From Nitzschia sp. pyKryTriq1 (Eukaryota > Bacillariophyta > Bacillariophyceae > Bacillariales > Bacillariaceae): DNA of 64,000 bases. The stretch covers positions 868,001-932,000 of the forward strand of contig OY101116.1 of NCBI GenBank assembly GCA_956465555.1. The letters are read 5' to 3'. The translations under genes and the position numbers were made by a program. Each line of letters starts with the position of its first letter. The stretch's first letter is position 1. Positions 1 to 64,000 of the stretch are shown here, piece after piece. Under the pieces are notes generated by a model. The model had not been told where the DNA came from, did no database searches, and worked only from the letters and a program-made list of their open reading frames with translations.

Positions 1-1358
1 ACAGATCCTGTCACTTCAATGACATCAAAAGATCCAGAGTCGTCAATGCTTTGTGCTGCACCAGACTTTTCCTCTACCACGAGTGGCTCGTTTTCAGACG
101 GGATGTGTGTCGACGCTTCGGGTTCAACGTGCCCTACAGATTGTGCAATTTCGGTAGCCTCAAAAGATCCACGACCATCCATGCTTTGCACTGCGTCATG
201 AGCTTCCTCCATAAGCGGGTCGTCCAACGTGCTAGCTCCAGAATGAATAAGATTCTCCGAGGAAGCCACATCCGCATCAGCTTCAAAGATCGGCGTTGCC
301 TCCGAGGTTTCTTCCTGTACTGGGACATCTACAGGTGCAGGCGTGCTTGTCACGCCAAACTGAGCTTCCTCGACAGAATTTTCTGTCGCGCCCGTATCCC
401 TCTCTGATTCGTCTTCACTTTTCTTGGCACCTGGCACCTCCGCAGCGTCAATATGAGTCTCTACTAGCGAAGTAAGTTTCGTCTTCGTCTTCCGTTTTTT
501 CTTCGTCGATTTCTTCTTTCTCTCGGAGTGAGATGTCTTGACTGCATTCTCTTGAGCTTTTGGTGACGATCTGGGCAAAGATGAGTGGGATTTCTTTCTC
601 GATTTTCTCTTCTTATTCTCCTTAGATGATGGGCGGGACAACTTTGTTCTTGGGCCATCCACCGTCGACGTTGGGGGGATCCGACCTCTCTCCACACTTC
701 TCACCGGTCTCCTACTCGTGCCATAAGTTGTCGGACGAGGACTTCTCGACAAATCGCTCGGTCTCATTGGCTTCACAGCTGCTGACCCATCCTTACTTTT
801 CACTTTCTTGACCTTCTTGTGAGCTTTCGCTCGCGTGCTTGTTGTGGAATCTTTTCTGTGGCGTTTCTCTTCGATGATAATATTGCTGCGACTGGATGAA
901 GATGATTCGGGACTTTTCTTGAGCTTCTTGTGCCCATGAGACTTTGTGGCCTTTTTCGTAGGGGTGGAAACAAATGCCGCTCTCCCAGAATAGTTCTTGG
1001 TGGTGTCTCCCTTCTTCTTCTTTCCTTGCTTCTTCGCTCGCTTCTTCTTACTCGGTTTGGGTCGAGATGACGATGATAATGATTCTTCGTCTTCGGCTTC
1101 GTCAGCAATGATCGACGGGGTATGATGTTTCTTTTTGGTCCGTTTGATCTTCTTGTGATGCTCGGGAGCCGAGGAGGATGGAGCTGCTGTTGGTGCCAAG
1201 GACGGAGACTGAATTCCCCATTGGCCGCGCGGTGGTTGCCATGGACGAGATGATGATGATGATCGGGCGCTCACAAACAACAAGATTCCTCGTAATGGAC
1301 CCAAAACGTCCAAGACGAGAAGGAAGCCAAGCAGGATTAGCTCTCGCCGCAGTGCCAT
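1..1358 (-). CDS. Partial secreted Ser/Lys-rich protein, silaffin-like in composition
   Basis: An open frame runs without a stop from the ATG at 1358-1356 off the left edge (452 codons seen, C-terminus missing). The first ~30 residues form a hydrophobic signal peptide or anchor (start MALRRELILLGFLLVLDVLG). A Pro/Ser/Trp stretch follows (RPWQPPRGQWG). Residues ~70-290 are very rich in Lys, Arg and Ser, with clusters such as KKKRAKKQGKKK, HKKLKKSPESSSSS and KKKSTKKKRKTKTK. The rest is acidic, with a repeated QS(M/I)D..GSF unit near the edge. A signal peptide plus Lys/Ser clusters is what biosilica-associated proteins such as silaffins look like, but these diverge too fast for a firm family call. 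A secreted matrix protein, or a basic nuclear protein with a chance hydrophobic start, are alternatives. No intron is needed. Confidence 0.6.
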   Translation of the reverse strand, partial: MALRRELILLGFLLVLDVLGPLRGILLFVSARSSSSSRPWQPPRGQWGIQSPSLAPTAAPSSSAPEHHKKIKRTKKKHHTPSIIADEAEDEESLSSSSRPKPSKKKRAKKQGKKKKGDTTKNYSGRAAFVSTPTKKATKSHGHKKLKKSPESSSSSRSNIIIEEKRHRKDSTTSTRAKAHKKVKKVKSKDGSAAVKPMRPSDLSRSPRPTTYGTSRRPVRSVERGRIPPTSTVDGPRTKLSRPSSKENKKRKSRKKSHSSLPRSSPKAQENAVKTSHSERKKKSTKKKRKTKTKLTSLVETHIDAAEVPGAKKSEDESERDTGATENSVEEAQFGVTSTPAPVDVPVQEETSEATPIFEADADVASSENLIHSGASTLDDPLMEEAHDAVQSMDGRGSFEATEIAQSVGHVEPEASTHIPSENEPLVVEEKSGAAQSIDDSGSFDVIEVTGS

Positions 1359-1789
1359 GGTCTCCTTTTCTCTTTCAATTCAATACGGTGTTATTTGGTG
1401 CGAGAGAAGAGAAATCGCAATGGATGCTCTTGCTTTGCTCTCTCGGAGCAGCTAAGAGTAGCAATAGAGGGAGGCTGTGTCGCATACAGTACCAGGTACC
1501 GGGGTGGCAATGAATCATCATATTCATCATTCATCATCGGTGTCAATTTTTCGGATCTGGTCTTCCACGTGTCGATAAGCACACAAGTACGGTACCGGTA
1601 CTGTACGGCGCGTCGGGGTCTGGATGGGGGGGAATACTTGGGGGAGGCTTATTTCTTTAAAATATGTGGGGGTAGTAGTGTACGTGTACTCTGGCTCGTA
1701 CCGTGTACCAGTAGAGTGGACGAATATCTCATCTACTGCTAGATAGCTGGAGATTATCATCTTATAGAGCATCCTGCCCTCGCGATCGG

Positions 1790-1820
<31 letters not shown>

Positions 1821-2253
1821 CGTAGACACAACCACAGTAATCACACTGGCAGCCCAGTCCACAACGTAGTACAAAAATGAGACAGAATTCAGGTGCCACC
1901 GTCAAGGCATAGTACTATTGAAGCACAATACGAGTTTACAAGGCTGCTCTTCCAGTCAAGAAGTCACTTCAGAAAACATAAAAACTATAGCTCTACAGAC
2001 AGAAAATCGTATAATTGATGCTAATTGCGAATTGCGACACACTCATCATCATCTGACAAGCAAGCTGACCAAATAAAGTTCCACTGACCCAGAACATGTT
2101 TTGGAGTTTCTTGTCATAAAATAAATAGCGGGGTATCCCAGCATCCGTGCATTGTATTTATGTCTGTACTGTTCGTCTTGAATCGCTATACTGGGAGGCC
2201 GATCTTTCATTCTCTGGAAATTAATCACCAAATTCGTAGATGCAGCATTCGCT
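1359..2253. other. Intergenic region with microsatellite and GTAC palindromes
   Basis: This is the upstream region of the edge gene and the 3' side of the small plastid gene. It holds ggtacc at 1495-1500, ggtaccggtac at 1591-1601 and a TATC microsatellite. I see no convincing coding frame. Confidence 0.6.
1791..1820. repeat. TATC tetranucleotide microsatellite
   Basis: About 7.5 perfect copies of TATC in tandem in non-coding DNA upstream of the edge gene. Length polymorphism between strains is likely. Confidence 0.95.
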
Positions 2254-2574
2254 CTAATCCGAGAAGAAGGCCACCCAGCAGAGATACAAAATGGGCAGAG
2301 AAATGACCAAACTGAAGCCGGTCATCATGGATAGTTCCATGTTCATAATTTCTTCGTTTTGGCGGTTGATGTCTTCCATTTCAGCCCGAGTCAAATCCCG
2401 AGTCTCAATGAAACTCAAATCTTCTTTTGGCTTCTTCTTGCCAAAGACGAAGGCAGCTGTCGTGGATTTCTGGGAGACGGCGGCCATCGACGGCGCGGGA
2501 ACCACAAATGCGGTCGTCAAGGGTGACATGACGCCAAGAACGGCAACGAGGAGAATCAAAAGGCGGGACAACAT
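2254..2574 (-). CDS. Small plastid-targeted single-helix membrane protein
   Basis: A 106-residue protein from an ATG. Residues 1-22 are a signal peptide ending TTAF, followed by VVPAPSMAA. This is the ASAF-type junction used for import into the four-membrane diatom plastid. A charged central part (RDLTRAEMEDINRQNEE) leads to one membrane helix near the C-terminus (MTGFSLVISLPILYLCWVAF), which ends at the C-terminus. Size and layout fit a low-molecular-weight photosystem or thylakoid subunit, but I do not recognise which one. No intron. The gene is divergent from CNX1, with 514 bases between starts. Confidence 0.7.
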   Translation of the reverse strand: MLSRLLILLVAVLGVMSPLTTAFVVPAPSMAAVSQKSTTAAFVFGKKKPKEDLSFIETRDLTRAEMEDINRQNEEIMNMELSMMTGFSLVISLPILYLCWVAFFSD

Positions 2575-3088
2575 GGTTTCTTATTCGGAACTTTGGAAGG
2601 CGTTTCACAAAATAATGGCCGTGTCGAGGTGACCGTTTGCGAATAAAGTATGGCGTGCGAGAAGTGACATGAAAGGACGAGCGTGATGATGATGATTCGT
2701 AAATCATGGTGGCATCATCGCAATCATCATCAAGTTCGCCCAGTCATAGTTTCATACGTGGTCGAATCAAAAGCCGAATTTCCAATTGCAAGAGAGTTTG
2801 CGTATTGGTATTTCCGAATTGGCTTATTGCGATTTTGCCATTCATTCTCAGTCGTTATTTTTTGAAAAAAAATGTAAAACTGTAGACTCCAATGGGATTT
2901 CAAGCTCAAGCCTCAAAATAGGACGGGATCTTTCTCGATCCCGCACTTTCTCTCGCGATGAAGAAATCGGAACCCCGAAGATCGTGCGTTTGTTGTGGTT
3001 GCAGGTTGCAGGCATAAGGCATGCACATCGATCACATCCACCAACTACAGTAAATAGGTACCCTATCCAATACATTCATTCTCATGCT
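2575..3088. promoter_or_regulatory. Bidirectional promoter region
   Basis: The 514 bases lie between two divergent starts, the small plastid protein and CNX1, so promoters of both must be here. It is AT-rich. I see no defined element. The upstream frame that continues into CNX1 lacks protein-like composition. Confidence 0.4.
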
Positions 3089-5293
3089 ATGGATATATCT
3101 TCCAGCAGCAGCAGTGGTGGTGATAGAAACAATCGTCCTCTGAAAAGACCCAAGCTTTTGAACGACAGCAAGATGGTGGGTCAACAACAACGAACACACC
3201 AAGAACACCCGATGGTGCCTGTCCCCGACGCGATTCGGATCGTCCTTCGCGAAACCGCACGGGTCTTGTTGACTCCCAACGCCAAGCCGCAACCTTCCAT
3301 CCAAATTCGATCGGATGCTCCTTCCTCGGAAATCTTCGGCAAGGTTCTGGACGAAGAGGTTCGAATGAAAGAACCAGGTTATCCGCCATACAACGCGAGC
3401 ATCATGGATGGATATGCCATTCGGACCTCCGAACATTCAGCAAACAAGGGCGGAGAAGATGATACGTGGACGCACCATGTTGTGGATAGAGTGTATGCCG
3501 GAGATGAACAGGGGCCCAAATCTGCTTGTGCTGATGCGGTTGCTTTGCCTTCGGCCTACTACATTACGACAGGCGCCGTCGTCCCGGACACCTATGATTG
3601 TGTGGTACCCATTGAAGAATGCTTGGTTTCCGTTGAGGACCAGCAGAAAATCAGGATTCACCCGTCGGCCACAATTGCACCAAACACATGGATTCGGCCG
3701 ATTGGTTGTGATATTCCTACTGGGTCGGTGGTCTTGCCGAAGGGACACATGATGGATCCAGTCGCCTTGGGTTTGCTCCAGCAATCAGGTGCCGATTCCA
3801 TTTATGTCAAACGACCGTTAGTAGTAGGCGTTTTATCAACGGGAAATGAATTGATTCTTGGTAGCAAGGACGATGTGACACATACAGGGAAAATTCCCGA
3901 TGTCAATCGCCCCATCCTACTCAATATGCTATCGACCTTTGGTAATTACTGCCAACCTCGGGATTTAGGGAACGAGCGCGATGACGACGTACAAGCTATG
4001 GCGAGAACCATTGATCACGCATTGGAGAAATGCGATGTCATCATTACGACTGGTGGGATATCCATGGGAGAGACAGATATTGTGGAACGAGTTTTGGTCG
4101 ATCACTGTGGTGGGACACTGCACCTTGGTAGAATGCACATGAAGCCTGGTAAGATACGGGGCAACAATTTTTTGGTGTGCCTACGTTGACAGATGATGGA
4201 ATGATTTCTCATGACAACTTGCTATGCGACAGGCAAACCGACAACCTTTGTGACAATTCCAAAAGGCGATTCAGTACGGCTGGTATTCGCAATGCCAGGA
4301 AACCCAGTGAGTGCTGTTGTTTGTACTCAGTTGCTTGTAAGGCCGTGTCTGGATCTGCTCTTTCATGGCAACCTTATTTGCCAGCAGAGGTTTAGTGGTG
4401 GGGCAATCTCGGAGGAATTATTGAATGAGATTGTAGATGAATCGCTGGTACATCAGGAAATAGAGGCCAAGTTGACACACGACATCAAATTGGATCAGCA
4501 GCGTCCCGAATATCATCGGGTCACGATACAAAGATCAACGGAGGGTTCCTTGGAGGTAACTACGACTGGCAACCAGCGCTCATCGCGGCTCATCAGCTGC
4601 CGGGATGCTCAGGCGCTCTTGGTCTTGCCCGTCGGTACTGCCGCCAAACCAACGGCTCTCGCCGGCGAATACTACCCTGTGCTTTTGCTGAACGATCTCC
4701 GAGGATTTGATCAACTCCAGCTGAAAGATGCAAAACACTTGAAAAAGCAATGTCTAGAATCAAGGATTGCTGTTGTGGAGGTCGTTCGAAAGGAGATGTC
4801 GCATCTTTCCAAGCTAGACCAAACGTGTGCGCGAGTGGAGAGCGCTCTCAGTGGATCAAAAAGTGGCAAAGCAGGAATTGTCTCAAAGAAGACCTTTTCG
4901 GATCAACTGGATAAACTCTACTCGGAAGTTGTCGATTCTAGCGGTGCTGACTTGGTGGTTGTATGCTGTGTGTCTTTTGAGGGTTCTTACAGGTACCATC
5001 TGGACGTTGTATCTACTCTCAGAAACCATCTAGAAAAGCCTGCGAAAGCTTTGGCATTGCAAGCTCGTCAAGGCGCTGCTGCAGAAGATGCTACAGCTGC
5101 CCTGTTTGAAGTAGTGGCCGGATTCGCACCAGAGAAGCAGGGAGCTATGGTTATTTGCCTACCAGACATCGGTGTGGAGGGTGGATTGGGAAATGTTCGA
5201 GGGTTATTGAAACACGCGCTTAATGTCGCTCGCGACAAGCCCCATAATCATCACCATACACACCAGAGTCATGACCATGGCAAGCCTCAGTAA
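3089..5293 (+). CDS. CNX1: Molybdenum cofactor biosynthesis protein CNX1 (MoeA-MogA fusion)
   Basis: Two exons, 3089-4148 and 4233-5293, give 706 residues; the 84-bp GT-AG intron falls inside the MKPGKPTTF motif. The E (MoeA) domain, residues ~45-470, inserts molybdate into adenylylated molybdopterin. It shows NASIMDGYAI, LSTGNELI, TTGGISMGETD and AMPGNPVSAVV. The C-terminal part has the length and end of a G (MogA) domain, which adenylylates molybdopterin. The order E then G is that of plant Cnx1, opposite to animal gephyrin. The usual TTGGTG loop of MogA is replaced (VVVCCVSFEGSYRYH), so the G domain may be inactive or reassigned. The protein ends in a His-rich tail (HNHHHTHQSHDHGKPQ). The ATG at 3089 was chosen because family similarity begins soon after it. 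Cytosolic role expected. Confidence 0.9.
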
Positions 5294-5372
5294 TGTCGAG
5301 CATTAAAGTAGTATACAATGTGATGCTTCTATAGCCATACAGTTATTGCCCCTTTTCCACAAATGGGGCATT

Positions 5373-6654
5373 CTAGTCTTTTCGTTTCCCGTCCTTTTTC
5401 GTCCCGGCCTTGTCTTTGTTGGAGGTGCGTTCCAAGAGTTCGGCATCTTCTGGCGCGAGGGGCTCGCTCTGAAGAAGCTCTTTCACTCGCATGACTATCT
5501 GAAACATGAGGATAGGAGCTCTGAAAATTCCGACAGCGATAGTCTCGAGGATACCGAGGGCGGAGTTTTTGTCTTGTTCCATCGGCCTGTTTTCGTCTAG
5601 ATATCTTCGAATGTTGCGTAGGCGTTCCTTTTCCTCATTCGTGAGCTTTTTGACCACGGCAACTGCCTGCTCTTCTAATTCTCCCAGTGGGCCTTTCATG
5701 CTAGCATCTTTCGGTCTGACCAGATATTTTTCTGGACTTCTTTTTCGGTCCAACGCCCGCTGTCTCTCAGCTTCGCACACTTCCAGCACCATCATTTCAA
5801 ATTCGCCAATCGGTCCTGGGACATCAATTGGTCTGACAACTTCATCCCTTAGTTTGGACTGTGTCATTCGAATTCTTTCAGCCTCTAAAATTTCTCTAAT
5901 TGCCGTGACCGCTTTCGACTCTGCCTCGCCCAAGGGACCTCTCATGGATTCGTCCAAGTCCTTCGGCCGGAGCGTCCTGGACCGTGATCGCTCTCGTTCC
6001 GACTGCCGCACCCTTTCCAAAAAATCTACAAATTGTTTCTCCATAAAACCCAACGGACCCAACTCTCCATCAGGGGCCTCGGCTTCATACGGTCGCACCA
6101 TCATACCACCCATTCGAATAATTTGTCTCGCTCGAATTGCCTCCTCTTCGAATACCTGTCGAAGCCAATCTACCGTTGACTTCTCGAGCATGCCCTGCAA
6201 ATTGGACATTGAAAAATCAAACCTGTTAGTGGACAAGACGAGCCACAGCATGCACATTATTTCATCACATATCCATTGACCCACGTCCACTTACCAACGG
6301 CCCAATCTTTTCTTCACTAGCATCCATCGGTCGAACATACGCTGGTTCATCTCCCATCATCCTTGCCAGACTTTCCTCTACCTTTCGGTCTGCTTCTTTG
6401 CTCTTGAAAACTGAACTTCGCCAATCGTAGTCTTTTAAACTCAGCTCTGCCAACCGAAGTAGACCCGGATTATTCTTTTTGGTTTCCTCTTCTCTCGGCT
6501 TGTCGGCTTGGGAGTAAAGCGAAATTGGGGGTCGCCGTGATCTGCCGGATATAGAACCGGTGTGGAGGGCCAGAGAGCTCTTCGTAACCATCATGGATAA
6601 GATAACGAGGAATGTCATCATGAGTGATCTTGATTTCTTGGTAGACAGCGACAT
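5373..6654 (-). CDS. Unrecognised protein with RP...GPLG repeats and a signal peptide
   Basis: Two exons, 6654-6295 and 6194-5373, joined across a 100-bp GT-AG intron; 393 residues. The acceptor was chosen because it restores the repeat unit (IGPL joined to GMLEKSTVDWL). N-terminal hydrophobic segment (residues ~11-30) looks like a signal peptide, possibly for plastid import, though the usual Phe after the cleavage site is absent. At least five repeats of ~40-50 residues follow, each with RP(M/Y/K/I)..., then GPLG or GPIG, then an acidic helix (for example RPKDASMKGPLGELEEQAV), plus a degenerate sixth. Between them lie charged helices rich in Glu and Arg. The C-terminus is Lys-rich (DKAGTKKDGKRKD). 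I do not know the family. The gene converges on CNX1 with 79 bases between stops. Confidence 0.75.
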
Positions 6655-7417
6655 CGTGAAGTTGGATTTGACGTGCTGGCCGTTGTTGACGAGGCGATTT
6701 TATTCCTGTAGTTCGAAGCGTTGGGTGCTTCTTTCTTCCACACGTCCTGGAGCAGCAGTGCAGCACCGATAGTGATAACAACGATCACGGCAGAGCTAGA
6801 TGGTTGAGTTAGCTGTGCGTGCACGGAGCTAATTCCAAAGTGCTTGTACTGTAGTTACAACTCTAGTCTCTCTACTAGTAGAGTTCCGAGACGAACAACG
6901 TGTGCAACTACAGTGCCGGTACTTGTACAGGGTAGACAGCCATTCCAAGTACATACAGTATCCTCGTCCCCATGCTTCTTTGAATTTTCACCTCTATCGC
7001 GTTTTCTCACCCCTTATTTTCGGTTGGCTCAACTCGGCTCCACGCGGTATCTTTTTGGCCACGTCACCACTCAATTGGGGGTGCCCTAAAAATCATCACC
7101 CTTTTCAACTTTTTGAAAAAACTTGCAATCTCCCTCCCCCAAATAATACCGGTACCAACATTCACATTGCTACAGTGAAATAGCAGATTGATTCTGTCAT
7201 TTGCATTCACGATGATGATTGATTGATGATCGCATTCATCATAAAGCCTCTCTTCGAGTACGTACTCCTAGCTAGTAGAGAGAATACAGTTCGGCTACCG
7301 GTACTCAAGCGCAACACTAAAGACCAGACAGTACCATACCGGTAGTTATTTACATGGTCCAAGACTGCACCCCCACAGTATCCACTGAAGAAAACCGATG
7401 AGGATAGTGCTGCAGGA
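6655..7417. promoter_or_regulatory. Divergent promoter region with palindromes
   Basis: The 763 bases lie between the divergent starts of the RP/GPLG repeat protein and the rhomboid. It contains the perfect 14-base palindrome CTCTACTAGTAGAG at 6870-6883 and several ACCGGTA motifs (for example near 7146-7157 and 7336-7342). No supported coding frame. Confidence 0.5.
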
Positions 7418-8410
7418 ATGAGCAATCGCTTTAGTGAAACCATGGCGAAGACTCCGCCCGCCACTCTGGGCATCTTTGCCGTTTGTGTGGGCATCTACGC
7501 ACTTCAAATCTCCATGGATCTGGACGTGGAACTATTCACCATGTGTCCCCGACTGGTGCTATACGTGCACGAATACTACCGTATCGTCACGTCTGCCTTG
7601 TTTCATGGTAGCTTGATGCACATTGGAATGAATATGCTGTCTCTTTTTCATTTGAGTACTCTCTTGGAACAGCGACTTGGAACTCTGCCTCACTTGGTAT
7701 CCACGCTCGGGGCGATCCTCCTCACTTCCCTGGTTTACATCTTCATAGCTTGGGTAGCTTCTGTATTCACGTACGATGGCTGGATGTATCAGCACTCAGT
7801 TGGATTCTCAGGCGTGCTCTTTCACTACTGTGTTTTGGAGTGCAACATGGCGTCGAATACCTCGCGAAGTCTCTTCGGGATGATCCATGTGCCTACGTAT
7901 CTGTATCCTTGGGCACTGCTGGTGATCCTTCAAATGTTCATGCCGAATCTTTCCTTCCTAGGTCATTTTTCAGGGATTTTAACCGGATACTGTCAGTACT
8001 ATGGTCTACTGGATATCATGACTGTCGGGCCCGAACTGGATAGTTGGTCGGCGTGTTCCTGGCTAGCACAACGGTCAAACTGTGTTGCCGCCCCCTCCAA
8101 CAATGACAATCATCACCGGACCTTTCAGGAGCCATCCGCAGTGGTCCATTCCATTCGTGGTGGATGTAGGACAGCGTGCAGGTTCGTGGGGCATATCCTG
8201 GAGACATTTTCGGTATGCCTCTTGGGAAGAGGTCAGCGCTTGAATGCCAACATTCGACTTCCTCAATGGACGACGAACGCTATTAGCACATCGCCCACCT
8301 CTTCTGAAGGGCATGTGCTCGGTTCGGCACTTGAAGACGATGAGGAGTGGGGTGGTCTACCCACGATGGCTTCATTGGAGAGGGAACCACTAACCAGCCA
8401 GATCGTTTGA
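7418..8410 (+). CDS. Rhomboid-family intramembrane serine protease, RHBDD1-like
   Basis: A single-exon protein of 330 residues. It has several membrane helices and the rhomboid landmarks in order: HGSLMHIGMNM (loop and helix 2, with the His/Asn pair), VGFSGVLF (GxSG with the catalytic serine) and LGHFSGILTG (catalytic histidine). These fit an active protease that cleaves membrane proteins within the bilayer. The six-helix core near the N-terminus followed by a long soluble tail resembles RHBDD1/RHBDL4 of the endoplasmic reticulum, which acts in degradation of membrane proteins. The tail ends in an acidic patch (LEDDEEWGGL). The start at 7418 has a second in-frame Met eight codons later that would serve equally well. 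Confidence 0.85.
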   Translation: MSNRFSETMAKTPPATLGIFAVCVGIYALQISMDLDVELFTMCPRLVLYVHEYYRIVTSALFHGSLMHIGMNMLSLFHLSTLLEQRLGTLPHLVSTLGAILLTSLVYIFIAWVASVFTYDGWMYQHSVGFSGVLFHYCVLECNMASNTSRSLFGMIHVPTYLYPWALLVILQMFMPNLSFLGHFSGILTGYCQYYGLLDIMTVGPELDSWSACSWLAQRSNCVAAPSNNDNHHRTFQEPSAVVHSIRGGCRTACRFVGHILETFSVCLLGRGQRLNANIRLPQWTTNAISTSPTSSEGHVLGSALEDDEEWGGLPTMASLEREPLTSQIV

Positions 8411-8533
8411 GTACGACTTTGTAATACGACGTTGGACAAGACAAAATGATATTCGACAAGAAGTAGTGCAGCAACGCAACAGGTGCACCCATTTTTGAGC
8501 TTAAGTCGAGCCTTCAAAGTTTCTACTCAATGA

Positions 8534-10333
8534 TTATAGTCTGGATTTCAACTGCTGGGATCCAGCGAATTTGGCGGCGGCGTCCTTCAGGGCTTGCCGC
8601 GCTGCTAAAGTTTCGGGCGTTGCTGCGTCCGCATCATCTGCGCTGCCCTGCATTGTATGTTGACTCAGAGCAGAGCCATGTCGTTCCTTATTGGTCTTCA
8701 TGACGGCATCAAAAAAGTCCCCGGCTGCCGCATCTGCCCACGATGTAGCACCAAAAGCCGAATCAGAATCTGGAGGGCTTTCTTGCCACCCCAAATGACC
8801 ACCACATCGCGTCTCGGCAACCATAACATTGGGATTGGAAACACAGAAGCCAAGCTTGTTCTTGTTCGGATGAGCGACTAGAAAGTCATCTTCTGCTGTC
8901 AGATTGAGATAGGGAACAGATATAAACCGAATCAGTCGATAGGAACTGCTGTCTAGCCAATAGGAATCACCGTCTTTGAATCCAATCCGAAAGGCAAACG
9001 GATAGAATGGGTCGTTTCGCGCCAGGACGGGTGCCACTGAATCATCTAGATTCGCAATAGTGGAACTGAGCAATCCTTTTCGAATGGCGCCTCGAAACAT
9101 GGGGTCTTTCATTTTGGAAAAGACGGACCAATTCTTGAAAAAAGTCTTTTTGACTCCCATGGCCATGAGAATGTTGAAAGGGAATTTCACCAACGAGGAA
9201 TTAATCGACAATGGACATCCTAGACTCGCCGCCCCAGAGACGCATTTGGGGAGCGTTCCACTCATCCCCTCTTCGCCAAGATACTTGGTCATGACGCTAG
9301 CTCCCAAAGAGTTACCGACCAGAAACACTGGTACATTTTCCGCTAGACGCCCCGAAAGGGTCCATACCAGACTACGAATATCGCCCGTATAGGCAGCATT
9401 ATAACCGCGAGGTGTCGTCATTGGCACACCGCCACACCCCCGAAAGTTCATGGCGGCCGCATTCCACCCACGGTTGGCAAACGATCGTTGTAAGGATCTC
9501 ATGTACCCAAAGCTCGCATCATTGTTGATACCATGTAAGATAATGACGACCGGCTCCTGGATGGGGCCTTTGAGAATCTCGTCTTGACGCTCTTCTGCAG
9601 ATAGTTTCGATGTTCTGGTATCGTTCGTCCGCCATGGGACCTCCCAGTCCACTCCAAAACTCGCTCCATCAATGGAGCTTTGCACAATTTCTCGAAATCT
9701 CAAATGCTCCTCGGACGACGAGGGACCCCTGAGAAGGTAGGCCGCTGTACTGGAAACAACCCCACGAGTCCCCACAAAAAGACTAGGCTGAATGGGTCGT
9801 GCCAAAATGTTGCCGGCGGTGGCGGTTAATTTTTCATAGACGCTGGACATGAAACCTCCTTTTGGAAACTGCCCGAACGTATAGGGTGGTTGCGTCAGAC
9901 TCTTTTGCAGTCTCATTTCATAAGCTAATCCACTCGATAAAAGAACAGACAGCAATACAGTCCAGCCAGCAGGAGTGTCTGGCAAGGACTCAATCGCGGA
10001 GGAACGCTGGCGAATCAGCTGCTTCGAGAAGCGCTGGGAGAACTTTCGCAGGGATCCAACTTTTCTGTTCAACTCCCTACGTGGCGGCTGTGGCTCACCA
10101 ATATACTCAGTCGTACCGTACATGCGAAGACGATAGGCCTTTTCATCTTCATCTTCACCCTCTTCTTCTGGTAGACCATGATCATGGTCATGATCATCCG
10201 CCTCCGCCTGACTGTCAAAGAACTGGGTCTCTCGAGTCGACGTCCTCTCCTCATCGTCATGAGACGAGGGAGCTTCTACAAGAAGCGTCGAGTCATCCGA
10301 CATTTCGTTGTCGTCGGCGTCGTTGTCAGGCAT
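8534..10333 (-). CDS. Alpha/beta hydrolase of the EMB8/ABHD1-3/YheT family
   Basis: A single-exon protein of 599 residues. The N-terminus is acidic and soluble, followed by a likely membrane anchor at ~residues 123-140 (GWTVLLSVLLSSGLAYEM). The hydrolase core shows PVVIILHGINN (oxyanion loop), NFRGCGG, the nucleophile elbow GNSLGAS, an acid residue in LTAEDDFLV and the catalytic histidine in CGGHLGW. This order is typical of ABHD1/ABHD3 and plant EMB8 proteins, which act on esters of lipids; substrate here is unknown. The C-terminal 70 residues are low in complexity. The gene converges on the rhomboid gene (123 bases between stops). Confidence 0.88.
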   Translation of the reverse strand: MPDNDADDNEMSDDSTLLVEAPSSHDDEERTSTRETQFFDSQAEADDHDHDHGLPEEEGEDEDEKAYRLRMYGTTEYIGEPQPPRRELNRKVGSLRKFSQRFSKQLIRQRSSAIESLPDTPAGWTVLLSVLLSSGLAYEMRLQKSLTQPPYTFGQFPKGGFMSSVYEKLTATAGNILARPIQPSLFVGTRGVVSSTAAYLLRGPSSSEEHLRFREIVQSSIDGASFGVDWEVPWRTNDTRTSKLSAEERQDEILKGPIQEPVVIILHGINNDASFGYMRSLQRSFANRGWNAAAMNFRGCGGVPMTTPRGYNAAYTGDIRSLVWTLSGRLAENVPVFLVGNSLGASVMTKYLGEEGMSGTLPKCVSGAASLGCPLSINSSLVKFPFNILMAMGVKKTFFKNWSVFSKMKDPMFRGAIRKGLLSSTIANLDDSVAPVLARNDPFYPFAFRIGFKDGDSYWLDSSSYRLIRFISVPYLNLTAEDDFLVAHPNKNKLGFCVSNPNVMVAETRCGGHLGWQESPPDSDSAFGATSWADAAAGDFFDAVMKTNKERHGSALSQHTMQGSADDADAATPETLAARQALKDAAAKFAGSQQLKSRL

Positions 10334-10790
10334 CTCGAGATGAATACAAATGCCGCAAATGATTAGTTATGATACGTTCCTCTCTAAAATAGAGAGTATC
10401 GCTCTATGTAATACCTGTTAGAATGCAGTACGCGTACCGGTACTGGTACCGGTAGAGTGAAGGGTCGCTTTGACAATAATCTCGCGATCTTTTTGTCCTG
10501 CGCGCGTACTGTTGCGCGCTCATGGTGAAGAGTGAAGATGAGGAGAGCGAGGTCGAGATGCGAGCTCCATGCGCGACATTGCGTGAAGAACATGCCAGTC
10601 GTGCGTCAAAAGTAAAAGTCACATCAACCCCAGCTGGTATCTTATTTTGGAGTTCCCAGGTGTTCGAAGTTCTATGCAGCCTTGATCTTCGACGAAACGC
10701 CAAGCACGCAAGCAAGCAAGCTCATAAAAGGAATATGCAGTAAGAAGCGAAGGGTCGGTAGACTCCTCAGGCTTACAAAGATCGAGAACC
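10334..10790. promoter_or_regulatory. Divergent promoter region with TACCGGTA pair
   Basis: The 457 bases lie between the divergent starts of the hydrolase and the NADH dehydrogenase. A nested palindrome, two TACCGGTA units around CTGG, lies at 10435-10454. No supported coding frame. Confidence 0.5.
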
Positions 10791-12482
10791 ATGTTTCGAA
10801 ACACTTTATACCGATTTGCCAATGTATTCAGTCGACAGCAGAGAGCTTTCTCTGTGGCAACCGCGTCAGCAGCAACCAATCCCAAGATCGCCGCCCTCTC
10901 GGCGACCGCTGGAGGCAGCGATCGAGTCGTTGTCCTCGGAGGCGGATGGGCGGGATTTCAAATCGCTTTAAATGCCAATTCGGGTCTTCCCTTGACTGTC
11001 ATCTCTCCCAACAATCATTTTGTGTTTACTCCTCTTCTTGCCAGTACGGCTGTAGGTACCCTCGAGTTTCGATGCATACAAGAACCTATCCGAACTGTGC
11101 TTGGACCGAAAGGTCAATTTATTCAAGCCAAGGCAAAATCATTGGATCCTGACAACAAAAAGATTCTTTGCGAATCGGTTCACCAAGACAAGTTTGAGCT
11201 TGAGTACGATAAGCTTGTTATCGCTGTCGGAGTCCAAACAAACGTGAGTCAGTACCCAGACAGAACACTACTTGGATGAAGAATGAATCAAGCAATCAAT
11301 CAATCGTCTCATCGGTCAATGATCTATCATTTATCAATGATTTCCTCCAGACATTTGGTATTCCTTCAATCAAAGAGGGTGAAAATGACATTTTCTTTCT
11401 GAAACAATTGAATCATGCTAGGGGAATCCGAAACAATATTATTGATTCTTTCGAAAAGGCCGCTGTTCCAACAGTGACTGAAGAGGAGCGACGACGACTC
11501 CTCTCGTTTATGGTTGTCGGTGGGGGACCCACCAGCTGCGAATTTGTTTCGGAATTGCATGGTGAGTTCTAGCGTTTCAATACAATCGGATGAATGCGAC
11601 AACCGTCCAAGAGACGACACTTAAGCTCTGACGTTCATCATAATCGAAAGATTTCATCAAGCACGATGTCAGTCGGCTCTACAGGGATCTACTCCCATAC
11701 GTGAAAATCACGCTAGTGGAGGCAGGGCCTGCATTACTGGGGCCCTTTGACGCGGCGCTGCAAAAGTATGCTCATGGTCTCTTTCAGAAGCGAGATATTG
11801 ATGTAAGGCTGGGAACTGCCGTGACAGGGGTAGAACAATTTGACGCCGACGGGTATCACTTTCCATCACGCCGTGCCATGCTTTCCGATGGCACCAGCCT
11901 CGAATATGGCACGATGGTTTGGAGTGCGGGTTTAGCTCCTAGGAATTTTACCAGAAGTTTGGATGGGATTCTGGAGAAAAATCCTCGAAATGGTCGAATC
12001 CTGGTCGACAAGTATCTACGCGTCAAGGGGTATGAAGGTTCGATATGGGCTTGCGGCGATGCTGCTGTTAATGACGAAGGTGTGGTGCTACCACAGCTTG
12101 CTCAAGTTGCCAGGCAGCAAGGAATTTATCTGTCAAAAGTCTTGAATGGGAAACAAGCCGAAGACGAAAAAGAGTTTCATTTTTTCAGTCTGGGAAGTAT
12201 GGCCTATGTCGGAGATTTGAAGGGCATCTACGACGGTACTAGCGTTGGAGAGCCTGGCAAAGAAATCAAACAACCGCGCATTACGGGTCTCCTAGCTTTA
12301 CTCATGTGGAGATTTGCGTACTGGGGAAGGCAAACAAGTATGGTGAACAAGATGCTTATCCCCATGCACTGGTTCAAGTCGTTTCTGTTTGGTCGAGGTA
12401 TGTTGTGGCATGGAAGAGTTTTTCTCCGATGGAGTGTCTGTTCTCACACGTTTGTTTCATCCTAGATGTCTCCCGCTTCTAG
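10791..12482 (+). CDS. Type II NADH:quinone oxidoreductase, mitochondrial
   Basis: Four exons: 10791-11243, 11351-11561, 11651-12397 and 12466-12482; introns of 107, 89 and 68 bp are all GT-AG. They give 475 residues. The N-terminus ([20 protein letters not shown]) is rich in Arg and Phe without acids, as in mitochondrial presequences. Two dinucleotide folds follow: [13 protein letters not shown] (FAD) and [12 protein letters not shown] (NADH). The non-proton-pumping enzyme passes electrons from NADH to ubiquinone at the inner membrane. The last exon encodes only five residues and the stop, yet restores the family ending (FGRDVSRF). No EF-hand insert is present, so calcium control is not expected. 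A likely internal (matrix-facing) or external position cannot be told from sequence. Confidence 0.92.
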
Positions 12483-12610
12483 CTCGCCGAAAATCCAACG
12501 GAAATTTCGATGATCGGTACGCTGGAGTCGTCGTGATTTGCTTCGTTCGTACTGGCCATAATCGTGCTGACTAGAAGAAACTGTTAGCTTTGTAATTCAA
12601 GTACCAATTT

Positions 12611-14056
12611 TTAATCTTTCTTCTCAGTTTCATCTTTCGTTAGCATTCGATCGATACAGTAACTGCCACAGCCCATATCACCGAGATAACAGTCATCTTC
12701 CGCTTGATCGCTCTGATCTTTGCCCTCATCGGAACAGGGAAATATGGGGTGACAGGTTTCTCGTGCCTTTTGTAATAGTAATCGAAAATCTGTGAGTGCA
12801 TCTGAAAATACGTCGGGTCCGATTTTCGATATGGTCTGATCCAGGCTTAGGCTGGCCGCGCGATGGAGCAAAAAATCGCCATAGTTTTTTGCCCACCACT
12901 CCGGACTCGTTAAGTGCTCCTCCACCACTGGGGTTCGCAACTCTTTTGGATCAACATTTTTCTGGCAAGAAAGGGCTTTGCCTCCTTGAATACTCGTTCC
13001 CGTGTACTGACTATGCAACCTAGACGAAAAATGGAGGACGTCGGACGTTTCCAGCCCCAAGAGCAGTTGCAGCGCCACAAGTGATTCGTCAAATCTTTCA
13101 ACAGTTCCAATGAAGTCATACCTTTCCAGAATGGCTTTGACGGCAAGTTGCATGCGCTTTTCGTGTTGGACCTTTGTTGGTTCCGCCGCATTCCAAAACG
13201 TGTCGTCGAGGATTGTTTGCATGGTGTACTGCACTTGAAATCCCCCGCGCCCTTCACTAATGGTACCAAACTGGACGTCGGTTGATGTTTTTAAAGCTTT
13301 CAGGACATAATCCGAAGTTGAATCCGTCTTGTTTTTTTGCAGATCAGCCGGAGGTAATGCTATTTTTCGTTTGGCTACATTCGAGGCCACCCTACTCATG
13401 GCCCGATCTGTGGGATCGCGAACAAAAGTCCAGAGATAGCTAAGCGATTTTTCGCGTTGACGATAGTAAAATCCCGATGTGGGCCCCTGGTGTCGAATAC
13501 AAGTCTGTTCCAAGCCTTGGCGAGCCGCGAAATTCCGTGCGATTCTCTCGTTTATTCCGGCGAGAGTGGTCGAGGCCCCTCTTGGAATTTTGACATAGCA
13601 CAACCCCATCGGGCGCCCCTTCGCTTGTTCGAATTTGAGGCGACCATCAATACACCACTCGCTCGGTGAGACTGGGGTAAATACACGCGCAATCAAAGAA
13701 GCTGTTTGCTCGATATGACGATCTCTCATTCGTGCGTCTGGAAATTCGACTCGGCTGTTCATGGGAGTGTGGTTGCCCAGGTTGCTGTGAGTGCGACTCT
13801 GTGATGCTCCAACAGCTGCTACATGTTGATCGTATTGGTAGCCGGAGTTGACCAGGACAACCTCTGGGTTGCTACTCAGGGAGAAGTAGACCAACGCGTA
13901 AATGGCAACAAAGGAAATGGAGCAATATTTCTGCAACTTTGAACGGCATTTTTGTAAACGTTGGGCTTGTAGAGCTTCGCCGTCGTCCATAGGAGAGGCA
14001 TCACCCAGAGACGAAAGATCGTCATCGTTGTCGGCTTCCCCGGCAGATTCTTTCAT
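12611..14056 (-). CDS. Type II membrane sulfotransferase-like protein
   Basis: A single-exon protein of 481 residues: acidic cytosolic head, one membrane helix at ~45-61 (SISFVAIYALVYFSLSS), then a lumenal domain, which is the layout of Golgi transferases. Candidate PAPS-binding sites are present: VKIPRGASTTLAGIN (5'-phosphosulfate loop, ~155-169) and FVRDPTDRAMSRVASN (3'-phosphate site, ~211-226). The family moves sulfate from PAPS to sugars on proteins or glycans, which would suit the sulfated polysaccharides of diatom walls. The C-terminus is Cys-rich (CHPIFPC, CYLGDMGCGSYC). Acceptor unknown; a glycosyltransferase is a less likely alternative. The stop is 128 bases from the end of the convergent NADH dehydrogenase gene. 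Confidence 0.75.
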   Translation of the reverse strand: MKESAGEADNDDDLSSLGDASPMDDGEALQAQRLQKCRSKLQKYCSISFVAIYALVYFSLSSNPEVVLVNSGYQYDQHVAAVGASQSRTHSNLGNHTPMNSRVEFPDARMRDRHIEQTASLIARVFTPVSPSEWCIDGRLKFEQAKGRPMGLCYVKIPRGASTTLAGINERIARNFAARQGLEQTCIRHQGPTSGFYYRQREKSLSYLWTFVRDPTDRAMSRVASNVAKRKIALPPADLQKNKTDSTSDYVLKALKTSTDVQFGTISEGRGGFQVQYTMQTILDDTFWNAAEPTKVQHEKRMQLAVKAILERYDFIGTVERFDESLVALQLLLGLETSDVLHFSSRLHSQYTGTSIQGGKALSCQKNVDPKELRTPVVEEHLTSPEWWAKNYGDFLLHRAASLSLDQTISKIGPDVFSDALTDFRLLLQKARETCHPIFPCSDEGKDQSDQAEDDCYLGDMGCGSYCIDRMLTKDETEKKD

Positions 14057-14697
14057 TTCTTATTTCTTGCGGCCTTTAGGTGTTATCCCTTTGATTGTAC
14101 TGCGTTATGAGACACATCAGGAATAAAGTCTTGGATGGAATAACAGATTGGGAGAGGCGAGAAAGAGAATGAGATAAAAATCAAAAATCAAAATGTCTGG
14201 TGGGAGGTGGGAAAGAAAAAAATATGTCCCTCATATGCGTGGGTGCGCGATTTTTATTTATTTTTGCGTGCATGTGATGACGTCATGGATTACCGGTACG
14301 GTTCTGGATCGGATTGTTGTTGGGCTCGCCCTAGTCGAAAGTTCAAGGTAAGCTTTTGAGCCAATCAAATTGCTCGGATCTCTCGCTTACGTACTTGCAC
14401 GAGAGCACACGCAAATTTCCGAGACTTTTTTGCATCCCATGACCGCCGTACGTGTTCGTCCATGAGAACTGAGAACGGCAGCCGTTCATCGCTCTTTCGC
14501 AATCATTTCTCTGTTATAACGCAAGGTATGTTGACCATGGAGATGAGAGGATGACCGAGATAATCTGGATCATTGCAGAAAGAAACGAAGGTCGAAGAGC
14601 TATCCAGTCGCTTTGGTGCAAATGTTGTGACGAGTCGCTTTTTTTTCGCTTGTAAAACACTCAAGACTCACCCATTCGTGTTGTTGCAGTAGTCAAA
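14057..14697. promoter_or_regulatory. Divergent promoter with a probable 5'-UTR intron
   Basis: The 641 bases lie between the sulfotransferase start and a small plastid gene. A likely leader intron for the plastid gene runs from gtatgt at 14526 to ttgttgcag ending at 14689, eight bases before its ATG. Leader introns are common in strongly expressed plastid-protein genes. No coding frame otherwise. Confidence 0.5.
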
Positions 14698-15006
14698 ATG
14701 AAGGCCGTTCAAGCTCTTATCCTCGCTGTTGTTGTGGCATGCGCCTCGGCGTTCGCCCCCATCCAATCGACACGACCTGCTGTCAAGCCTGTCGCCATGA
14801 GCAAGCTCCCCGAGCCTGTCAATGACATGAAGGAGAACAACGCCGCTGCCTTGGCCGCCTTCGCCACTGCCATGGCCCCCTTTGCCGCCCAGGCCAGTAC
14901 CGTCGATGAAGCCACCGTCATTGGATACGGAGCTGGTCTCGTTGCCTGTGTTGTTTCTCTGGCTGTTGGATTCGCCATTGGATACGGAACTCTTGTCAAG
15001 CCTTAA
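14698..15006 (+). CDS. Tiny thylakoid-type membrane protein with tripartite targeting
   Basis: A 102-residue precursor. Residues 1-19 are a signal peptide ending ASAFAP, the classic diatom plastid import junction. A short transit segment (IQSTRPAVKPVAMSK) is followed by a second hydrophobic segment, ALAAFATAMAPFAAQAS, which looks like a thylakoid transfer signal with a cleavage site after AQAS. The mature protein would be only ~36 residues with one helix (GLVACVVSLAVGFAIGYG). That fits a low-molecular-weight photosystem II or cytochrome b6f subunit, but I cannot name it. Codon use is strongly biased, as in the antenna genes, suggesting high expression. No intron in the coding part. Confidence 0.75.
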   Translation: MKAVQALILAVVVACASAFAPIQSTRPAVKPVAMSKLPEPVNDMKENNAAALAAFATAMAPFAAQASTVDEATVIGYGAGLVACVVSLAVGFAIGYGTLVKP

Positions 15007-15921
15007 TTGTCGTGTCGTCCAGTTCCGTGTACTCTAATCTAGCTATAGACTTGCAACAACATTGATAGGAAAATCCTATGTTTTGTACAATCGTATGGAG
15101 AATGAAAAACATGAATTGGAAGCAGCCCATCCTTATGCTTTACGCAGAAAGTTTGAATCGAATTCTGTCATAGCAACGGACGGGACGGTTATGGCTAAAC
15201 TAGAAGAATTGTGATGACAATTTCTTCACTGAGGAGCTACCGTCAGTTGTGCTCTGACCAGAAGCAACCATGCGAGATCTGTGTGCTATTCCTTTTTACT
15301 AGAACTGCAATATATGTCATATATAGTTCATTTACATTCCTCTGGGTACCTGGTAGGCAGGAGTACAAAAAATAGTAAACGGAAAACTGCAGATAGCGTC
15401 AGCGCCTAGCCATCACTCAATGGTTTATAAAGGTCTTTAATCTAGCGAGACTTTCTAGATAGGTACTGTGTGACTAGCATTGGGAACAAATCTTGAGCCT
15501 ACTACTTTAGAAAGAAATGTTGATGGCAAGTCTACAGTATATTTTTGAAGATTAGATAAATCAGTGATGGGAAGAAGGGTCGATAAAACAGAGGAAGCCG
15601 AGCGAGTGGGGAGTCCGTCGACTTATCAGATACAGACAGTATTTTCCACGTACTGTGTACGTGTACGTGTACGAAACGTCAACCTTGCTAGCTTGCGTCA
15701 ACGTGCGTGGCGGTTGCCGCGCGCATAGCGCGAGGAGACGGACCTGGACGAAAACCTGACTGTGAACTTCAACTTCCAACTTCCAGGTGGAACTGTGCTG
15801 AAAGCGAAAACGCCATACTATTTCATATTTCTTGATGATTCTTGATGTTGTCTCAAAAGCAACCATAAGGAGAGGGAAGATCCATTTCCTTTACCTGTCG
15901 AAAGAAATCCTCGAAGACATA
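15007..15921. other. Intergenic region between two same-strand genes
   Basis: The 915 bases hold the 3' end of the small thylakoid gene and the upstream region of the glycosyltransferase. Near 15650-15670 there is a run of GTAC/ACGT steps (tactgtgtacgtgtacgtgtac). No supported gene. Confidence 0.5.
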
Positions 15922-17130
15922 ATGAAAGCTGCGAGCGGGAAAGAAAAAATGATAGCCCTAGCCCTTTTGTCTTTTGCACTATGCATGTCTGCAACAGCAG
16001 GATTTCAATGCAGAATAGTTTTCGCGTCGCATCACGGCCCGAAGATCCGACCGTCCCACCCGAAGTCACCGTTGTCACTTGCTGGGGCCAGTCTGGATTC
16101 TATTTTTCAAGCAAATGCAATAGATGAATCGCTCGACTGGTCATTTCTTGATGGAGTGTACCTGATCACATGTCCAAACGCAGATCCGGGTGGGGAGCGG
16201 CTCCAAAAGGCAAAATCGATACTAGACAAGGCTGGCCTTTTAGACAAAGTGCAGGTGAAAGAGTTCGACACAGACGACGAGAATAGGATCCGTGGATGTT
16301 ACAATTCACACATATCTGTCTTGTCAGATGTACTGGAGTCATGCCGAAATACAGGGGGAAAGAATATGTTTGATGTATTTCTTGGATCCCTTTTGCCAAA
16401 AAGTGGCCCTTCGATGTCGGAAACGTCGAGTGAGCGGAATGTCAATGTGCTGGTCGTGGAAGACAATCTAGCGTTGAGCAGTGGTCAATTAAAGCAAGGG
16501 ATTATTGACTCCGTCGCTGAGTACAGTGTCACCAATCCGGACTGGGATATGATTCATCTTTCCTATATTCCTTACGTGCCCGATCTTAAAGTGACACGAA
16601 CGCCGTCGAAAGATGTTGTCAAGTTGTCGTGTGGTGTCGGAAGCGCATTGGGCACGACTGCTTATATAATCAATACAAAAGCAATCAAACGGCTTCTAGA
16701 GGATGATAAGGAAAATGGCGGCTTCTACGCACCTATCCCAGATGTGATGGCCAAGCTTTTCCCGGAATCTCGCTACGCGTCGAATCCAACCATCTTTGTG
16801 AGAGCACCCAACACAAAAAGTTTGGTGAATCCCCAGTTGGACGATCTTCGGTCATTTTTGTTTCAGCCATCTGTCGCAGCATTCGCACAGCAATTGATTC
16901 TCCTATCGGGTCTGACAACAAATATGCTTCTACCAATCGTAATCGCTGGATTATTGGGGGCGAGCGGTGCTAGCCTGGTATCGACTTTTGACTCACTTTG
17001 GATGCTATGGACGACTGGGACGCTGGATGGCCCAGTCATATTACCTTTGCTGAGTGGTTCATTCGCTGTCTTTTCGTTGGGCATTCTTGCTCAAGGTGCC
17101 ATGCTAGCACCAAAGCAAGAGAAAGCCTGA
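15922..17130 (+). CDS. GT25-like glycosyltransferase with signal peptide and C-terminal helices
   Basis: From the ATG at 15922, 402 residues without introns. A hydrophobic N-terminus (MIALALLSFALCMSATAG) is a signal peptide or anchor. The middle resembles glycosyltransferase family 25 (LPS biosynthesis/procollagen galactosyltransferase type): RIRGCYNSHISVLSDVLE, then LVVEDNLAL where the family usually has an LEDD-type acidic motif, then DWDMIHLSY and LGTTAYIINTKAIKRLL. The C-terminal ~110 residues contain two or three membrane helices, unusual for this family. An in-frame Met 30 codons upstream (15832) would add a charged leader and was not preferred. Function inferred: sugar transfer in the secretory pathway, acceptor unknown. 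The altered acidic motif may weaken activity. Confidence 0.65.
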   Translation: MKAASGKEKMIALALLSFALCMSATAGFQCRIVFASHHGPKIRPSHPKSPLSLAGASLDSIFQANAIDESLDWSFLDGVYLITCPNADPGGERLQKAKSILDKAGLLDKVQVKEFDTDDENRIRGCYNSHISVLSDVLESCRNTGGKNMFDVFLGSLLPKSGPSMSETSSERNVNVLVVEDNLALSSGQLKQGIIDSVAEYSVTNPDWDMIHLSYIPYVPDLKVTRTPSKDVVKLSCGVGSALGTTAYIINTKAIKRLLEDDKENGGFYAPIPDVMAKLFPESRYASNPTIFVRAPNTKSLVNPQLDDLRSFLFQPSVAAFAQQLILLSGLTTNMLLPIVIAGLLGASGASLVSTFDSLWMLWTTGTLDGPVILPLLSGSFAVFSLGILAQGAMLAPKQEKA

Positions 17131-17562
17131 TTATTATGCCGTTCTTCGTGCAGAATACAGTTCGAGATCGTTATTTCGGAAACACTACGCAAAGTGTTCA
17201 TTCAAAACAACGGTATGATGAGTCAAGCCGCTGAATTGTTACAAAATTCAGGTGTGTTTAGCCCTCCTTGACTGAATAGCGAAGTGTCCACCTGTATTTC
17301 TTGTGGCGGTATCAACTGCGGCTCGACGAGAGAGCTTGCGAGTGTATGAAGTTAGTACTACAGTAATAGTTTTTCTACGCCCCACTAATTTTGCTGCTTT
17401 GATAGAAAAGGGAGAGGAAGTAGCACACGTACTGGTCGAGCTCTGTCTTCCACTCTCCTGTACCTTGAAAGGTCCTAGACGTGTTATATAGAGCTATCAG
17501 GCCTGTCAGCAAGACCAATGACTTGTTTCCCAGCACCCCGCTACTGCGACCCCAATATTGAC
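17131..17562. other. Convergent 3' intergenic region
   Basis: The 432 bases lie between the stops of the glycosyltransferase and Dicer genes. I see no coding frame or repeat. Confidence 0.5.
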
Positions 17563-20500
17563 TCAACTTGAAGCGTTCGCGTCGATTGGCTTGGTCTCGC
17601 GGGCTTTGGCCATTAAGAGACTCTCCACCCGATGTCTCAACTGCTGAAGCGCCTCTAGGATAATCGGGTTTGACCGCAGCGCTTGTACGACGACGGCGCA
17701 AGCCTTGTTTCGAGCGATACTTGCTGATAAATCCGAAACGGCAAACAAGATGGATTCCATGAAGTGAACATATCCTACAGCGTTGGAGCTAAATGGATCC
17801 ACCAATCGCCATGTTGCTCCGTCTAGAACTTCAGCGGGTGCATGCTCGGCAGCATAGTCATTTTCCCACGCTGTTTCCAGCTCTAGCATCTCGCCGAGGA
17901 TTTCCTGCAGAGCCTTCTTCGGGTGCATCAAGCATAACTTCTTCTTCTCTCGTCTGAGCTTCAAAAGAGCATTGCACATGGGCGCCAGCATGTTCGTCGC
18001 GGCTCTAAGACCTTGTGAGATCCCGCCGTCCGTATAAATGGCTCCAAACAGGCTTTCCACGATGTCGGCTATTGACTTGGGAGGCTCTGCCCCCCAAAGA
18101 CCACAACCATCTTCCTGGATGCATGTTATGTAAGATTCGATCCTGGGTGGAAGCGTGTAGTCCTTGTGTTCCAAGAAATGATGGAGACCGGTCTGGACCG
18201 AAAGAAAAGACAAAGCCTCATTCGAAACCAATGCGCTCTCCATCGTGACCATTTCACTTAGTTCCAACTCGGAGAAATTATTCCATATCCATTCCCGCGC
18301 TGCCAGACACAGGACAGCGTCGCCAACCCATTCAAGCCGTTCATAGGATGAAACGTTCGGATTACCAGCACTCGGATGAGCAAAGGCTTCCTCTAAAAGT
18401 TCCAGACGCTGGAAGCTGGCGTAGCCCGTTGCTCGCCTGACACACTCTATGAGATGTATGTCGACATTCGGTTGGCTGGTCGGTTCATCATGGGGAAATT
18501 CCGACGAGGTGAACGTCACTTTTAGCTCGTCACCAACATCTTTGGCTGCCTTGTAGCCGAATTTCAAATAAACAAGGCCAAGGATTGATTCAATAACGTC
18601 GGCATACAATTTGCCATTGGTCGCGGAGACCGACGGAAGGATCGATCCTTCTTTGAAATCAAGGCAGGATGGCAGCCACTGGCCTCTCGCCAAATTCGAA
18701 GACATGATATAGCTTTCTAGTCCAAACTGGTGGCAAACCTTCAAGTTGGATGTTCAAAGTCCGTGAGTCTAGCGATTCGAAGCCGCCGCGTTTGAATTTC
18801 AACGGAGCCGTCTTACCTCTTCCAGTTTTATGTTGCTTCCAACCTCTTTTGTTCATCAAGTGGTGTTGGTAGTTAGACTCACTAGCCAACGTCGGCAGTC
18901 CATGTTGTCCGAAACATCTTGCGCTTACCTTGTCGAATCGTAGAAAGGTCGCCTTCGTGGAGAAATTTGAGCCAGTCTCTCAATTCAGTAGATTTCAACA
19001 GACTCTCCGTCTGGATCATTTTGAGAACAGCGTCTCCGAACCTGAAGGCATATGGATGAGATCCTTCGACTTTCAGCACCCAGATGCAGCACATAATAGT
19101 AATACTCACCACTCTAATTTCTCGTAAGAGACATCCATACCACAGCTCTTGGCTGTCATAGCGTCCGTCACGGTACCGAGGGGAAGTCTTGTCAGATACG
19201 AACCTAGCTGAGGAAGATTCACGTTGCAAAATTCGATAAACGTTTTGGCGTTTTGGTGGCGCTCGTAAACAAAGAGAACCTTACATGATAAAATGGTAAC
19301 AACACTAAAGTTGAGGCATACGTTGGACGATGAGAATCAGCTCTCAGGCCGCTTCTCACATCCTCGTGACGATAGTGATTTCAATTCGTACGAGACTTAC
19401 CTGAGGTAAGAAGCAGGTCAAAAGACCCACATGAGCGTTGGCAATCTCTGCTTCAAAACATGCAGCCTGCGGTACTTTCACAGCCGAAAGCACAGGGCAC
19501 ATGTCATATTTGGCGCCTGCTGTCTTGATCAAGTTTTGACCGTCTGCAACAGATGCTGACATGGAAACAAAGCTGGAGGGCGTAGTCCAATATCTTTGAA
19601 CATCAAAAAGCTGATCATCGAGCGGCACGCTAATTCCTCTTTCCTTCTCGAAGTAGTCGTAGTAGCTCTTTATGCCCTCTTTTTCGGCAGGAAAATCAGC
19701 TGACACTGTTTCACCCGCGGGCCCAAAGGCAAGGTATGCCGTGCGATCGTCGATGCTCGAAGTCCAAAGCCGAGGCTGGGGCAGCGCTTTGTTCGTGGAG
19801 AGGGTTTTCACTGCCTTTTCCCTCTCTTTTCTCGTGCGCTTACTTTCCAATAAAATCAGTTTCATGAACTCCCAATCGGGGATGCTGTCGGGAGAAAGAA
19901 TTCCGGTGAAGTAGGGCATGAAGGATGCATCATACTTGGCTTCTTCCCGAACTTTGAAGTACATGTTGCGGCTGCGACGACGCCACCTTTCGTTCATGAG
20001 GAGGACAAAGAATTCTTCTAGCAGATCCAGCTCCTCCGCACTACACATAACGGAGACACCTGGACCAATCGTTGTGGTCACAAGCCCAAACTCTTTGTGG
20101 CAGATTTTCATCGTCGGTAAATCAATGCTCAACGGTTCAAAAGTGACGAGGCCTAATATGTGACCTTTTCCTTGGACAATATGCTCACACTGTGTGAAGG
20201 TTTCCGAGATGTGACGAATCGGATGGATAAAAATCTGCTTGGATGCACATTTCTGATAGAATTTTCCGAGAGGAAGTGCCCTGGGTTCAAACTTTGGCAA
20301 TCCGTTGGTAGAAGTTGCCAGAAGTAACTTTCTGTGCATGTCTGAGCGAGTAAGAGGAAGAAGACGATCATTAAGCAGTCCAAGGTTGTGGAGTCGCACA
20401 CAAGCCATCAGAGAAAGCACCTTTCGCTGTTCACGTTTCGCACAGTTGCGGAACTCTTCGGGTAGAGTTACAATCCGAAGTCGCGCTGGTAGGTGAGAAG

Positions 20501-23360
20501 GCAGAACAAGCGTGTTCGACCGGAAATCGGGCATGTGAGCAAGTAGAGTTTCTTTCGACGTCCTGACGAATGGGTCTAAGGGAACAGACATCGAATACCG
20601 ATTGAGCAAAGATTTGGCTGAGTGCAAATCTACAATACCAGCGCCATTTGCAGCTTTGAAGAATCCTTGTCTCACGGCAACAATTTCTGGCTCAGATGAT
20701 TGGTCTTCGTATGATGTTTCGCTTTCGATGATCCTAGATGCGCCTTCACTCGTTTTGGATTCGATGAACTCGTGGATTCTACGCTCCATTTCTTGAGCGG
20801 ACGAAAGGGGTACGATTGCTTTCTGCGATCGATTGGTGCAATCCTCAAAGACATAAAACTTGGCATTCTGCTTCCTGGCCCGGCCTTTCATCTGGACGTA
20901 GCTCTTCGTAGAGCGAATGGAATCGAATGCTACAACAAACGAACATGCTTGGACGTCAACACCTTCTTCCACCACCGCTGAGGTTCACAATTAAAGTCAG
21001 TCTTCAGTATACTCACACAATAGACAGAGTTTGCGCTCTACACTTACAAGTCGCAAATAGAAGATTCAGCTCTTTCCTTCGAAGTTTTGTCAGTACAACT
21101 CCAACTTTGTGGTCAACATGCAACCATGACTGCAGCATCTCTTCAGAAACCTCGGTTGGTACTCTCTCAATGCTCAAGGAGTTAAAAATACTTGTGATAT
21201 TTCGAACAAGGGTCGTTGAGCGAATGCGAGTACGCGTCTCTGGGTTGAAGTTTGAATCGGGATTACTACTGCCTTGGATAGCTTCATCAAGAGCAGGGGC
21301 ATCCCGACCGTCGAGAACCAAGGACATATCATCGTCGGCATCCATGAATTGATCAGTGGAATGCTGGGGTGGTCTGCTTTTCTTTTCTAGCATACTTGGA
21401 GGAGAAACGGTGGGCAGCGATGAGTTCGATACAGGTGTGATTTTCTCAAACTCGAAGAACGGATCCTCTTCCGAGTCGGCAAATACATCGTCGCTAACTG
21501 CATTTTCAATGGTCAGCGGTATGATTTCGCTTGTTACCGGTTTCTGCCACGCCAAGCGTCTTATCTCAGCCGATTTCCCCCAGCAATACATTTTTCTTTC
21601 CTTCCCCTGTTCATCGAATTTTCTATTCCGCCACCGAAAATAGTTGTGCAAGGCGACTGCCGTAATTCGACGATCCGTAAAGACTAGCCCCACGGTTTCA
21701 GATCCTCCATGATATTCAATCTCAGCTTCCAGGATTTCCTCGAGCGCCACGAGCTTATCTGTTCGACCATGGTGTGAAAAAGTGTGGCATTCTTGCTCGC
21801 AAAATTGAATGATTGTCCTCAAATGTTGCATCGCCACTTCAAATGCCTGCGGAGATTCATTCTCAAACTCGTTGCGCGATAGCTCACGAATGAGAGCTGT
21901 GCAGTACAATGAGACTGGAAGTGGCCCCAAGTCTTCATAGAGTTGTTGGAGTTGTCGAAATTCCCGGAATCTTGATTCGAGAAGCCCGAGATTGTCTGCC
22001 GGGGGTAGCCAGCGCGCAGTGTTGGTCCCCTGGAACTGTATTACTTTTTCTAGGGCAGTCCGTCTTCGAAATTGGTCCGAAATGAAACTCTCCGCTGATG
22101 CCAATGTGGCATCTAGTGTATTTTCCAATGAACTCAGCATGGATTCTAGGTCTTTGTCCGAATGCTTATCACGAACACTGACCAACGGCGAAGCCGTGAG
22201 TCCCAAGACATGAGGGCGATCTTCTTTTGGGAGAACATGGTAGAAATTTTCCATAATAAGCTTGTACGGATGATTTCCAGCACAGTAGTGACACTCGTCT
22301 ATCACAACTAAATTGAATCGAGACATGTGGAACATATCAGCGTAGTGCATGAGCAAATCATTGAGCTTTAGCGAGAAAATTGTGAGCATTCGTATAAGGA
22401 GTCGCTAGACAAGAACAGCACTTGCCAGACGCGAGCATTCCATCTCTTTCTTACCGCTCCATGAGTTGCTACCAAAATCTGGGCATTGTACATTTTGCTT
22501 CGATATTCTGGAGTGTTGGAAGTGTCGTAACATGCCGTTTCCACGGAAAAGGGTAAATTGGCTCGAAGAGTCATGGATTGTTGAATAGCCAACGCCACAC
22601 TGGGCACCATAAACAAAGTTTGCTTCTTTCCATGGTCCAAATTCCAGTCACTGCTTTTATCTTTGATCAAAAGTAAAGCAATCAATGTTTTCCCGTAGCC
22701 CGTGCTGTGTATACATGGAGAGTTGATGAGTGACGCGAGATCAACAAGGGGAGTGGGGGGGGGGGGGGGGGCATCATGATTCTTGGACGACAATTTTTCT
22801 CACCCTAGGTGCACAATAGTGTTGCTTTGTTTTGCCAGTTCCAACAGGATACGCTGATAATCTCTCGGATTTCCTTGGATTGTAGCATCGGCCATGAGCT
22901 TTGCCAATTTTTCCCGATGAGTTTCTTCTTGTATACGGCATCTTTTTGTAATATTGTTCGCTTGCGCCAACCACTCCAAGTAGGCCTGGACTCCTCCGTC
23001 GGTGGACTTTGACTTTTCCATCGCTTTCTCCAATCCTTTTTCAATACGTTCCACAGCACGTTGCATACTCTTCGAATCCAATATCGTTGGAGTTAAAAAT
23101 GCTTCAGCATTGAGTACTTGGGTGCTCGTGAATTCTTGTGGCTCCATTGCTGGCTCCAATCTGTTGTCTCCGTCTTCTTCTGGCACGGAATCGTCCTCGT
23201 CGTTCGCAGATGCTACCGACGCCAAACTCCTCCTCCGTCGAGTCTTTTGACCAAATTGGCTCTCATTTTGATTATCATATTCGTTGTTGTGCGTGTATGA
23301 CTGATCCCCAAAAAGGAGATCGGCATCTTGAAAGATTCCATCTTCGTCGTCGCTGTCCAT
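17563..23360 (-). CDS. DCR: Dicer, full domain set (helicase, dimerisation domain, PAZ-like region, two RNase III domains, dsRBD-like end)
   Basis: Eight exons: 23360-22804, 22704-22455, 22365-21048, 20977-19401, 19279-19110, 19041-18929, 18845-18817 and 18738-17563. All introns are GT-AG (68-121 bp) and keep frame, giving 1729 residues. The protein cuts double-stranded RNA into small RNAs. In order: an acidic N-terminus; DExD/H helicase (VHLGTGYGKT split by intron 1; VVIDECHYC; LGLTASP); helicase C (EEGVDVQACSFVVAFD and QMKGRARKQNAKFYVFE); a Dicer dimerisation domain (GIVDLHSAKSLLNRYSMSVP, ending HNLGLLNDRLLP); a PAZ/connector-like part (YYDYFEKERGISV). RNase IIIa follows (YEKLEWFGDAVLKM, ADVIESILGLVY), then RNase IIIb (YERLEWVGDAVLCL, ADIVESLFGAIY); all acidic catalytic residues are present in both. 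The C-terminal ~110 residues look like a dsRNA-binding fold (PKKALQEILGE, ARNKACAVVVQAL). Exon 7 is only 29 nt but restores the RNase III helix (TIRQEVGSNIKLEE). Confidence 0.93.
22755..22771. repeat. G17 homopolymer inside Dicer intron 1
   Basis: Seventeen consecutive G on the plus strand read as a C tract on the Dicer strand, in the middle of the 99-bp first intron. It may act as part of the pyrimidine tract and is prone to length error. Confidence 0.9.
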
Positions 23361-24374
23361 ATTGGCACTTTGCCAGTTCAATGTTTCTATCGTTTTATTG
23401 TCGCTGGGAGCCGGAGGACTGTTTCGTAGGGCCTCTATGCCTGTATCCGGCTGATCATTTCGTCTCTTGGTGGGCGGGCCTACTCATGCGTGGTTGGAGT
23501 TCAAATGCAAGATATTGTCAGTAAATATTACGAGTCTGAGTTTTTTGAGTATTGCATGATAATGATGAATGATGATGATTGGTCGTGCTTGCTACTCACT
23601 TGAATCATTGTCTTCTCGTTGTTCATTTGTCTCCGTGGAATCTCCGACCAGATCCTTATGGAGTGGACGCTTCATCGTCTTCTATTCTACCGGCATGCAT
23701 GAGTACTTGCTATCTTCATCATCTGTCATCATGGATGAATCATGATCATTGTCAATTGTCCATTATTGTCAATCTCAAATTTGCCATGTTTGGGGATCCT
23801 CATTCTAATTTCAAATTTTGGGGCGAGGGGTGTGATGTGATTTTCACGAGCTCTCGCGAGCTATTTTGCAAGAGAAATACTGTAGCGGCCCGCCGCCGGC
23901 CGGCGGCCGGCGACGACGAGAGGAGCCTTTTGTATTTCACCGAGCGAGCGCGTCATAGCTTCGCTAATCCAGCAGTTCTGCATGTACTTGTACAGTACCA
24001 GTACCAGGTACCCGTGTTGAGGTAGGAACATCATCTTTGATCGTCGGGGCAATAATATACAAGTGGAATCGTGTTCGCACGTGCAGTTCCTGTGTGCCTA
24101 CCGGTACCGGTAGAGCAATACCACCCACCGCGCGCGGGTATCCGCGCCTTCTTCGCACGTGTCTCAAACGTCCGCAACACATGCATGTTATTTGGAAATC
24201 AGGGGCGGGGCTGGAATCAATCATCTGAAATCTGAAATATTGATTTCTCATTCAGTCATTCATTCATTCATTCCGAGAAAGCCAAAGGGCTGCCAGATCC
24301 CAGAACACTACATCAACAAACAGCAACGGTCACATACAGAGCAGTTTGATTGATAGTATCTACATCATCCGAAG
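23361..24374. promoter_or_regulatory. Divergent promoter region between Dicer and the KA1/ARM-like gene
   Basis: The 1014 bases separate two divergent starts. Contents: a GC palindrome GCCGCCGGCCGGCGGC at 23892-23907, a GTACCAG-rich patch at ~23990-24010, and the perfect 16-base palindrome CTACCGGTACCGGTAG at 24098-24113. Open frames here are short and unlike protein. Confidence 0.5.
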
Positions 24375-26309
24375 ATGGCATCCAATAATGAAGGCAGCGA
24401 GGGACTCTCTGGTGCCGCGCAAGCCTTCGGGTTCGGCGGCGGGAGACACGGCGACGTTGAGGAAGAGCAGCCATCCATGCGGTGAGTTTTCAGTGCAATC
24501 GCAGCGAGAGTTTCTCTAGACCTCTCCAAGGGGGGGTTGGAGATATACCTGAATGTATTCTTTTCGGGGTTGCATTGATTCATCCTTGATCACAGAGGGA
24601 AACGGTCGGGAAAAGGCAAGAAACAGGGCGAGAGAGCCGCGTACTCGTACCAGTAACCCCTTTTTTTTTTCGCTTGCTGGAGGCGCCCCCATGTTCTACC
24701 GCACCGGTACTTCTGTACGGTACCGGTACTCGTACTCGTAGAAATTGTCTTGGAATGAAGTCGACGACGACAGGAACATCTACAACGTTCGTGGATGCTC
24801 TCTCTGTGGACATCCCAGATTCGTTAAATGTTTCTGGATTTTTGACCCTGTCTGAGACCTCGATTGATACGCCCTGTTTTCATTTATTAATTGTGGTAGT
24901 TGCACCTCGGTTCCTGGGTGTTCTTCGGACTTTTTCTGCGTCCGCCATCCGACTTTATTTTTCGTCCGGTACTGGTACCAGTACCCGTCGGTAGAGATAC
25001 ACCAGAACTTGTCCTGTACGAGCAAGTACTGGTACCGTATCGTACTGGTACTCGAAGATCCTTGCAACCTTGTCTCACACCATGGTCTCTTTGTTTGTAC
25101 TACTTTTAAAGTGCCATGGCTCTCATGAGCCAAGCCCCCGCTTTGCAGTTTGGATCACCTATCGATGGTCCAAAGTTTGGAAAAGCGCCACCTATCGGCA
25201 TCAGCCGGCCTGCACCAGCTTCTCGGCGATCTGCTAGCATTGCAGTTAAGCAAGTCTGGAATGAGGAAAACTGGAAGGTGACTGATCCGTTGGAGCAAGT
25301 GCCCGAGGATTTCCCCCTGGAACGCACACATCGAGAAATCGTTGGTGCGTCCGCCAACGAAGTCGCTCGACGGATTTCGAATGCGCTTCGACTACTATCT
25401 GTGGACGCGGAGTATGATAGCGAGAATGCCAAGGCCAAGTGTACCACTAATGATTGTGTAAGCTTTCGAATTCGTCTATTTGCTGGAGGTGAGGAAGGTC
25501 TTCCCGTTGTTGTTGAAGTTCAAAGACGAAATGGATCTGCCTCGAGTTTCATGAGAGTATGCAGAAAAATCTTGGACGGAGCTGATGGCACAGAGATTCA
25601 ATCTGAGACTGAACCCGCCCGAAAGCACGTGCCTCCTTGCATGAAGTTCCCGATCGGTACCATGAAATGCCTCCAAGGGTTGCCCCAAAAGGTCGATTGC
25701 GATACACAGGTGAATGTAGACCTTGAGAAATCTATGGAGCTTCTTAGGTCAAAACAAAAGGATACCAATCTACTTGGCCTTGAGAATCTTTGCCACCTTA
25801 CCGATCCTCTCAAAACACGCCCCGATATTGCTTCGAAAGCCTGCAAGGCAGTCATGCTCGATCCTAAATGTGTGGACATTCGTGAGGAGATCGGTGTTAT
25901 GCTTCAGAAGGATGCCTTCTTGCCGGAGGAATTTGACGATGAAGGTGCCATTAGCCTTCACCACCAAGCGCGGCACATGTCGCTCGTTCTTTTGTCCAAC
26001 ACCCTTGTGCTGACAAGTAAGGATGGTTGCCTCTCTGCTGCGGTCAAGTCGTTGAAATGGTTCAGTGAGTTCTTGATCCCGTCGTTACTTGATGAGGTGA
26101 AAGGATTCGAGAGTAGCGCCAACAATGCCTACGAGGCAGCTTGTGGCTTGACTAGCCTTGCCACATGTTCAGATATTGCACGCAGATTGATGGAGGAGAA
26201 TTCTGCTGTCGAGGACCTCCGATCCGCACATGCTTACGGTACACTGAATCACGAGTTACTTGCGAACGAGTGCGAGAGGGCATTGGCGGCAATGGGTCAT
26301 GAACTTTGA
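24375..26309 (+). CDS. Unrecognised protein with KA1-like N-terminal part and ARM-like C-terminal part
   Basis: Two exons, 24375-24481 and 25112-26309, give 434 residues. The donor (gtgag) follows MASNNEGSEG...EEQPSMR and the acceptor (aaag) restores frame to AMALMSQAPALQFG. Residues ~85-190 (VWNEENWKVTDP; RRISNALRLLSVDAEYDS; FRIRLFAGGEE; VVVEVQRRNG) have the alternating pattern of a small alpha-beta domain, perhaps KA1-like (membrane or kinase-associated). The rest consists of helical pairs such as LLGLENLCHLTDPLKTRP and AYEAACGLTSLATCSDIA, as in armadillo repeats. This suggests a scaffold protein, with no enzyme motif. Both domain guesses need structure prediction. The 630-bp intron is far longer than any other here and is packed with GTAC palindromes. 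Confidence 0.7.
24482..25111 (+). other. Long intron filled with GTAC palindromes
   Basis: GT-AG intron of 630 bp. It carries dense GTACC/GGTAC motifs, for example at ~24700-24740 (ccggtac, ggtaccggtac), ~24967-24985 (ggtactggtaccagtac) and ~25025-25055. The same motif family fills the intergenic DNA of the window. Confidence 0.6.
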
Positions 26310-26593
26310 TTCTTGACGCTACCGATCACATATTCATAAGATAGAAGTTCACATTAGTCAACCAGCAAACAAATACTTGATCCCCATGTGATCTTGTTGA
26401 CAGTACAGCTACTGTAAGGCCCTATAGCCAGCACAGTGACCATCATCCCCGATGATGAAACTATGCTTGAAAATAAACGAATAACTGCGTGGCGTTGCTA
26501 TCTATCGATATACAGTACTGTGCGAGTATTGCTCGAATCTTTTCCCGGAGAGGAGGGGGCACACAAGGAGGGATGGTATGTAGGCAAGGCCCG

Positions 26594-27599
26594 TCACCAC
26601 AGTTTTCTGCCAACGGCAACTCCGATTGCAACCCCTGTGAGCAGGCCTGCGCCAAACCATAGATAAGGTAAATTTTCGCCGGAGTCTTTCTTGTCTGTAT
26701 AGACCGAATGCTTTGTAACATTCACTTGTTGAATATCACAATCAAAACTGATTCGTTCTAGCATGCCTTCCGATGCGAAATGATCAGAAATTTTGTCCAA
26801 CAGGTGTTGTGGAATACTCGGTTCGCCACTACCCGTCCATGCTAAGATAGTTGAACGGGGAAACTCTCGCAAGAGCCCATCAAACACGCCAGGGTTGAGT
26901 GCCAACACTCTAGCATTCAATGCAAGAACAAGACCAACTCCCGATTCACTCGTTAGTTTGTACTTGTGAGCCAATTCCGCCATTCGTATCACATCGTCCT
27001 TCTCGTAGGGCTCACCCCTCGACCAATCGCATTGATACCCCAGGGAAAAAGAAAAGAAGATGTTCTTGTCCTGACAAGTGGAATCATCACAGTGCCAATT
27101 GATTTAGAAATGAGGAACTGGGACGGCTTTGCCGCACTCGTCGACTCACCTTGGAAGATCGGATGTGGTTCAAGCAAGTTTCCAGAAACATATTTGGGGG
27201 GACTGGCGTATCTTTTCTTCGTCCGGGACCAACTAGCACATCCGCATTCAAGAATATAGTTTTCCCAAGAGGATTAGAAAGGCGTGCCATTTTCAGTAAT
27301 TCCAAACTTGGTTCCACTGCTTTCATCTCTTTAAAATCGAGTTTTAAGTGCTTTCTGAGAATGTTGTCACCTTGGTGGTTCTTCTCTGTCATACGTAGAA
27401 GCAGCGTTGCCACAGAAATATCACTTTCTCGATGAGGCGGGTGCGCGAGGATTGGTGTCTCGTAGAAGTGGGTACCGCTCTCATTTGCCACCCCTAGCAT
27501 AACATCACATTCCACCGCGGTGATGCTAGGATCTTCTGCTGCCCTCGTGATTTGCTCGAGGGAGTTTGTCGCGTGTGACCATTTGAGAGCGACGGTCAT
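26594..27599 (-). CDS. FAM151/menorin family protein with C-terminal membrane anchor
   Basis: Two exons, 27599-27150 and 27070-26594, give 308 residues across a 79-bp intron. The body has the FAM151 pattern: ALKWSHATNSLEQITRA, a conserved acidic site (AVECDVMLG), PILAHPP, LKLDFKE and, near the end, ILAWTGSGEP. The fold is related to phosphodiesterase-like barrels; in animals menorin shapes neurons and FAM151B supports photoreceptors, but no reaction is known. The last ~25 residues (WFGAGLLTGVAIGVAVGRKLW) form a single membrane helix with a short basic tail, so the protein looks tail-anchored. A second acceptor six bases downstream is equally in frame. The start is uncertain: the ATG directly follows ttctagtctgcag, which looks like an acceptor, so a further upstream exon is possible. 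Confidence 0.75.
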
Positions 27600-28055
27600 C
27601 TGCAGACTAGAACACACGTCTACGAATAGAGATACAAGCCGCAGAGGGAACTCTGGCAAACCTGTTCTTTGGACGGAAAGAGGATATCAAGTGAAACTGT
27701 GTCACTCGTTCTGAGATCTTGCTGTTCGGTGGGATGCGGTTCTGTTCATCGATTATTCTTCAATGTGTCAGATGATTATGGCGGGAAATTCTGCACTCGT
27801 TGGACTCACTCGATTAAAAGATATAAATATTATATTTCCTTTCGAAACTAATCTATTTTGCACCGCAGATCTGTGTGCTGTTCTGCACCTCTCGTGCACT
27901 TATTCCAAGCCCTTGGTGGCGACTCTGTTGGCAATACTCTTTAGCCAGAGACGATTGTACCAATTGAGGTCAAAATGCTCACTAAGCTTTACAAGGGTAC
28001 GAGGGTTTGCTGGCCAACCAGGGTACGGGGAAGTGATGATCTACTAGAACGACGC
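27600..28055. other. Intergenic region upstream of the FAM151 gene
   Basis: The 456 bases lie between the kinase stop and the FAM151 start, both on the minus strand. A missing 5' exon of FAM151 could be here; I could not identify a convincing one. Confidence 0.4.
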
Positions 28056-29322
28056 TCAACCCCTCCAGCCCTCGTCACCCATTCCTCCCCCTCCTGGGAA
28101 GGTATCGCTACCCCCTTCATCTTCCACAACCCAGGGGTGATCCTTGACTTCTGTCAGTGACAACCGTTGGCGAGGATCCTCCATTAGCATCTTCTGCAGT
28201 AAATCTGCCGCTTCTGGGCTGACTGGTCGTTTCCAACTATCCAGCATTTTAGCAAGTTTCCCTTTTGCTACCATTTTGTATCGGGGATCCTCTGGTCTTG
28301 CAAATTCCCATGGAGGGAGCCCCACCAACATGATGAACAAAATGACACCCGTGGCCCAAAGATCGATCGCAAAGCCGTCAAAGGATTGGTCGCTGCTCAG
28401 AATCTCTGGACTGATATAATTTGGCTTACCACATGGAATAAGAGGTACCATTAGTCTTCGCAGGCCTCCACATGAAACATCGCCCACCTCGCCCCCATCA
28501 TCGTAGGGCACCCTCAGACACATCCCCAAATCGATAACTACGGATCTCGTGTACTCATCTACCAAAATGTTTTCTAAAGACATGTCTCGATGGCAAACTC
28601 CCATTCTTTGGAGATGAGAGAGACCCTATGTACCGGCACGGAGTAGAAAAAGAGATATAATGCGACAAGTGAGTCAACAGTCAACAAGTATTTTCAGAAG
28701 GGTGGAGACAACGACAGACGATGCTACGCACATCAAGGATTTGTTTGAACCAATAGCGAGCCATTGGCTCAGGGAATCGCCCAGCTTGTTGTACAAAACC
28801 AAAGAGATCACCAGAAGAACAGAAGGGCATGAACAGCAACAAATACTCTTCGTCCTGTAGCACATCCAACGTCCCCATCACGTGAGGGTGAGAGCCTCCC
28901 CTCGAGACGAACTGCATCGCGGCTACTTCTTTTTGGGGATCTTCGATATGCTGAAGGTCCCTTATCTTTTGCCAGGACATGATTTTCCCTGCCGCCTTGT
29001 GCTCTGTCACTTCCCAGGGCGTCTCTGGGTCGTTTCGAAATCGAAGTATCGTGCACTCTTTCACGACTCCAAATATACACTTTTTTAGTTTTCTTCCCAC
29101 CCAATACGCGCGTTCCGGAGGGCGACCATCCATGTGATGCTCGTAGATAATGTTCGAGACTTTCAGCACATCCTTAGTCACAGGATTGAATACAGGGGCG
29201 TCCACTCGCACCGCTCTGCCGACGTTCGGCCGATCGAAGGGTAATGGCATCGCCGGCGGACCATTTTGCTCGAGATCCTCGTAAGTAGCCGAGGCGTTTT
29301 CGAGAAAATCAAGGTCCTCCAT
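28056..29322 (-). CDS. Atypical Ser/Thr protein kinase with HRDMSLEN loop
   Basis: Two exons, 29322-28732 and 28625-28056, give 386 residues; the 106-bp intron splits QILD from GLSHLQRMGVCHRD. Kinase motifs: a candidate Lys in HKAAGKIM, HRDMSLENILVD (catalytic loop), VIDLGM in place of DFG, a SPEILSS segment in place of APE, and IDLWATGVILFIMLVGLPPW. The glycine loop is not evident (WVGRKLKKCIFGVVKEC). HRDxSLEN loops, with Ser where most kinases have Lys, occur in several stramenopile and protist kinases. Aspartates for catalysis and metal binding remain, so activity is plausible but altered. The start is a clear ATG; target unknown. Confidence 0.82.
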
Positions 29323-30656
29323 GCTCCAACGCTATTTCTTTATCCCGCACAAGCCAGGTGTTATATCTGGCTGACAAAGAGCATATGGATCAGATCAACG
29401 ACAAGTGCAAAGATGTATAAAGTAATAGAAGGACATACCGTCGCCTGCTTGATGCTGCTTGATGCTTGACGCTTGAACCTTGACCCTGTATTTACACGGC
29501 AGACGCGGGCGGGGCCCTCTTCTTCTCGAAGAATCCATTGTCATCTTGTAATAATGCTACCGGTACAAGCACGATACATGTACCGGTAGTTACTGTACAA
29601 GTACGGTAGACAGTACCAGGCACGGTACCAGTACCTGGTACCTGCACGCGCGCCGCGCGCGCAGCGGCTCGAATTAAAATAAAGGCCGAAATGGGGAAAG
29701 TCTCGCTCGTCCCCCGCTCCCCCCCGCCGGCCTGCCTATCCCCGAAATCTGGCAGGTCTCCGTGGGATGTTGTGACCCAAGGCGACACAGCAGACCTGGT
29801 GTGGTACCAGTACAGTACCAGGTACCAGTACTCATACTGTACTTGTATGATACTGGTATGATGGAGGGTGTGGACAAGGGATGGAATACCGGTCTTTACA
29901 ACACGGGGTGCAAAGCTAGCGGCGAACTGCAAAGTTTTTTGGAGCTTAGCGGCACTCCTGGTACTAATTCTACATACGTACACTTACTCTACACCTACGG
30001 TAGTAGAGGTGAGATGATTCATTCTACTGTACCAGGTACCAGGTACCAGGTACCGGCACTGTACTTGCACTATCACTATTGTACCGACCGACCGGTACGT
30101 ACGGGGTGCGACATGGCTTATTGAAATTCATTCCCAAGACTGAAAATTGTTCGCGGAATTGGTTTGTTCGTTTTGGTCGAATATTGAAGTCGATTGAATC
30201 AAATTCGGTCCAAGTTGCACACAAATCTTATCTTTTGACGTGGACTTCAATCCGGGTATCTTCTGCCTACGAGTGTTTACGTAGATTCTCCAGTAGACTC
30301 TTGATTGAAGGGATATCTCATCTTTTCCTCACGATAATCGTTCATGCAACAAGCATTCCGCGTTTTGTTGTTGCCGACGCGCTCCAAACCAAAGCTTTCA
30401 TTGCTGCGGTCTTGCCACAGGCCCGATCCACAACGTTCAACATCGTGCTTGGTTGATGGCTTTACAGGCCCGAGGGACATTGGCCACTGTGAAACATCAT
30501 TACCCAGAGCAGACCGACTACCGTTAGTAGTAGTCCAAGCATGTTGAGAATTGATCTTTGTTCTACTTGTCATTCGGTATCCTTGTGAGATTTTGGAATT
30601 TCTTCGCCCGCGGAAGTGAGACTGTTGTAGAAGATAATCGTAATCTACTTCAGAGG
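29323..30656. promoter_or_regulatory. Long divergent intergenic region rich in GTAC repeats
   Basis: The 1334 bases separate the kinase and Alba-like gene starts. GTACC motifs cluster at ~29560-29645 and ~29800-29835, and four tandem copies of a 7-base unit (gtaccag, last copy gtaccgg) lie at 30029-30056. No supported gene. Confidence 0.5.
30029..30056. repeat. Tandem GTACCAG heptamer, four copies
   Basis: Four adjacent 7-base units, the last with one change, form overlapping ggtacc palindromes. This is the longest tandem array of the GTAC family I found in the window. Confidence 0.9.
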
Positions 30657-31670
30657 ATGTCCACTGAACAAGGGTCTGGGGAAAGATCGTCAAAAGAAGG
30701 CACACGGACACCACCACTGGGGACGACTCATCCCGCACAAAGTGGAGAACAAGCAACTCAGTCAAAGCCAAGCTCTACCCAACAAATATTAGGGGAAAAG
30801 AGTGAATCTATACAACCCGATCAAAAACCAGACTCCCAATCTGCTCAGTCGTCTACTTCCATACCAGCCAGCACAGATGTTATTGCTCGATCAACTTCAG
30901 AGGAAGAAGAGCAAACAGAGGGAGAATATCCTAGACAGGTCATAGCAGTCAGCGCTTCAAAGGGCCCGGCGGCTTTCTTCAACCTAGCTCGAAAGTTCCT
31001 CGCAACAGACGAAATGTGCGACCTCTCTGCTCTGGAAGGAGCCATAGTATCAGCAGTTGATGCAGCTCATCTTTTAGAGAGGTCACAGCTGGCCACAATA
31101 GTACGGTAAGTGCAAATACCATGGGTTGAATCATCATCACTCTTGAGTCTCCGCCCGAGTCACGAACGCTTTGATTGCCGAGTCTCCGATGATTCTGCTA
31201 ATAATGACCTCATTTCTTCTCTCTTCTACCACCGTTACAGGGTCAGTACATCATATGTCACCGTCGAGCCAAAAAGGAGAAGACATCCTAGCCAGCCGAA
31301 AGAGCTAGAGGGGGAGTCGTCGCAGACCCAATCTCAATCAACAGCGGAAAGCATCGCATCCGGGTCACCGCAGCTAGCACCAGCCACCCCAGCTTCCGAT
31401 TCTAAGCCACCAACCGAGCCCTCACTACAAGTACAGTCGGAGGAGAGTCACTCGTCTCCAAGTGAAGGAACTCCTCCTGCATCAAGGCAGAGTGCAGGAC
31501 GGTCTGCTGGTAGAGAGCTGCGGCGAGCCCGAATCGTTATCACCGTTCGTAGAACGGCAAGCTACAAGCGCTGGCTGGAGGAAAACCCTCTCCAAGCCAT
31601 TTTTGCGAGGGAAGGTGACGCGGATACTGCTCTGGAAGAGGCCCCAGGCCCCCCGAAGCAACCGGAATGA
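30657..31670 (+). CDS. Alba-like nucleic-acid-binding protein with low-complexity arms
   Basis: Two exons, 30657-31105 and 31241-31670, give 292 residues; the 135-bp intron splits IVR from VSTSYVTVE. Residues ~92-160 (VIAVSASKGPAAFFNLARKF, then LEGAIVSAVDAAHLLERSQL and TSYVTVEPKRRR) resemble the beta-alpha-beta-alpha-beta core of Alba proteins, which bind DNA or RNA. A final strand may come after a ~90-residue Ser/Pro/Gln-rich insertion (RRARIVITVRRT). The N-terminal ~90 residues are also low in complexity. The ATG at 30657 was chosen; the frame is open a little further upstream without ATG. Assignment rests on pattern only. Confidence 0.6.
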
Positions 31671-32790
31671 TCATCATTTCTCCATCTTTTTTTCTGAATA
31701 TACTGCAACCGTGAAGTGCATAAGAACACAGTATTATCATCCTCTCACGACTCACTCAACGTGATGCTCGTGCTCCTTCACCAGTATAACATGTATTTAG
31801 AAGCTGCTATCTGCGAAACAAACCGTCTGCTTTGAGTTGCGAACATGGTAGACAAAACAAAACATTTCGCGTGAGATGTGAGAACAGTAAACATGGTCAT
31901 ACCAGCAGTAAACACGCGTCAGCTGATGAACAGCGCATAACCCCCACTCTATTGCTACAGGTAACACTTACTGCTGTTTGTTGTGGTTGTTTCGGCATGG
32001 CAAGCGAGCAAATTGAAAACAGCAACCATTCGCTGATGTGATCGCGTCTATGAGTAATGCACGTAGTAGGAGGGAATCACATGTTCCCGGAACAGATCAA
32101 TCACCAGTGCAGCGATTATTCACCTGGATGAGGCAAAGTCCCAAAGATTTTGAAGTCCCAAAGATTTGACCACGTTTGCGAGGAAACGAAAAATTGAGTT
32201 TTCAGCTGTGATCACTGGCTTCGGATTTCTGCCCTCGCGGAATGACGTTTGGTGTCATTAAAAAACCTTCCACGGATATTTGTTCCATATGCATCATTTT
32301 ATTGAAACCGAGTGGCAAAAAGCTTGACATAGAAGATGGACATTAGAAGCGTTTGGCAGGTTGCGGTCGCCTGCCACAGCTTGGCCATGTCGGAGAATCC
32401 CCATCGATGCCTTGCGACGCTATGTTCTATTTGAATAATAATGTTGCTGCTGTCATGACAACCATCTGCTTGCTTCTTCCCGTCGCGATCTGATTGTTCG
32501 TTGAGAGGTTTTTCAAGCCCGTGCGTTTCTACCAACCTCGCTTTTTTGTTTATCGACTAGCACGACTACTATTTCCAAAAAAAATGAATGGCCCCCGACC
32601 CCCAACATAAAGATACTACCTGGTACTTCGTTCGTTCCGGGTATTACTACTGTAATACTCATATTATTTTCATTCGTTACTCTAGAGTAGAAGGAGAGAT
32701 ACGAGGTGCATACAATATAATTGACACAAGAAGGTTTTCCTTTATCAAGAGTCAATTGAGCTTTTATTTGTCCAGGGAAAAGAAGACGAG
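31671..32790. other. Intergenic region between Alba-like and PPR-TrmB genes
   Basis: The 1120 bases carry several short open frames on both strands, none with protein-like composition. tttatttgtccag just before the ATG at 32791 could be a leader-intron acceptor. Confidence 0.45.
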
Positions 32791-35079
32791 ATGGTTTTCT
32801 CTGATTTCTCTTCGAAAGCTGACGGATCAGCAAGCCCCAAAGGCCCGAGGCGTCGTCGTGGAAGGAACAAGGACGGCAACAGCCATACCGGCAAGGGGGG
32901 ATCGGAATCATCGAAGAAGATTGCTGCTCCGAATAATTCGAATTCGCAAAAACCAAAAAACGACGATCAAGTACGAAAGAGACCGGTTTCTCTGAGACCT
33001 GGTGAACGTGATGACGCGACTAGATCCACAAAGCGGAAACGATCCCAGCCGCCCTCCCAAGAGGCACTGAATCTCTCTGAGCAACTAAAAGAACTGTCAC
33101 GTCAAAAGAATTTGGACGAAGCTCTACGAATGTACCGAGATCCATCATACAATCGGATTCGTGATGGTCACCATTCCTGCATTATTATTGATTGTTGCGC
33201 CAGATGTGGACGAATAGAAGAAGGCGAGAAAGTCGTGGAGGAAATGAAAAAGTCTGGAATGCACGTCAACGTGGAAACGAAAACCGCGTTGATAAAGGGA
33301 TATGCCCATTCTGGTCAGATGGCGAAGGCAGACTCTCTATTTCAGTCTATGAGCAATGAGAAAAGTGGAGCCGATCGACCAAACGTGCGAACATTGAATA
33401 CTTTATTGAGGGGATGCCTCTGGTCCGCTTCCAGTGTCGACAAGGAAGGAGTTATCACAGGTGGCATTGTCACTGCAGAGAAAGCATGGGACAGGTGTCG
33501 AAATATACAAGAAAACGATTCAAAATCTATCGTATTCGATGTTTCTTCCTACGAATATTCGATTTCTCTTCTGTGCCAAGCTCTACGAACGCACGACGCC
33601 AGAACTCGAATTGAAGAAATGGAGTCCTTTTTCGAAGTCTCTGATGGTTCCCATGAAAGTCCACAGAGTGTTACTGAAGCTTTGGCGCTTTCCTTCTTGT
33701 CTCTTGCCAGGGCATTGGCCATTTTAGGGGAGGCAGACGACGCCAGACGTGCATGTGATAAATTTCTTCTGTATGCAAGATCCACCAGAGAGTCGCTGAG
33801 GGCAGGAAATTCTCAGCCCTCAAAAGTCGGAAGGCACGCAGTCAAGCAGGGCAAAGAATCCAAGAGTGGTCGACGTGACGAATCAAACACCTTGTATCGA
33901 AACCATAGGATTAATGAAGCGGAAAAAGAGGCTCGGGTTATTCTTGAGCTTTGTGACTCCAAAGGGATTGTACAAGATCCGCGTCAACTGGCGCGCCGAC
34001 TGATCACAAGACTATTGGTCCTTTCGGGCGGTGGCAGTACAGATGCTGAAAGTGAGGTCCACGGAGACAAGGAGACGCCATCCAGATCAGTCCAGATGCA
34101 GTTCTTGAACACATTGTACTATAGCTACGGCCTGGAAAAGATTCTCGAGAATGTGGGAGCACCAACGAAGGAGGGCATGACTTTTTTGAAAAGAAAAGAT
34201 TGCAATCGGATTTTGGGGTCCGTTGGTCTTCAAGGCGGAATCGTTCTTGATGATGGTTCTGTGGACTTTCAGCGCATTTTCAGGGTTGGAATAGGAGAGG
34301 ACAAAGGCAAAAAGAAGCAACCGAAAGGGCAAGGAAAACTTGAAATCGAACTTGGGTCCGGCTTTGGAGACTGGATCGTTCAAAAAGCCCGAGAGCAACC
34401 AACTACAAACTTCATTTCGGTAGAACTGAGGGCAGATCGTGTGGCGCAGACTTTTGCAAGAACCGCCATACTAGCAGGAACGTCACCAGTGAACAATTTG
34501 TGCATTGTCGGCGCAGAAAGCAGAGCATTCCTCTCGCAACAGATTCAACAAGAATCAGTTTCGTCGATCTTTGTCAATCATCCAGAACCTCCAACTCAGA
34601 CGTATGGGGCAGACTCATTTAATTTGAAATCAATTATGAAGGGAGGTCCTGAGCCCGCTCATATGCTGACGAGCCAGATGCTCCAGGCTGCAGCTCGGTG
34701 CTTATCGAAAAAGAGCAACAGTCGGCTGATTATTGTCACTGATAACAAATCATACGGTCGCCTGATATGTGCCACTCTCGTCAAAGTGATGATGCATGAT
34801 AGTACTCTACTTTTCCCGGTCGAACTTGAGGATGACTTCAAAGCAGTGGAGTCGTTTCCGGTCGGTAATGAACCGGCGGGGCAAGATGGTTTGGTTGGAA
34901 CGATCACTCTGTATGAAGGTCAACCAAATGGCAAGATTGGTCACCCAAAACCAGTGGATGATTCAGGGGGTAAAGGGGCAACATACTTCGACCGTTTGTG
35001 GAGAAGCGGTGCGGGCTCCCACGCAGAGAAATCTTCCAGATTTATCGTTGTCGCAAGCCGTATCGTAACACAACAATAA
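32791..35079 (+). CDS. PPR-tRNA (guanine-N7) methyltransferase fusion
   Basis: A single exon of 762 residues. The N-terminus is basic and disordered (RRRRGRNKDGN), possibly a nuclear signal. Residues ~95-330 contain pentatricopeptide-type helical repeats (HHSCIIIDCCARCGRIEEGE; VETKTALIKGYAHSGQMAKA), which read RNA sequence. From ~505 on comes a TrmB-like Rossmann methyltransferase: LEIELGSGFGDWIVQKA (SAM site), FISVELRADRVAQTFARTA, NLCIVGAES and IFVNHPEPP at the place of the family's FPDPW motif. TrmB makes m7G46 in tRNA. The fusion suggests that PPRs guide methylation to chosen RNAs, perhaps in an organelle; no clear organelle signal is seen. The altered PDPW site may change activity. The TRM82 partner gene lies 7.6 kb away. 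Confidence 0.85.
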   Translation: MVFSDFSSKADGSASPKGPRRRRGRNKDGNSHTGKGGSESSKKIAAPNNSNSQKPKNDDQVRKRPVSLRPGERDDATRSTKRKRSQPPSQEALNLSEQLKELSRQKNLDEALRMYRDPSYNRIRDGHHSCIIIDCCARCGRIEEGEKVVEEMKKSGMHVNVETKTALIKGYAHSGQMAKADSLFQSMSNEKSGADRPNVRTLNTLLRGCLWSASSVDKEGVITGGIVTAEKAWDRCRNIQENDSKSIVFDVSSYEYSISLLCQALRTHDARTRIEEMESFFEVSDGSHESPQSVTEALALSFLSLARALAILGEADDARRACDKFLLYARSTRESLRAGNSQPSKVGRHAVKQGKESKSGRRDESNTLYRNHRINEAEKEARVILELCDSKGIVQDPRQLARRLITRLLVLSGGGSTDAESEVHGDKETPSRSVQMQFLNTLYYSYGLEKILENVGAPTKEGMTFLKRKDCNRILGSVGLQGGIVLDDGSVDFQRIFRVGIGEDKGKKKQPKGQGKLEIELGSGFGDWIVQKAREQPTTNFISVELRADRVAQTFARTAILAGTSPVNNLCIVGAESRAFLSQQIQQESVSSIFVNHPEPPTQTYGADSFNLKSIMKGGPEPAHMLTSQMLQAAARCLSKKSNSRLIIVTDNKSYGRLICATLVKVMMHDSTLLFPVELEDDFKAVESFPVGNEPAGQDGLVGTITLYEGQPNGKIGHPKPVDDSGGKGATYFDRLWRSGAGSHAEKSSRFIVVASRIVTQQ

Positions 35080-35812
35080 CTGATTTTTAGTTCGATCGAC
35101 CCTAGAAACTTATTTTGCCTGTTTTTTCTTCTATACCAAGGTCCGGCTCAGATCTTCTCCAACGTCTATCGCCAATTACTATCTCTCCACACTCTACACT
35201 ACAGTACAAAAGCAGCGTAGAACTACTTCAGCTACTAGTTTACGATCGTAGAGAGAATGCTTTGCCATACTTTTCCTACCAGAGAGGGCTGAATCATACT
35301 AGATCGTACCGAATGATACAGAGAGGCTCTCTCTCTCTCTCTCTAGTCAAAATACCTTTGGGAACTTGACCCAAGCAGAGAGAACATATTCGTAGTGGTG
35401 GCTACTCTCTACTCTCTACTAGCGCTCTCTCTCTACTCTACTAGTAGAGAGAGATACTACATATGGGTACATGATAAAGTCTGAATGCATTACAGTCTGT
35501 GGTACGTACCTCGTACGGCACGGTATTCCCGGTAGCGACTACCGGTAGACCGGTACCGGTACACATAGCAAGAGGCGCGTGGGGGTGGCGGGTGTAAATG
35601 AAGAAGTCGTATCGGTCGTACAAGGTCTCCAGATTGGACTACATCGACCAAGTTTCAGTCCGGTCCCAGTTGAACCAAATCTTGATAGCATTCGCAAGAT
35701 CAACATTCCCGCCTATCGAGTTTTCCGTGCTTGCATCATGCATGCGTATGAGATGGCAATGTGTCGGCCATCGCCTCTCACAATTTTCTTTTAGGTCAAC
35801 AAAACAATCAAG
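35080..35812. promoter_or_regulatory. Promoter region of antenna gene 1 with repeats
   Basis: The 733 bases upstream of the first antenna gene hold a CT run at 35327-35344, the palindrome CTCTACTAGTAGAG at 35436-35449 and ACCGGTACCGGT at 35549-35560. ttttcttttag at ~35784-35794, shortly before the ATG, may end a leader intron. Confidence 0.5.
35436..35449. repeat. Perfect 14-base palindrome CTCTACTAGTAGAG
   Basis: The same 14 bases occur at 6870-6883 and 55342-55355, always intergenic. Shorter forms (CTACTAGTAG) lie at 38081-38090 and 59826-59835. Confidence 0.9.
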
Positions 35813-36436
35813 ATGAAGCTCGCTATCGCCGCCCTCCTCGCCGGATCTGCCGCCGCCTTTGCCCCGGCCCAAACTGCCAAGACCTCGTCTGCCCTTGCCG
35901 TCAGCGAGCTTGAGCTCGGAGTCACTGAGCCCCTTGGTGTTTACGACCCTCTTGGATGGTTGGAGACCCAACCCGAGTCCTTCGAGCGTCGCCGAGCCGT
36001 CGAGCGCAAGCACGGACGTGTTGCCATGGCTGCCGTTGTCGGTGTCATCGTCCACAACAACCACATTGTCTTCGATGGATACCTTTCCCCCTCGAACAAC
36101 TTGAAGTTCTCCGATGTTCCCCTTGGAGCCGATGGTATCCGTGCCATCCCCACCGCCGGACTTGCCCAAATCCTTGCCTTCTTCGCCCTTGTCGAGTTGG
36201 CCTGGATGCCTGCCTCCAAGTACGACGGAGACTACGGTGTTGGATACTTCGGAACCAACATCGAGGACCCCGAAGAGAAGGCCCGCAAGTTGAACGTTGA
36301 GATCAACAACGGCCGCGCCGCCATGATGGGTATCCTCGGAAACTTGGTTGCCGAGCAATTGACTGGCCAAACCATGTACGAGCAATACGCCGCTGGACAC
36401 ATCTCGCCCTTCGGTGATGGTCAAGGTGTCTTCTAA
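35813..36436 (+). CDS. Fucoxanthin-chlorophyll a/c antenna protein, copy 1
   Basis: 207 residues, no intron in the coding part. The signal peptide ends SAAAFAPAQ, the diatom plastid import junction. The light-harvesting core has three helices: ERKHGRVAMAAVVGVIVHNN (helix 1, chlorophyll-binding Glu/His-Arg), GLAQILAFFALVELAW (helix 2) and EINNGRAAMMGILGNLVAEQ (helix 3). The protein binds fucoxanthin and chlorophylls a and c in the thylakoid and passes energy to the photosystems. Codons are extremely biased (TTA, CTA and TCA avoided), a mark of very high expression. The protein is identical to copy 3 at 55648-56271; the gene converges on copy 2. Confidence 0.96.
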   Translation: MKLAIAALLAGSAAAFAPAQTAKTSSALAVSELELGVTEPLGVYDPLGWLETQPESFERRRAVERKHGRVAMAAVVGVIVHNNHIVFDGYLSPSNNLKFSDVPLGADGIRAIPTAGLAQILAFFALVELAWMPASKYDGDYGVGYFGTNIEDPEEKARKLNVEINNGRAAMMGILGNLVAEQLTGQTMYEQYAAGHISPFGDGQGVF

Positions 36437-36983
36437 GTTACTCTAGTTTAGCAGTAACCTTTTGTCCATACCGACTGTAAAGTATCCATATGATTGGTCC
36501 AATAATTCCTTTCTCTAGTTGTCTTTCTTCTCTGGTATTTTTACTCGTAAACCTCAAGACGCGATTACGATCAGCTGTTTTTAATGCTTCAATCTGCTGG
36601 AAAATAGTAAAGATACTGCAGGTGTTCCTCTCTTGAGTCGTCTAGAGCTTTGTTCCAGGTATTGGGCGGTAGCTGAAGCCGGCCTCACTTTAAATGTGGA
36701 GCTCAAGCCTGATGTTCCCTCCTGTAGCTTCGATGTTGTGTACTGGTACCATATTGCGTATTTCATTCATTATTTTAATTAGCTTTTCTTATTAATTTGT
36801 GACTGGTACAGCGAGACTGCTCAAGATATCGGTATGGCTAGAGTATGGTAAAGTAGGGCAATTAATCAATCTACTATGTAGTGTCAATTGTGGATGGTAC
36901 AGTACATTCGCTCTATTTGTTATTCTGCCATGCTAGCGCAGATGTTTGATGCCGACTGTGATTAACTTGCAAGCAGAAGATTC
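36437..36983. other. Region between convergent antenna genes 1 and 2
   Basis: The 547 bases hold the two 3' ends. AT-rich, with no gene. It is not a recognisable inverted repeat, so the pair is not a simple fresh palindromic duplication. Confidence 0.5.
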
Positions 36984-37607
36984 TTAGAAGACACCCTGTC
37001 CATCACCGAAGGGGGAGATGTGTCCAGCAGCGTATTGCTCGTACATGGTTTGTCCGGTCAATTGCTCAGCGACCATGTTTCCGAAGATTCCCATCATGGC
37101 AGCTCGGCCGTTGTTAAGCTCAACATTCAACTTGCGGGCCTTCTCTTCGGGGTCAGTGATTTCACGTCCGAACCAGCCAACACCGTAGTCTCCGTCGTAC
37201 TGAGAGGCGGGCAACCACGCCAACTCAAGAAGGGCAAGGAAAAGGAAGATTTGGGCAAGTCCAGCAGAAGGGACAGCTGCGATTCCGGCCATACCGGTGG
37301 GAACGTCAGAGAACTTCAATCCAGCGGAGGGGGAAAGGTATCCATCGAAAACAATGTGGTTGTTGTGGACGATGACACCGACAACGGCAGCCATGGCGAT
37401 ACGTCCGTGCTTGCGTTCAACAGCCCGGCGACGCTCGAAGGCCTCGGGTTCAGTCTCGAGCCATCCAAGAGGATCGAAAACTCCAAGGGGCTCAGTGACA
37501 CCAAGTTCGAGCTCGCTGACCGAAAGGGCAGACGAAGTCTTCGCAGTTTGGGCCGGGGCAAAGGCGGCGGCAGATCCGGCAAGGAGGGCGGCAATAGCGA
37601 GCTTCAT
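36984..37607 (-). CDS. Fucoxanthin-chlorophyll a/c antenna protein, copy 2
   Basis: 207 residues from the ATG at 37607. Same signal (SAAAFAPAQ) and three-helix layout as copy 1: ERKHGRIAMAAVVGVIVHNN, GLAQIFLFLALLELAW and ELNNGRAAMMGIFGNMVAEQ. It differs from copies 1 and 3 at many sites in the middle (for example FSDVPTGMAGIAAVPSAG and GWFGREITDPEEKA), yet the last ~28 residues and the first ~28 are identical. This pattern suggests purifying selection at the ends or partial gene conversion. Thylakoid light harvesting as for the other copies. The same strong codon bias is visible. Confidence 0.95.
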   Translation of the reverse strand: MKLAIAALLAGSAAAFAPAQTAKTSSALSVSELELGVTEPLGVFDPLGWLETEPEAFERRRAVERKHGRIAMAAVVGVIVHNNHIVFDGYLSPSAGLKFSDVPTGMAGIAAVPSAGLAQIFLFLALLELAWLPASQYDGDYGVGWFGREITDPEEKARKLNVELNNGRAAMMGIFGNMVAEQLTGQTMYEQYAAGHISPFGDGQGVF

Positions 37608-38541
37608 CTTGATTAGTTCTACTGAAAAAAATAATTTGACAGTGTAGTTTGCATCTCTTCGAGGCACGATTTCTCTTGCCTTTCGATGACGAAGAGTTGG
37701 TTCAACAAATCCAGAGGATACGAGTTCAACCTCTACGACGTCCCTACGAGCGAATGACTACCAGGTACTAACGTGCATGATGACTTCTTGCCTCCTTCGT
37801 ATGAATTTTGTCGTAGAAAGATACGTTGATCAGGTTCTGTGCCCGCGCTCGAGAGGTTCACAGAAAGCCTGTCCGTCAACCGATTTGTCGTCTGACGTCG
37901 CCTCATTGCGGTATACTGTTACAATACCGGTACGTTTACTGTACAGTAAAGTACTGGTACCAGGCACAGAACAAGTATGTACTCACTCGTACCGTTCGGA
38001 TGGGTCGCGTCGCGTTGCGTCGGTGACATACGTACATACATAATATTATACTCCGTGAGAAGATATCTCCCTACTACTAGCTACTAGTAGAGAGATTACC
38101 GGTAGGCATCTACATAATTATTTACACTTGATACGTACCCATGCCATTCCCTGCTGTGCCCTCAAGTCGTCTCGCGCCAGCCAGCCAAAACCAGAACACG
38201 CGCCCGCTGGCCCCATCAACACCAACAAAAATGAATAACGTCTTGATGGCACCTGCACCACACCCCAAGTTTCAAGTTTCATCTTTCAATTTCATCTTTC
38301 ATCCAAGAAGGCAAGTTGGCAGCAGTCAGCATCTATCCATTATCCATTGAAAACACCAACCAATAATCAAAGATTCTTCGTTCCTCTCGTTTGTTGGACA
38401 ACACCAACAGGAGTAGCATACCAGAGAGTAGGAAGAAAAAAGTGCATTGCGCTCAATTTTGAAACTGTGGAGTGAGTCAGTGAGTCTGCGCTACATCGAC
38501 GTCGAAATTGCGACAGTATCATCATACTGGTGTGCAGCACC
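37608..38541. promoter_or_regulatory. Divergent promoter region of antenna gene 2 and TPR-methyltransferase
   Basis: The 934 bases contain GTACC motifs around 37925-37970 and CTACTAGTAG at 38081-38090. No supported gene. Confidence 0.45.
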
Positions 38542-40301
38542 ATGGCAGTTATCCCTCTGACTTTCAGACAAACGATCATGCTTCTTCAAGTAATAACTTT
38601 TGTCGTGTTGTTTCCGAGCTCGGTCCTATCACGTGAAGCATCACCGGAAAACTATCTCGCGTCCGGCGATGACGCTCTTTCAAAGGGATCCTACAAGGCT
38701 GCCATTGATTTCTACAAGGCAGGGATTGGCCAACTCGCAGACTACGAAGAGTCGTCATCTCTGCTTACACTTTTGTCACTCGAGACGAATCTGGCAACTG
38801 CGTTTTCGTCGATTGATGAAAAAAATGAGGCAATCAATCATTATCAGCGCGCCATTTCCAGGTATAGCGAGGAGATTGATGATATCGTAGACAAAGAAAC
38901 CGCTCAATTTGCAAAGGAAATCGCATCACAATCCTCGTTTTTTTTGGGAATGGAGCTTCAAGACGATGGTCAAGCTGAAAAGGCAGTCGAGGCGTACGGG
39001 TTTGCAGTTGTACTGGATCCAAATCACTGGTCCGCCCTGGCAAACTTGGGATCCGTATTGCACGACACCTTGAGAAATCACGACGAGGCATTGGCCGCCT
39101 ACAACAAGGCCTACGAAATCTTGACCAGTGAAGATTTGGAACCAACAGATCCACCCGCGGAACCACGTTTTATTCTTTCTCAATTGCAGTACAGGATTGG
39201 TCTTTGTCTGAATCATAACCCGGAACGAAAATGCGCACTCGCAGATGAACCCGAAAAAGAAGTTTCGTGCCAGGAGATGGCGACACATGCTTTTTCATTG
39301 GCAGTTCAATTCGATCCAGAGAATGAGTCCGCGAAGCACATGCTTGCAACTGTCACGGCTGATGCAACCGTGAAACGGGCATCTAACACCTATGTGAAGA
39401 ATCTATTTGATGATTATGCACAGAAGTAAGTTCCGTTGACGTGCTGAGACATGTTTCCGAATCCTTTTTTCAAATCGACTAACCTTGAAGTAAGTTTTGA
39501 GCACTCTCTTGTCAAAGAGCTTGGATACAATGGCTACGAAAGGCTTCGTCGCGGGTTTGATCGCGCCTTTGGAGGGGAGAAAAAGGTCCCTACATTCTCC
39601 TTAGTCGTCGATGCAGGATGTGGTACAGGACTTGTAGGAGAGCAGGTAAGTAGGAGTATGCTCTGTCAGTGTAGGCAGTATATGTAAAGTCAAAACAAAC
39701 TAACTTGCACTGTGCAACGCCCTAGTTCCGAAATGTGAGCTCCTACCTGATAGGAGTCGATTTAAGCCAGGCGATTATTGATGAGGCGCAAAAGCTTCGG
39801 CCCAATCTGTACGACGAGGCGATCGCTGGGGATATCACTGACGTATTCCGGGAAAAGAAGCCGATTTCTCTCATCGTTGCCGCGGATTCTTACATATATT
39901 TTGGTGATCTGGTCCCCTTGTTCGAATCAATGCGGGATGGGCTAGCAGAGGATGGGGTAGCCGCTTTCACTCTGGAGAATGTGGACGCGGAAAACGAGGC
40001 AGCGTAAGTTCGGAAAACGATTCGAGCACAAGGCGATTTTCTATAGACAACTCTCACGCTGGCTCTCGCTTTTACTCCATTTCTCAGCCTTGACACGTCC
40101 AAGCCAGATTGGAGATGGCAATTGACTCCATCTGGGCGGTTTGCTCATCGAAAAAAATACGTGGAACAAGTGGGGGCGAGCAATCAGCTGGAGCTTTTGC
40201 ACTATGAGACCTTGGATGGATTCCGACGCGAAATGGGCAAGGACGTTCGTGGCCACATTTTTGTGATGAAGAAGCGATCCTCATCGAAAGACGAATTATA
40301 A
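38542..40301 (+). CDS. ER-lumenal TPR and SAM-dependent methyltransferase, KDEL-tailed
   Basis: Four exons: 38542-39425, 39495-39645, 39726-40003 and 40088-40301, with 69-84 bp GT-AG introns; 508 residues. The N-terminus is a signal peptide (TIMLLQVITFVVLFPSSVLS). Residues ~40-290 are TPR-type helix pairs (ALSKGSYKAAIDFYKAG; DPNHWSALANLGSVLHDTL). The class I methyltransferase starts at FDDYAQNFEHSLVKELGY, with SAM motif VVDAGCGTGLVGEQ, then LIGVDLSQAIIDEAQ and LIVAADSYIYFGD. The protein ends SSSKDEL, an ER-retrieval signal. So a signal peptide at one end and KDEL at the other place it in the ER lumen, uncommon for a methyltransferase. Substrate unknown; a protein or lipid of the secretory route is inferred. 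Confidence 0.85.
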
Positions 40302-40522
40302 CTGTAGAGAGCTAAATATGGCACATGCACCTATCAATGTAAATATAAAGTGGAGGATCTCCCTATCGATCACCTACAAGTCAGGAACTCAATTAAAAAA
40401 TCTGCAATGTCAAATGTCCTTAGAAGACTTAATAGTAGAGTGGCGGTTGTGTTTTTGGATGCGCACGTTGCCGTGCCCGCCAAAGATTTTGATCCTTTTT
40501 CGACATTTAGCATCAAATCTGT

Positions 40523-41849
40523 TTACACAGCGTATCCGCCGGTCGCTGATTGGTTATTTCCTCTTGCTGCTGCCTCACGCACGGGGGCAAAATAGGCGTG
40601 GGCCATGGCTTCCTTCGCCGACAATCGCTCTTGGTGATCGTACCTGAAATTTGGAAATCACACGAAACGTTAGATGACAACTCCGTTGTATCGACCTTTA
40701 TACTACCCCGCCCATCGTCAAAATAGACTTACCGCAGTAGCTTTGAGACAAAGTCAATTGCCTCGTCCGATACAAGGTGTTGATTTTCCGGGGTAATGAA
40801 CTTTTGCCAAGACTTCTTGGAGTGTCGTCCCAGAATTCCATCAAAATGAGGATCCAACTCCAAATCATAGGTGTCCAAGTAATGGAAGAGTTCCTCAGTT
40901 CCTAATACCTTGGCAATCTTGACAAGTTGATCGTAGTTGTCGTGGCCATGGAAGAAGGGTTCCTTTCGGAAGATCATACCAGCAAACATACAACCCAAAC
41001 TCCACATATCCAAGGAGTAATCATACTCTTGCAAATCGACCAGCAACTCGGGACCCTTGAAGTACCGGGAAGCCACTCTTACATTGTATTCTCTTCCGGG
41101 GTGGTAAAATTCCGCAAGTCCCCAGTCAATGAGCCGAAGCTGGCGCTTTTCATGATCAATCATGACGTTGTGGGGTTTGACATCACGATGCATGACTCCG
41201 TTGGAATGACAGTAGTCAAGAGCCTTGAGAAGCTCAAAGATGTAGTACCGGATATCAAAGTCCGATAGAGTCGGGTAAAGAATCTTAAAGTCAGTGTTGT
41301 TGACGTGTTCGAAAACGAGGGACGGTGTTTTCGACTGAGGATCCCGCACCACATCTAGAAGCTGGATGATATTGGTTCCACCACACATATTCTGCAAGAT
41401 CTTAATTTCACGCTTGATTTTCTTCTTCTTCACCGGCTTGAGAATTTTGATAACACACTTGGTATTGTTCACAACATTGATCCCCTCAAAGACCTGATCC
41501 AAAAGGGTTTGAGTGAGATACAGACGTCGTGACTAATGACCGCTACGACTACGAGCATGCATCCAACGCATCCAAGATACCACATGATAAACTACTAACC
41601 TCACTGTACTTTCCACGTCCGATCTTACGAATCACCTCGTACTCCTCTTGGTCGCCCCAGTTGACTGTCAAAGCTTCGTAATCCCAGTAGTCACGCGGTC
41701 TGTGAACGTTGACATCGGCGTAGACGCTGCGTGCAGTAAATGATGATGATGATGATGATGATACGCAAGAGTTAGACCCGGCACGTGACTGCAAAAAACC
41801 CAAAAAAACCAAAAAAAACCCTGACACCCACTTACCGTGCTCGACTCAT
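40523..41849 (-). CDS. CSNK2A: Casein kinase 2 catalytic subunit alpha
   Basis: Four exons: 41849-41836, 41726-41600, 41493-40733 and 40643-40523, with introns of 109, 106 and 89 bp; 340 residues, the usual length. The first exon has only 14 nt (MSRA plus two bases), but it gives the canonical start [15 protein letters not shown]. Diagnostic motifs: GRGKYSEVF (glycine loop), the basic stretch [33 protein letters not shown] (the CK2 DWG form) and [14 protein letters not shown]2 is a constitutive, acid-directed Ser/Thr kinase of nucleus and cytosol. The first intron carries a (GAT)n run at ~41741-41762. Confidence 0.97.
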
Positions 41850-42647
41850 GGTCACGTTACGTCGAATTCTCTTAAGTCTAGAAGATCCGACTGATCTGTT
41901 GCTATTGAACGAAGTTTGCGAATATGAAAAGCCCGGTTTCACTGGTTGCAGAGCTCCTACTGGTAGTTGACGACTCCTTGGATGCCTAAGGAGGGGTTTC
42001 CACAGGAGAGATGACCGACTTGCAATGATGTCGCGGTGCCGGATCTACTGGCACTACCTTTCAAGCAAGATGGTTCTCTTGCCTCTTGCTACTACAAAAG
42101 CGATGTGCGGAACGAGCAGCAACTGCCAATCGATAACGGTACTGTACGATGAATGCCAACCGAATTAAGACGAGCGAGTAGACAAAATACCATTGTGAGG
42201 TCTCCTCTATCTCTCGAGCCTCGAGCGGCCCCCGCCCCACCATACTCGTACCGGTACCACAAGGCGCGACGATGAGAGAATGGAGCACCTGCCACCAAAA
42301 AAGGGGCGAATGCCCCGTTGCCTGCCAAACCTCGTTGATTTCTACGGGCGTCCTCAGCAGCCAACAGTGTTCGTCGGACGCGGCCGTTGGGCTTCGGCTC
42401 GCTTTCTCATTTCCTTGGCGCACCGCGGAAACGGGCGACGGACAGGAGCGAATGAAATGCGAAAGCCCAAAAAATGAAAAATGAGTGGTGGTCCCATCGG
42501 CTCCTCGCATCGATCATCGATACTCGTCGTCGTCGTGCTGTGGTGGACGGAACAAGGGAACAAGGAACGAATATAGACAAAATACAGTAATGCAGAGGAA
42601 ACCATTGAATGTCCTCGAAACTACAGTAAATCAACACAGACAGTAGT
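41850..42647. promoter_or_regulatory. Divergent promoter region of CK2 alpha and TRM82
   Basis: The 798 bases separate two divergent starts. ccggtacc lies at ~42251-42258. Open frames present do not resemble proteins. Confidence 0.45.
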
Positions 42648-43979
42648 ATGAATCAGCTTATATCATGCTGTGAGGGCTACGTGCTCGTCGGATTGAAAGA
42701 TACGGCATTTCTGCTCAACTGCCAATCCAAGACCATCAGCGAGCTCAAGCAAGGGCTCATTGTTATTGACGAAGCTTCTCCTCCACCGACCAATGAAGAT
42801 GCCGAAACAACACAATCATCCGAGAAACATAATGATGGCGATGGGAATGAAAAGACTACTGAGGACAATCTGAACGATATCCACTCGGTTGCTTTGGCAG
42901 CACTCCACGAGGAATCTGTCATTTATTGTGCCGTAGCGAGGGGAAACAAAAATTTATCAATTTACAAGATTGAGATCCACAAAAGTAGTGAGCACACTGC
43001 TGAAATCGATCCAGTGATGGTGTACAGCACATCAAAACGAATATCTTGCAGTATCTTCACAAAATGGTGTGACGAGGGTGGAGAATCCTCCTCCTCCACA
43101 TCAAATCCCCTTTTGCTCATCGTGGGAGATATGGCAGGTGACGCCTTTGCCTACAATCTAGAAAACCAACGCCAACGGCTATTACTCGGGCATACTGCTT
43201 CCATGCTGACGGGACTATGTATGGCAAACAATTTGCTTCTCACGGCGGATCGCGATGAAAAGATCCGAATAAGCTCCTTTCCAAGAACGTTTCTCGTTGA
43301 GGGCTTTTTGCTGGGACATGAAGCCTACGTATCGGCTGTCGATGCTGTTGCGGCTGATGGCTTGGTCGCGACTTGTGGTGGTGACTGCACCATTCGGATG
43401 TGGAACCTGGACACTCAATCACAAATTTACGAGCTGCCATTTGCGCAAGACGACCAGCAAGGTCCTCCAGGGGACGACCTTATCCCCACCGATCTGAGCT
43501 TCAATTCGGACGGGACTTTGTTGGCAGTCATATTTGATCAATCCAATCGGCTTGATGTTTATAGAGTGACAGGTAGTGGCAAAAGTGAGCGAGCTCTAGA
43601 GCTCATCCAGACTGTAACATGTGCATCGCAGCCTCTGGGAGTGTGCAGTCAAGGTGCGAACCATTTTTACGTCGCGCAGGCGGATCCAACCTACCTTTCC
43701 AGCTATCAGGTAAAAGATGGGACGATTATTGCCGAGGAAAAGTCTGGGGCGATTGAGGCACTGAGGAAAACAGCCACGAGCCGCAAGATTGTCACGCTTA
43801 GCGCCATCCTGGAAAGAGATCAATACGGAGGAATCAAACTCAAGAAGCTCCATGAAACGAGGGGTCCATCGGCCGGTGACGAGCCATGGAATCGGGTGGA
43901 GCGAGTAGAAATCGCCAAGGAAGCCAACAAACGACACAAGCGTAGAAGAAAAGAGGCGGGCAGTGCTTCGTTGGAGTAA
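42648..43979 (+). CDS. TRM82: tRNA (guanine-N7) methyltransferase non-catalytic subunit, TRM82/WDR4
   Basis: A single exon of 443 residues. It is a WD40 propeller with the TRM82/WDR4 signature: LLIVGDMAGDAFAYNL, LLGHTASMLTGLCM, LLTADRDEKIRISSFP, LGHEAYVSAVD and CGGDCTIRMWNLD. TRM82/WDR4 holds and stabilises the catalytic TRM8 subunit that makes m7G46 in tRNA. The C-terminus is basic (ANKRHKRRRKEAG), fitting RNA binding or nuclear import. The N-terminal blade contains a low-complexity acidic insert (residues ~45-80). A PPR-linked TrmB domain is encoded at 32791-35079; whether the two proteins interact is unknown. Confidence 0.9.
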   Translation: MNQLISCCEGYVLVGLKDTAFLLNCQSKTISELKQGLIVIDEASPPPTNEDAETTQSSEKHNDGDGNEKTTEDNLNDIHSVALAALHEESVIYCAVARGNKNLSIYKIEIHKSSEHTAEIDPVMVYSTSKRISCSIFTKWCDEGGESSSSTSNPLLLIVGDMAGDAFAYNLENQRQRLLLGHTASMLTGLCMANNLLLTADRDEKIRISSFPRTFLVEGFLLGHEAYVSAVDAVAADGLVATCGGDCTIRMWNLDTQSQIYELPFAQDDQQGPPGDDLIPTDLSFNSDGTLLAVIFDQSNRLDVYRVTGSGKSERALELIQTVTCASQPLGVCSQGANHFYVAQADPTYLSSYQVKDGTIIAEEKSGAIEALRKTATSRKIVTLSAILERDQYGGIKLKKLHETRGPSAGDEPWNRVERVEIAKEANKRHKRRRKEAGSASLE

Positions 43980-43988
43980 TGTAATTCT

Positions 43989-44668
43989 TTAACTTGCTGT
44001 TATCGCCAATGCAACGTTCGGCGTAGTCTGCTCGTCCTCTGGTGGAATACCTCGATAAGGCTTTGCCTTGAAAATGGTAATCGGATGTTTAGGTTTGTCG
44101 TCTTTCTCAGTGGCCACCATGCCCATACGTTGCACGACACCCATTCCACTATAAATTCGACCAAATATCGTGTGCTTTCCATCTAGCCAGGGTGTTGACT
44201 TCAGAGTAATGAAAAATTGACTTCCATTCGTATTGGGGCCCGAGTTCGCCATACTTAAAATGCCAGCACCAGTATGCTTCAAGTTCCGAGAAATTTCATC
44301 TTCAAATTTGCCTCCATAAATCGATTCACCGCCGCGTCCCGTTGCTGTTGGATCTCCCCCTTGGATCATGAAATCACGAATAATTCGATGAAATACGGTG
44401 TTGTCATAGTAGCCAGCATGAGCCAAGGCAGCCACATTGTAGCACGTCCTCGGAGCGTGACGATGATATAATTCAACAACAAAGCTCCCCTATGAAGAAA
44501 TCCAAAACATGAAGCGAGCAAAAGTCAGAACGAACAGTCAGTGGCATGAGATGAGACTACATGAGATGACATGCCGACACGGGATCTTTGGCTCGTACTT
44601 ACAATACTCGTGTCAAATTTCACATACGACCACGGCGCATTAGGATTCTCTTCAGTAACGGCAGCCAT
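43989..44668 (-). CDS. PPIL1: PPIL1-type cyclophilin (peptidyl-prolyl isomerase)
   Basis: Two exons, 44668-44603 and 44489-43989, joined across a 113-bp intron; 188 residues. The start MAAVTEENPNAPWSYVKFDT aligns with PPIL1. Active-site motifs are intact: FHRIIRDFMIQGGDP (catalytic Arg), GESIYGGKFEDE, LSMANSGPNTNGSQFFIT and WLDGKHTIFGRI. PPIL1 is a cyclophilin of the spliceosome that helps its remodelling. The C-terminal ~20 residues (PPEDEQTTPNVALAITAS) extend beyond the usual end. The gene converges on TRM82 with only 9 bases between stops. Confidence 0.93.
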
Positions 44669-45186
44669 TCTTCAGATCTTTTTTAATATTAAATTGCGGT
44701 AGTCCAATGTCCAATCAACCAGAGTGAATGGATCTTCGAGTGGGGACAAAAACAAGTTGGTAAGATGGTACCGTACCTGTACCGTACCGGTACCGGTATC
44801 TAGTACGAGGTACATACCTGTACCAGTACCTGGTACCAGTGCTATTGGCGATCGTTGTAACCCCAACAACCGCGAGGAAATAAGGAAAAGGGGGAGCGCA
44901 ACAAAACCAAAACAACCAACAATGGCGAAGGTCGTCTGCTCTTCGACGGAATTCCGACCACTTCGACTTCCCGACTTCAATGAGTGGACCAGGACGAACG
45001 CAAGAAAATTGGATGCATCCGATGGCTACCGGTATTATGGGATGATGCATGCTGTTCGATGGTTCCATAGTACCAGGTAGACAACAACAACAACCGGCAA
45101 ATTGACCACATTCTTTCATCTTTGACAGGGTTTAGAACCTGATAATAATAACTTCGTCCCTCTCGTTCATTCAGACTGAAATTAAA
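44669..45186. promoter_or_regulatory. Divergent promoter region with GTAC palindromes
   Basis: The 518 bases lie between the cyclophilin and chorismate synthase starts. The palindrome TACCGGTACCGGTA is at 44785-44798 and CTGGTACCAG at 44830-44839, with more GTACC steps between 44766 and 44842. Confidence 0.55.
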
Positions 45187-46574
45187 ATGAGAGTCCTGCG
45201 ATTAGCGGTACTTTCACTTTGTGTGACAGGCGGTGACGCCTTGGCGATCTTTATGGGCACTGGCAACTCGTTCGGCAAGCTTTTCCGCATTTCTACCTGG
45301 GGTGAATCTCACGGTGGAGGTGTTGGTGTGAATTTGGATGGATGCCCTCCCAGAATCCACGTGACACGGGAAGACATTCAGAGAGACTTGGATCGGCGTC
45401 GTCCAGGCCAGTCGAGAATTACCACTCCCCGAAATGAGGCTGATGCCGTAGAAATCATGTCTGGTTTGAACCCCGAGGACATCACGCTCGGTACCCCGAT
45501 CGCCATGGTGGTACGAAACAAAGACCAGCGGTCCCAGGATTATCTCGAAAATGATATGAAGGTTGCCTACCGACCATCCCATGCCGATGCCACATATGAC
45601 GCCAAGTATGGAGTTCGCGCTATCGCTGGTGGTGGACGTTCTTCTGCCAGAGAGACTATCGGTCGTGTGGCTGCAGGTGCGATTGCCCGTAAGATCTTGA
45701 AGCAATACAATAACATCGAAGTTCTGGCATATGTTTCGAAGGTTCAAGATATCGAGACTAGAAATGTTGATCATGATACTTTCACTATGGAAGATGTTGA
45801 CTCAAATATCGTTCGATGCCCTGATCAAGAAGTCGCGGAAAAAATGCTGGAACGCATTGATGAGATCCGCAAGTCTGGCAACTCAATTGGCGGTGTTGTA
45901 ACCTGTGTCGCGCGAAATGTTCCCGCCGGTTTGGGGGCACCCGTATTCGACAAGCTGGAGGCTGATTTGGCCAAGGCTTGCATGTCCATTCCTGCTGCCA
46001 AGGGATTTGAGTCTGGAGATGGTTTCGAGGGAACACTTTTGACTGGAAAGCAACACAACGACGAATTCTATATTGATCCCGTTACCGGTGCCACACGGAC
46101 TAGGACTAATCGATCTGGAGGAATCCAAGGAGGAATTAGTAATGGAGAGAACATCGTCATCAAGGTTGCTTTCAAGCCTACGTCTACCATTGGACAGGTA
46201 CAGGTAAGTCCTTCCTTGTTGCCCCCTTTATAAACTTTCTTTGCTATTCAATCCTCACCATGTTTTTTTGGGGATGCTGATTACAGGGCACTGTGACACG
46301 CGAAGGCCAAGAAGTCGAGTTGCGTGGAAAGGGACGCCACGACCCATGCGTATTGCCCCGTGCGATTCCAATGGTGGAGGCCATGGTCGCCCTCACGCTT
46401 GTGGACCATTTGATGATGCAGAAGGCTCAGTGTGAATTGTTTCCCAATGATACTCCATTGGAATTGCAACCAAATCCAATGGGAACTACGGCCAAAAGAG
46501 TGGGCGGTCCAGTGAAACAGGAAACGGAAGTGGATCACGCCGCGGCTGTCAGTCAAAGAGTGGACGAAGAGTAA
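45187..46574 (+). CDS. AROC: Chorismate synthase, plastid-targeted
   Basis: Two exons, 45187-46203 and 46287-46574, with an 83-bp intron between GQVQ and GTVTREG; 434 residues. It makes chorismate from EPSP, the last step of the shikimate pathway, using reduced FMN. Signatures: [20 protein letters not shown] (near the start of the mature enzyme), [19 protein letters not shown] and the late [16 protein letters not shown]. The first ~20 residues ([18 protein letters not shown], then IFMG) form a signal peptide, consistent with plastid import, though the junction is DALAIF rather than a perfect ASAF. Both catalytic histidine sites are present (GESHGG; YRPSHAD region). Confidence 0.95.
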
Positions 46575-46930
46575 AAGTGTTTAAAACTAATGATTTACTG
46601 ATAAGTTCATTTACTAAGATACTGGAGCGGGTTTTCTTCTGCTTCGGGATTATGCTTCATCTAGCTAGTCTTTTAATAGGTAGAGATCCTCTTAGGCGTC
46701 TATGGATTGATTCCATGCACTATCACGTACCTGGTACTACCTCTAGGTAGAATACGGAAGCCAGAGCGAGAAAAGCTTCTAGTGAAACGTGCAATCTAAT
46801 CAAAAGTAGATTCTTTGTTTTTAAACTAATTGCAATATTTTATCGTTCTCAGAGCTTTATTCAATAACAATAATCATGGATTGATGAAGCACCATTCTCT
46901 ACAGACAGTACAGTGGCGACAATTCATTCT
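46575..46930. other. Convergent 3' intergenic region
   Basis: The 356 bases lie between the stops of chorismate synthase and the small plastid gene. Nothing recognised. Confidence 0.5.
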
Positions 46931-47390
46931 TTACTCGTCGCCCTCATTCGGAGGGGGTCCAGTGATGAAGCACTTGGCGATGAATTCATTCTCAACTTGG
47001 CGGGCTTTGTTGGATTGAATCTTCTTCAAGACCTTTCTTCGGCTGGTTCCTCGGCGTCCAGGGCTCGAGAATTTGCGCATGTTCTCGCGGTTACGCTTGA
47101 TCTTTTGCTTCTTGGCGTTGATACGCGATGCGAACAATTCCGTGGTGGAGGAAGCAAGAGCTGGCTTGAAAAAGGCAGGCTTTGGCGCAAATGCCTACAT
47201 ACGAAAAGCGATTCATTGTGAGGAAAAACTGAAAAGTACGGTGCAAATACGAAGCCGTGAAAACTTCACGCAGCCCACATCGAATTTTTGGTGGACTCAA
47301 TGAATCGGTTTCCAAAAATTTAACACATACCTCGGCACTGAGAGCAAGCGCGACGGCTGCTCCGACAATGAGTAGAAGTCGGTGAATCAT
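46931..47390 (-). CDS. Small basic plastid-targeted protein
   Basis: Two exons, 47390-47331 and 47194-46931, with a 136-bp intron; 107 residues. The exon junction completes a clean import signal: MIHRLLLIVGAAVALALSAE joined to AFAPKPAFF. The mature part is strongly basic (RINAKKQKIKRNRENMRKF; SPGRRGTSRRKVLKKIQSNK) and ends acidic (GPPPNEGDE). Such a small, basic, plastid protein could be a ribosome-associated or RNA-binding factor, but I do not recognise the family. The splice was chosen over continuous reading because only the joined form makes a plastid signal. Confidence 0.7.
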
Positions 47391-48016
47391 CTTAAAAATT
47401 GAACGTAAACAACGAAAGAAGTCTTCGCTATTCGAATAACAGGTGGGTGTTGCTTGGGGACACCGTTCTTGCGGAACAACGAAGCAGTCGACGATGAGGG
47501 AGCGAGCGAGATGGCTCGTTGTTGTTCGTTGAGTTGATGGGCGATGGCTCACGATGAGGAGTTGTTGATCGAAAAGGAGAGTTCGAGTAGCAACGCGCGA
47601 CGACGGAGGGCCAAACGTTTTGACTGACGTTTTTGTGCGGCGGCGGATGATGGCCGACGGGCGGGCGGCTAGACGACCAAAGAAGTTCAACGTGGAGGCT
47701 CCAGAGTGGATAATTCATAGATCTCATTTTTCACGAAGATGATTGAAGATGACGATGATTCCAGATTCCAGTGTCTGATGATTGATGATGATGATGATTC
47801 ACACGATCCAAAAGTTGACACCAAAATTCGGTGCCCGGTTCGCATCTCGGTCTTCCAGTCTTGGCCGGGCGGGGATCGAGCGATGGAGCCATCTGCCGCG
47901 CCATCAAACCGTTTTCTCTATGGCAAAGAAAAAATGACAGAACATCATTTCATATTTGATCGATCGATCGATCTCAAGTTGAATGATCCTTCTTTATTAC
48001 CTCAGGACCAGCGAAG
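47391..48016. promoter_or_regulatory. Divergent promoter region
   Basis: The 626 bases lie between the small basic plastid gene and the fatty-acid hydroxylase gene. GAT-rich near 47745-47800, with a GATC run (gatcgatcgatcgatc) at ~47960-47973. No supported gene. Confidence 0.45.
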
Positions 48017-48745
48017 ATGGACTTCAATCTCCTCGTTTCCGCATTGACTCCTGAGGTATGGGACCATATTGCAGAGGGCATCGAACTTTCATTCTGGACT
48101 TTTGTTGTCACTTTGATTCTTGAGATCTGGTCCTTTGACACCGTCAAGAAAGTTCTCAATCAAAAGGGAGCTGGTCCAAAGCTTTACGCAGCGGCGGTGT
48201 TTGCCAACCTGAGGAATCATTTCATCTTTGGTTGGCCCATCTATGTCTTAGCCGTTGAAAAGTTCTGTAGACCGAATGAGTCCCTTGGCATTGGCGATCA
48301 AATCGCCTGCGTGGCAACGATTCTGTTTGTTCACTCCATTGGCTTCTACGCCGCACACCGCCTCTTTCACGCATACCCAAAGCTCTACCGACACCATCGT
48401 TTTCATCACCGATTCAACGTAAATGTACCCCCGATGGCGGCCAACGCTGTCTCGCCTGTCGAGTACATATTCGCCTATATTGTTCCCTTTGTGGTGGCGA
48501 TGCCATTTGTGCAACCAGACACCATGTCGATTCGACTTTGTGTTGCTATTGTTTCTCTGACCAACATTTTGATTCACACCCCGAAACTGGCAGATCTTTC
48601 TGAAAAGTTTGTCCCCGAGTGGCTCGTTACGACCGAAGACCATCTCGAGCACCATCGAAAGTTGAACACCAAGTATGCTGCCCCTACCTTCAACATTGAC
48701 TACTTTGTTTCGTTCATTGAGCGCAAAGTGGAGAAAAAAGAATGA
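48017..48745 (+). CDS. Fatty acid hydroxylase/sterol desaturase family membrane protein
   Basis: A single exon of 242 residues with about four hydrophobic helices. Histidine clusters of the di-iron family are visible: HRLFH (~116-120), HHRFHHRF (~126-133) and DHLEHHRKL near the C-terminus (EHH). Members use oxygen and a di-iron centre at the ER membrane to hydroxylate or desaturate sterols and lipids (ERG3, ERG25, CH25H, FA2H). The first cluster has the HxxxH spacing expected. At 242 residues it is at the short end. Substrate cannot be read from sequence; C4-sterol oxidase or alkylglycerol-type activity are options. Confidence 0.85.
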   Translation: MDFNLLVSALTPEVWDHIAEGIELSFWTFVVTLILEIWSFDTVKKVLNQKGAGPKLYAAAVFANLRNHFIFGWPIYVLAVEKFCRPNESLGIGDQIACVATILFVHSIGFYAAHRLFHAYPKLYRHHRFHHRFNVNVPPMAANAVSPVEYIFAYIVPFVVAMPFVQPDTMSIRLCVAIVSLTNILIHTPKLADLSEKFVPEWLVTTEDHLEHHRKLNTKYAAPTFNIDYFVSFIERKVEKKE

Positions 48746-49593
48746 TAGAACTGTCAATGTATTCGTACTCGTATCGCTAGATAAATCAAGCAATAGTTAG
48801 AAAGAATATAGTATAGTATAGTATAGCATTGTGCTGGTAGAGGGGAGCAAAGAAGAAAATTCAACCAGCAAAGTACTACTACTCGTAGTTGACAGCACAA
48901 TAGCCCTCATGGCAACCATCTTCCTCATTATTCTCTCTAGAGATGAGTGTAGCTAATCGAATGTACTTCAAACTTTGGTGAGTGGAGGATCAATGTTCAT
49001 AAAGTCCAGATGGATGATGATGCCATGAAATGAAATAATGATCATGATCGCGACGCGCGACGCGTCACAAAAACGCGAACATCCTTCAGTCAGTGTTCTC
49101 TTCCGCAGCAGTCCCTCGTTCGACGACTACATCGATTGCATTCGTTCGACATCCGGATGATGACGATAAATCGATCAGGGGCTCAACTACTGTACATAAG
49201 TGTACCGCTACATTATTGTAGCCCCTGAGACTGAGACATGAGAACGATGACGCGGTCAGTCGTTCGGTGCACGGCGAAACGTAGACGCACGCTTCCCCGG
49301 GGACCCGGTACGAGTACTGTACCGGTATCATACGCACGAACCAGCGAAGAACAAAATCGAAGAGGGTGCATCCACCAGGAATGAAGAATCATCGTAAAAA
49401 TAACAAAAGGTCGGCAGACGACACAAAAGACAACAATCCTCTTATTCTTTCTCTTCATCGCCGATTACTATCACGACCTCACACTTGAGATTCATACGTA
49501 TCGAATTCCTTTTTGAGATCAAGAACATCAGAAAAAATCTTTCGATCTAAAGAAGAACTGGTAAAGAATATCGGCTGTGAACCTTTGCATAGA
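48746..49593. other. Intergenic region between same-strand genes
   Basis: The 848 bases hold the hydroxylase 3' end and the upstream region of the PH-domain gene. A short tagta repeat (tatagtatagtatagtata) lies at ~48808-48826 and gtaccggta at ~49319-49327. No supported gene. Confidence 0.45.
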
Positions 49594-50325
49594 ATGGCAA
49601 CCACAGAACTACGACAAAGAACACACAGGCATCCTACGACTAGCGCTGAAGAATCCTACAACATGTCTTCTGAACGTGATAATTTTATTCACCAAGCCGG
49701 ATCTGGCCTCGCTGCGAAGTCTATGATAGACAGCTCTCCGCAGCAGCACGGCGTTGTGCTGAAATTGCATGTCCCAATACTTTACTCTATTCTGCCAGAG
49801 TTCTTACAAAAGATCATTCTTTCCTTTTCGTTTCTGTCATTTTTGGCACCGACTTGGAAGCAACGCTATTTGATTCTGTGCGGATCATTTCTCTACAAAT
49901 TCAAGGATCAAACCTCGGAGGTCCCAAAAGGATCACCGTTCACCTTGGACAACATCAGTGTTGACACAGTTTCTTCGAGAGGCGCTTCCATACCAGAACT
50001 GGGAAGCCTTCCACCTGGTTTCGCCTCAGTTTTTACAGTCTCAACTCTTCGAAGGCAGCACTACTACGCTGTTGCAGATCAGGAGGAGGCAGCATTGTGG
50101 ACCCGCAGTATCAAAGAAGCTAGACAGGAAAGTATAACGCGGAATATGGGACACGCTTCGGCGGTACCCTACCCCAAAGCTTGGAGTTACTTTGACAGCC
50201 TGGGCAGGGGCTTGGTTAAGAGCAAGGAACGAATTCACAAAAGAATGGAGGAGTTCAACGCGAGGGAATTGGAAATGTCGAATTTTGCGGAGGCTGGACC
50301 CATGCCGATGGGGTATCACAGTTAG
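49594..50325 (+). CDS. PH-domain protein
   Basis: From the ATG at 49594, 243 residues, one exon. Residues ~55-185 form a pleckstrin-homology domain: WKQRYLILCGSFLYKFKDQ (first strands), a loop with KGSPFTLDNIS, VFTVSTLRRQHYYAVADQEE, and the closing helix AALWTRSIKEAR with its conserved Trp. A hydrophobic segment just before (FLQKIILSFSFLSFLAPT) is unusual and could dip into a membrane. PH domains bind phosphoinositides or protein partners. The C-terminal tail is charged and helical (SKERIHKRMEEFNARELEM). No catalytic domain is attached, so it is probably an adaptor. Confidence 0.75.
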   Translation: MATTELRQRTHRHPTTSAEESYNMSSERDNFIHQAGSGLAAKSMIDSSPQQHGVVLKLHVPILYSILPEFLQKIILSFSFLSFLAPTWKQRYLILCGSFLYKFKDQTSEVPKGSPFTLDNISVDTVSSRGASIPELGSLPPGFASVFTVSTLRRQHYYAVADQEEAALWTRSIKEARQESITRNMGHASAVPYPKAWSYFDSLGRGLVKSKERIHKRMEEFNARELEMSNFAEAGPMPMGYHS

Positions 50326-51494
50326 AGGTATATTTTTCTCAGATGCTGGACGAATATTCATTGGACCAGGATAGTAAGAGACATCAAGTGAAACATACCA
50401 TTGATATTTGAGAGCATTACTACTAGTTCTTCATGGCTGTGGAGTCACCATCAAGGTATCCAAGTGGTTATGGCCGCTAGCACTGGATCTCGGCTTCATG
50501 TTGTCGTAGCTAGTAAATAGCTACTACTTGTACACTGTACAGAGCGCATCCAGGTTCCGTAATTATTGTGCTAATAAGCACCATCGCAATGCTAGTAGAT
50601 AGGCACCACCAGTATTGAAGCAAAGCAGTGAGGCTTGAAGATTATACAATGACTCTTTTCGGCAGAGGTGTAGTTGTGTCTAAGTTTTCGGGTCGATCCT
50701 GCAGTTGTTGCGGCCGTTGCCGTTTACTATTAGAGAGGCCTAGTAAAAATAGACTACAGTGCGTGTTGTATGTCTAGACGTATTACGGTAGCATTGAATT
50801 GGTTTTGCGGTCACGGAGAGCAATGGCCTACTACTCTAGAGAGGAGGTCCTGGAGCCTCCTAATACTAGCTCTACTACTACTCTAGCTAAGCTAAAGCAG
50901 CGTAAAAGTGCACTCTCTACTCTCTACTACTAGCTAGAGAGAGGGAAATTCTTACTCTACCTTTCTTGCTATGGATGATACAGAGCACTCTCGTGTACTG
51001 GTACTGTACTGGTACTGTACCGGTACTGTACGAGTACAGTCAGTAACGTACGAAAGTACTGGTAGTATGTAGGTACTTGTACTGTAGGAGTACATGCCAG
51101 ATAGCGGCTGGTGTCGTTGTTGTCGTCGCCTTTTCGAGGCGGCAGTTATTGTGGGCATAGTTTCGCGCGGCCCGCCTCCCCTCGCTACCCGAGAGAGTAT
51201 CACACGTACTCGTACAGTCTACCAGGTACCGGTACGGGACAGTAGTTCGCGCCGTGCGTGAATGACAGCAGCAACAACGGCAGACGTCATCACGAAACGA
51301 TTGGATCTTTTCCATGCCTGTACGGTCCTACGTGCCTTTTGTACCAAGAAGAAGTACGTGTTCAGACATCATCGGATCGAGAACGCCGTGCAGGCCGCCA
51401 AATCTCCGATCCGGTCGTCGATCGTCGACGTTCATTTTACAATACATGACCGTCACGAAAGACTCTGTCATTGAAACAATATATTGTTAGCAAG
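50326..51494. promoter_or_regulatory. Intergenic region upstream of FabI with GTAC and TAG repeats
   Basis: The 1169 bases hold dense CTACTAG/AGAG motifs (50840-50945), a GTAC-rich stretch at 50998-51031 (alternating gtactg and ccggta) and ccaggtaccggtac at ~51219-51232. No supported gene. Confidence 0.55.
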
Positions 51495-52735
51495 ATGATG
51501 TTCCGTTTGTCTCTCCTCGTCGCGGCGTTGACCGCCATGATGTCCACCTCGGGTGCCTTCAGTCCTTCCCTCGGTGAGTTTCTCTACGCGTCGGCGATAA
51601 TAATTCAACGTCGTGGTTGGAAGAATGACGAATCATCGCATTTATTCGCCACATGTCCGAAATGCTCTTCTTGGATTGATATCTTTGTTACATGTTTATT
51701 TGGCTGACAATCCTTGATTCTTGTGTAGCTGTTGGACGAAGCACCTTCCGTGCTGCTTCCACTGCTGTAGCCCCAGTTAGATCTTCGTCGCAAAGCAAGA
51801 CCGAGCTTTCCATGGCGGCCTCTGTAGATTTGAAAGGAAAAGTAGCTTTTATTGCTGGTGTAGCTGATTCCACAGGTTATGGATGGGCCATCGCTAAGGC
51901 TCTTGCCGATGCTGGAGCCACCATTGTTGTAGGAACATGGCCTCCTGTCTTGAAAATCTTCGAGATGGGAATGAGAAAGGGACAGTTCGATGAGGATGCC
52001 ACTCTTTCTGATGGCTCGAAGATGACCATCGAAAAGATTTACCCTCTCGACGCTGTCTTTGATACTCCTGATGATGTCCCTGAAGATATCAAGAACAACA
52101 AGCGTTATAACGGTCTTGATGGATACACGATCTCTGAAGTTGCCGCAGCTATCGAGAAAGACTACGGAAAAATCGATATCCTTGTGCACGCTTTGGCCAA
52201 CGGTCCTGAAGTAACCAAGCCTCTCCTTGAGACAAGCCGAAAAGGTTATTTGGCCGCTTCGTCTGCCTCTGCCTACTCCTTTGTCTCTCTTTTGCAGAAA
52301 TTCGGTCCCATCATGAACCCTGGAGGATCCGCCCTTTCTTTGACCTACATTGCGTCCGAGAAAGTTATCCCTGGATATGGAGGTGGTATGTCTTCTGCCA
52401 AGGCTCAACTCGAAAGTGATACCAAGACACTTGCTTACGAAGCTGGCCGAAAGTGGGAAGTTCGCGTTAACACCATCAGTGCTGGTCCTCTCAAATCGCG
52501 AGCGGCATCTGCCATCGGCAAGGAGCCAGGACAAAAGACGTTCATTGAGTACGCTATTGACTACTCCAAGGCCAACGCTCCTCTTGCTCAAGACTTGTAC
52601 AGTGATGATGTAGGTTCGTCTGGTCTCTTCCTTTGCTCCCCTATGGCTCGCACTATCACCGGTGTTACTCTGTATGTGGACAACGGTCTTCATGCCATGG
52701 GAATGGCCCTGGACAGCGAAGCCATGCAACGTTAA
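51495..52735 (+). CDS. FABI: Enoyl-ACP reductase, plastid type II fatty acid synthesis
   Basis: Two exons, 51495-51573 and 51729-52735, with a 155-bp intron; 361 residues. The signal peptide ends [10 protein letters not shown], a plastid import junction. The enzyme reduces enoyl-ACP with NADH, the last step of each elongation cycle. Motifs match plant [23 protein letters not shown] (dinucleotide fold), [40 protein letters not shown] and YGGGMSSAK with the catalytic Tyr and Lys at plant spacing. It ends [14 protein letters not shown]. An intron just after the targeting region is typical for acquired transit peptides. The stop is 51 bases from the convergent monooxygenase stop. Confidence 0.96.
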
Positions 52736-52786
52736 ATTTCTCTTCAATTAGCTATTTCATTCATTGTGTTGTATCAATGGACAGGA

Positions 52787-54322
52787 TCATACTTTTGGTG
52801 TAGCAGCATCGATGAGTACGCGTTTCGGGACGCCTAGTGCATCCAGAACTTTGAAGAAAACGTCCCGAAATTTGGAATAGAATCCGTCCCTTCCACCGGT
52901 TTCGAGGTAGCCGAGAATGGCTGCCTTGCCCGTGATGCTCGTTGTTGGCAACCACCGCGTCCTTTCATATTCTTTAAAAAGCATCTGTAGGTCGAGTGGT
53001 GCGTCCTCTTCTAATGCAGTATTGAATTGGAAGATCTTCTCGGCCAAAGAGAAGGAGTCTTGAATCGCTTGGTTTGCACCTTGGCCGAGAAACGGTGGCA
53101 TAGCGTGAGCACTGTCGCCACAAAGGATCGCGTAGGAGCCATCCGTGGAAGGTATCTTCTTGCTCCAGCCGCTAAGGGATAAAGGGTTATGAAAATATAC
53201 ACCAAGCTCGAAGAATCTGTCCGAATCTTCGATGGCAGCAACAACGTCGTCTCCAGGAATATTGTTGGTGGATAACTGCTGAACCATTCTTTGACGCGAT
53301 TCCTCCTTCGGTTTCTTTTCATCTTGGCTCCAGTCTGAGTTCTCAGCAATCGCAGACGCGGTAACAAATTCCTTCCTTTTGAAAGGACCATTGAAATTAT
53401 TATCCAAAGAAGTTACAAATACGCAGTTGCACGGCGGCCGATTCTTGCCGTTTCCAAAAGTTCCTTTGAAAATGTAGGCACCGTCGGCGAAAACTTGTTT
53501 AACAGTTCGTGGCTCCCTGTTGCTTTCACTTTTATCGGCATCAGTGACGGCATACCCAATACGGATGCCTGAATATAAAGCTGCGGCAGTTCCCTCTCTC
53601 TTTGAGGCGTCTATGGAGACCTTTCCCTTCTCAATGTATTCTTTGACAGCAGATTTAATACCATCGCAACCAACGATCAAGTCAAATGGACCTGACTTTG
53701 TCCCGTCAGAAAACTCGCAGAATGCCTCACCGTCGGAGCCGTTAATCCCACTCAGGCTTTTATCCAACGAAATTTGCATGGAAGGATCTTTTGGAAGGGT
53801 TTCTAGTAGAATTTCTTGTAGGGCCCCACGCATGATCCCATACCACATCATCCTCCCGTCAACGAACAGCTCCTCCGTGGCTCTTCCTCCAGCGTCCCTG
53901 AAGATTTTTGCAACGTCGTAATCCCACAGCTTGCTTTCAGACTTTCCATCTTGCCATGACTTATTACGCCCACTCAATGTTTGGGTGGGAACCCCTCCAT
54001 CGATGACGGCTTCTCGGACGACAGGATTTATTTTGCCCAGAACTGCCAAACCACCATTGAGTTGAACACCCGAGCCTGCTTGGTAGTCCAGTTTCTTTCT
54101 AGAGTCGAATAGTACAACTTCAAGGCTTTCAGCGCCGCCGACGGAACCCAATGAAGGAGAATTTTTAAGTGCATGGGCCAATGAAAGACCTGCAATACCT
54201 GCACCAACGATTGCCACACGCTTTATGGGAGTGGTTCGTTTTTTACCGCCGATCGACAACGAACATATTGGCTCAATGGCTAATAAGGACAAAAGAACCA
54301 ATTTCAGAATAGCAAACTTCAT
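52787..54322 (-). CDS. FAD-dependent monooxygenase, zeaxanthin-epoxidase-like
   Basis: From the ATG at 54322, 511 residues, one exon. The N-terminus is a signal peptide (AILKLVLLSLLAIEPICS). FAD motifs: RVAIVGAGIAGLSLAHAL (GxGxxG), FDLIVGCDGIKSAV (DG motif) and ILCGDSAHAMPPFLGQGANQ (GD motif). The order and last motif are those of class A flavin monooxygenases such as zeaxanthin epoxidase. Diatoms hold several ZEP homologues for the diadinoxanthin and violaxanthin cycles, so a carotenoid substrate is plausible. The long insertion between DG and GD motifs and the lack of a C-terminal FHA domain leave room for another substrate. Plastid location is inferred; the import junction is not a clear ASAF. 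Confidence 0.78.
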   Translation of the reverse strand: MKFAILKLVLLSLLAIEPICSLSIGGKKRTTPIKRVAIVGAGIAGLSLAHALKNSPSLGSVGGAESLEVVLFDSRKKLDYQAGSGVQLNGGLAVLGKINPVVREAVIDGGVPTQTLSGRNKSWQDGKSESKLWDYDVAKIFRDAGGRATEELFVDGRMMWYGIMRGALQEILLETLPKDPSMQISLDKSLSGINGSDGEAFCEFSDGTKSGPFDLIVGCDGIKSAVKEYIEKGKVSIDASKREGTAAALYSGIRIGYAVTDADKSESNREPRTVKQVFADGAYIFKGTFGNGKNRPPCNCVFVTSLDNNFNGPFKRKEFVTASAIAENSDWSQDEKKPKEESRQRMVQQLSTNNIPGDDVVAAIEDSDRFFELGVYFHNPLSLSGWSKKIPSTDGSYAILCGDSAHAMPPFLGQGANQAIQDSFSLAEKIFQFNTALEEDAPLDLQMLFKEYERTRWLPTTSITGKAAILGYLETGGRDGFYSKFRDVFFKVLDALGVPKRVLIDAATPKV

Positions 54323-55647
54323 TGTAAACCAGCAAGCCGAATGGATATGGTTGTAAACGTTGATACGCACTTCTTTATGCCGGTACCTGGTACCCCTGGC
54401 TCTGTTTTGTCTCCTGTTTTCGATACCGGTACATACCTCTTGGGCGGTCGGTGGGAAAGAATGACGCGAAAAATGACGAGCGACGAAAGACAGACGAAAG
54501 ACAGACATAGTCTGTACACTATACGCTGTCAGCTGACGCTTCGACTAGTGGGACCACTTCCTCAGCCCCACGTTCTACAGTAGTGTTGATGCTAGCTAAA
54601 GTTCGTCTGCTCTTCCGAAGCACGAACCTATCTCAAGTAAAGTAAACTTCCATCTCAAACTCGAGATTATGACACTTGTTATTCTACCTTTGATAACTTT
54701 GCTTGTTGGCATCGGATCTTGCTATTGCCCATCGATCTTGGAACTGACAGATTCAACAACTACTATGAATATCTTCCGCCGTGATCCCAACGGTCTAAGT
54801 CTTGATCCCACAAGATTGTATGTTATGATCATCATCTGTTGCAATTAGGGGATCTCTGGGTAGTAATATCGAATCTTCAGGTATAGTAAACAATAGTCTC
54901 CGCTGGAGCCTCGCTTCCAAGATAGCTTTCTAATTGTATCCCAGACTGCTCATTCAATTGGATTTCCATTTGGGACTGTTTCTGTACATCGTGAATCCAA
55001 TTCACAACAAGTGCGCGCAAAATTTCGTCGCTGTAGTATGATCCTTCCGACCCGTACAGGACCTGGTAGTACTGTATCATGGATCAATAATTTAGACTCA
55101 TGGGTAGTATGTACCGGTCCTACCGTTAGTACTGTACGTACTGGTACTGTACTGTACTCTACCGGTACTACCGGTACAATACTGGTACCTGTAATACTTC
55201 GCCTTCATTTTTCAGGCAGGCACCTCTGAAAAACGACGACTCCTCCTCTCCTCTTCCTCCCCCCCCCTCCTTCTCTCTCGTCTCTACACCCTACAACCAG
55301 CGCAAGTACTTCAGCATTAGAACGGCTATATTCCCTCTCTTCTCTACTAGTAGAGTTCTAATCAGTGGAATGAGTGAGTTACGCTGTCTACTAGCGTCAA
55401 ACACTACTTGAACTCGTAGTAACTCCGACGTACAAATAGGAGGAAGCAAGTAGCAAAGGGCATTATTTTGTTGCCATTTGTGATGTCTATTAACTTATAC
55501 TTGCGAGTTTCGATAGCATACTCGTTCTCTAGCCCTGTGATAATGGTGAAGGCTACGACTTCAAGTTCTTGCTTGGATCAGGTCTAAGGTCAGGTCTAAG
55601 TGTTACTTGAAGAACGACAACTAAGCCGGAGAAGCTGTCAAAGCTTC
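54323..55647. other. Intergenic region with palindromes and possible small frames
   Basis: The 1325 bases include ggtacctggtacc at ~54382-54394, a GTAC cluster at ~55110-55190 and the palindrome CTCTACTAGTAGAG at 55342-55355. A minus-strand frame of 67 codons from an ATG at 55080 to 54877 has a fairly protein-like composition, but no context supports it. Confidence 0.45.
54669..54848 (+). CDS. Possible small secreted peptide
   Basis: A 59-codon frame from an ATG, starting with a hydrophobic stretch (MTLVILPLITLLVGIGSCYC) like a signal peptide, then PSILELTDSTTTMNIFRRDP. Internal gtatgt near its end and a downstream ttcag could form an intron that gives a slightly different tail. Nothing else supports it; treat as tentative. 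Confidence 0.25.
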   Translation: MTLVILPLITLLVGIGSCYCPSILELTDSTTTMNIFRRDPNGLSLDPTRLYVMIIICCN

Positions 55648-56271
55648 TTAGAAGACACCTTGGCCATCACCGAAGGGCGAGATGTGTCCAGCGGCGTATT
55701 GCTCGTACATGGTTTGGCCAGTCAATTGCTCGGCAACCAAGTTTCCGAGGATACCCATCATGGCGGCGCGGCCGTTGTTGATCTCAACATTCAACTTGCG
55801 GGCCTTCTCTTCGGGGTCCTCGATGTTGGTTCCGAAGTATCCAACACCGTAGTCTCCGTCGTACTTGGAGGCAGGCATCCAGGCCAACTCGACAAGGGCG
55901 AAGAAGGCAAGGATTTGGGCAAGTCCGGCGGTGGGGATGGCACGGATACCATCGGCTCCAAGGGGAACATCGGAGAACTTCAAGTTGTTCGAGGGGGAAA
56001 GGTATCCATCGAAGACAATGTGGTTGTTGTGGACGATGACACCGACAACGGCAGCCATGGCAACACGTCCGTGCTTGCGCTCGACGGCTCGGCGACGCTC
56101 GAAGGACTCGGGTTGGGTCTCCAACCATCCAAGAGGGTCGTAAACACCAAGGGGCTCAGTGACTCCGAGCTCAAGCTCGCTGACGGCAAGGGCAGACGAG
56201 GTCTTGGCGGTTTGGGCCGGGGCAAAGGCGGCGGCAGATCCGGCGAGGAGGGCGGCGATAGCAAGCTTCAT
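55648..56271 (-). CDS. Fucoxanthin-chlorophyll a/c antenna protein, copy 3
   Basis: 207 residues from the ATG at 56271. The protein is identical, residue for residue, to copy 1 at 35813-36436, with only scattered silent changes (for example AAGCTT against AAGCTC after the ATG, and GGC against GGT near the end). It has the same plastid signal (SAAAFAPAQ) and the three light-harvesting helices. It lies ~19 kb from copy 1 in opposite orientation, and its flanks do not match those of copy 1. Identity confined to the coding part points to gene conversion or very strong selection with codon bias. Confidence 0.96.
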   Translation of the reverse strand: MKLAIAALLAGSAAAFAPAQTAKTSSALAVSELELGVTEPLGVYDPLGWLETQPESFERRRAVERKHGRVAMAAVVGVIVHNNHIVFDGYLSPSNNLKFSDVPLGADGIRAIPTAGLAQILAFFALVELAWMPASKYDGDYGVGYFGTNIEDPEEKARKLNVEINNGRAAMMGILGNLVAEQLTGQTMYEQYAAGHISPFGDGQGVF

Positions 56272-56759
56272 TTTGATCGTAAAAGAGGTGTTGACTGCAA
56301 TTGTAAGAAGAGAGAGCTGAGAAGACCGCAGGAGCCATACAAGCAACCGGAACGAAACAACCAAACATCTTCAACGATGGCGTTGCACCGTGAGGAAAAG
56401 ATCGCTGACAAGTGGATATCGGTGCACAAGTTGAGGCTATTCCCAGTACTGGAACGCCGTACAAAGATACTTCAACTTCTTCAACTGGCGATGAAGAACG
56501 GACGTTCGAAGCCGGTCAAAGTCAAAATGTCGCTCGGTCGCGATCGGTCTGACCGAACCAAAATTCTCTCTACGACAGTCGGACGACACGAAAAGCCCCG
56601 CCGGCCGGCATGGATGTATCTGATGTATCTGGCCGGCCGCCGCGCATTGAAATCGGAGAACCCCGGGCCGGCGAAAGCGCCAAAGGCCGAAGGCGGAGAA
56701 AGGACAGAAAAAGATCAACAGAAGAAAGAGCTTATTACTTGTCATTTTCACGATCCACC
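56272..56759. promoter_or_regulatory. Divergent promoter region of antenna gene 3 and UBLCP1
   Basis: The 488 bases lie between two divergent starts. Two GCCGGCC-type sites occur at ~56600-56640. An open frame crosses it only because the antisense of antenna gene 3 is open. Confidence 0.45.
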
Positions 56760-58088
56760 ATGGGAGACGCAGCATTGAATACCGGTGTGACCCTGATCGC
56801 TAAATGGGGAAAGGAAAGAATCACGCTTGAAGGGCTGAACGCAGAAACCACAATTGGGAATGTGAAAGATTTGCTTTCGGAACGGACCGGAGTCCTCCAA
56901 AAAAGGCAAAAACTTATTGGGCTTTCCGCCAAGGGCGGCGCAAAAATCAATGATGATCTCATTCTGGATGATCTCAAGATCAAAAACGGCAAGAGCAAGG
57001 ATGCTTCTGAATGTATAGTCCATGAATTCATCATGATGGGGACGAAAGAAGAACAGATTTTCGTTGATCCTGGAGAAAAGGATGACCTGCCTGATGTCAT
57101 TGATGATTTCGATCTGGATTTCAATGCCGGAAGCAGCGAGGTGAGAGCTGGCATGCCGCAATACAGTATCGCCAACTGTTCACCCTATCTAACACGGTTT
57201 CTTTCTATAGTGGCTTCAACATGTGGCGAATGGTGAAAATTTAAAAAAGTTTACGGAGCACACCGCCGTCCACATTATGAATGAACCACGAGAGGGAAAA
57301 CCATTGTTGGTGCTTGATCTTGATCACACGCTGCTCGATTTTAGCAGCAAAAGACTGCAACAAGATTCTAGTACACATGTTGTTGGTGCGGGAATGGCTG
57401 CTGCGATGAAAAGGTGGGCTTGAAAATATGCTTTGTCGATTTGTCTAGATGGAGATAACTTTGTGTGTGCATCCTTCTGACATTTCTGACATTCGTACAA
57501 CGAAACAGGCCATTCATGGATGATTTCCTTGTCACGACCTACAAACACTATGACTTGGTTGTATGGTCACAGACGTCTTGGAGAGTAAGTTTGCTTGGAA
57601 TCAGTATTACGTTGCGCGTTTCGATGCAGTGGATTGCGAACCTGACCACATTTTTATTTATTTTACAGTGGCTGGAAGTCAAATTGACGGAGCTGGGTAT
57701 GCTCACGCACCCAGGCTATAAATTCTGCTTTGTCATGGACAAGACAAGTATGTTCACGATCAAAAGTACCAGACGAGGAGGTACTTCAGTGGTGCACCAT
57801 GTAAAGCCACTTCAGATAATCTGGTCCAAATTTCCACGGTGGGGCAGTCACAACACTGTGCACTTGGATGATCTATCTAGAAATTTTGCTCTGAATCTGG
57901 GTTGCGGCCTCAAATGCACAGGATATTACCGCAAAAAGGGCAAGGCGCAGCGAGATACGGAGTTATTGGGGATTATGAAGTATTTGGAAGAACTTGCTGC
58001 GGCTAACGTCAGTTTTGATGATGTGGATTTCGACTCTTGGGCGGATGTCGTCAGCGGGAAGCGCCCTCTCGCTAAAGACAGCTCATAG
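56760..58088 (+). CDS. UBLCP1: Ubiquitin-like-domain CTD phosphatase, UBLCP1
   Basis: Four exons: 56760-57140, 57211-57413, 57509-57584 and 57669-58088, with introns of 70, 95 and 84 bp; 359 residues. An N-terminal ubiquitin-like domain (LIAKWGKERITLEGL; TIGNVKDLLSERTGV) is followed by the HAD-type phosphatase with LLVLDLDHTLLDF, the DxDxT active site. Later motifs: YDLVVWSQTSW, FCFVMDKTSMF and NTVHLDDLSRNFALN. UBLCP1 is the nuclear phosphatase that docks on the proteasome base and restrains it by dephosphorylation. Exon joints were chosen so that each motif reads through and all phases agree. Confidence 0.94.
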
Positions 58089-58213
58089 AGTGTTTATAGA
58101 AGAGAACCCTCTACGAGACTACTTCAGCTGTCGTGGCGTCCAATATTGCAAGTCTACTTTTGAGGTTAGAGCCATTCTGGAATCAAAGGTACTATGATAG
58201 CATTATAGTTGAT

Positions 58214-59407
58214 CTAGAAATTCTTATCTCCTCTGTTTCCCATTTTGTTGCCACTCCCTCTGGGATTTTGGTCCTTCCAATCGTCCCAATCTCGGTCGAG
58301 TTTAGCGCTGGCGTCAACCAGATCGACGTTGTCCTCCATGCCATCCCTGACCAATTCTTCATACCGCCTTGGCTCGTTTATTTTGTTGGCTTCGGCTTCC
58401 TTCTGTCGCGCGTCTCGCTCCATTGCAGCATGATATTCTCTTTCTCCTAGTTCCTCAAGGGACATTGTTGGCTGATTCCAACCTGGTCGGAACACCTTGG
58501 ATCGGATCTCTTCTCGTTTAACCTGTATTTGCCCCGACTGATCCTTTGTAATCCGTGTCACCTGCAGGGGCTTGCCTGAAAGAGGCGGAGATCGCTGTTC
58601 ATCAGGCGTGGGTGCGCCTTTTCCATTATGATGTTGCATATTTTGGTTCTCTTCTTCTCGTTTGACCATCATTTCAATCATGGGTAGTTCTTGCTTTGAT
58701 TGCGCCCACTGCTCCAGGGCTTCAGCCGTTTGGAAGGATAAATCTTTTAGTGCTAACATCCTCTGGAGTCCTTCATCGTCGTATCCATCCATTTCCTCTT
58801 CCGCTGCCATCCCACATCTTTGCCGCCGTTCTCTTAGAGCTTTGAGACGTTCCATTTCTTTCTTGGTTTGTTGCTTGGCTTTGAATCGAGCAATTTTGGC
58901 GTCGCGATTTGGAGGCGGCAACGGCCTCGACATCAATTCGTCTCCACCAACATCTTCCGCGAGACTTTGGTATTCTTTGATTTCTTCCGTGGAGAGCAAT
59001 TCTAGCCGTTCTAAGCTTCCCAGGAAGGTGGACCACAACTCCAAACTCGTTAGAACGAGCTTTTTCCGTTCTGCCATATGACCGGGACGTATGGGAAGGC
59101 CGACCATGGCCATGGCCAGAAAATGCTCTACCGCCAAGAATGGTAGTGATTTTGTGCTGACATCTTCGATTGTCTCATTGGAAGAAAAGAGGCTAAGGGC
59201 CTGGACATCTTGCTGCACCGTCTCCAGGAGGGCAACGGCTTGCTCCAAGGAAGTGGACTCTTCGACGAGGGCGCGGCCACGCAAAAACTTTTCATGAAGG
59301 CTTTCTCCTTCGTTGTTCGACGCAGACGCTGGAGTTGCGGCATCGCTCATGGTTGAAACGGGGCTGCAATTACAGCTTCCTGTGTTATTATGTTGGTGTG
59401 CTTTCAT
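58214..59407 (-). CDS. TAP42: TAP42/IGBP1 (alpha4) PP2A-binding protein
   Basis: 397 residues, no intron. The N-terminal half is the helical TAP42 domain (SLPFLAVEHFLAMAMVGLPI; RKKLVLTSLELWSTFLGSL) and the middle holds the RPLPPPNRDAKIARFKAKQQ block typical of the family. The C-terminal part is charged, with SLEELGEREYHAAMERDARQ and a conserved DDWKDQNPRGSGNKMGNRGD end. TAP42/alpha4 binds free PP2A-type catalytic subunits downstream of TOR and protects them from decay. Two starts are possible, 59407 and 59350 (MSDAATPAS); the second matches the family length better. It converges on UBLCP1, 125 bases between stops. Confidence 0.92.
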   Translation of the reverse strand: MKAHQHNNTGSCNCSPVSTMSDAATPASASNNEGESLHEKFLRGRALVEESTSLEQAVALLETVQQDVQALSLFSSNETIEDVSTKSLPFLAVEHFLAMAMVGLPIRPGHMAERKKLVLTSLELWSTFLGSLERLELLSTEEIKEYQSLAEDVGGDELMSRPLPPPNRDAKIARFKAKQQTKKEMERLKALRERRQRCGMAAEEEMDGYDDEGLQRMLALKDLSFQTAEALEQWAQSKQELPMIEMMVKREEENQNMQHHNGKGAPTPDEQRSPPLSGKPLQVTRITKDQSGQIQVKREEIRSKVFRPGWNQPTMSLEELGEREYHAAMERDARQKEAEANKINEPRRYEELVRDGMEDNVDLVDASAKLDRDWDDWKDQNPRGSGNKMGNRGDKNF

Positions 59408-60170
59408 ATCATCTTGACGCTCTCGTCCACATTTTTAATTTGATGCATCTTTTTCATCATGCGTTTTCTTCGTTCGATTTCCTTCGTATTCGTGGGGATC
59501 ATTCATCGCCTTCCCGCCGTGTGAATCGCAGACGACGTTACAAGTACACGTACACTGGTACTGTACACGTATGAGTACCGGCACCGGTACAAGTACCAGG
59601 TACGGTACCTGGTACCGGCGTGCGTACCGCAAAGGGAAAACGCTCGTGACGTGTCGTGATATCACATGCTGGCTACCGTTCGTAGAATTATCTTGTATGG
59701 TACTCGTACTGGTACAGTATGAGTATGGATCAGAGAACGGTATGGATACTCTCTACCGGCGCTATTAGAGCTACCGGCACGTACAGTCAGTAGACGAGAT
59801 CGAAAAATAGAACTACAGTGTACTACTACTAGTAGAGAGTAGAGTCTCTAGAGTGTACTTTCCTCTCATCAGTTCTCTACTCCCTATTGTACAACGCATC
59901 AGCAATCTCTGCTAGCTACAAAAAAGTACTCCGTGTCTCGCATCTCGTCGATGTAATCGATTAATAGCTGTTGAATAGAGCATACTCGTAGCTAGTAAGT
60001 TTATTCCCGGCGAAATCAACGCCGATAAGCTACGCATAAATACTAGAAAGAGGAATGTGTGACGCTTGGTGTTTCTACGGTTACAGTATCGACCAGCACG
60101 CTGCTACTTTCTTGCTACATACTCCGGTAGCACGACTATTTCTCGTCTGCGGGTGCAACGTATACCTCTT
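59408..60170. promoter_or_regulatory. Intergenic region with inverted GTAC repeat
   Basis: The 763 bases lie upstream of TAP42 and downstream of the RelA/SpoT-like-TPR gene. An 11-base inverted repeat (gtaccaggtac and its complement, one base between) spans 59593-59615; CTACTAGTAG is at 59826-59835. No supported gene. Confidence 0.5.
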
Positions 60171-62249
60171 CTAGGACTCCCGTTGGCAGTTTTCACAGGC
60201 TCGAATACTCCTCAGGGAAGCTTTGGTATCGGGGTGCCTCTTTGTAAGGATCTTCGAGCGAATAGCCAGGGCCGCTTTGTGTTCTTTCAAGGCCTCCGAA
60301 AAGTCACCCTTTTGATTGAGCACATAGCCGATCCAGTAGTGCGAATCAGCTGCCTCTGGACTATCTCTGCTGACAACAGTTTCTCTGATGCGAAGCGCCT
60401 TACGATGCCTAGATTCGGCTTCTTCGTAGTCTTGGACCTCGGTAAGCAATTTACCAATTTCAGTGTGTGAGTCTGCAGTCGCTTGGTGGGTCTTTCCAAA
60501 TACTTCCTCGCGAATAGCCAAGGCAATACTGTACTCTTCCATTGCACCCTGGAAATCGCCTTGTTGGTAGAGAACACTGCCAAGAAGGCTGTGTCCAGAC
60601 GCGACGTCAGCATGGTTCTCGCCCAAGAGTGATTCCAAAATGGACAATGACTCGCGATAGGCAGCTAGCGCTCCTTGGAAGTCACCAAGTTTGCACAAAG
60701 ATTCTCCAATGTTCTGGTATGATCCTGCAACGTCCAAGTGGTCCTCGCCAAGGCACCTCTCTCGGATGACTAGGGCCTTTCGGTATTGCTGAAGGGCTCC
60801 ACGGTGCTCCATCAACTCGTCACCATCGTCTCCTCGCATGACAATGGTATGGCCGAGGTGGCTACGGGTGATGGCAACTTCGGGGCTATAAGGACCAAAG
60901 ACCTCTTCCTGGATTTCCAGGCACTTTTGGAGACTGCGCAGCGCATGGTCATAATGCCCCTTTCTTGCTTGAACTAGGCCAATATCCTGGTAAGTTGCAG
61001 CAGTGTGGGGATGAATCTCACCAATAGACGACTCTTGAAGCGTCAGAACGCGAGAGTAGATTTGAAGGGCTCGATCATAATCTTCCAGATTTTGATTGAA
61101 AAGTCTTGCAAACATGAAAAGCTGGTTGGGATCATCCGAGTCTAGGATCTTTCCCATCAAGTTTTCGTCAACCTTGCCAGCCTCCTGGAGCATTTCAAGA
61201 TCACTCATCGTTTCTTCGACCGTGCGTTCTGGTCCAGCAAAGCAAGATCTGAAATACTTGTAGTGGTTTTGCAAACCGAACATTTTCTCGAGGTTGAGAA
61301 CGTCTTTATGGTGGACCTGAATCTCGGCAACAAACTGAACATTTTCCTTGTAGGGCCAGTCAAGCAAAACGTGGTAAAGAATATCACGATATCCACTGTA
61401 TGCTGGTTTCGCATAACGATTCTTGACCTGAACAATGTGCGCCTTCTTCGATAGAAACTTGTTGACTTGAGCAACCTGCTTCTTTGTTTTGCAGGTGACG
61501 CTGGCTCGGAGGATATCATACAACCAGGATTCTGGCGGTCCAGGAGAGCGAATCAAGTACTCTTCACGCGCCTTTTCATTGGCTCTGTCGCGAGGTTTCA
61601 ACTCTACGATCTTCGCGTCGACATAGTCCAGACCCTTGACTTTGTCAACCATTTTGTCCAGCAGATCACGCAGGGCCTGCTTGATTTGATAGGCAGCCTC
61701 GTAAACTTCGCCAAGGTTCTTCGCCGGCTCACCTTCTGCATCCTGTTGCTGGTATTTGACCTTGAACGTGCCGTCCTCTTCTAAGATTCCTCCGGAGTGG
61801 TCCTCGACTTCGATTCCAGCCATCGTATCGTCCGCATCAATCTTCTTCATGCGTTCCCCGATTTTTCGGTGCACATCCATAAAGTGACTAAGGCGTTCGA
61901 AGAATTTTTCTTGCTTCACTAGTAGCAAAGCACTGCTTTCTTCTTCACCAAGTTCCTCCTCTTCTTCCTCGCTCCCTTCTTCGTCGTAATACTCCTCCTC
62001 ATCATCATCATCATCGAGGGGGGCGGCTTCTTCCTCTTCCTCCTCGTCACTAATTTCTACGTCATCTTCTTCCTCTTCGGGCTCCTCTTCGGGTTCTTCT
62101 GAGGGCTCTACTTCTTCCTCTTCCTCGTCGTCACTAATGTCTACGTCCGAGATTTCAACGCTGTCATCATCATCACTGTCACTGGCAGGGCCACTCACGG
62201 CATCAAAACCCTCGACAATGGACTCGTGTTCCTCGCCAAGGATCGTCAT
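60171..62249 (-). CDS. RelA/SpoT-like domain fused to kinesin-light-chain-type TPRs
   Basis: A single exon of 692 residues. Residues ~20-105 are an acidic low-complexity run. Residues ~180-345 match the pattern of eukaryotic RelA/SpoT-like nucleotidyltransferase folds: ESWLYDILRASVTCKTKKQV, HIVQVKNRYAKPAYSGYRDI, VQFVAEIQVHHKDVLNLEKM and HYKYFRSCF. The central Arg/Asp and Glu-Gln positions of the fold (GYRDI, EIQVH) are there, but activity toward (p)ppGpp is not shown. From ~405 on come about six 42-residue TPRs of kinesin-light-chain type (ALQQYRKALVIRERCLGEDH; HADVASGHSLLGSVLYQQGD), for protein binding. No targeting signal, so it is likely cytosolic. Confidence 0.8.
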   Translation of the reverse strand: MTILGEEHESIVEGFDAVSGPASDSDDDDSVEISDVDISDDEEEEEVEPSEEPEEEPEEEEDDVEISDEEEEEEAAPLDDDDDEEEYYDEEGSEEEEEELGEEESSALLLVKQEKFFERLSHFMDVHRKIGERMKKIDADDTMAGIEVEDHSGGILEEDGTFKVKYQQQDAEGEPAKNLGEVYEAAYQIKQALRDLLDKMVDKVKGLDYVDAKIVELKPRDRANEKAREEYLIRSPGPPESWLYDILRASVTCKTKKQVAQVNKFLSKKAHIVQVKNRYAKPAYSGYRDILYHVLLDWPYKENVQFVAEIQVHHKDVLNLEKMFGLQNHYKYFRSCFAGPERTVEETMSDLEMLQEAGKVDENLMGKILDSDDPNQLFMFARLFNQNLEDYDRALQIYSRVLTLQESSIGEIHPHTAATYQDIGLVQARKGHYDHALRSLQKCLEIQEEVFGPYSPEVAITRSHLGHTIVMRGDDGDELMEHRGALQQYRKALVIRERCLGEDHLDVAGSYQNIGESLCKLGDFQGALAAYRESLSILESLLGENHADVASGHSLLGSVLYQQGDFQGAMEEYSIALAIREEVFGKTHQATADSHTEIGKLLTEVQDYEEAESRHRKALRIRETVVSRDSPEAADSHYWIGYVLNQKGDFSEALKEHKAALAIRSKILTKRHPDTKASLRSIRACENCQRES

Positions 62250-63061
62250 GGAACTACAATGGTCGGGTCGTCACAGATTCTCTACAAGGCTAGTCTACTT
62301 CCCACAAAGTAGATCAATTCTTCTTTGAGACTACGTTACCTCTAAGCAAATGCGATGTTGCTATTGTGATGGACGATGATGGAGACTACGAGTACTAGTA
62401 CTCTTATTGGAGATGCCCCAAAATTTGGATCCAACCGGAGGGACATTGCGCTCCACAAATTTGGCCCATCTAGGTGCGTTCGTGTCTGCGATGCGGGGGC
62501 TTGGATAATGGCATGATGTCTTGTAACGAAAGCACGCCTCACCGCGCAGATGCGGTCATAGGAGTTACTGGGTCATAATTATGTCTTTTTTCATTCGAGC
62601 TGGTCGTACTTGTGGTGCACGCATGCACGCGTGATGATTTTTGAAGCGAGGGCCGAACCGCGAGCAAGGCGGCCGCTCGTCCTGGTACAGGACAGTAAAC
62701 GAGTATGTATTCGTACCGGTACCTGGTACCCTGCTGGTACCAGGTACGAATATGTAACAGGTACAGATACTATCTCTACTAGGTACTAGTAGAGAGTAGC
62801 TATTAGGTCCTCGTCGATCCTAATAATAGACTGAATACAACTGCCCAGAAGCGAAGAATCTCTCTAACAATAAAGGTATGATAAACTACTCACGTAGTAG
62901 GAGGGGAGAATGACAAGATGACGACTAACCGTTGAGGTAGAATGGTCTACCACATCATGGGTCAGGACCACACCAGAAAGAACAAGGAAGGCGAATGGAA
63001 ATGCAAATAGTGTGTCTTTCGTTCGAAGGAAATTTATCGTCCGTCTTACTTTGTACTAGCT
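62250..63061. other. Intergenic region with perfect GTAC hairpin
   Basis: The 812 bases lie between two minus-strand genes. A perfect 12-base stem (gtacctggtacc / ggtaccaggtac) with a 5-base loop spans 62719-62747. tactagta lies at 62784-62791. No supported gene. Confidence 0.55.
62719..62747. repeat. Perfect 12-bp inverted repeat with 5-base loop
   Basis: Arms 62719-62730 and 62736-62747 are exact complements, loop ctgct. It is the cleanest hairpin of the GTAC family in the window. No T-run follows, so it is not a terminator-like element. Confidence 0.9.
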
Positions 63062-63805
63062 TTAAATGTCAAGGGGCTCTTCGATTTGTGTCTCTCCCGT
63101 CTGTGAATTAAAGTAATATGTGTCTCCATTGCCACAATTGGACACTCGATTCCAATTGCTTTTACGTTGTGCAAAAGGCCACCTGGGAATCAGAGGAGAT
63201 TGTATACTCACTGGAGCCACGCCTGGTCGATTTGGTTCTAGCTGAATGTCCACATTCGACGACAGCAGACCACCGAGATTGAATTCCAGAGTACCCTTCT
63301 CAGCAGCATCCTGGATAGCTCCATATTTGTCGCAAGGAGAAGCGATCACGACGGAAGGGTTTTTGACTTTTCCCTCATCTTTGACCTTGGCGTATGTGCC
63401 ACTTAGAGCTTTCCCCACAAGTGGAACATCCGTCAAATCAACTCGAAACGAAGTTGGAGGAAGTCGATTGATTTGAATACTGGCAGCCCGATTGTTACTT
63501 TCTTTTATGGATTTTGGTGCCAACATGGAAGCGAACGAAAGGGCCGCTGATGTCATTGAGTTCCACACGCCTGGTGAAATTGGATTCAAATCGTCCAGGG
63601 TATCACTCACAGACTCCGGAAATTCCGGCATTTCGAGTAGCTGTGATTTCGGGGGTGGTGGTGGGGTAATCGGTTTCTTGGGTTGGGTAGAGTGCGGTGC
63701 CTTATTTGGTTTCTTGGGCATCCCCCCACTATTGAACCATCCTTCGGCATACTGTAGAAGAATTATCAGTGCGAGGAGTATTTTTGTCGTGATTTGTTTC
63801 GTCAT
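63062..63805 (-). CDS. Secretory or plastid protein with WW-like C-terminal motif
   Basis: From the ATG at 63805, 247 residues, no intron. A signal peptide (KILLALIILLQYAEGW) is followed by a Pro-rich segment (KKPITPPPPPKSQ). The middle (INRLPPTSFRVDLTDVPLVG; FNLGGLLSSNVDIQLEPNR) has alternating strands, possibly a lipid-binding or PAP-fibrillin-type barrel, but I cannot confirm this. The C-terminus (WNRVSNCGNGDTYYFNSQTG, then ETQIEEP) follows the WW-domain pattern, including the YYFN core, though its second Trp is Ile. If plastid-targeted, the Phe of AEGWF would sit near the cleavage site. Function unknown. Confidence 0.65.
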   Translation of the reverse strand: MTKQITTKILLALIILLQYAEGWFNSGGMPKKPNKAPHSTQPKKPITPPPPPKSQLLEMPEFPESVSDTLDDLNPISPGVWNSMTSAALSFASMLAPKSIKESNNRAASIQINRLPPTSFRVDLTDVPLVGKALSGTYAKVKDEGKVKNPSVVIASPCDKYGAIQDAAEKGTLEFNLGGLLSSNVDIQLEPNRPGVAPVSIQSPLIPRWPFAQRKSNWNRVSNCGNGDTYYFNSQTGETQIEEPLDI

Positions 63806-64000
63806 TGTGATCTCGTTGATTTCCAAACATCCTGTTGTGAAATAATGACGTGAAATTCAACATAATTATCATCATCATGTTTTTGGACAGGTCGAGAATA
63901 GTAATGAGAAGGTGGCGTCGCTTGGAGATGTGAAGGTTCTCCTTGTTCCAAAAAGTGGTTGTCGTTTGTCGTGCGGGGGGCTATTTCTGATCAATCGAAC

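Follow-up and report, generated by a model that had tools for sequence, protein, structure and literature searches.

The question raised by this locus is whether a diatom can carry a Dicer of the full, helicase-bearing form, since diatoms have been described, in the account of PMC3145265, as having no canonical Dicer. The preliminary description of the 64,000-nucleotide stretch analysed here (the window) had proposed a complete canonical Dicer of eight exons, and had described the candidate Dicers of model diatoms as reduced and hard to recognise. The published accounts bear out a reduced form: the P. tricornutum enzyme is described as a dsRBD and two RNase III domains only (PMC4247016), and the second motif of RNase IIIa is reported to be changed in P. 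tricornutum, as are both motifs of RNase IIIb in P. tricornutum and T. pseudonana (PMC4791657). A contrary account describes the key residues of both Dicers as conserved (PMC3145265). For T. pseudonana, a separate protein with a helicase, a weak PAZ and a dsRBD has also been described (PMC3155517). The window gene bears on the evolution of RNA silencing in diatoms.

We rebuilt the gene by matching open frames to splice sites, which returned the eight-exon model identically, on the minus strand from 23360 to 17563, encoding 1729 amino acids followed by a stop (Table 1). There is neither a stop nor a loss of frame across the 1729 codons, and upstream of the start an in-frame stop is reached at 41 codons with no ATG in between. 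All seven introns (68–121 nt) are of the GT-AG type with GTRAG donors; a run of 17 G residues (window 22755–22771) lies inside intron 1 and leaves the reading frame untouched. Scored by the codon usage of 15 other open frames in the same genome, the modelled frame was the best of six in every one of the eight exons, albeit with a slight margin over the best antisense frame in exon 6 (0.292 versus 0.284) and a small one in exon 7 (0.200 versus 0.149). Exon 7 is a microexon of 29 nt. Joining exon 6 straight to exon 8 breaks the frame and was rejected; the microexon is preferred because it keeps the frame, has standard splice sites and matches PDB chain 7eld (Dicer homolog 1, which we take to be Arabidopsis DCL1) without a gap.

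Homology to 7eld also bears on whether the exons could have been misjoined, or the gene be foreign DNA in the assembly. Six of the seven splice junctions fall within significant alignment blocks to this chain, whereas the only alignment over the seventh (after aa 1234) is a block to Dicer-like protein 4 that, at 6.6 bits, is not significant; this speaks in favour of an artefact. Against it, the gene lies within a 4.29-Mb contig, light-harvesting genes occur in the same window, and the GC content of the gene (0.463–0.486 per 2 kb) is inside the range of the window (0.456–0.508). We consider an artefact highly improbable and conclude that the gene is real.

Table 1. Features of the Dicer gene, in window coordinates.
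Feature	Position	Strand	Content	Evidence
Exon 1	22804..23360	-	Acidic N-terminus, start codon, helicase start up to Walker A	Gene model, codon score
Exon 2	22455..22704	-	Remainder of Walker A (GTGYGKT), motifs Ia and Ib	Gene model, PDB alignment, motifs
Exon 3	21048..22365	-	DECH box (22299-22288), LTASP, insert, Helicase_C start	Gene model, Pfam, motifs
Exon 4	19401..20977	-	Helicase_C with QMKGRAR, Dicer_dimer (20618-20343), platform/PAZ-position region (20342-19401), no PAZ match	Gene model, Pfam
Exon 5	19110..19279	-	Connector and RNase IIIa start	Gene model, PDB alignment
Exon 6	18929..19041	-	RNase IIIa, remainder of first catalytic motif	Gene model, PDB alignment
Exon 7	18817..18845	-	29-nt microexon, EVGSNIKLEE in RNase IIIa	Gene model, gapless against chain 7eld
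Exon 8	17563..18738	-	RNase IIIa remainder, RNase IIIb, C-terminal stretch at dsRBD position (17955-17566), stop; no dsRBD match	Gene model, Pfam, PDB alignment
RNase IIIa catalytic motifs	18586..19126	-	E1290, D1294, D1385, E1388; introns intervene	PDB alignment, Pfam
RNase IIIb domain	18022..18342	-	E1474, D1478, D1563, E1566	Pfam, motifs

The domains of the protein follow the order of a Dicer. Searched whole against Pfam, it matched Ribonuclease_3 (114.4 bits), Ribonucleas_3_3 (82.2), DEAD (74.3; aa 169–329), ResIII (57.3), Helicase_C (37.5; aa 693–742) and Dicer_dimer (31.3; aa 829–920), all above cut-off. These matches, together with the motifs GTGYGKT, DECH, LTASP and QMKGRAR, uphold the DExH helicase and helicase C domain proposed earlier, as does the score of the dimerisation domain (PF03368, also DUF283; cut-off 23.7 bits) for that domain. 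The two RNase III domains exceed their cut-off of 27 bits when scored separately (51.4 bits for IIIa alone and 83.5 bits for exon 8 with IIIb) and, as had been claimed, retain all acidic catalytic residues (8 of 8; Table 1). A search of the PDB (E≤0.001) matched 71 sequences, with 7eld at the top (E 4.7e-77); among the best 60 of these 71, the first 17 comprise 16 Dicer or Dicer-like chains and one ‘AncD1D2’, and those that follow are mostly RIG-I-type helicases. The locus is very probably a nuclear gene of a diatom that encodes an endoribonuclease of the Dicer family, and its product is most likely an active Dicer.

The description as a canonical Dicer is borne out for the helicase, the dimerisation domain and the tandem RNase III domains, but ‘complete’ overstates it, as neither a PAZ nor a dsRBD was found in the protein by Pfam at E≤10. 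The proposed PAZ-like connector drew no PAZ match by any of the other routes either: searching the genome for PAZ (E≤1) gave matches only at two Argonaute places, one of them below cut-off; a PDB search with the region at the platform/PAZ position yielded just two RNA polymerase III subunit sequences; and a profile built from the platform regions of two proteins, the one from the window and a second, Dicer-like one encoded on C12 (see below), matched two unrelated chains in the PDB and no Dicer. The proposed dsRBD-like end fared no better, the PDB search of that region returning one unrelated chain. When AlphaFold was applied to exon 4 and to exon 8 separately, without relatives, the resulting models were unusable (mean pLDDT 31.2 and 37.4).

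The spacer between the dimerisation domain and RNase IIIa is nevertheless long enough to leave room for a platform and PAZ, measuring, by the ends of the alignment blocks, 337 residues as against 416 in 7eld, 307 against 319 in Dicer-like protein 4 and 348 against 576 in the 21cq Dicer, the last block being non-significant in the latter two comparisons. Read by eye, FLPQ-VL before RNase IIIa and a Y..FMP...DWE stretch resemble a Dicer platform, and the corresponding stretch of the C12 protein gives a weak 9.0-bit block to 7eld. We consider the presence of a PAZ in the window protein likely. An unlikely alternative is a Dicer-like nuclease without a true PAZ, acting as a general nuclease of double-stranded or structured RNA or as a dsRNA sensor rather than as a length-measuring producer of siRNAs. 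The missing PAZ and dsRBD signals in the Pfam, genome and PDB searches are consistent with such an enzyme, as is a spacer shorter than those of 7eld and 21cq, whereas retention of the dimerisation domain and of both RNase III domains argues against it.

If the protein is instead an active Dicer, its RIG-I-type helicase would engage dsRNA and feed it in, a diverged platform/PAZ between the dimerisation domain and RNase IIIa would grip the RNA end and fix the product length, and RNase IIIa and IIIb, paired inside one chain, would cut one strand each to leave 2-nt 3′ overhangs. An RNA-dependent RNA polymerase (RdRP) might make or amplify the dsRNA, and the duplexes would presumably pass to an Argonaute of the same genome, the choice between its two Argonautes being a guess.

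We searched the genome for RNAi-related domains. As it was read exon by exon and only the best candidates were scored, the locus counts are lower bounds: at least three RNase III loci, at least two Piwi loci (an Argonaute being what the preliminary description had proposed to look for), at least three RdRP loci from four matches, and at least one Dicer_dimer locus (E≤1). All three RdRP loci carry DLDGD, as judged by eye. The exon 4 protein matched only itself in its own genome. One Argonaute, on C2, lies ∼0.88 Mb from the window Dicer and by eye keeps two PIWI aspartates in comparison with 9s0z. A further RNase III locus on C7 (L018; 42.9 bits) looks like an organelle Mini-III and was set aside.

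The C12 Dicer-like gene is a 1092-aa open frame with one RNase III domain above cut-off (37.5 bits), in which the motif reads LCNIVES, one acid being replaced by N. A second RNase III stretch scores 15.6 bits, below the cut-off of 27, and its catalytic positions are lost in the alignment. The N-terminal part gave no dsRBD match, and one can be read there by eye only. The predicted protein resembles the reduced Dicers of P. tricornutum and, in part, T. pseudonana, and, judged by published motif descriptions, it may be the same protein as the reduced diatom DCR; it fits the account of altered motifs (PMC4791657) and not that of conserved key residues (PMC3145265). With a helicase-bearing gene in the window and one like the reduced Dicers on C12, the genome seems to hold both types. 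The apparent presence of an intact and a reduced Dicer in one genome favours loss in the model species over lineage-wide absence, and it means that the small RNAs made by either enzyme could be told apart within a single organism.

With two such genes, the reduced C12 Dicer might itself make the small RNAs of the cell, the window gene being conditional or on its way to being lost. In P. tricornutum, reported to have one predicted Dicer-like protein of the reduced form (PMC4247016), that reduced Dicer is said to process RNAs of 26–31 nt (Grypioti 2024, cited via PMC11910954), which speaks for this reading. The altered RNase IIIa acid and sub-threshold second domain of the C12 form speak against it, as do the uninterrupted 1729 codons of the window gene, and we think it improbable. 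Two scans of viral contigs and one of genome contigs yielded no relatives usable for measuring selection; one of the viral scans turned up three contigs with a single weak match (30% over query residues 431–496).

The reduced Dicer gene stands together with an RdRP and an Argonaute gene within 16.9 kb of C12 (1,506,902–1,523,795; L011–L014), and between them are two genes that we name by eye, one DGAT-like and the other EF-hand. When three RdRP, two Piwi and three RNase III loci were placed at random, such a triple arose in 2 of 200,000 trials, in a test that was devised after the cluster had been seen and that treats the genome as one contig. The RdRP of the cluster is, by its predicted protein, fused to a chromodomain: a single open frame (L013 5905–8358, minus strand, equal to L011 905–3358) holds both a chromodomain match (24.9 bits, just below the cut-off of 25.1) and an N-terminal RdRP half, with aa 595–800 matching the C14 RdRP (E 3.5e-20). 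A tentative possibility, which we would rate below an even chance, is that the genome has two separate silencing pathways, a classic one with the window Dicer, in which the C2 Argonaute may take part, and a chromatin-directed one formed by the ∼17-kb C12 set of chromodomain-fused RdRP, Argonaute and catalytically altered reduced Dicer. The C12 kind might then be what P. tricornutum kept after losing the classic one.

The window and genome hold other genes of note. Light-harvesting protein genes similar to one another lie at window 35795–36433, 36987–37757 and 55651–56370, the first two assigned by Pfam and the third by its opening residues. A single open frame on the plus strand (window 32725–35073) combines PPR repeats with a Methyltransf_4 domain. 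The genome has eight silicon-transporter loci, seven of them above 870 bits and four of the eight within 42 kb (C1 275839–317295); silicon transporters are chiefly diatom proteins, some other silicified algae also carrying them. Together with the light-harvesting proteins of the window, these loci indicate that the host is almost surely a diatom.

How far the window gene departs from known Dicers can now be considered. The form has precedents among stramenopiles: in brown algae, described as having a canonical Dicer (PMC3145265), in the oomycete P. sojae, whose DCL1 is described as carrying a helicase together with two RNase III domains and no predicted PAZ (PMC4791657), and in the diatom Fragilariopsis cylindrus, whose Dicer candidate 242149 is described as combining two RNase III domains with a DNMT, a helicase and a dsRBD (PMC4156623). 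The window gene is hence not the first helicase-bearing diatom Dicer. In the parts of the literature cited here, F. cylindrus 242149 is the only diatom Dicer in which helicase and RNase III are joined in one protein; the Dicer of Chaetoceros tenuissimus is named with its domains not given (PMC8613185), and a 2024 survey that mined diatom genomes and described diversified RNAi effectors (Grypioti 2024, via PMC11910954) may already list genes of the window type.

Compared by description, the window protein and F. cylindrus 242149 are both diatom proteins in which two RNase III domains are joined to a helicase, but the latter has an N-terminal DNA methyltransferase to which nothing corresponds at the window gene. 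A fusion of this kind was sought and rejected: no such domain is present in the window protein, and none of the eight listed PF00145 matches lies within a megabase. With the P. tricornutum and T. pseudonana DCR proteins the window protein shares two RNase III domains (PMC4247016, PMC3155517, PMC4791657), yet those are described as having no helicase in the same protein and altered RNase III motifs (PMC4791657). The window gene is thus not of the reduced P. tricornutum type, since its helicase is present and its RNase III motifs are unaltered. Like oomycete DCL1 it encodes a stramenopile Dicer with two RNase III domains as well as a helicase, and it differs in having DECH where the DExH box of the oomycete protein is reported as altered (PMC4791657). 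Set against 7eld, the protein has no detectable PAZ or dsRBD and a shorter spacer (337 versus 416 residues), but its helicase, Dicer dimerisation region and both RNase III domains are arranged as in 7eld, with the same catalytic acids.
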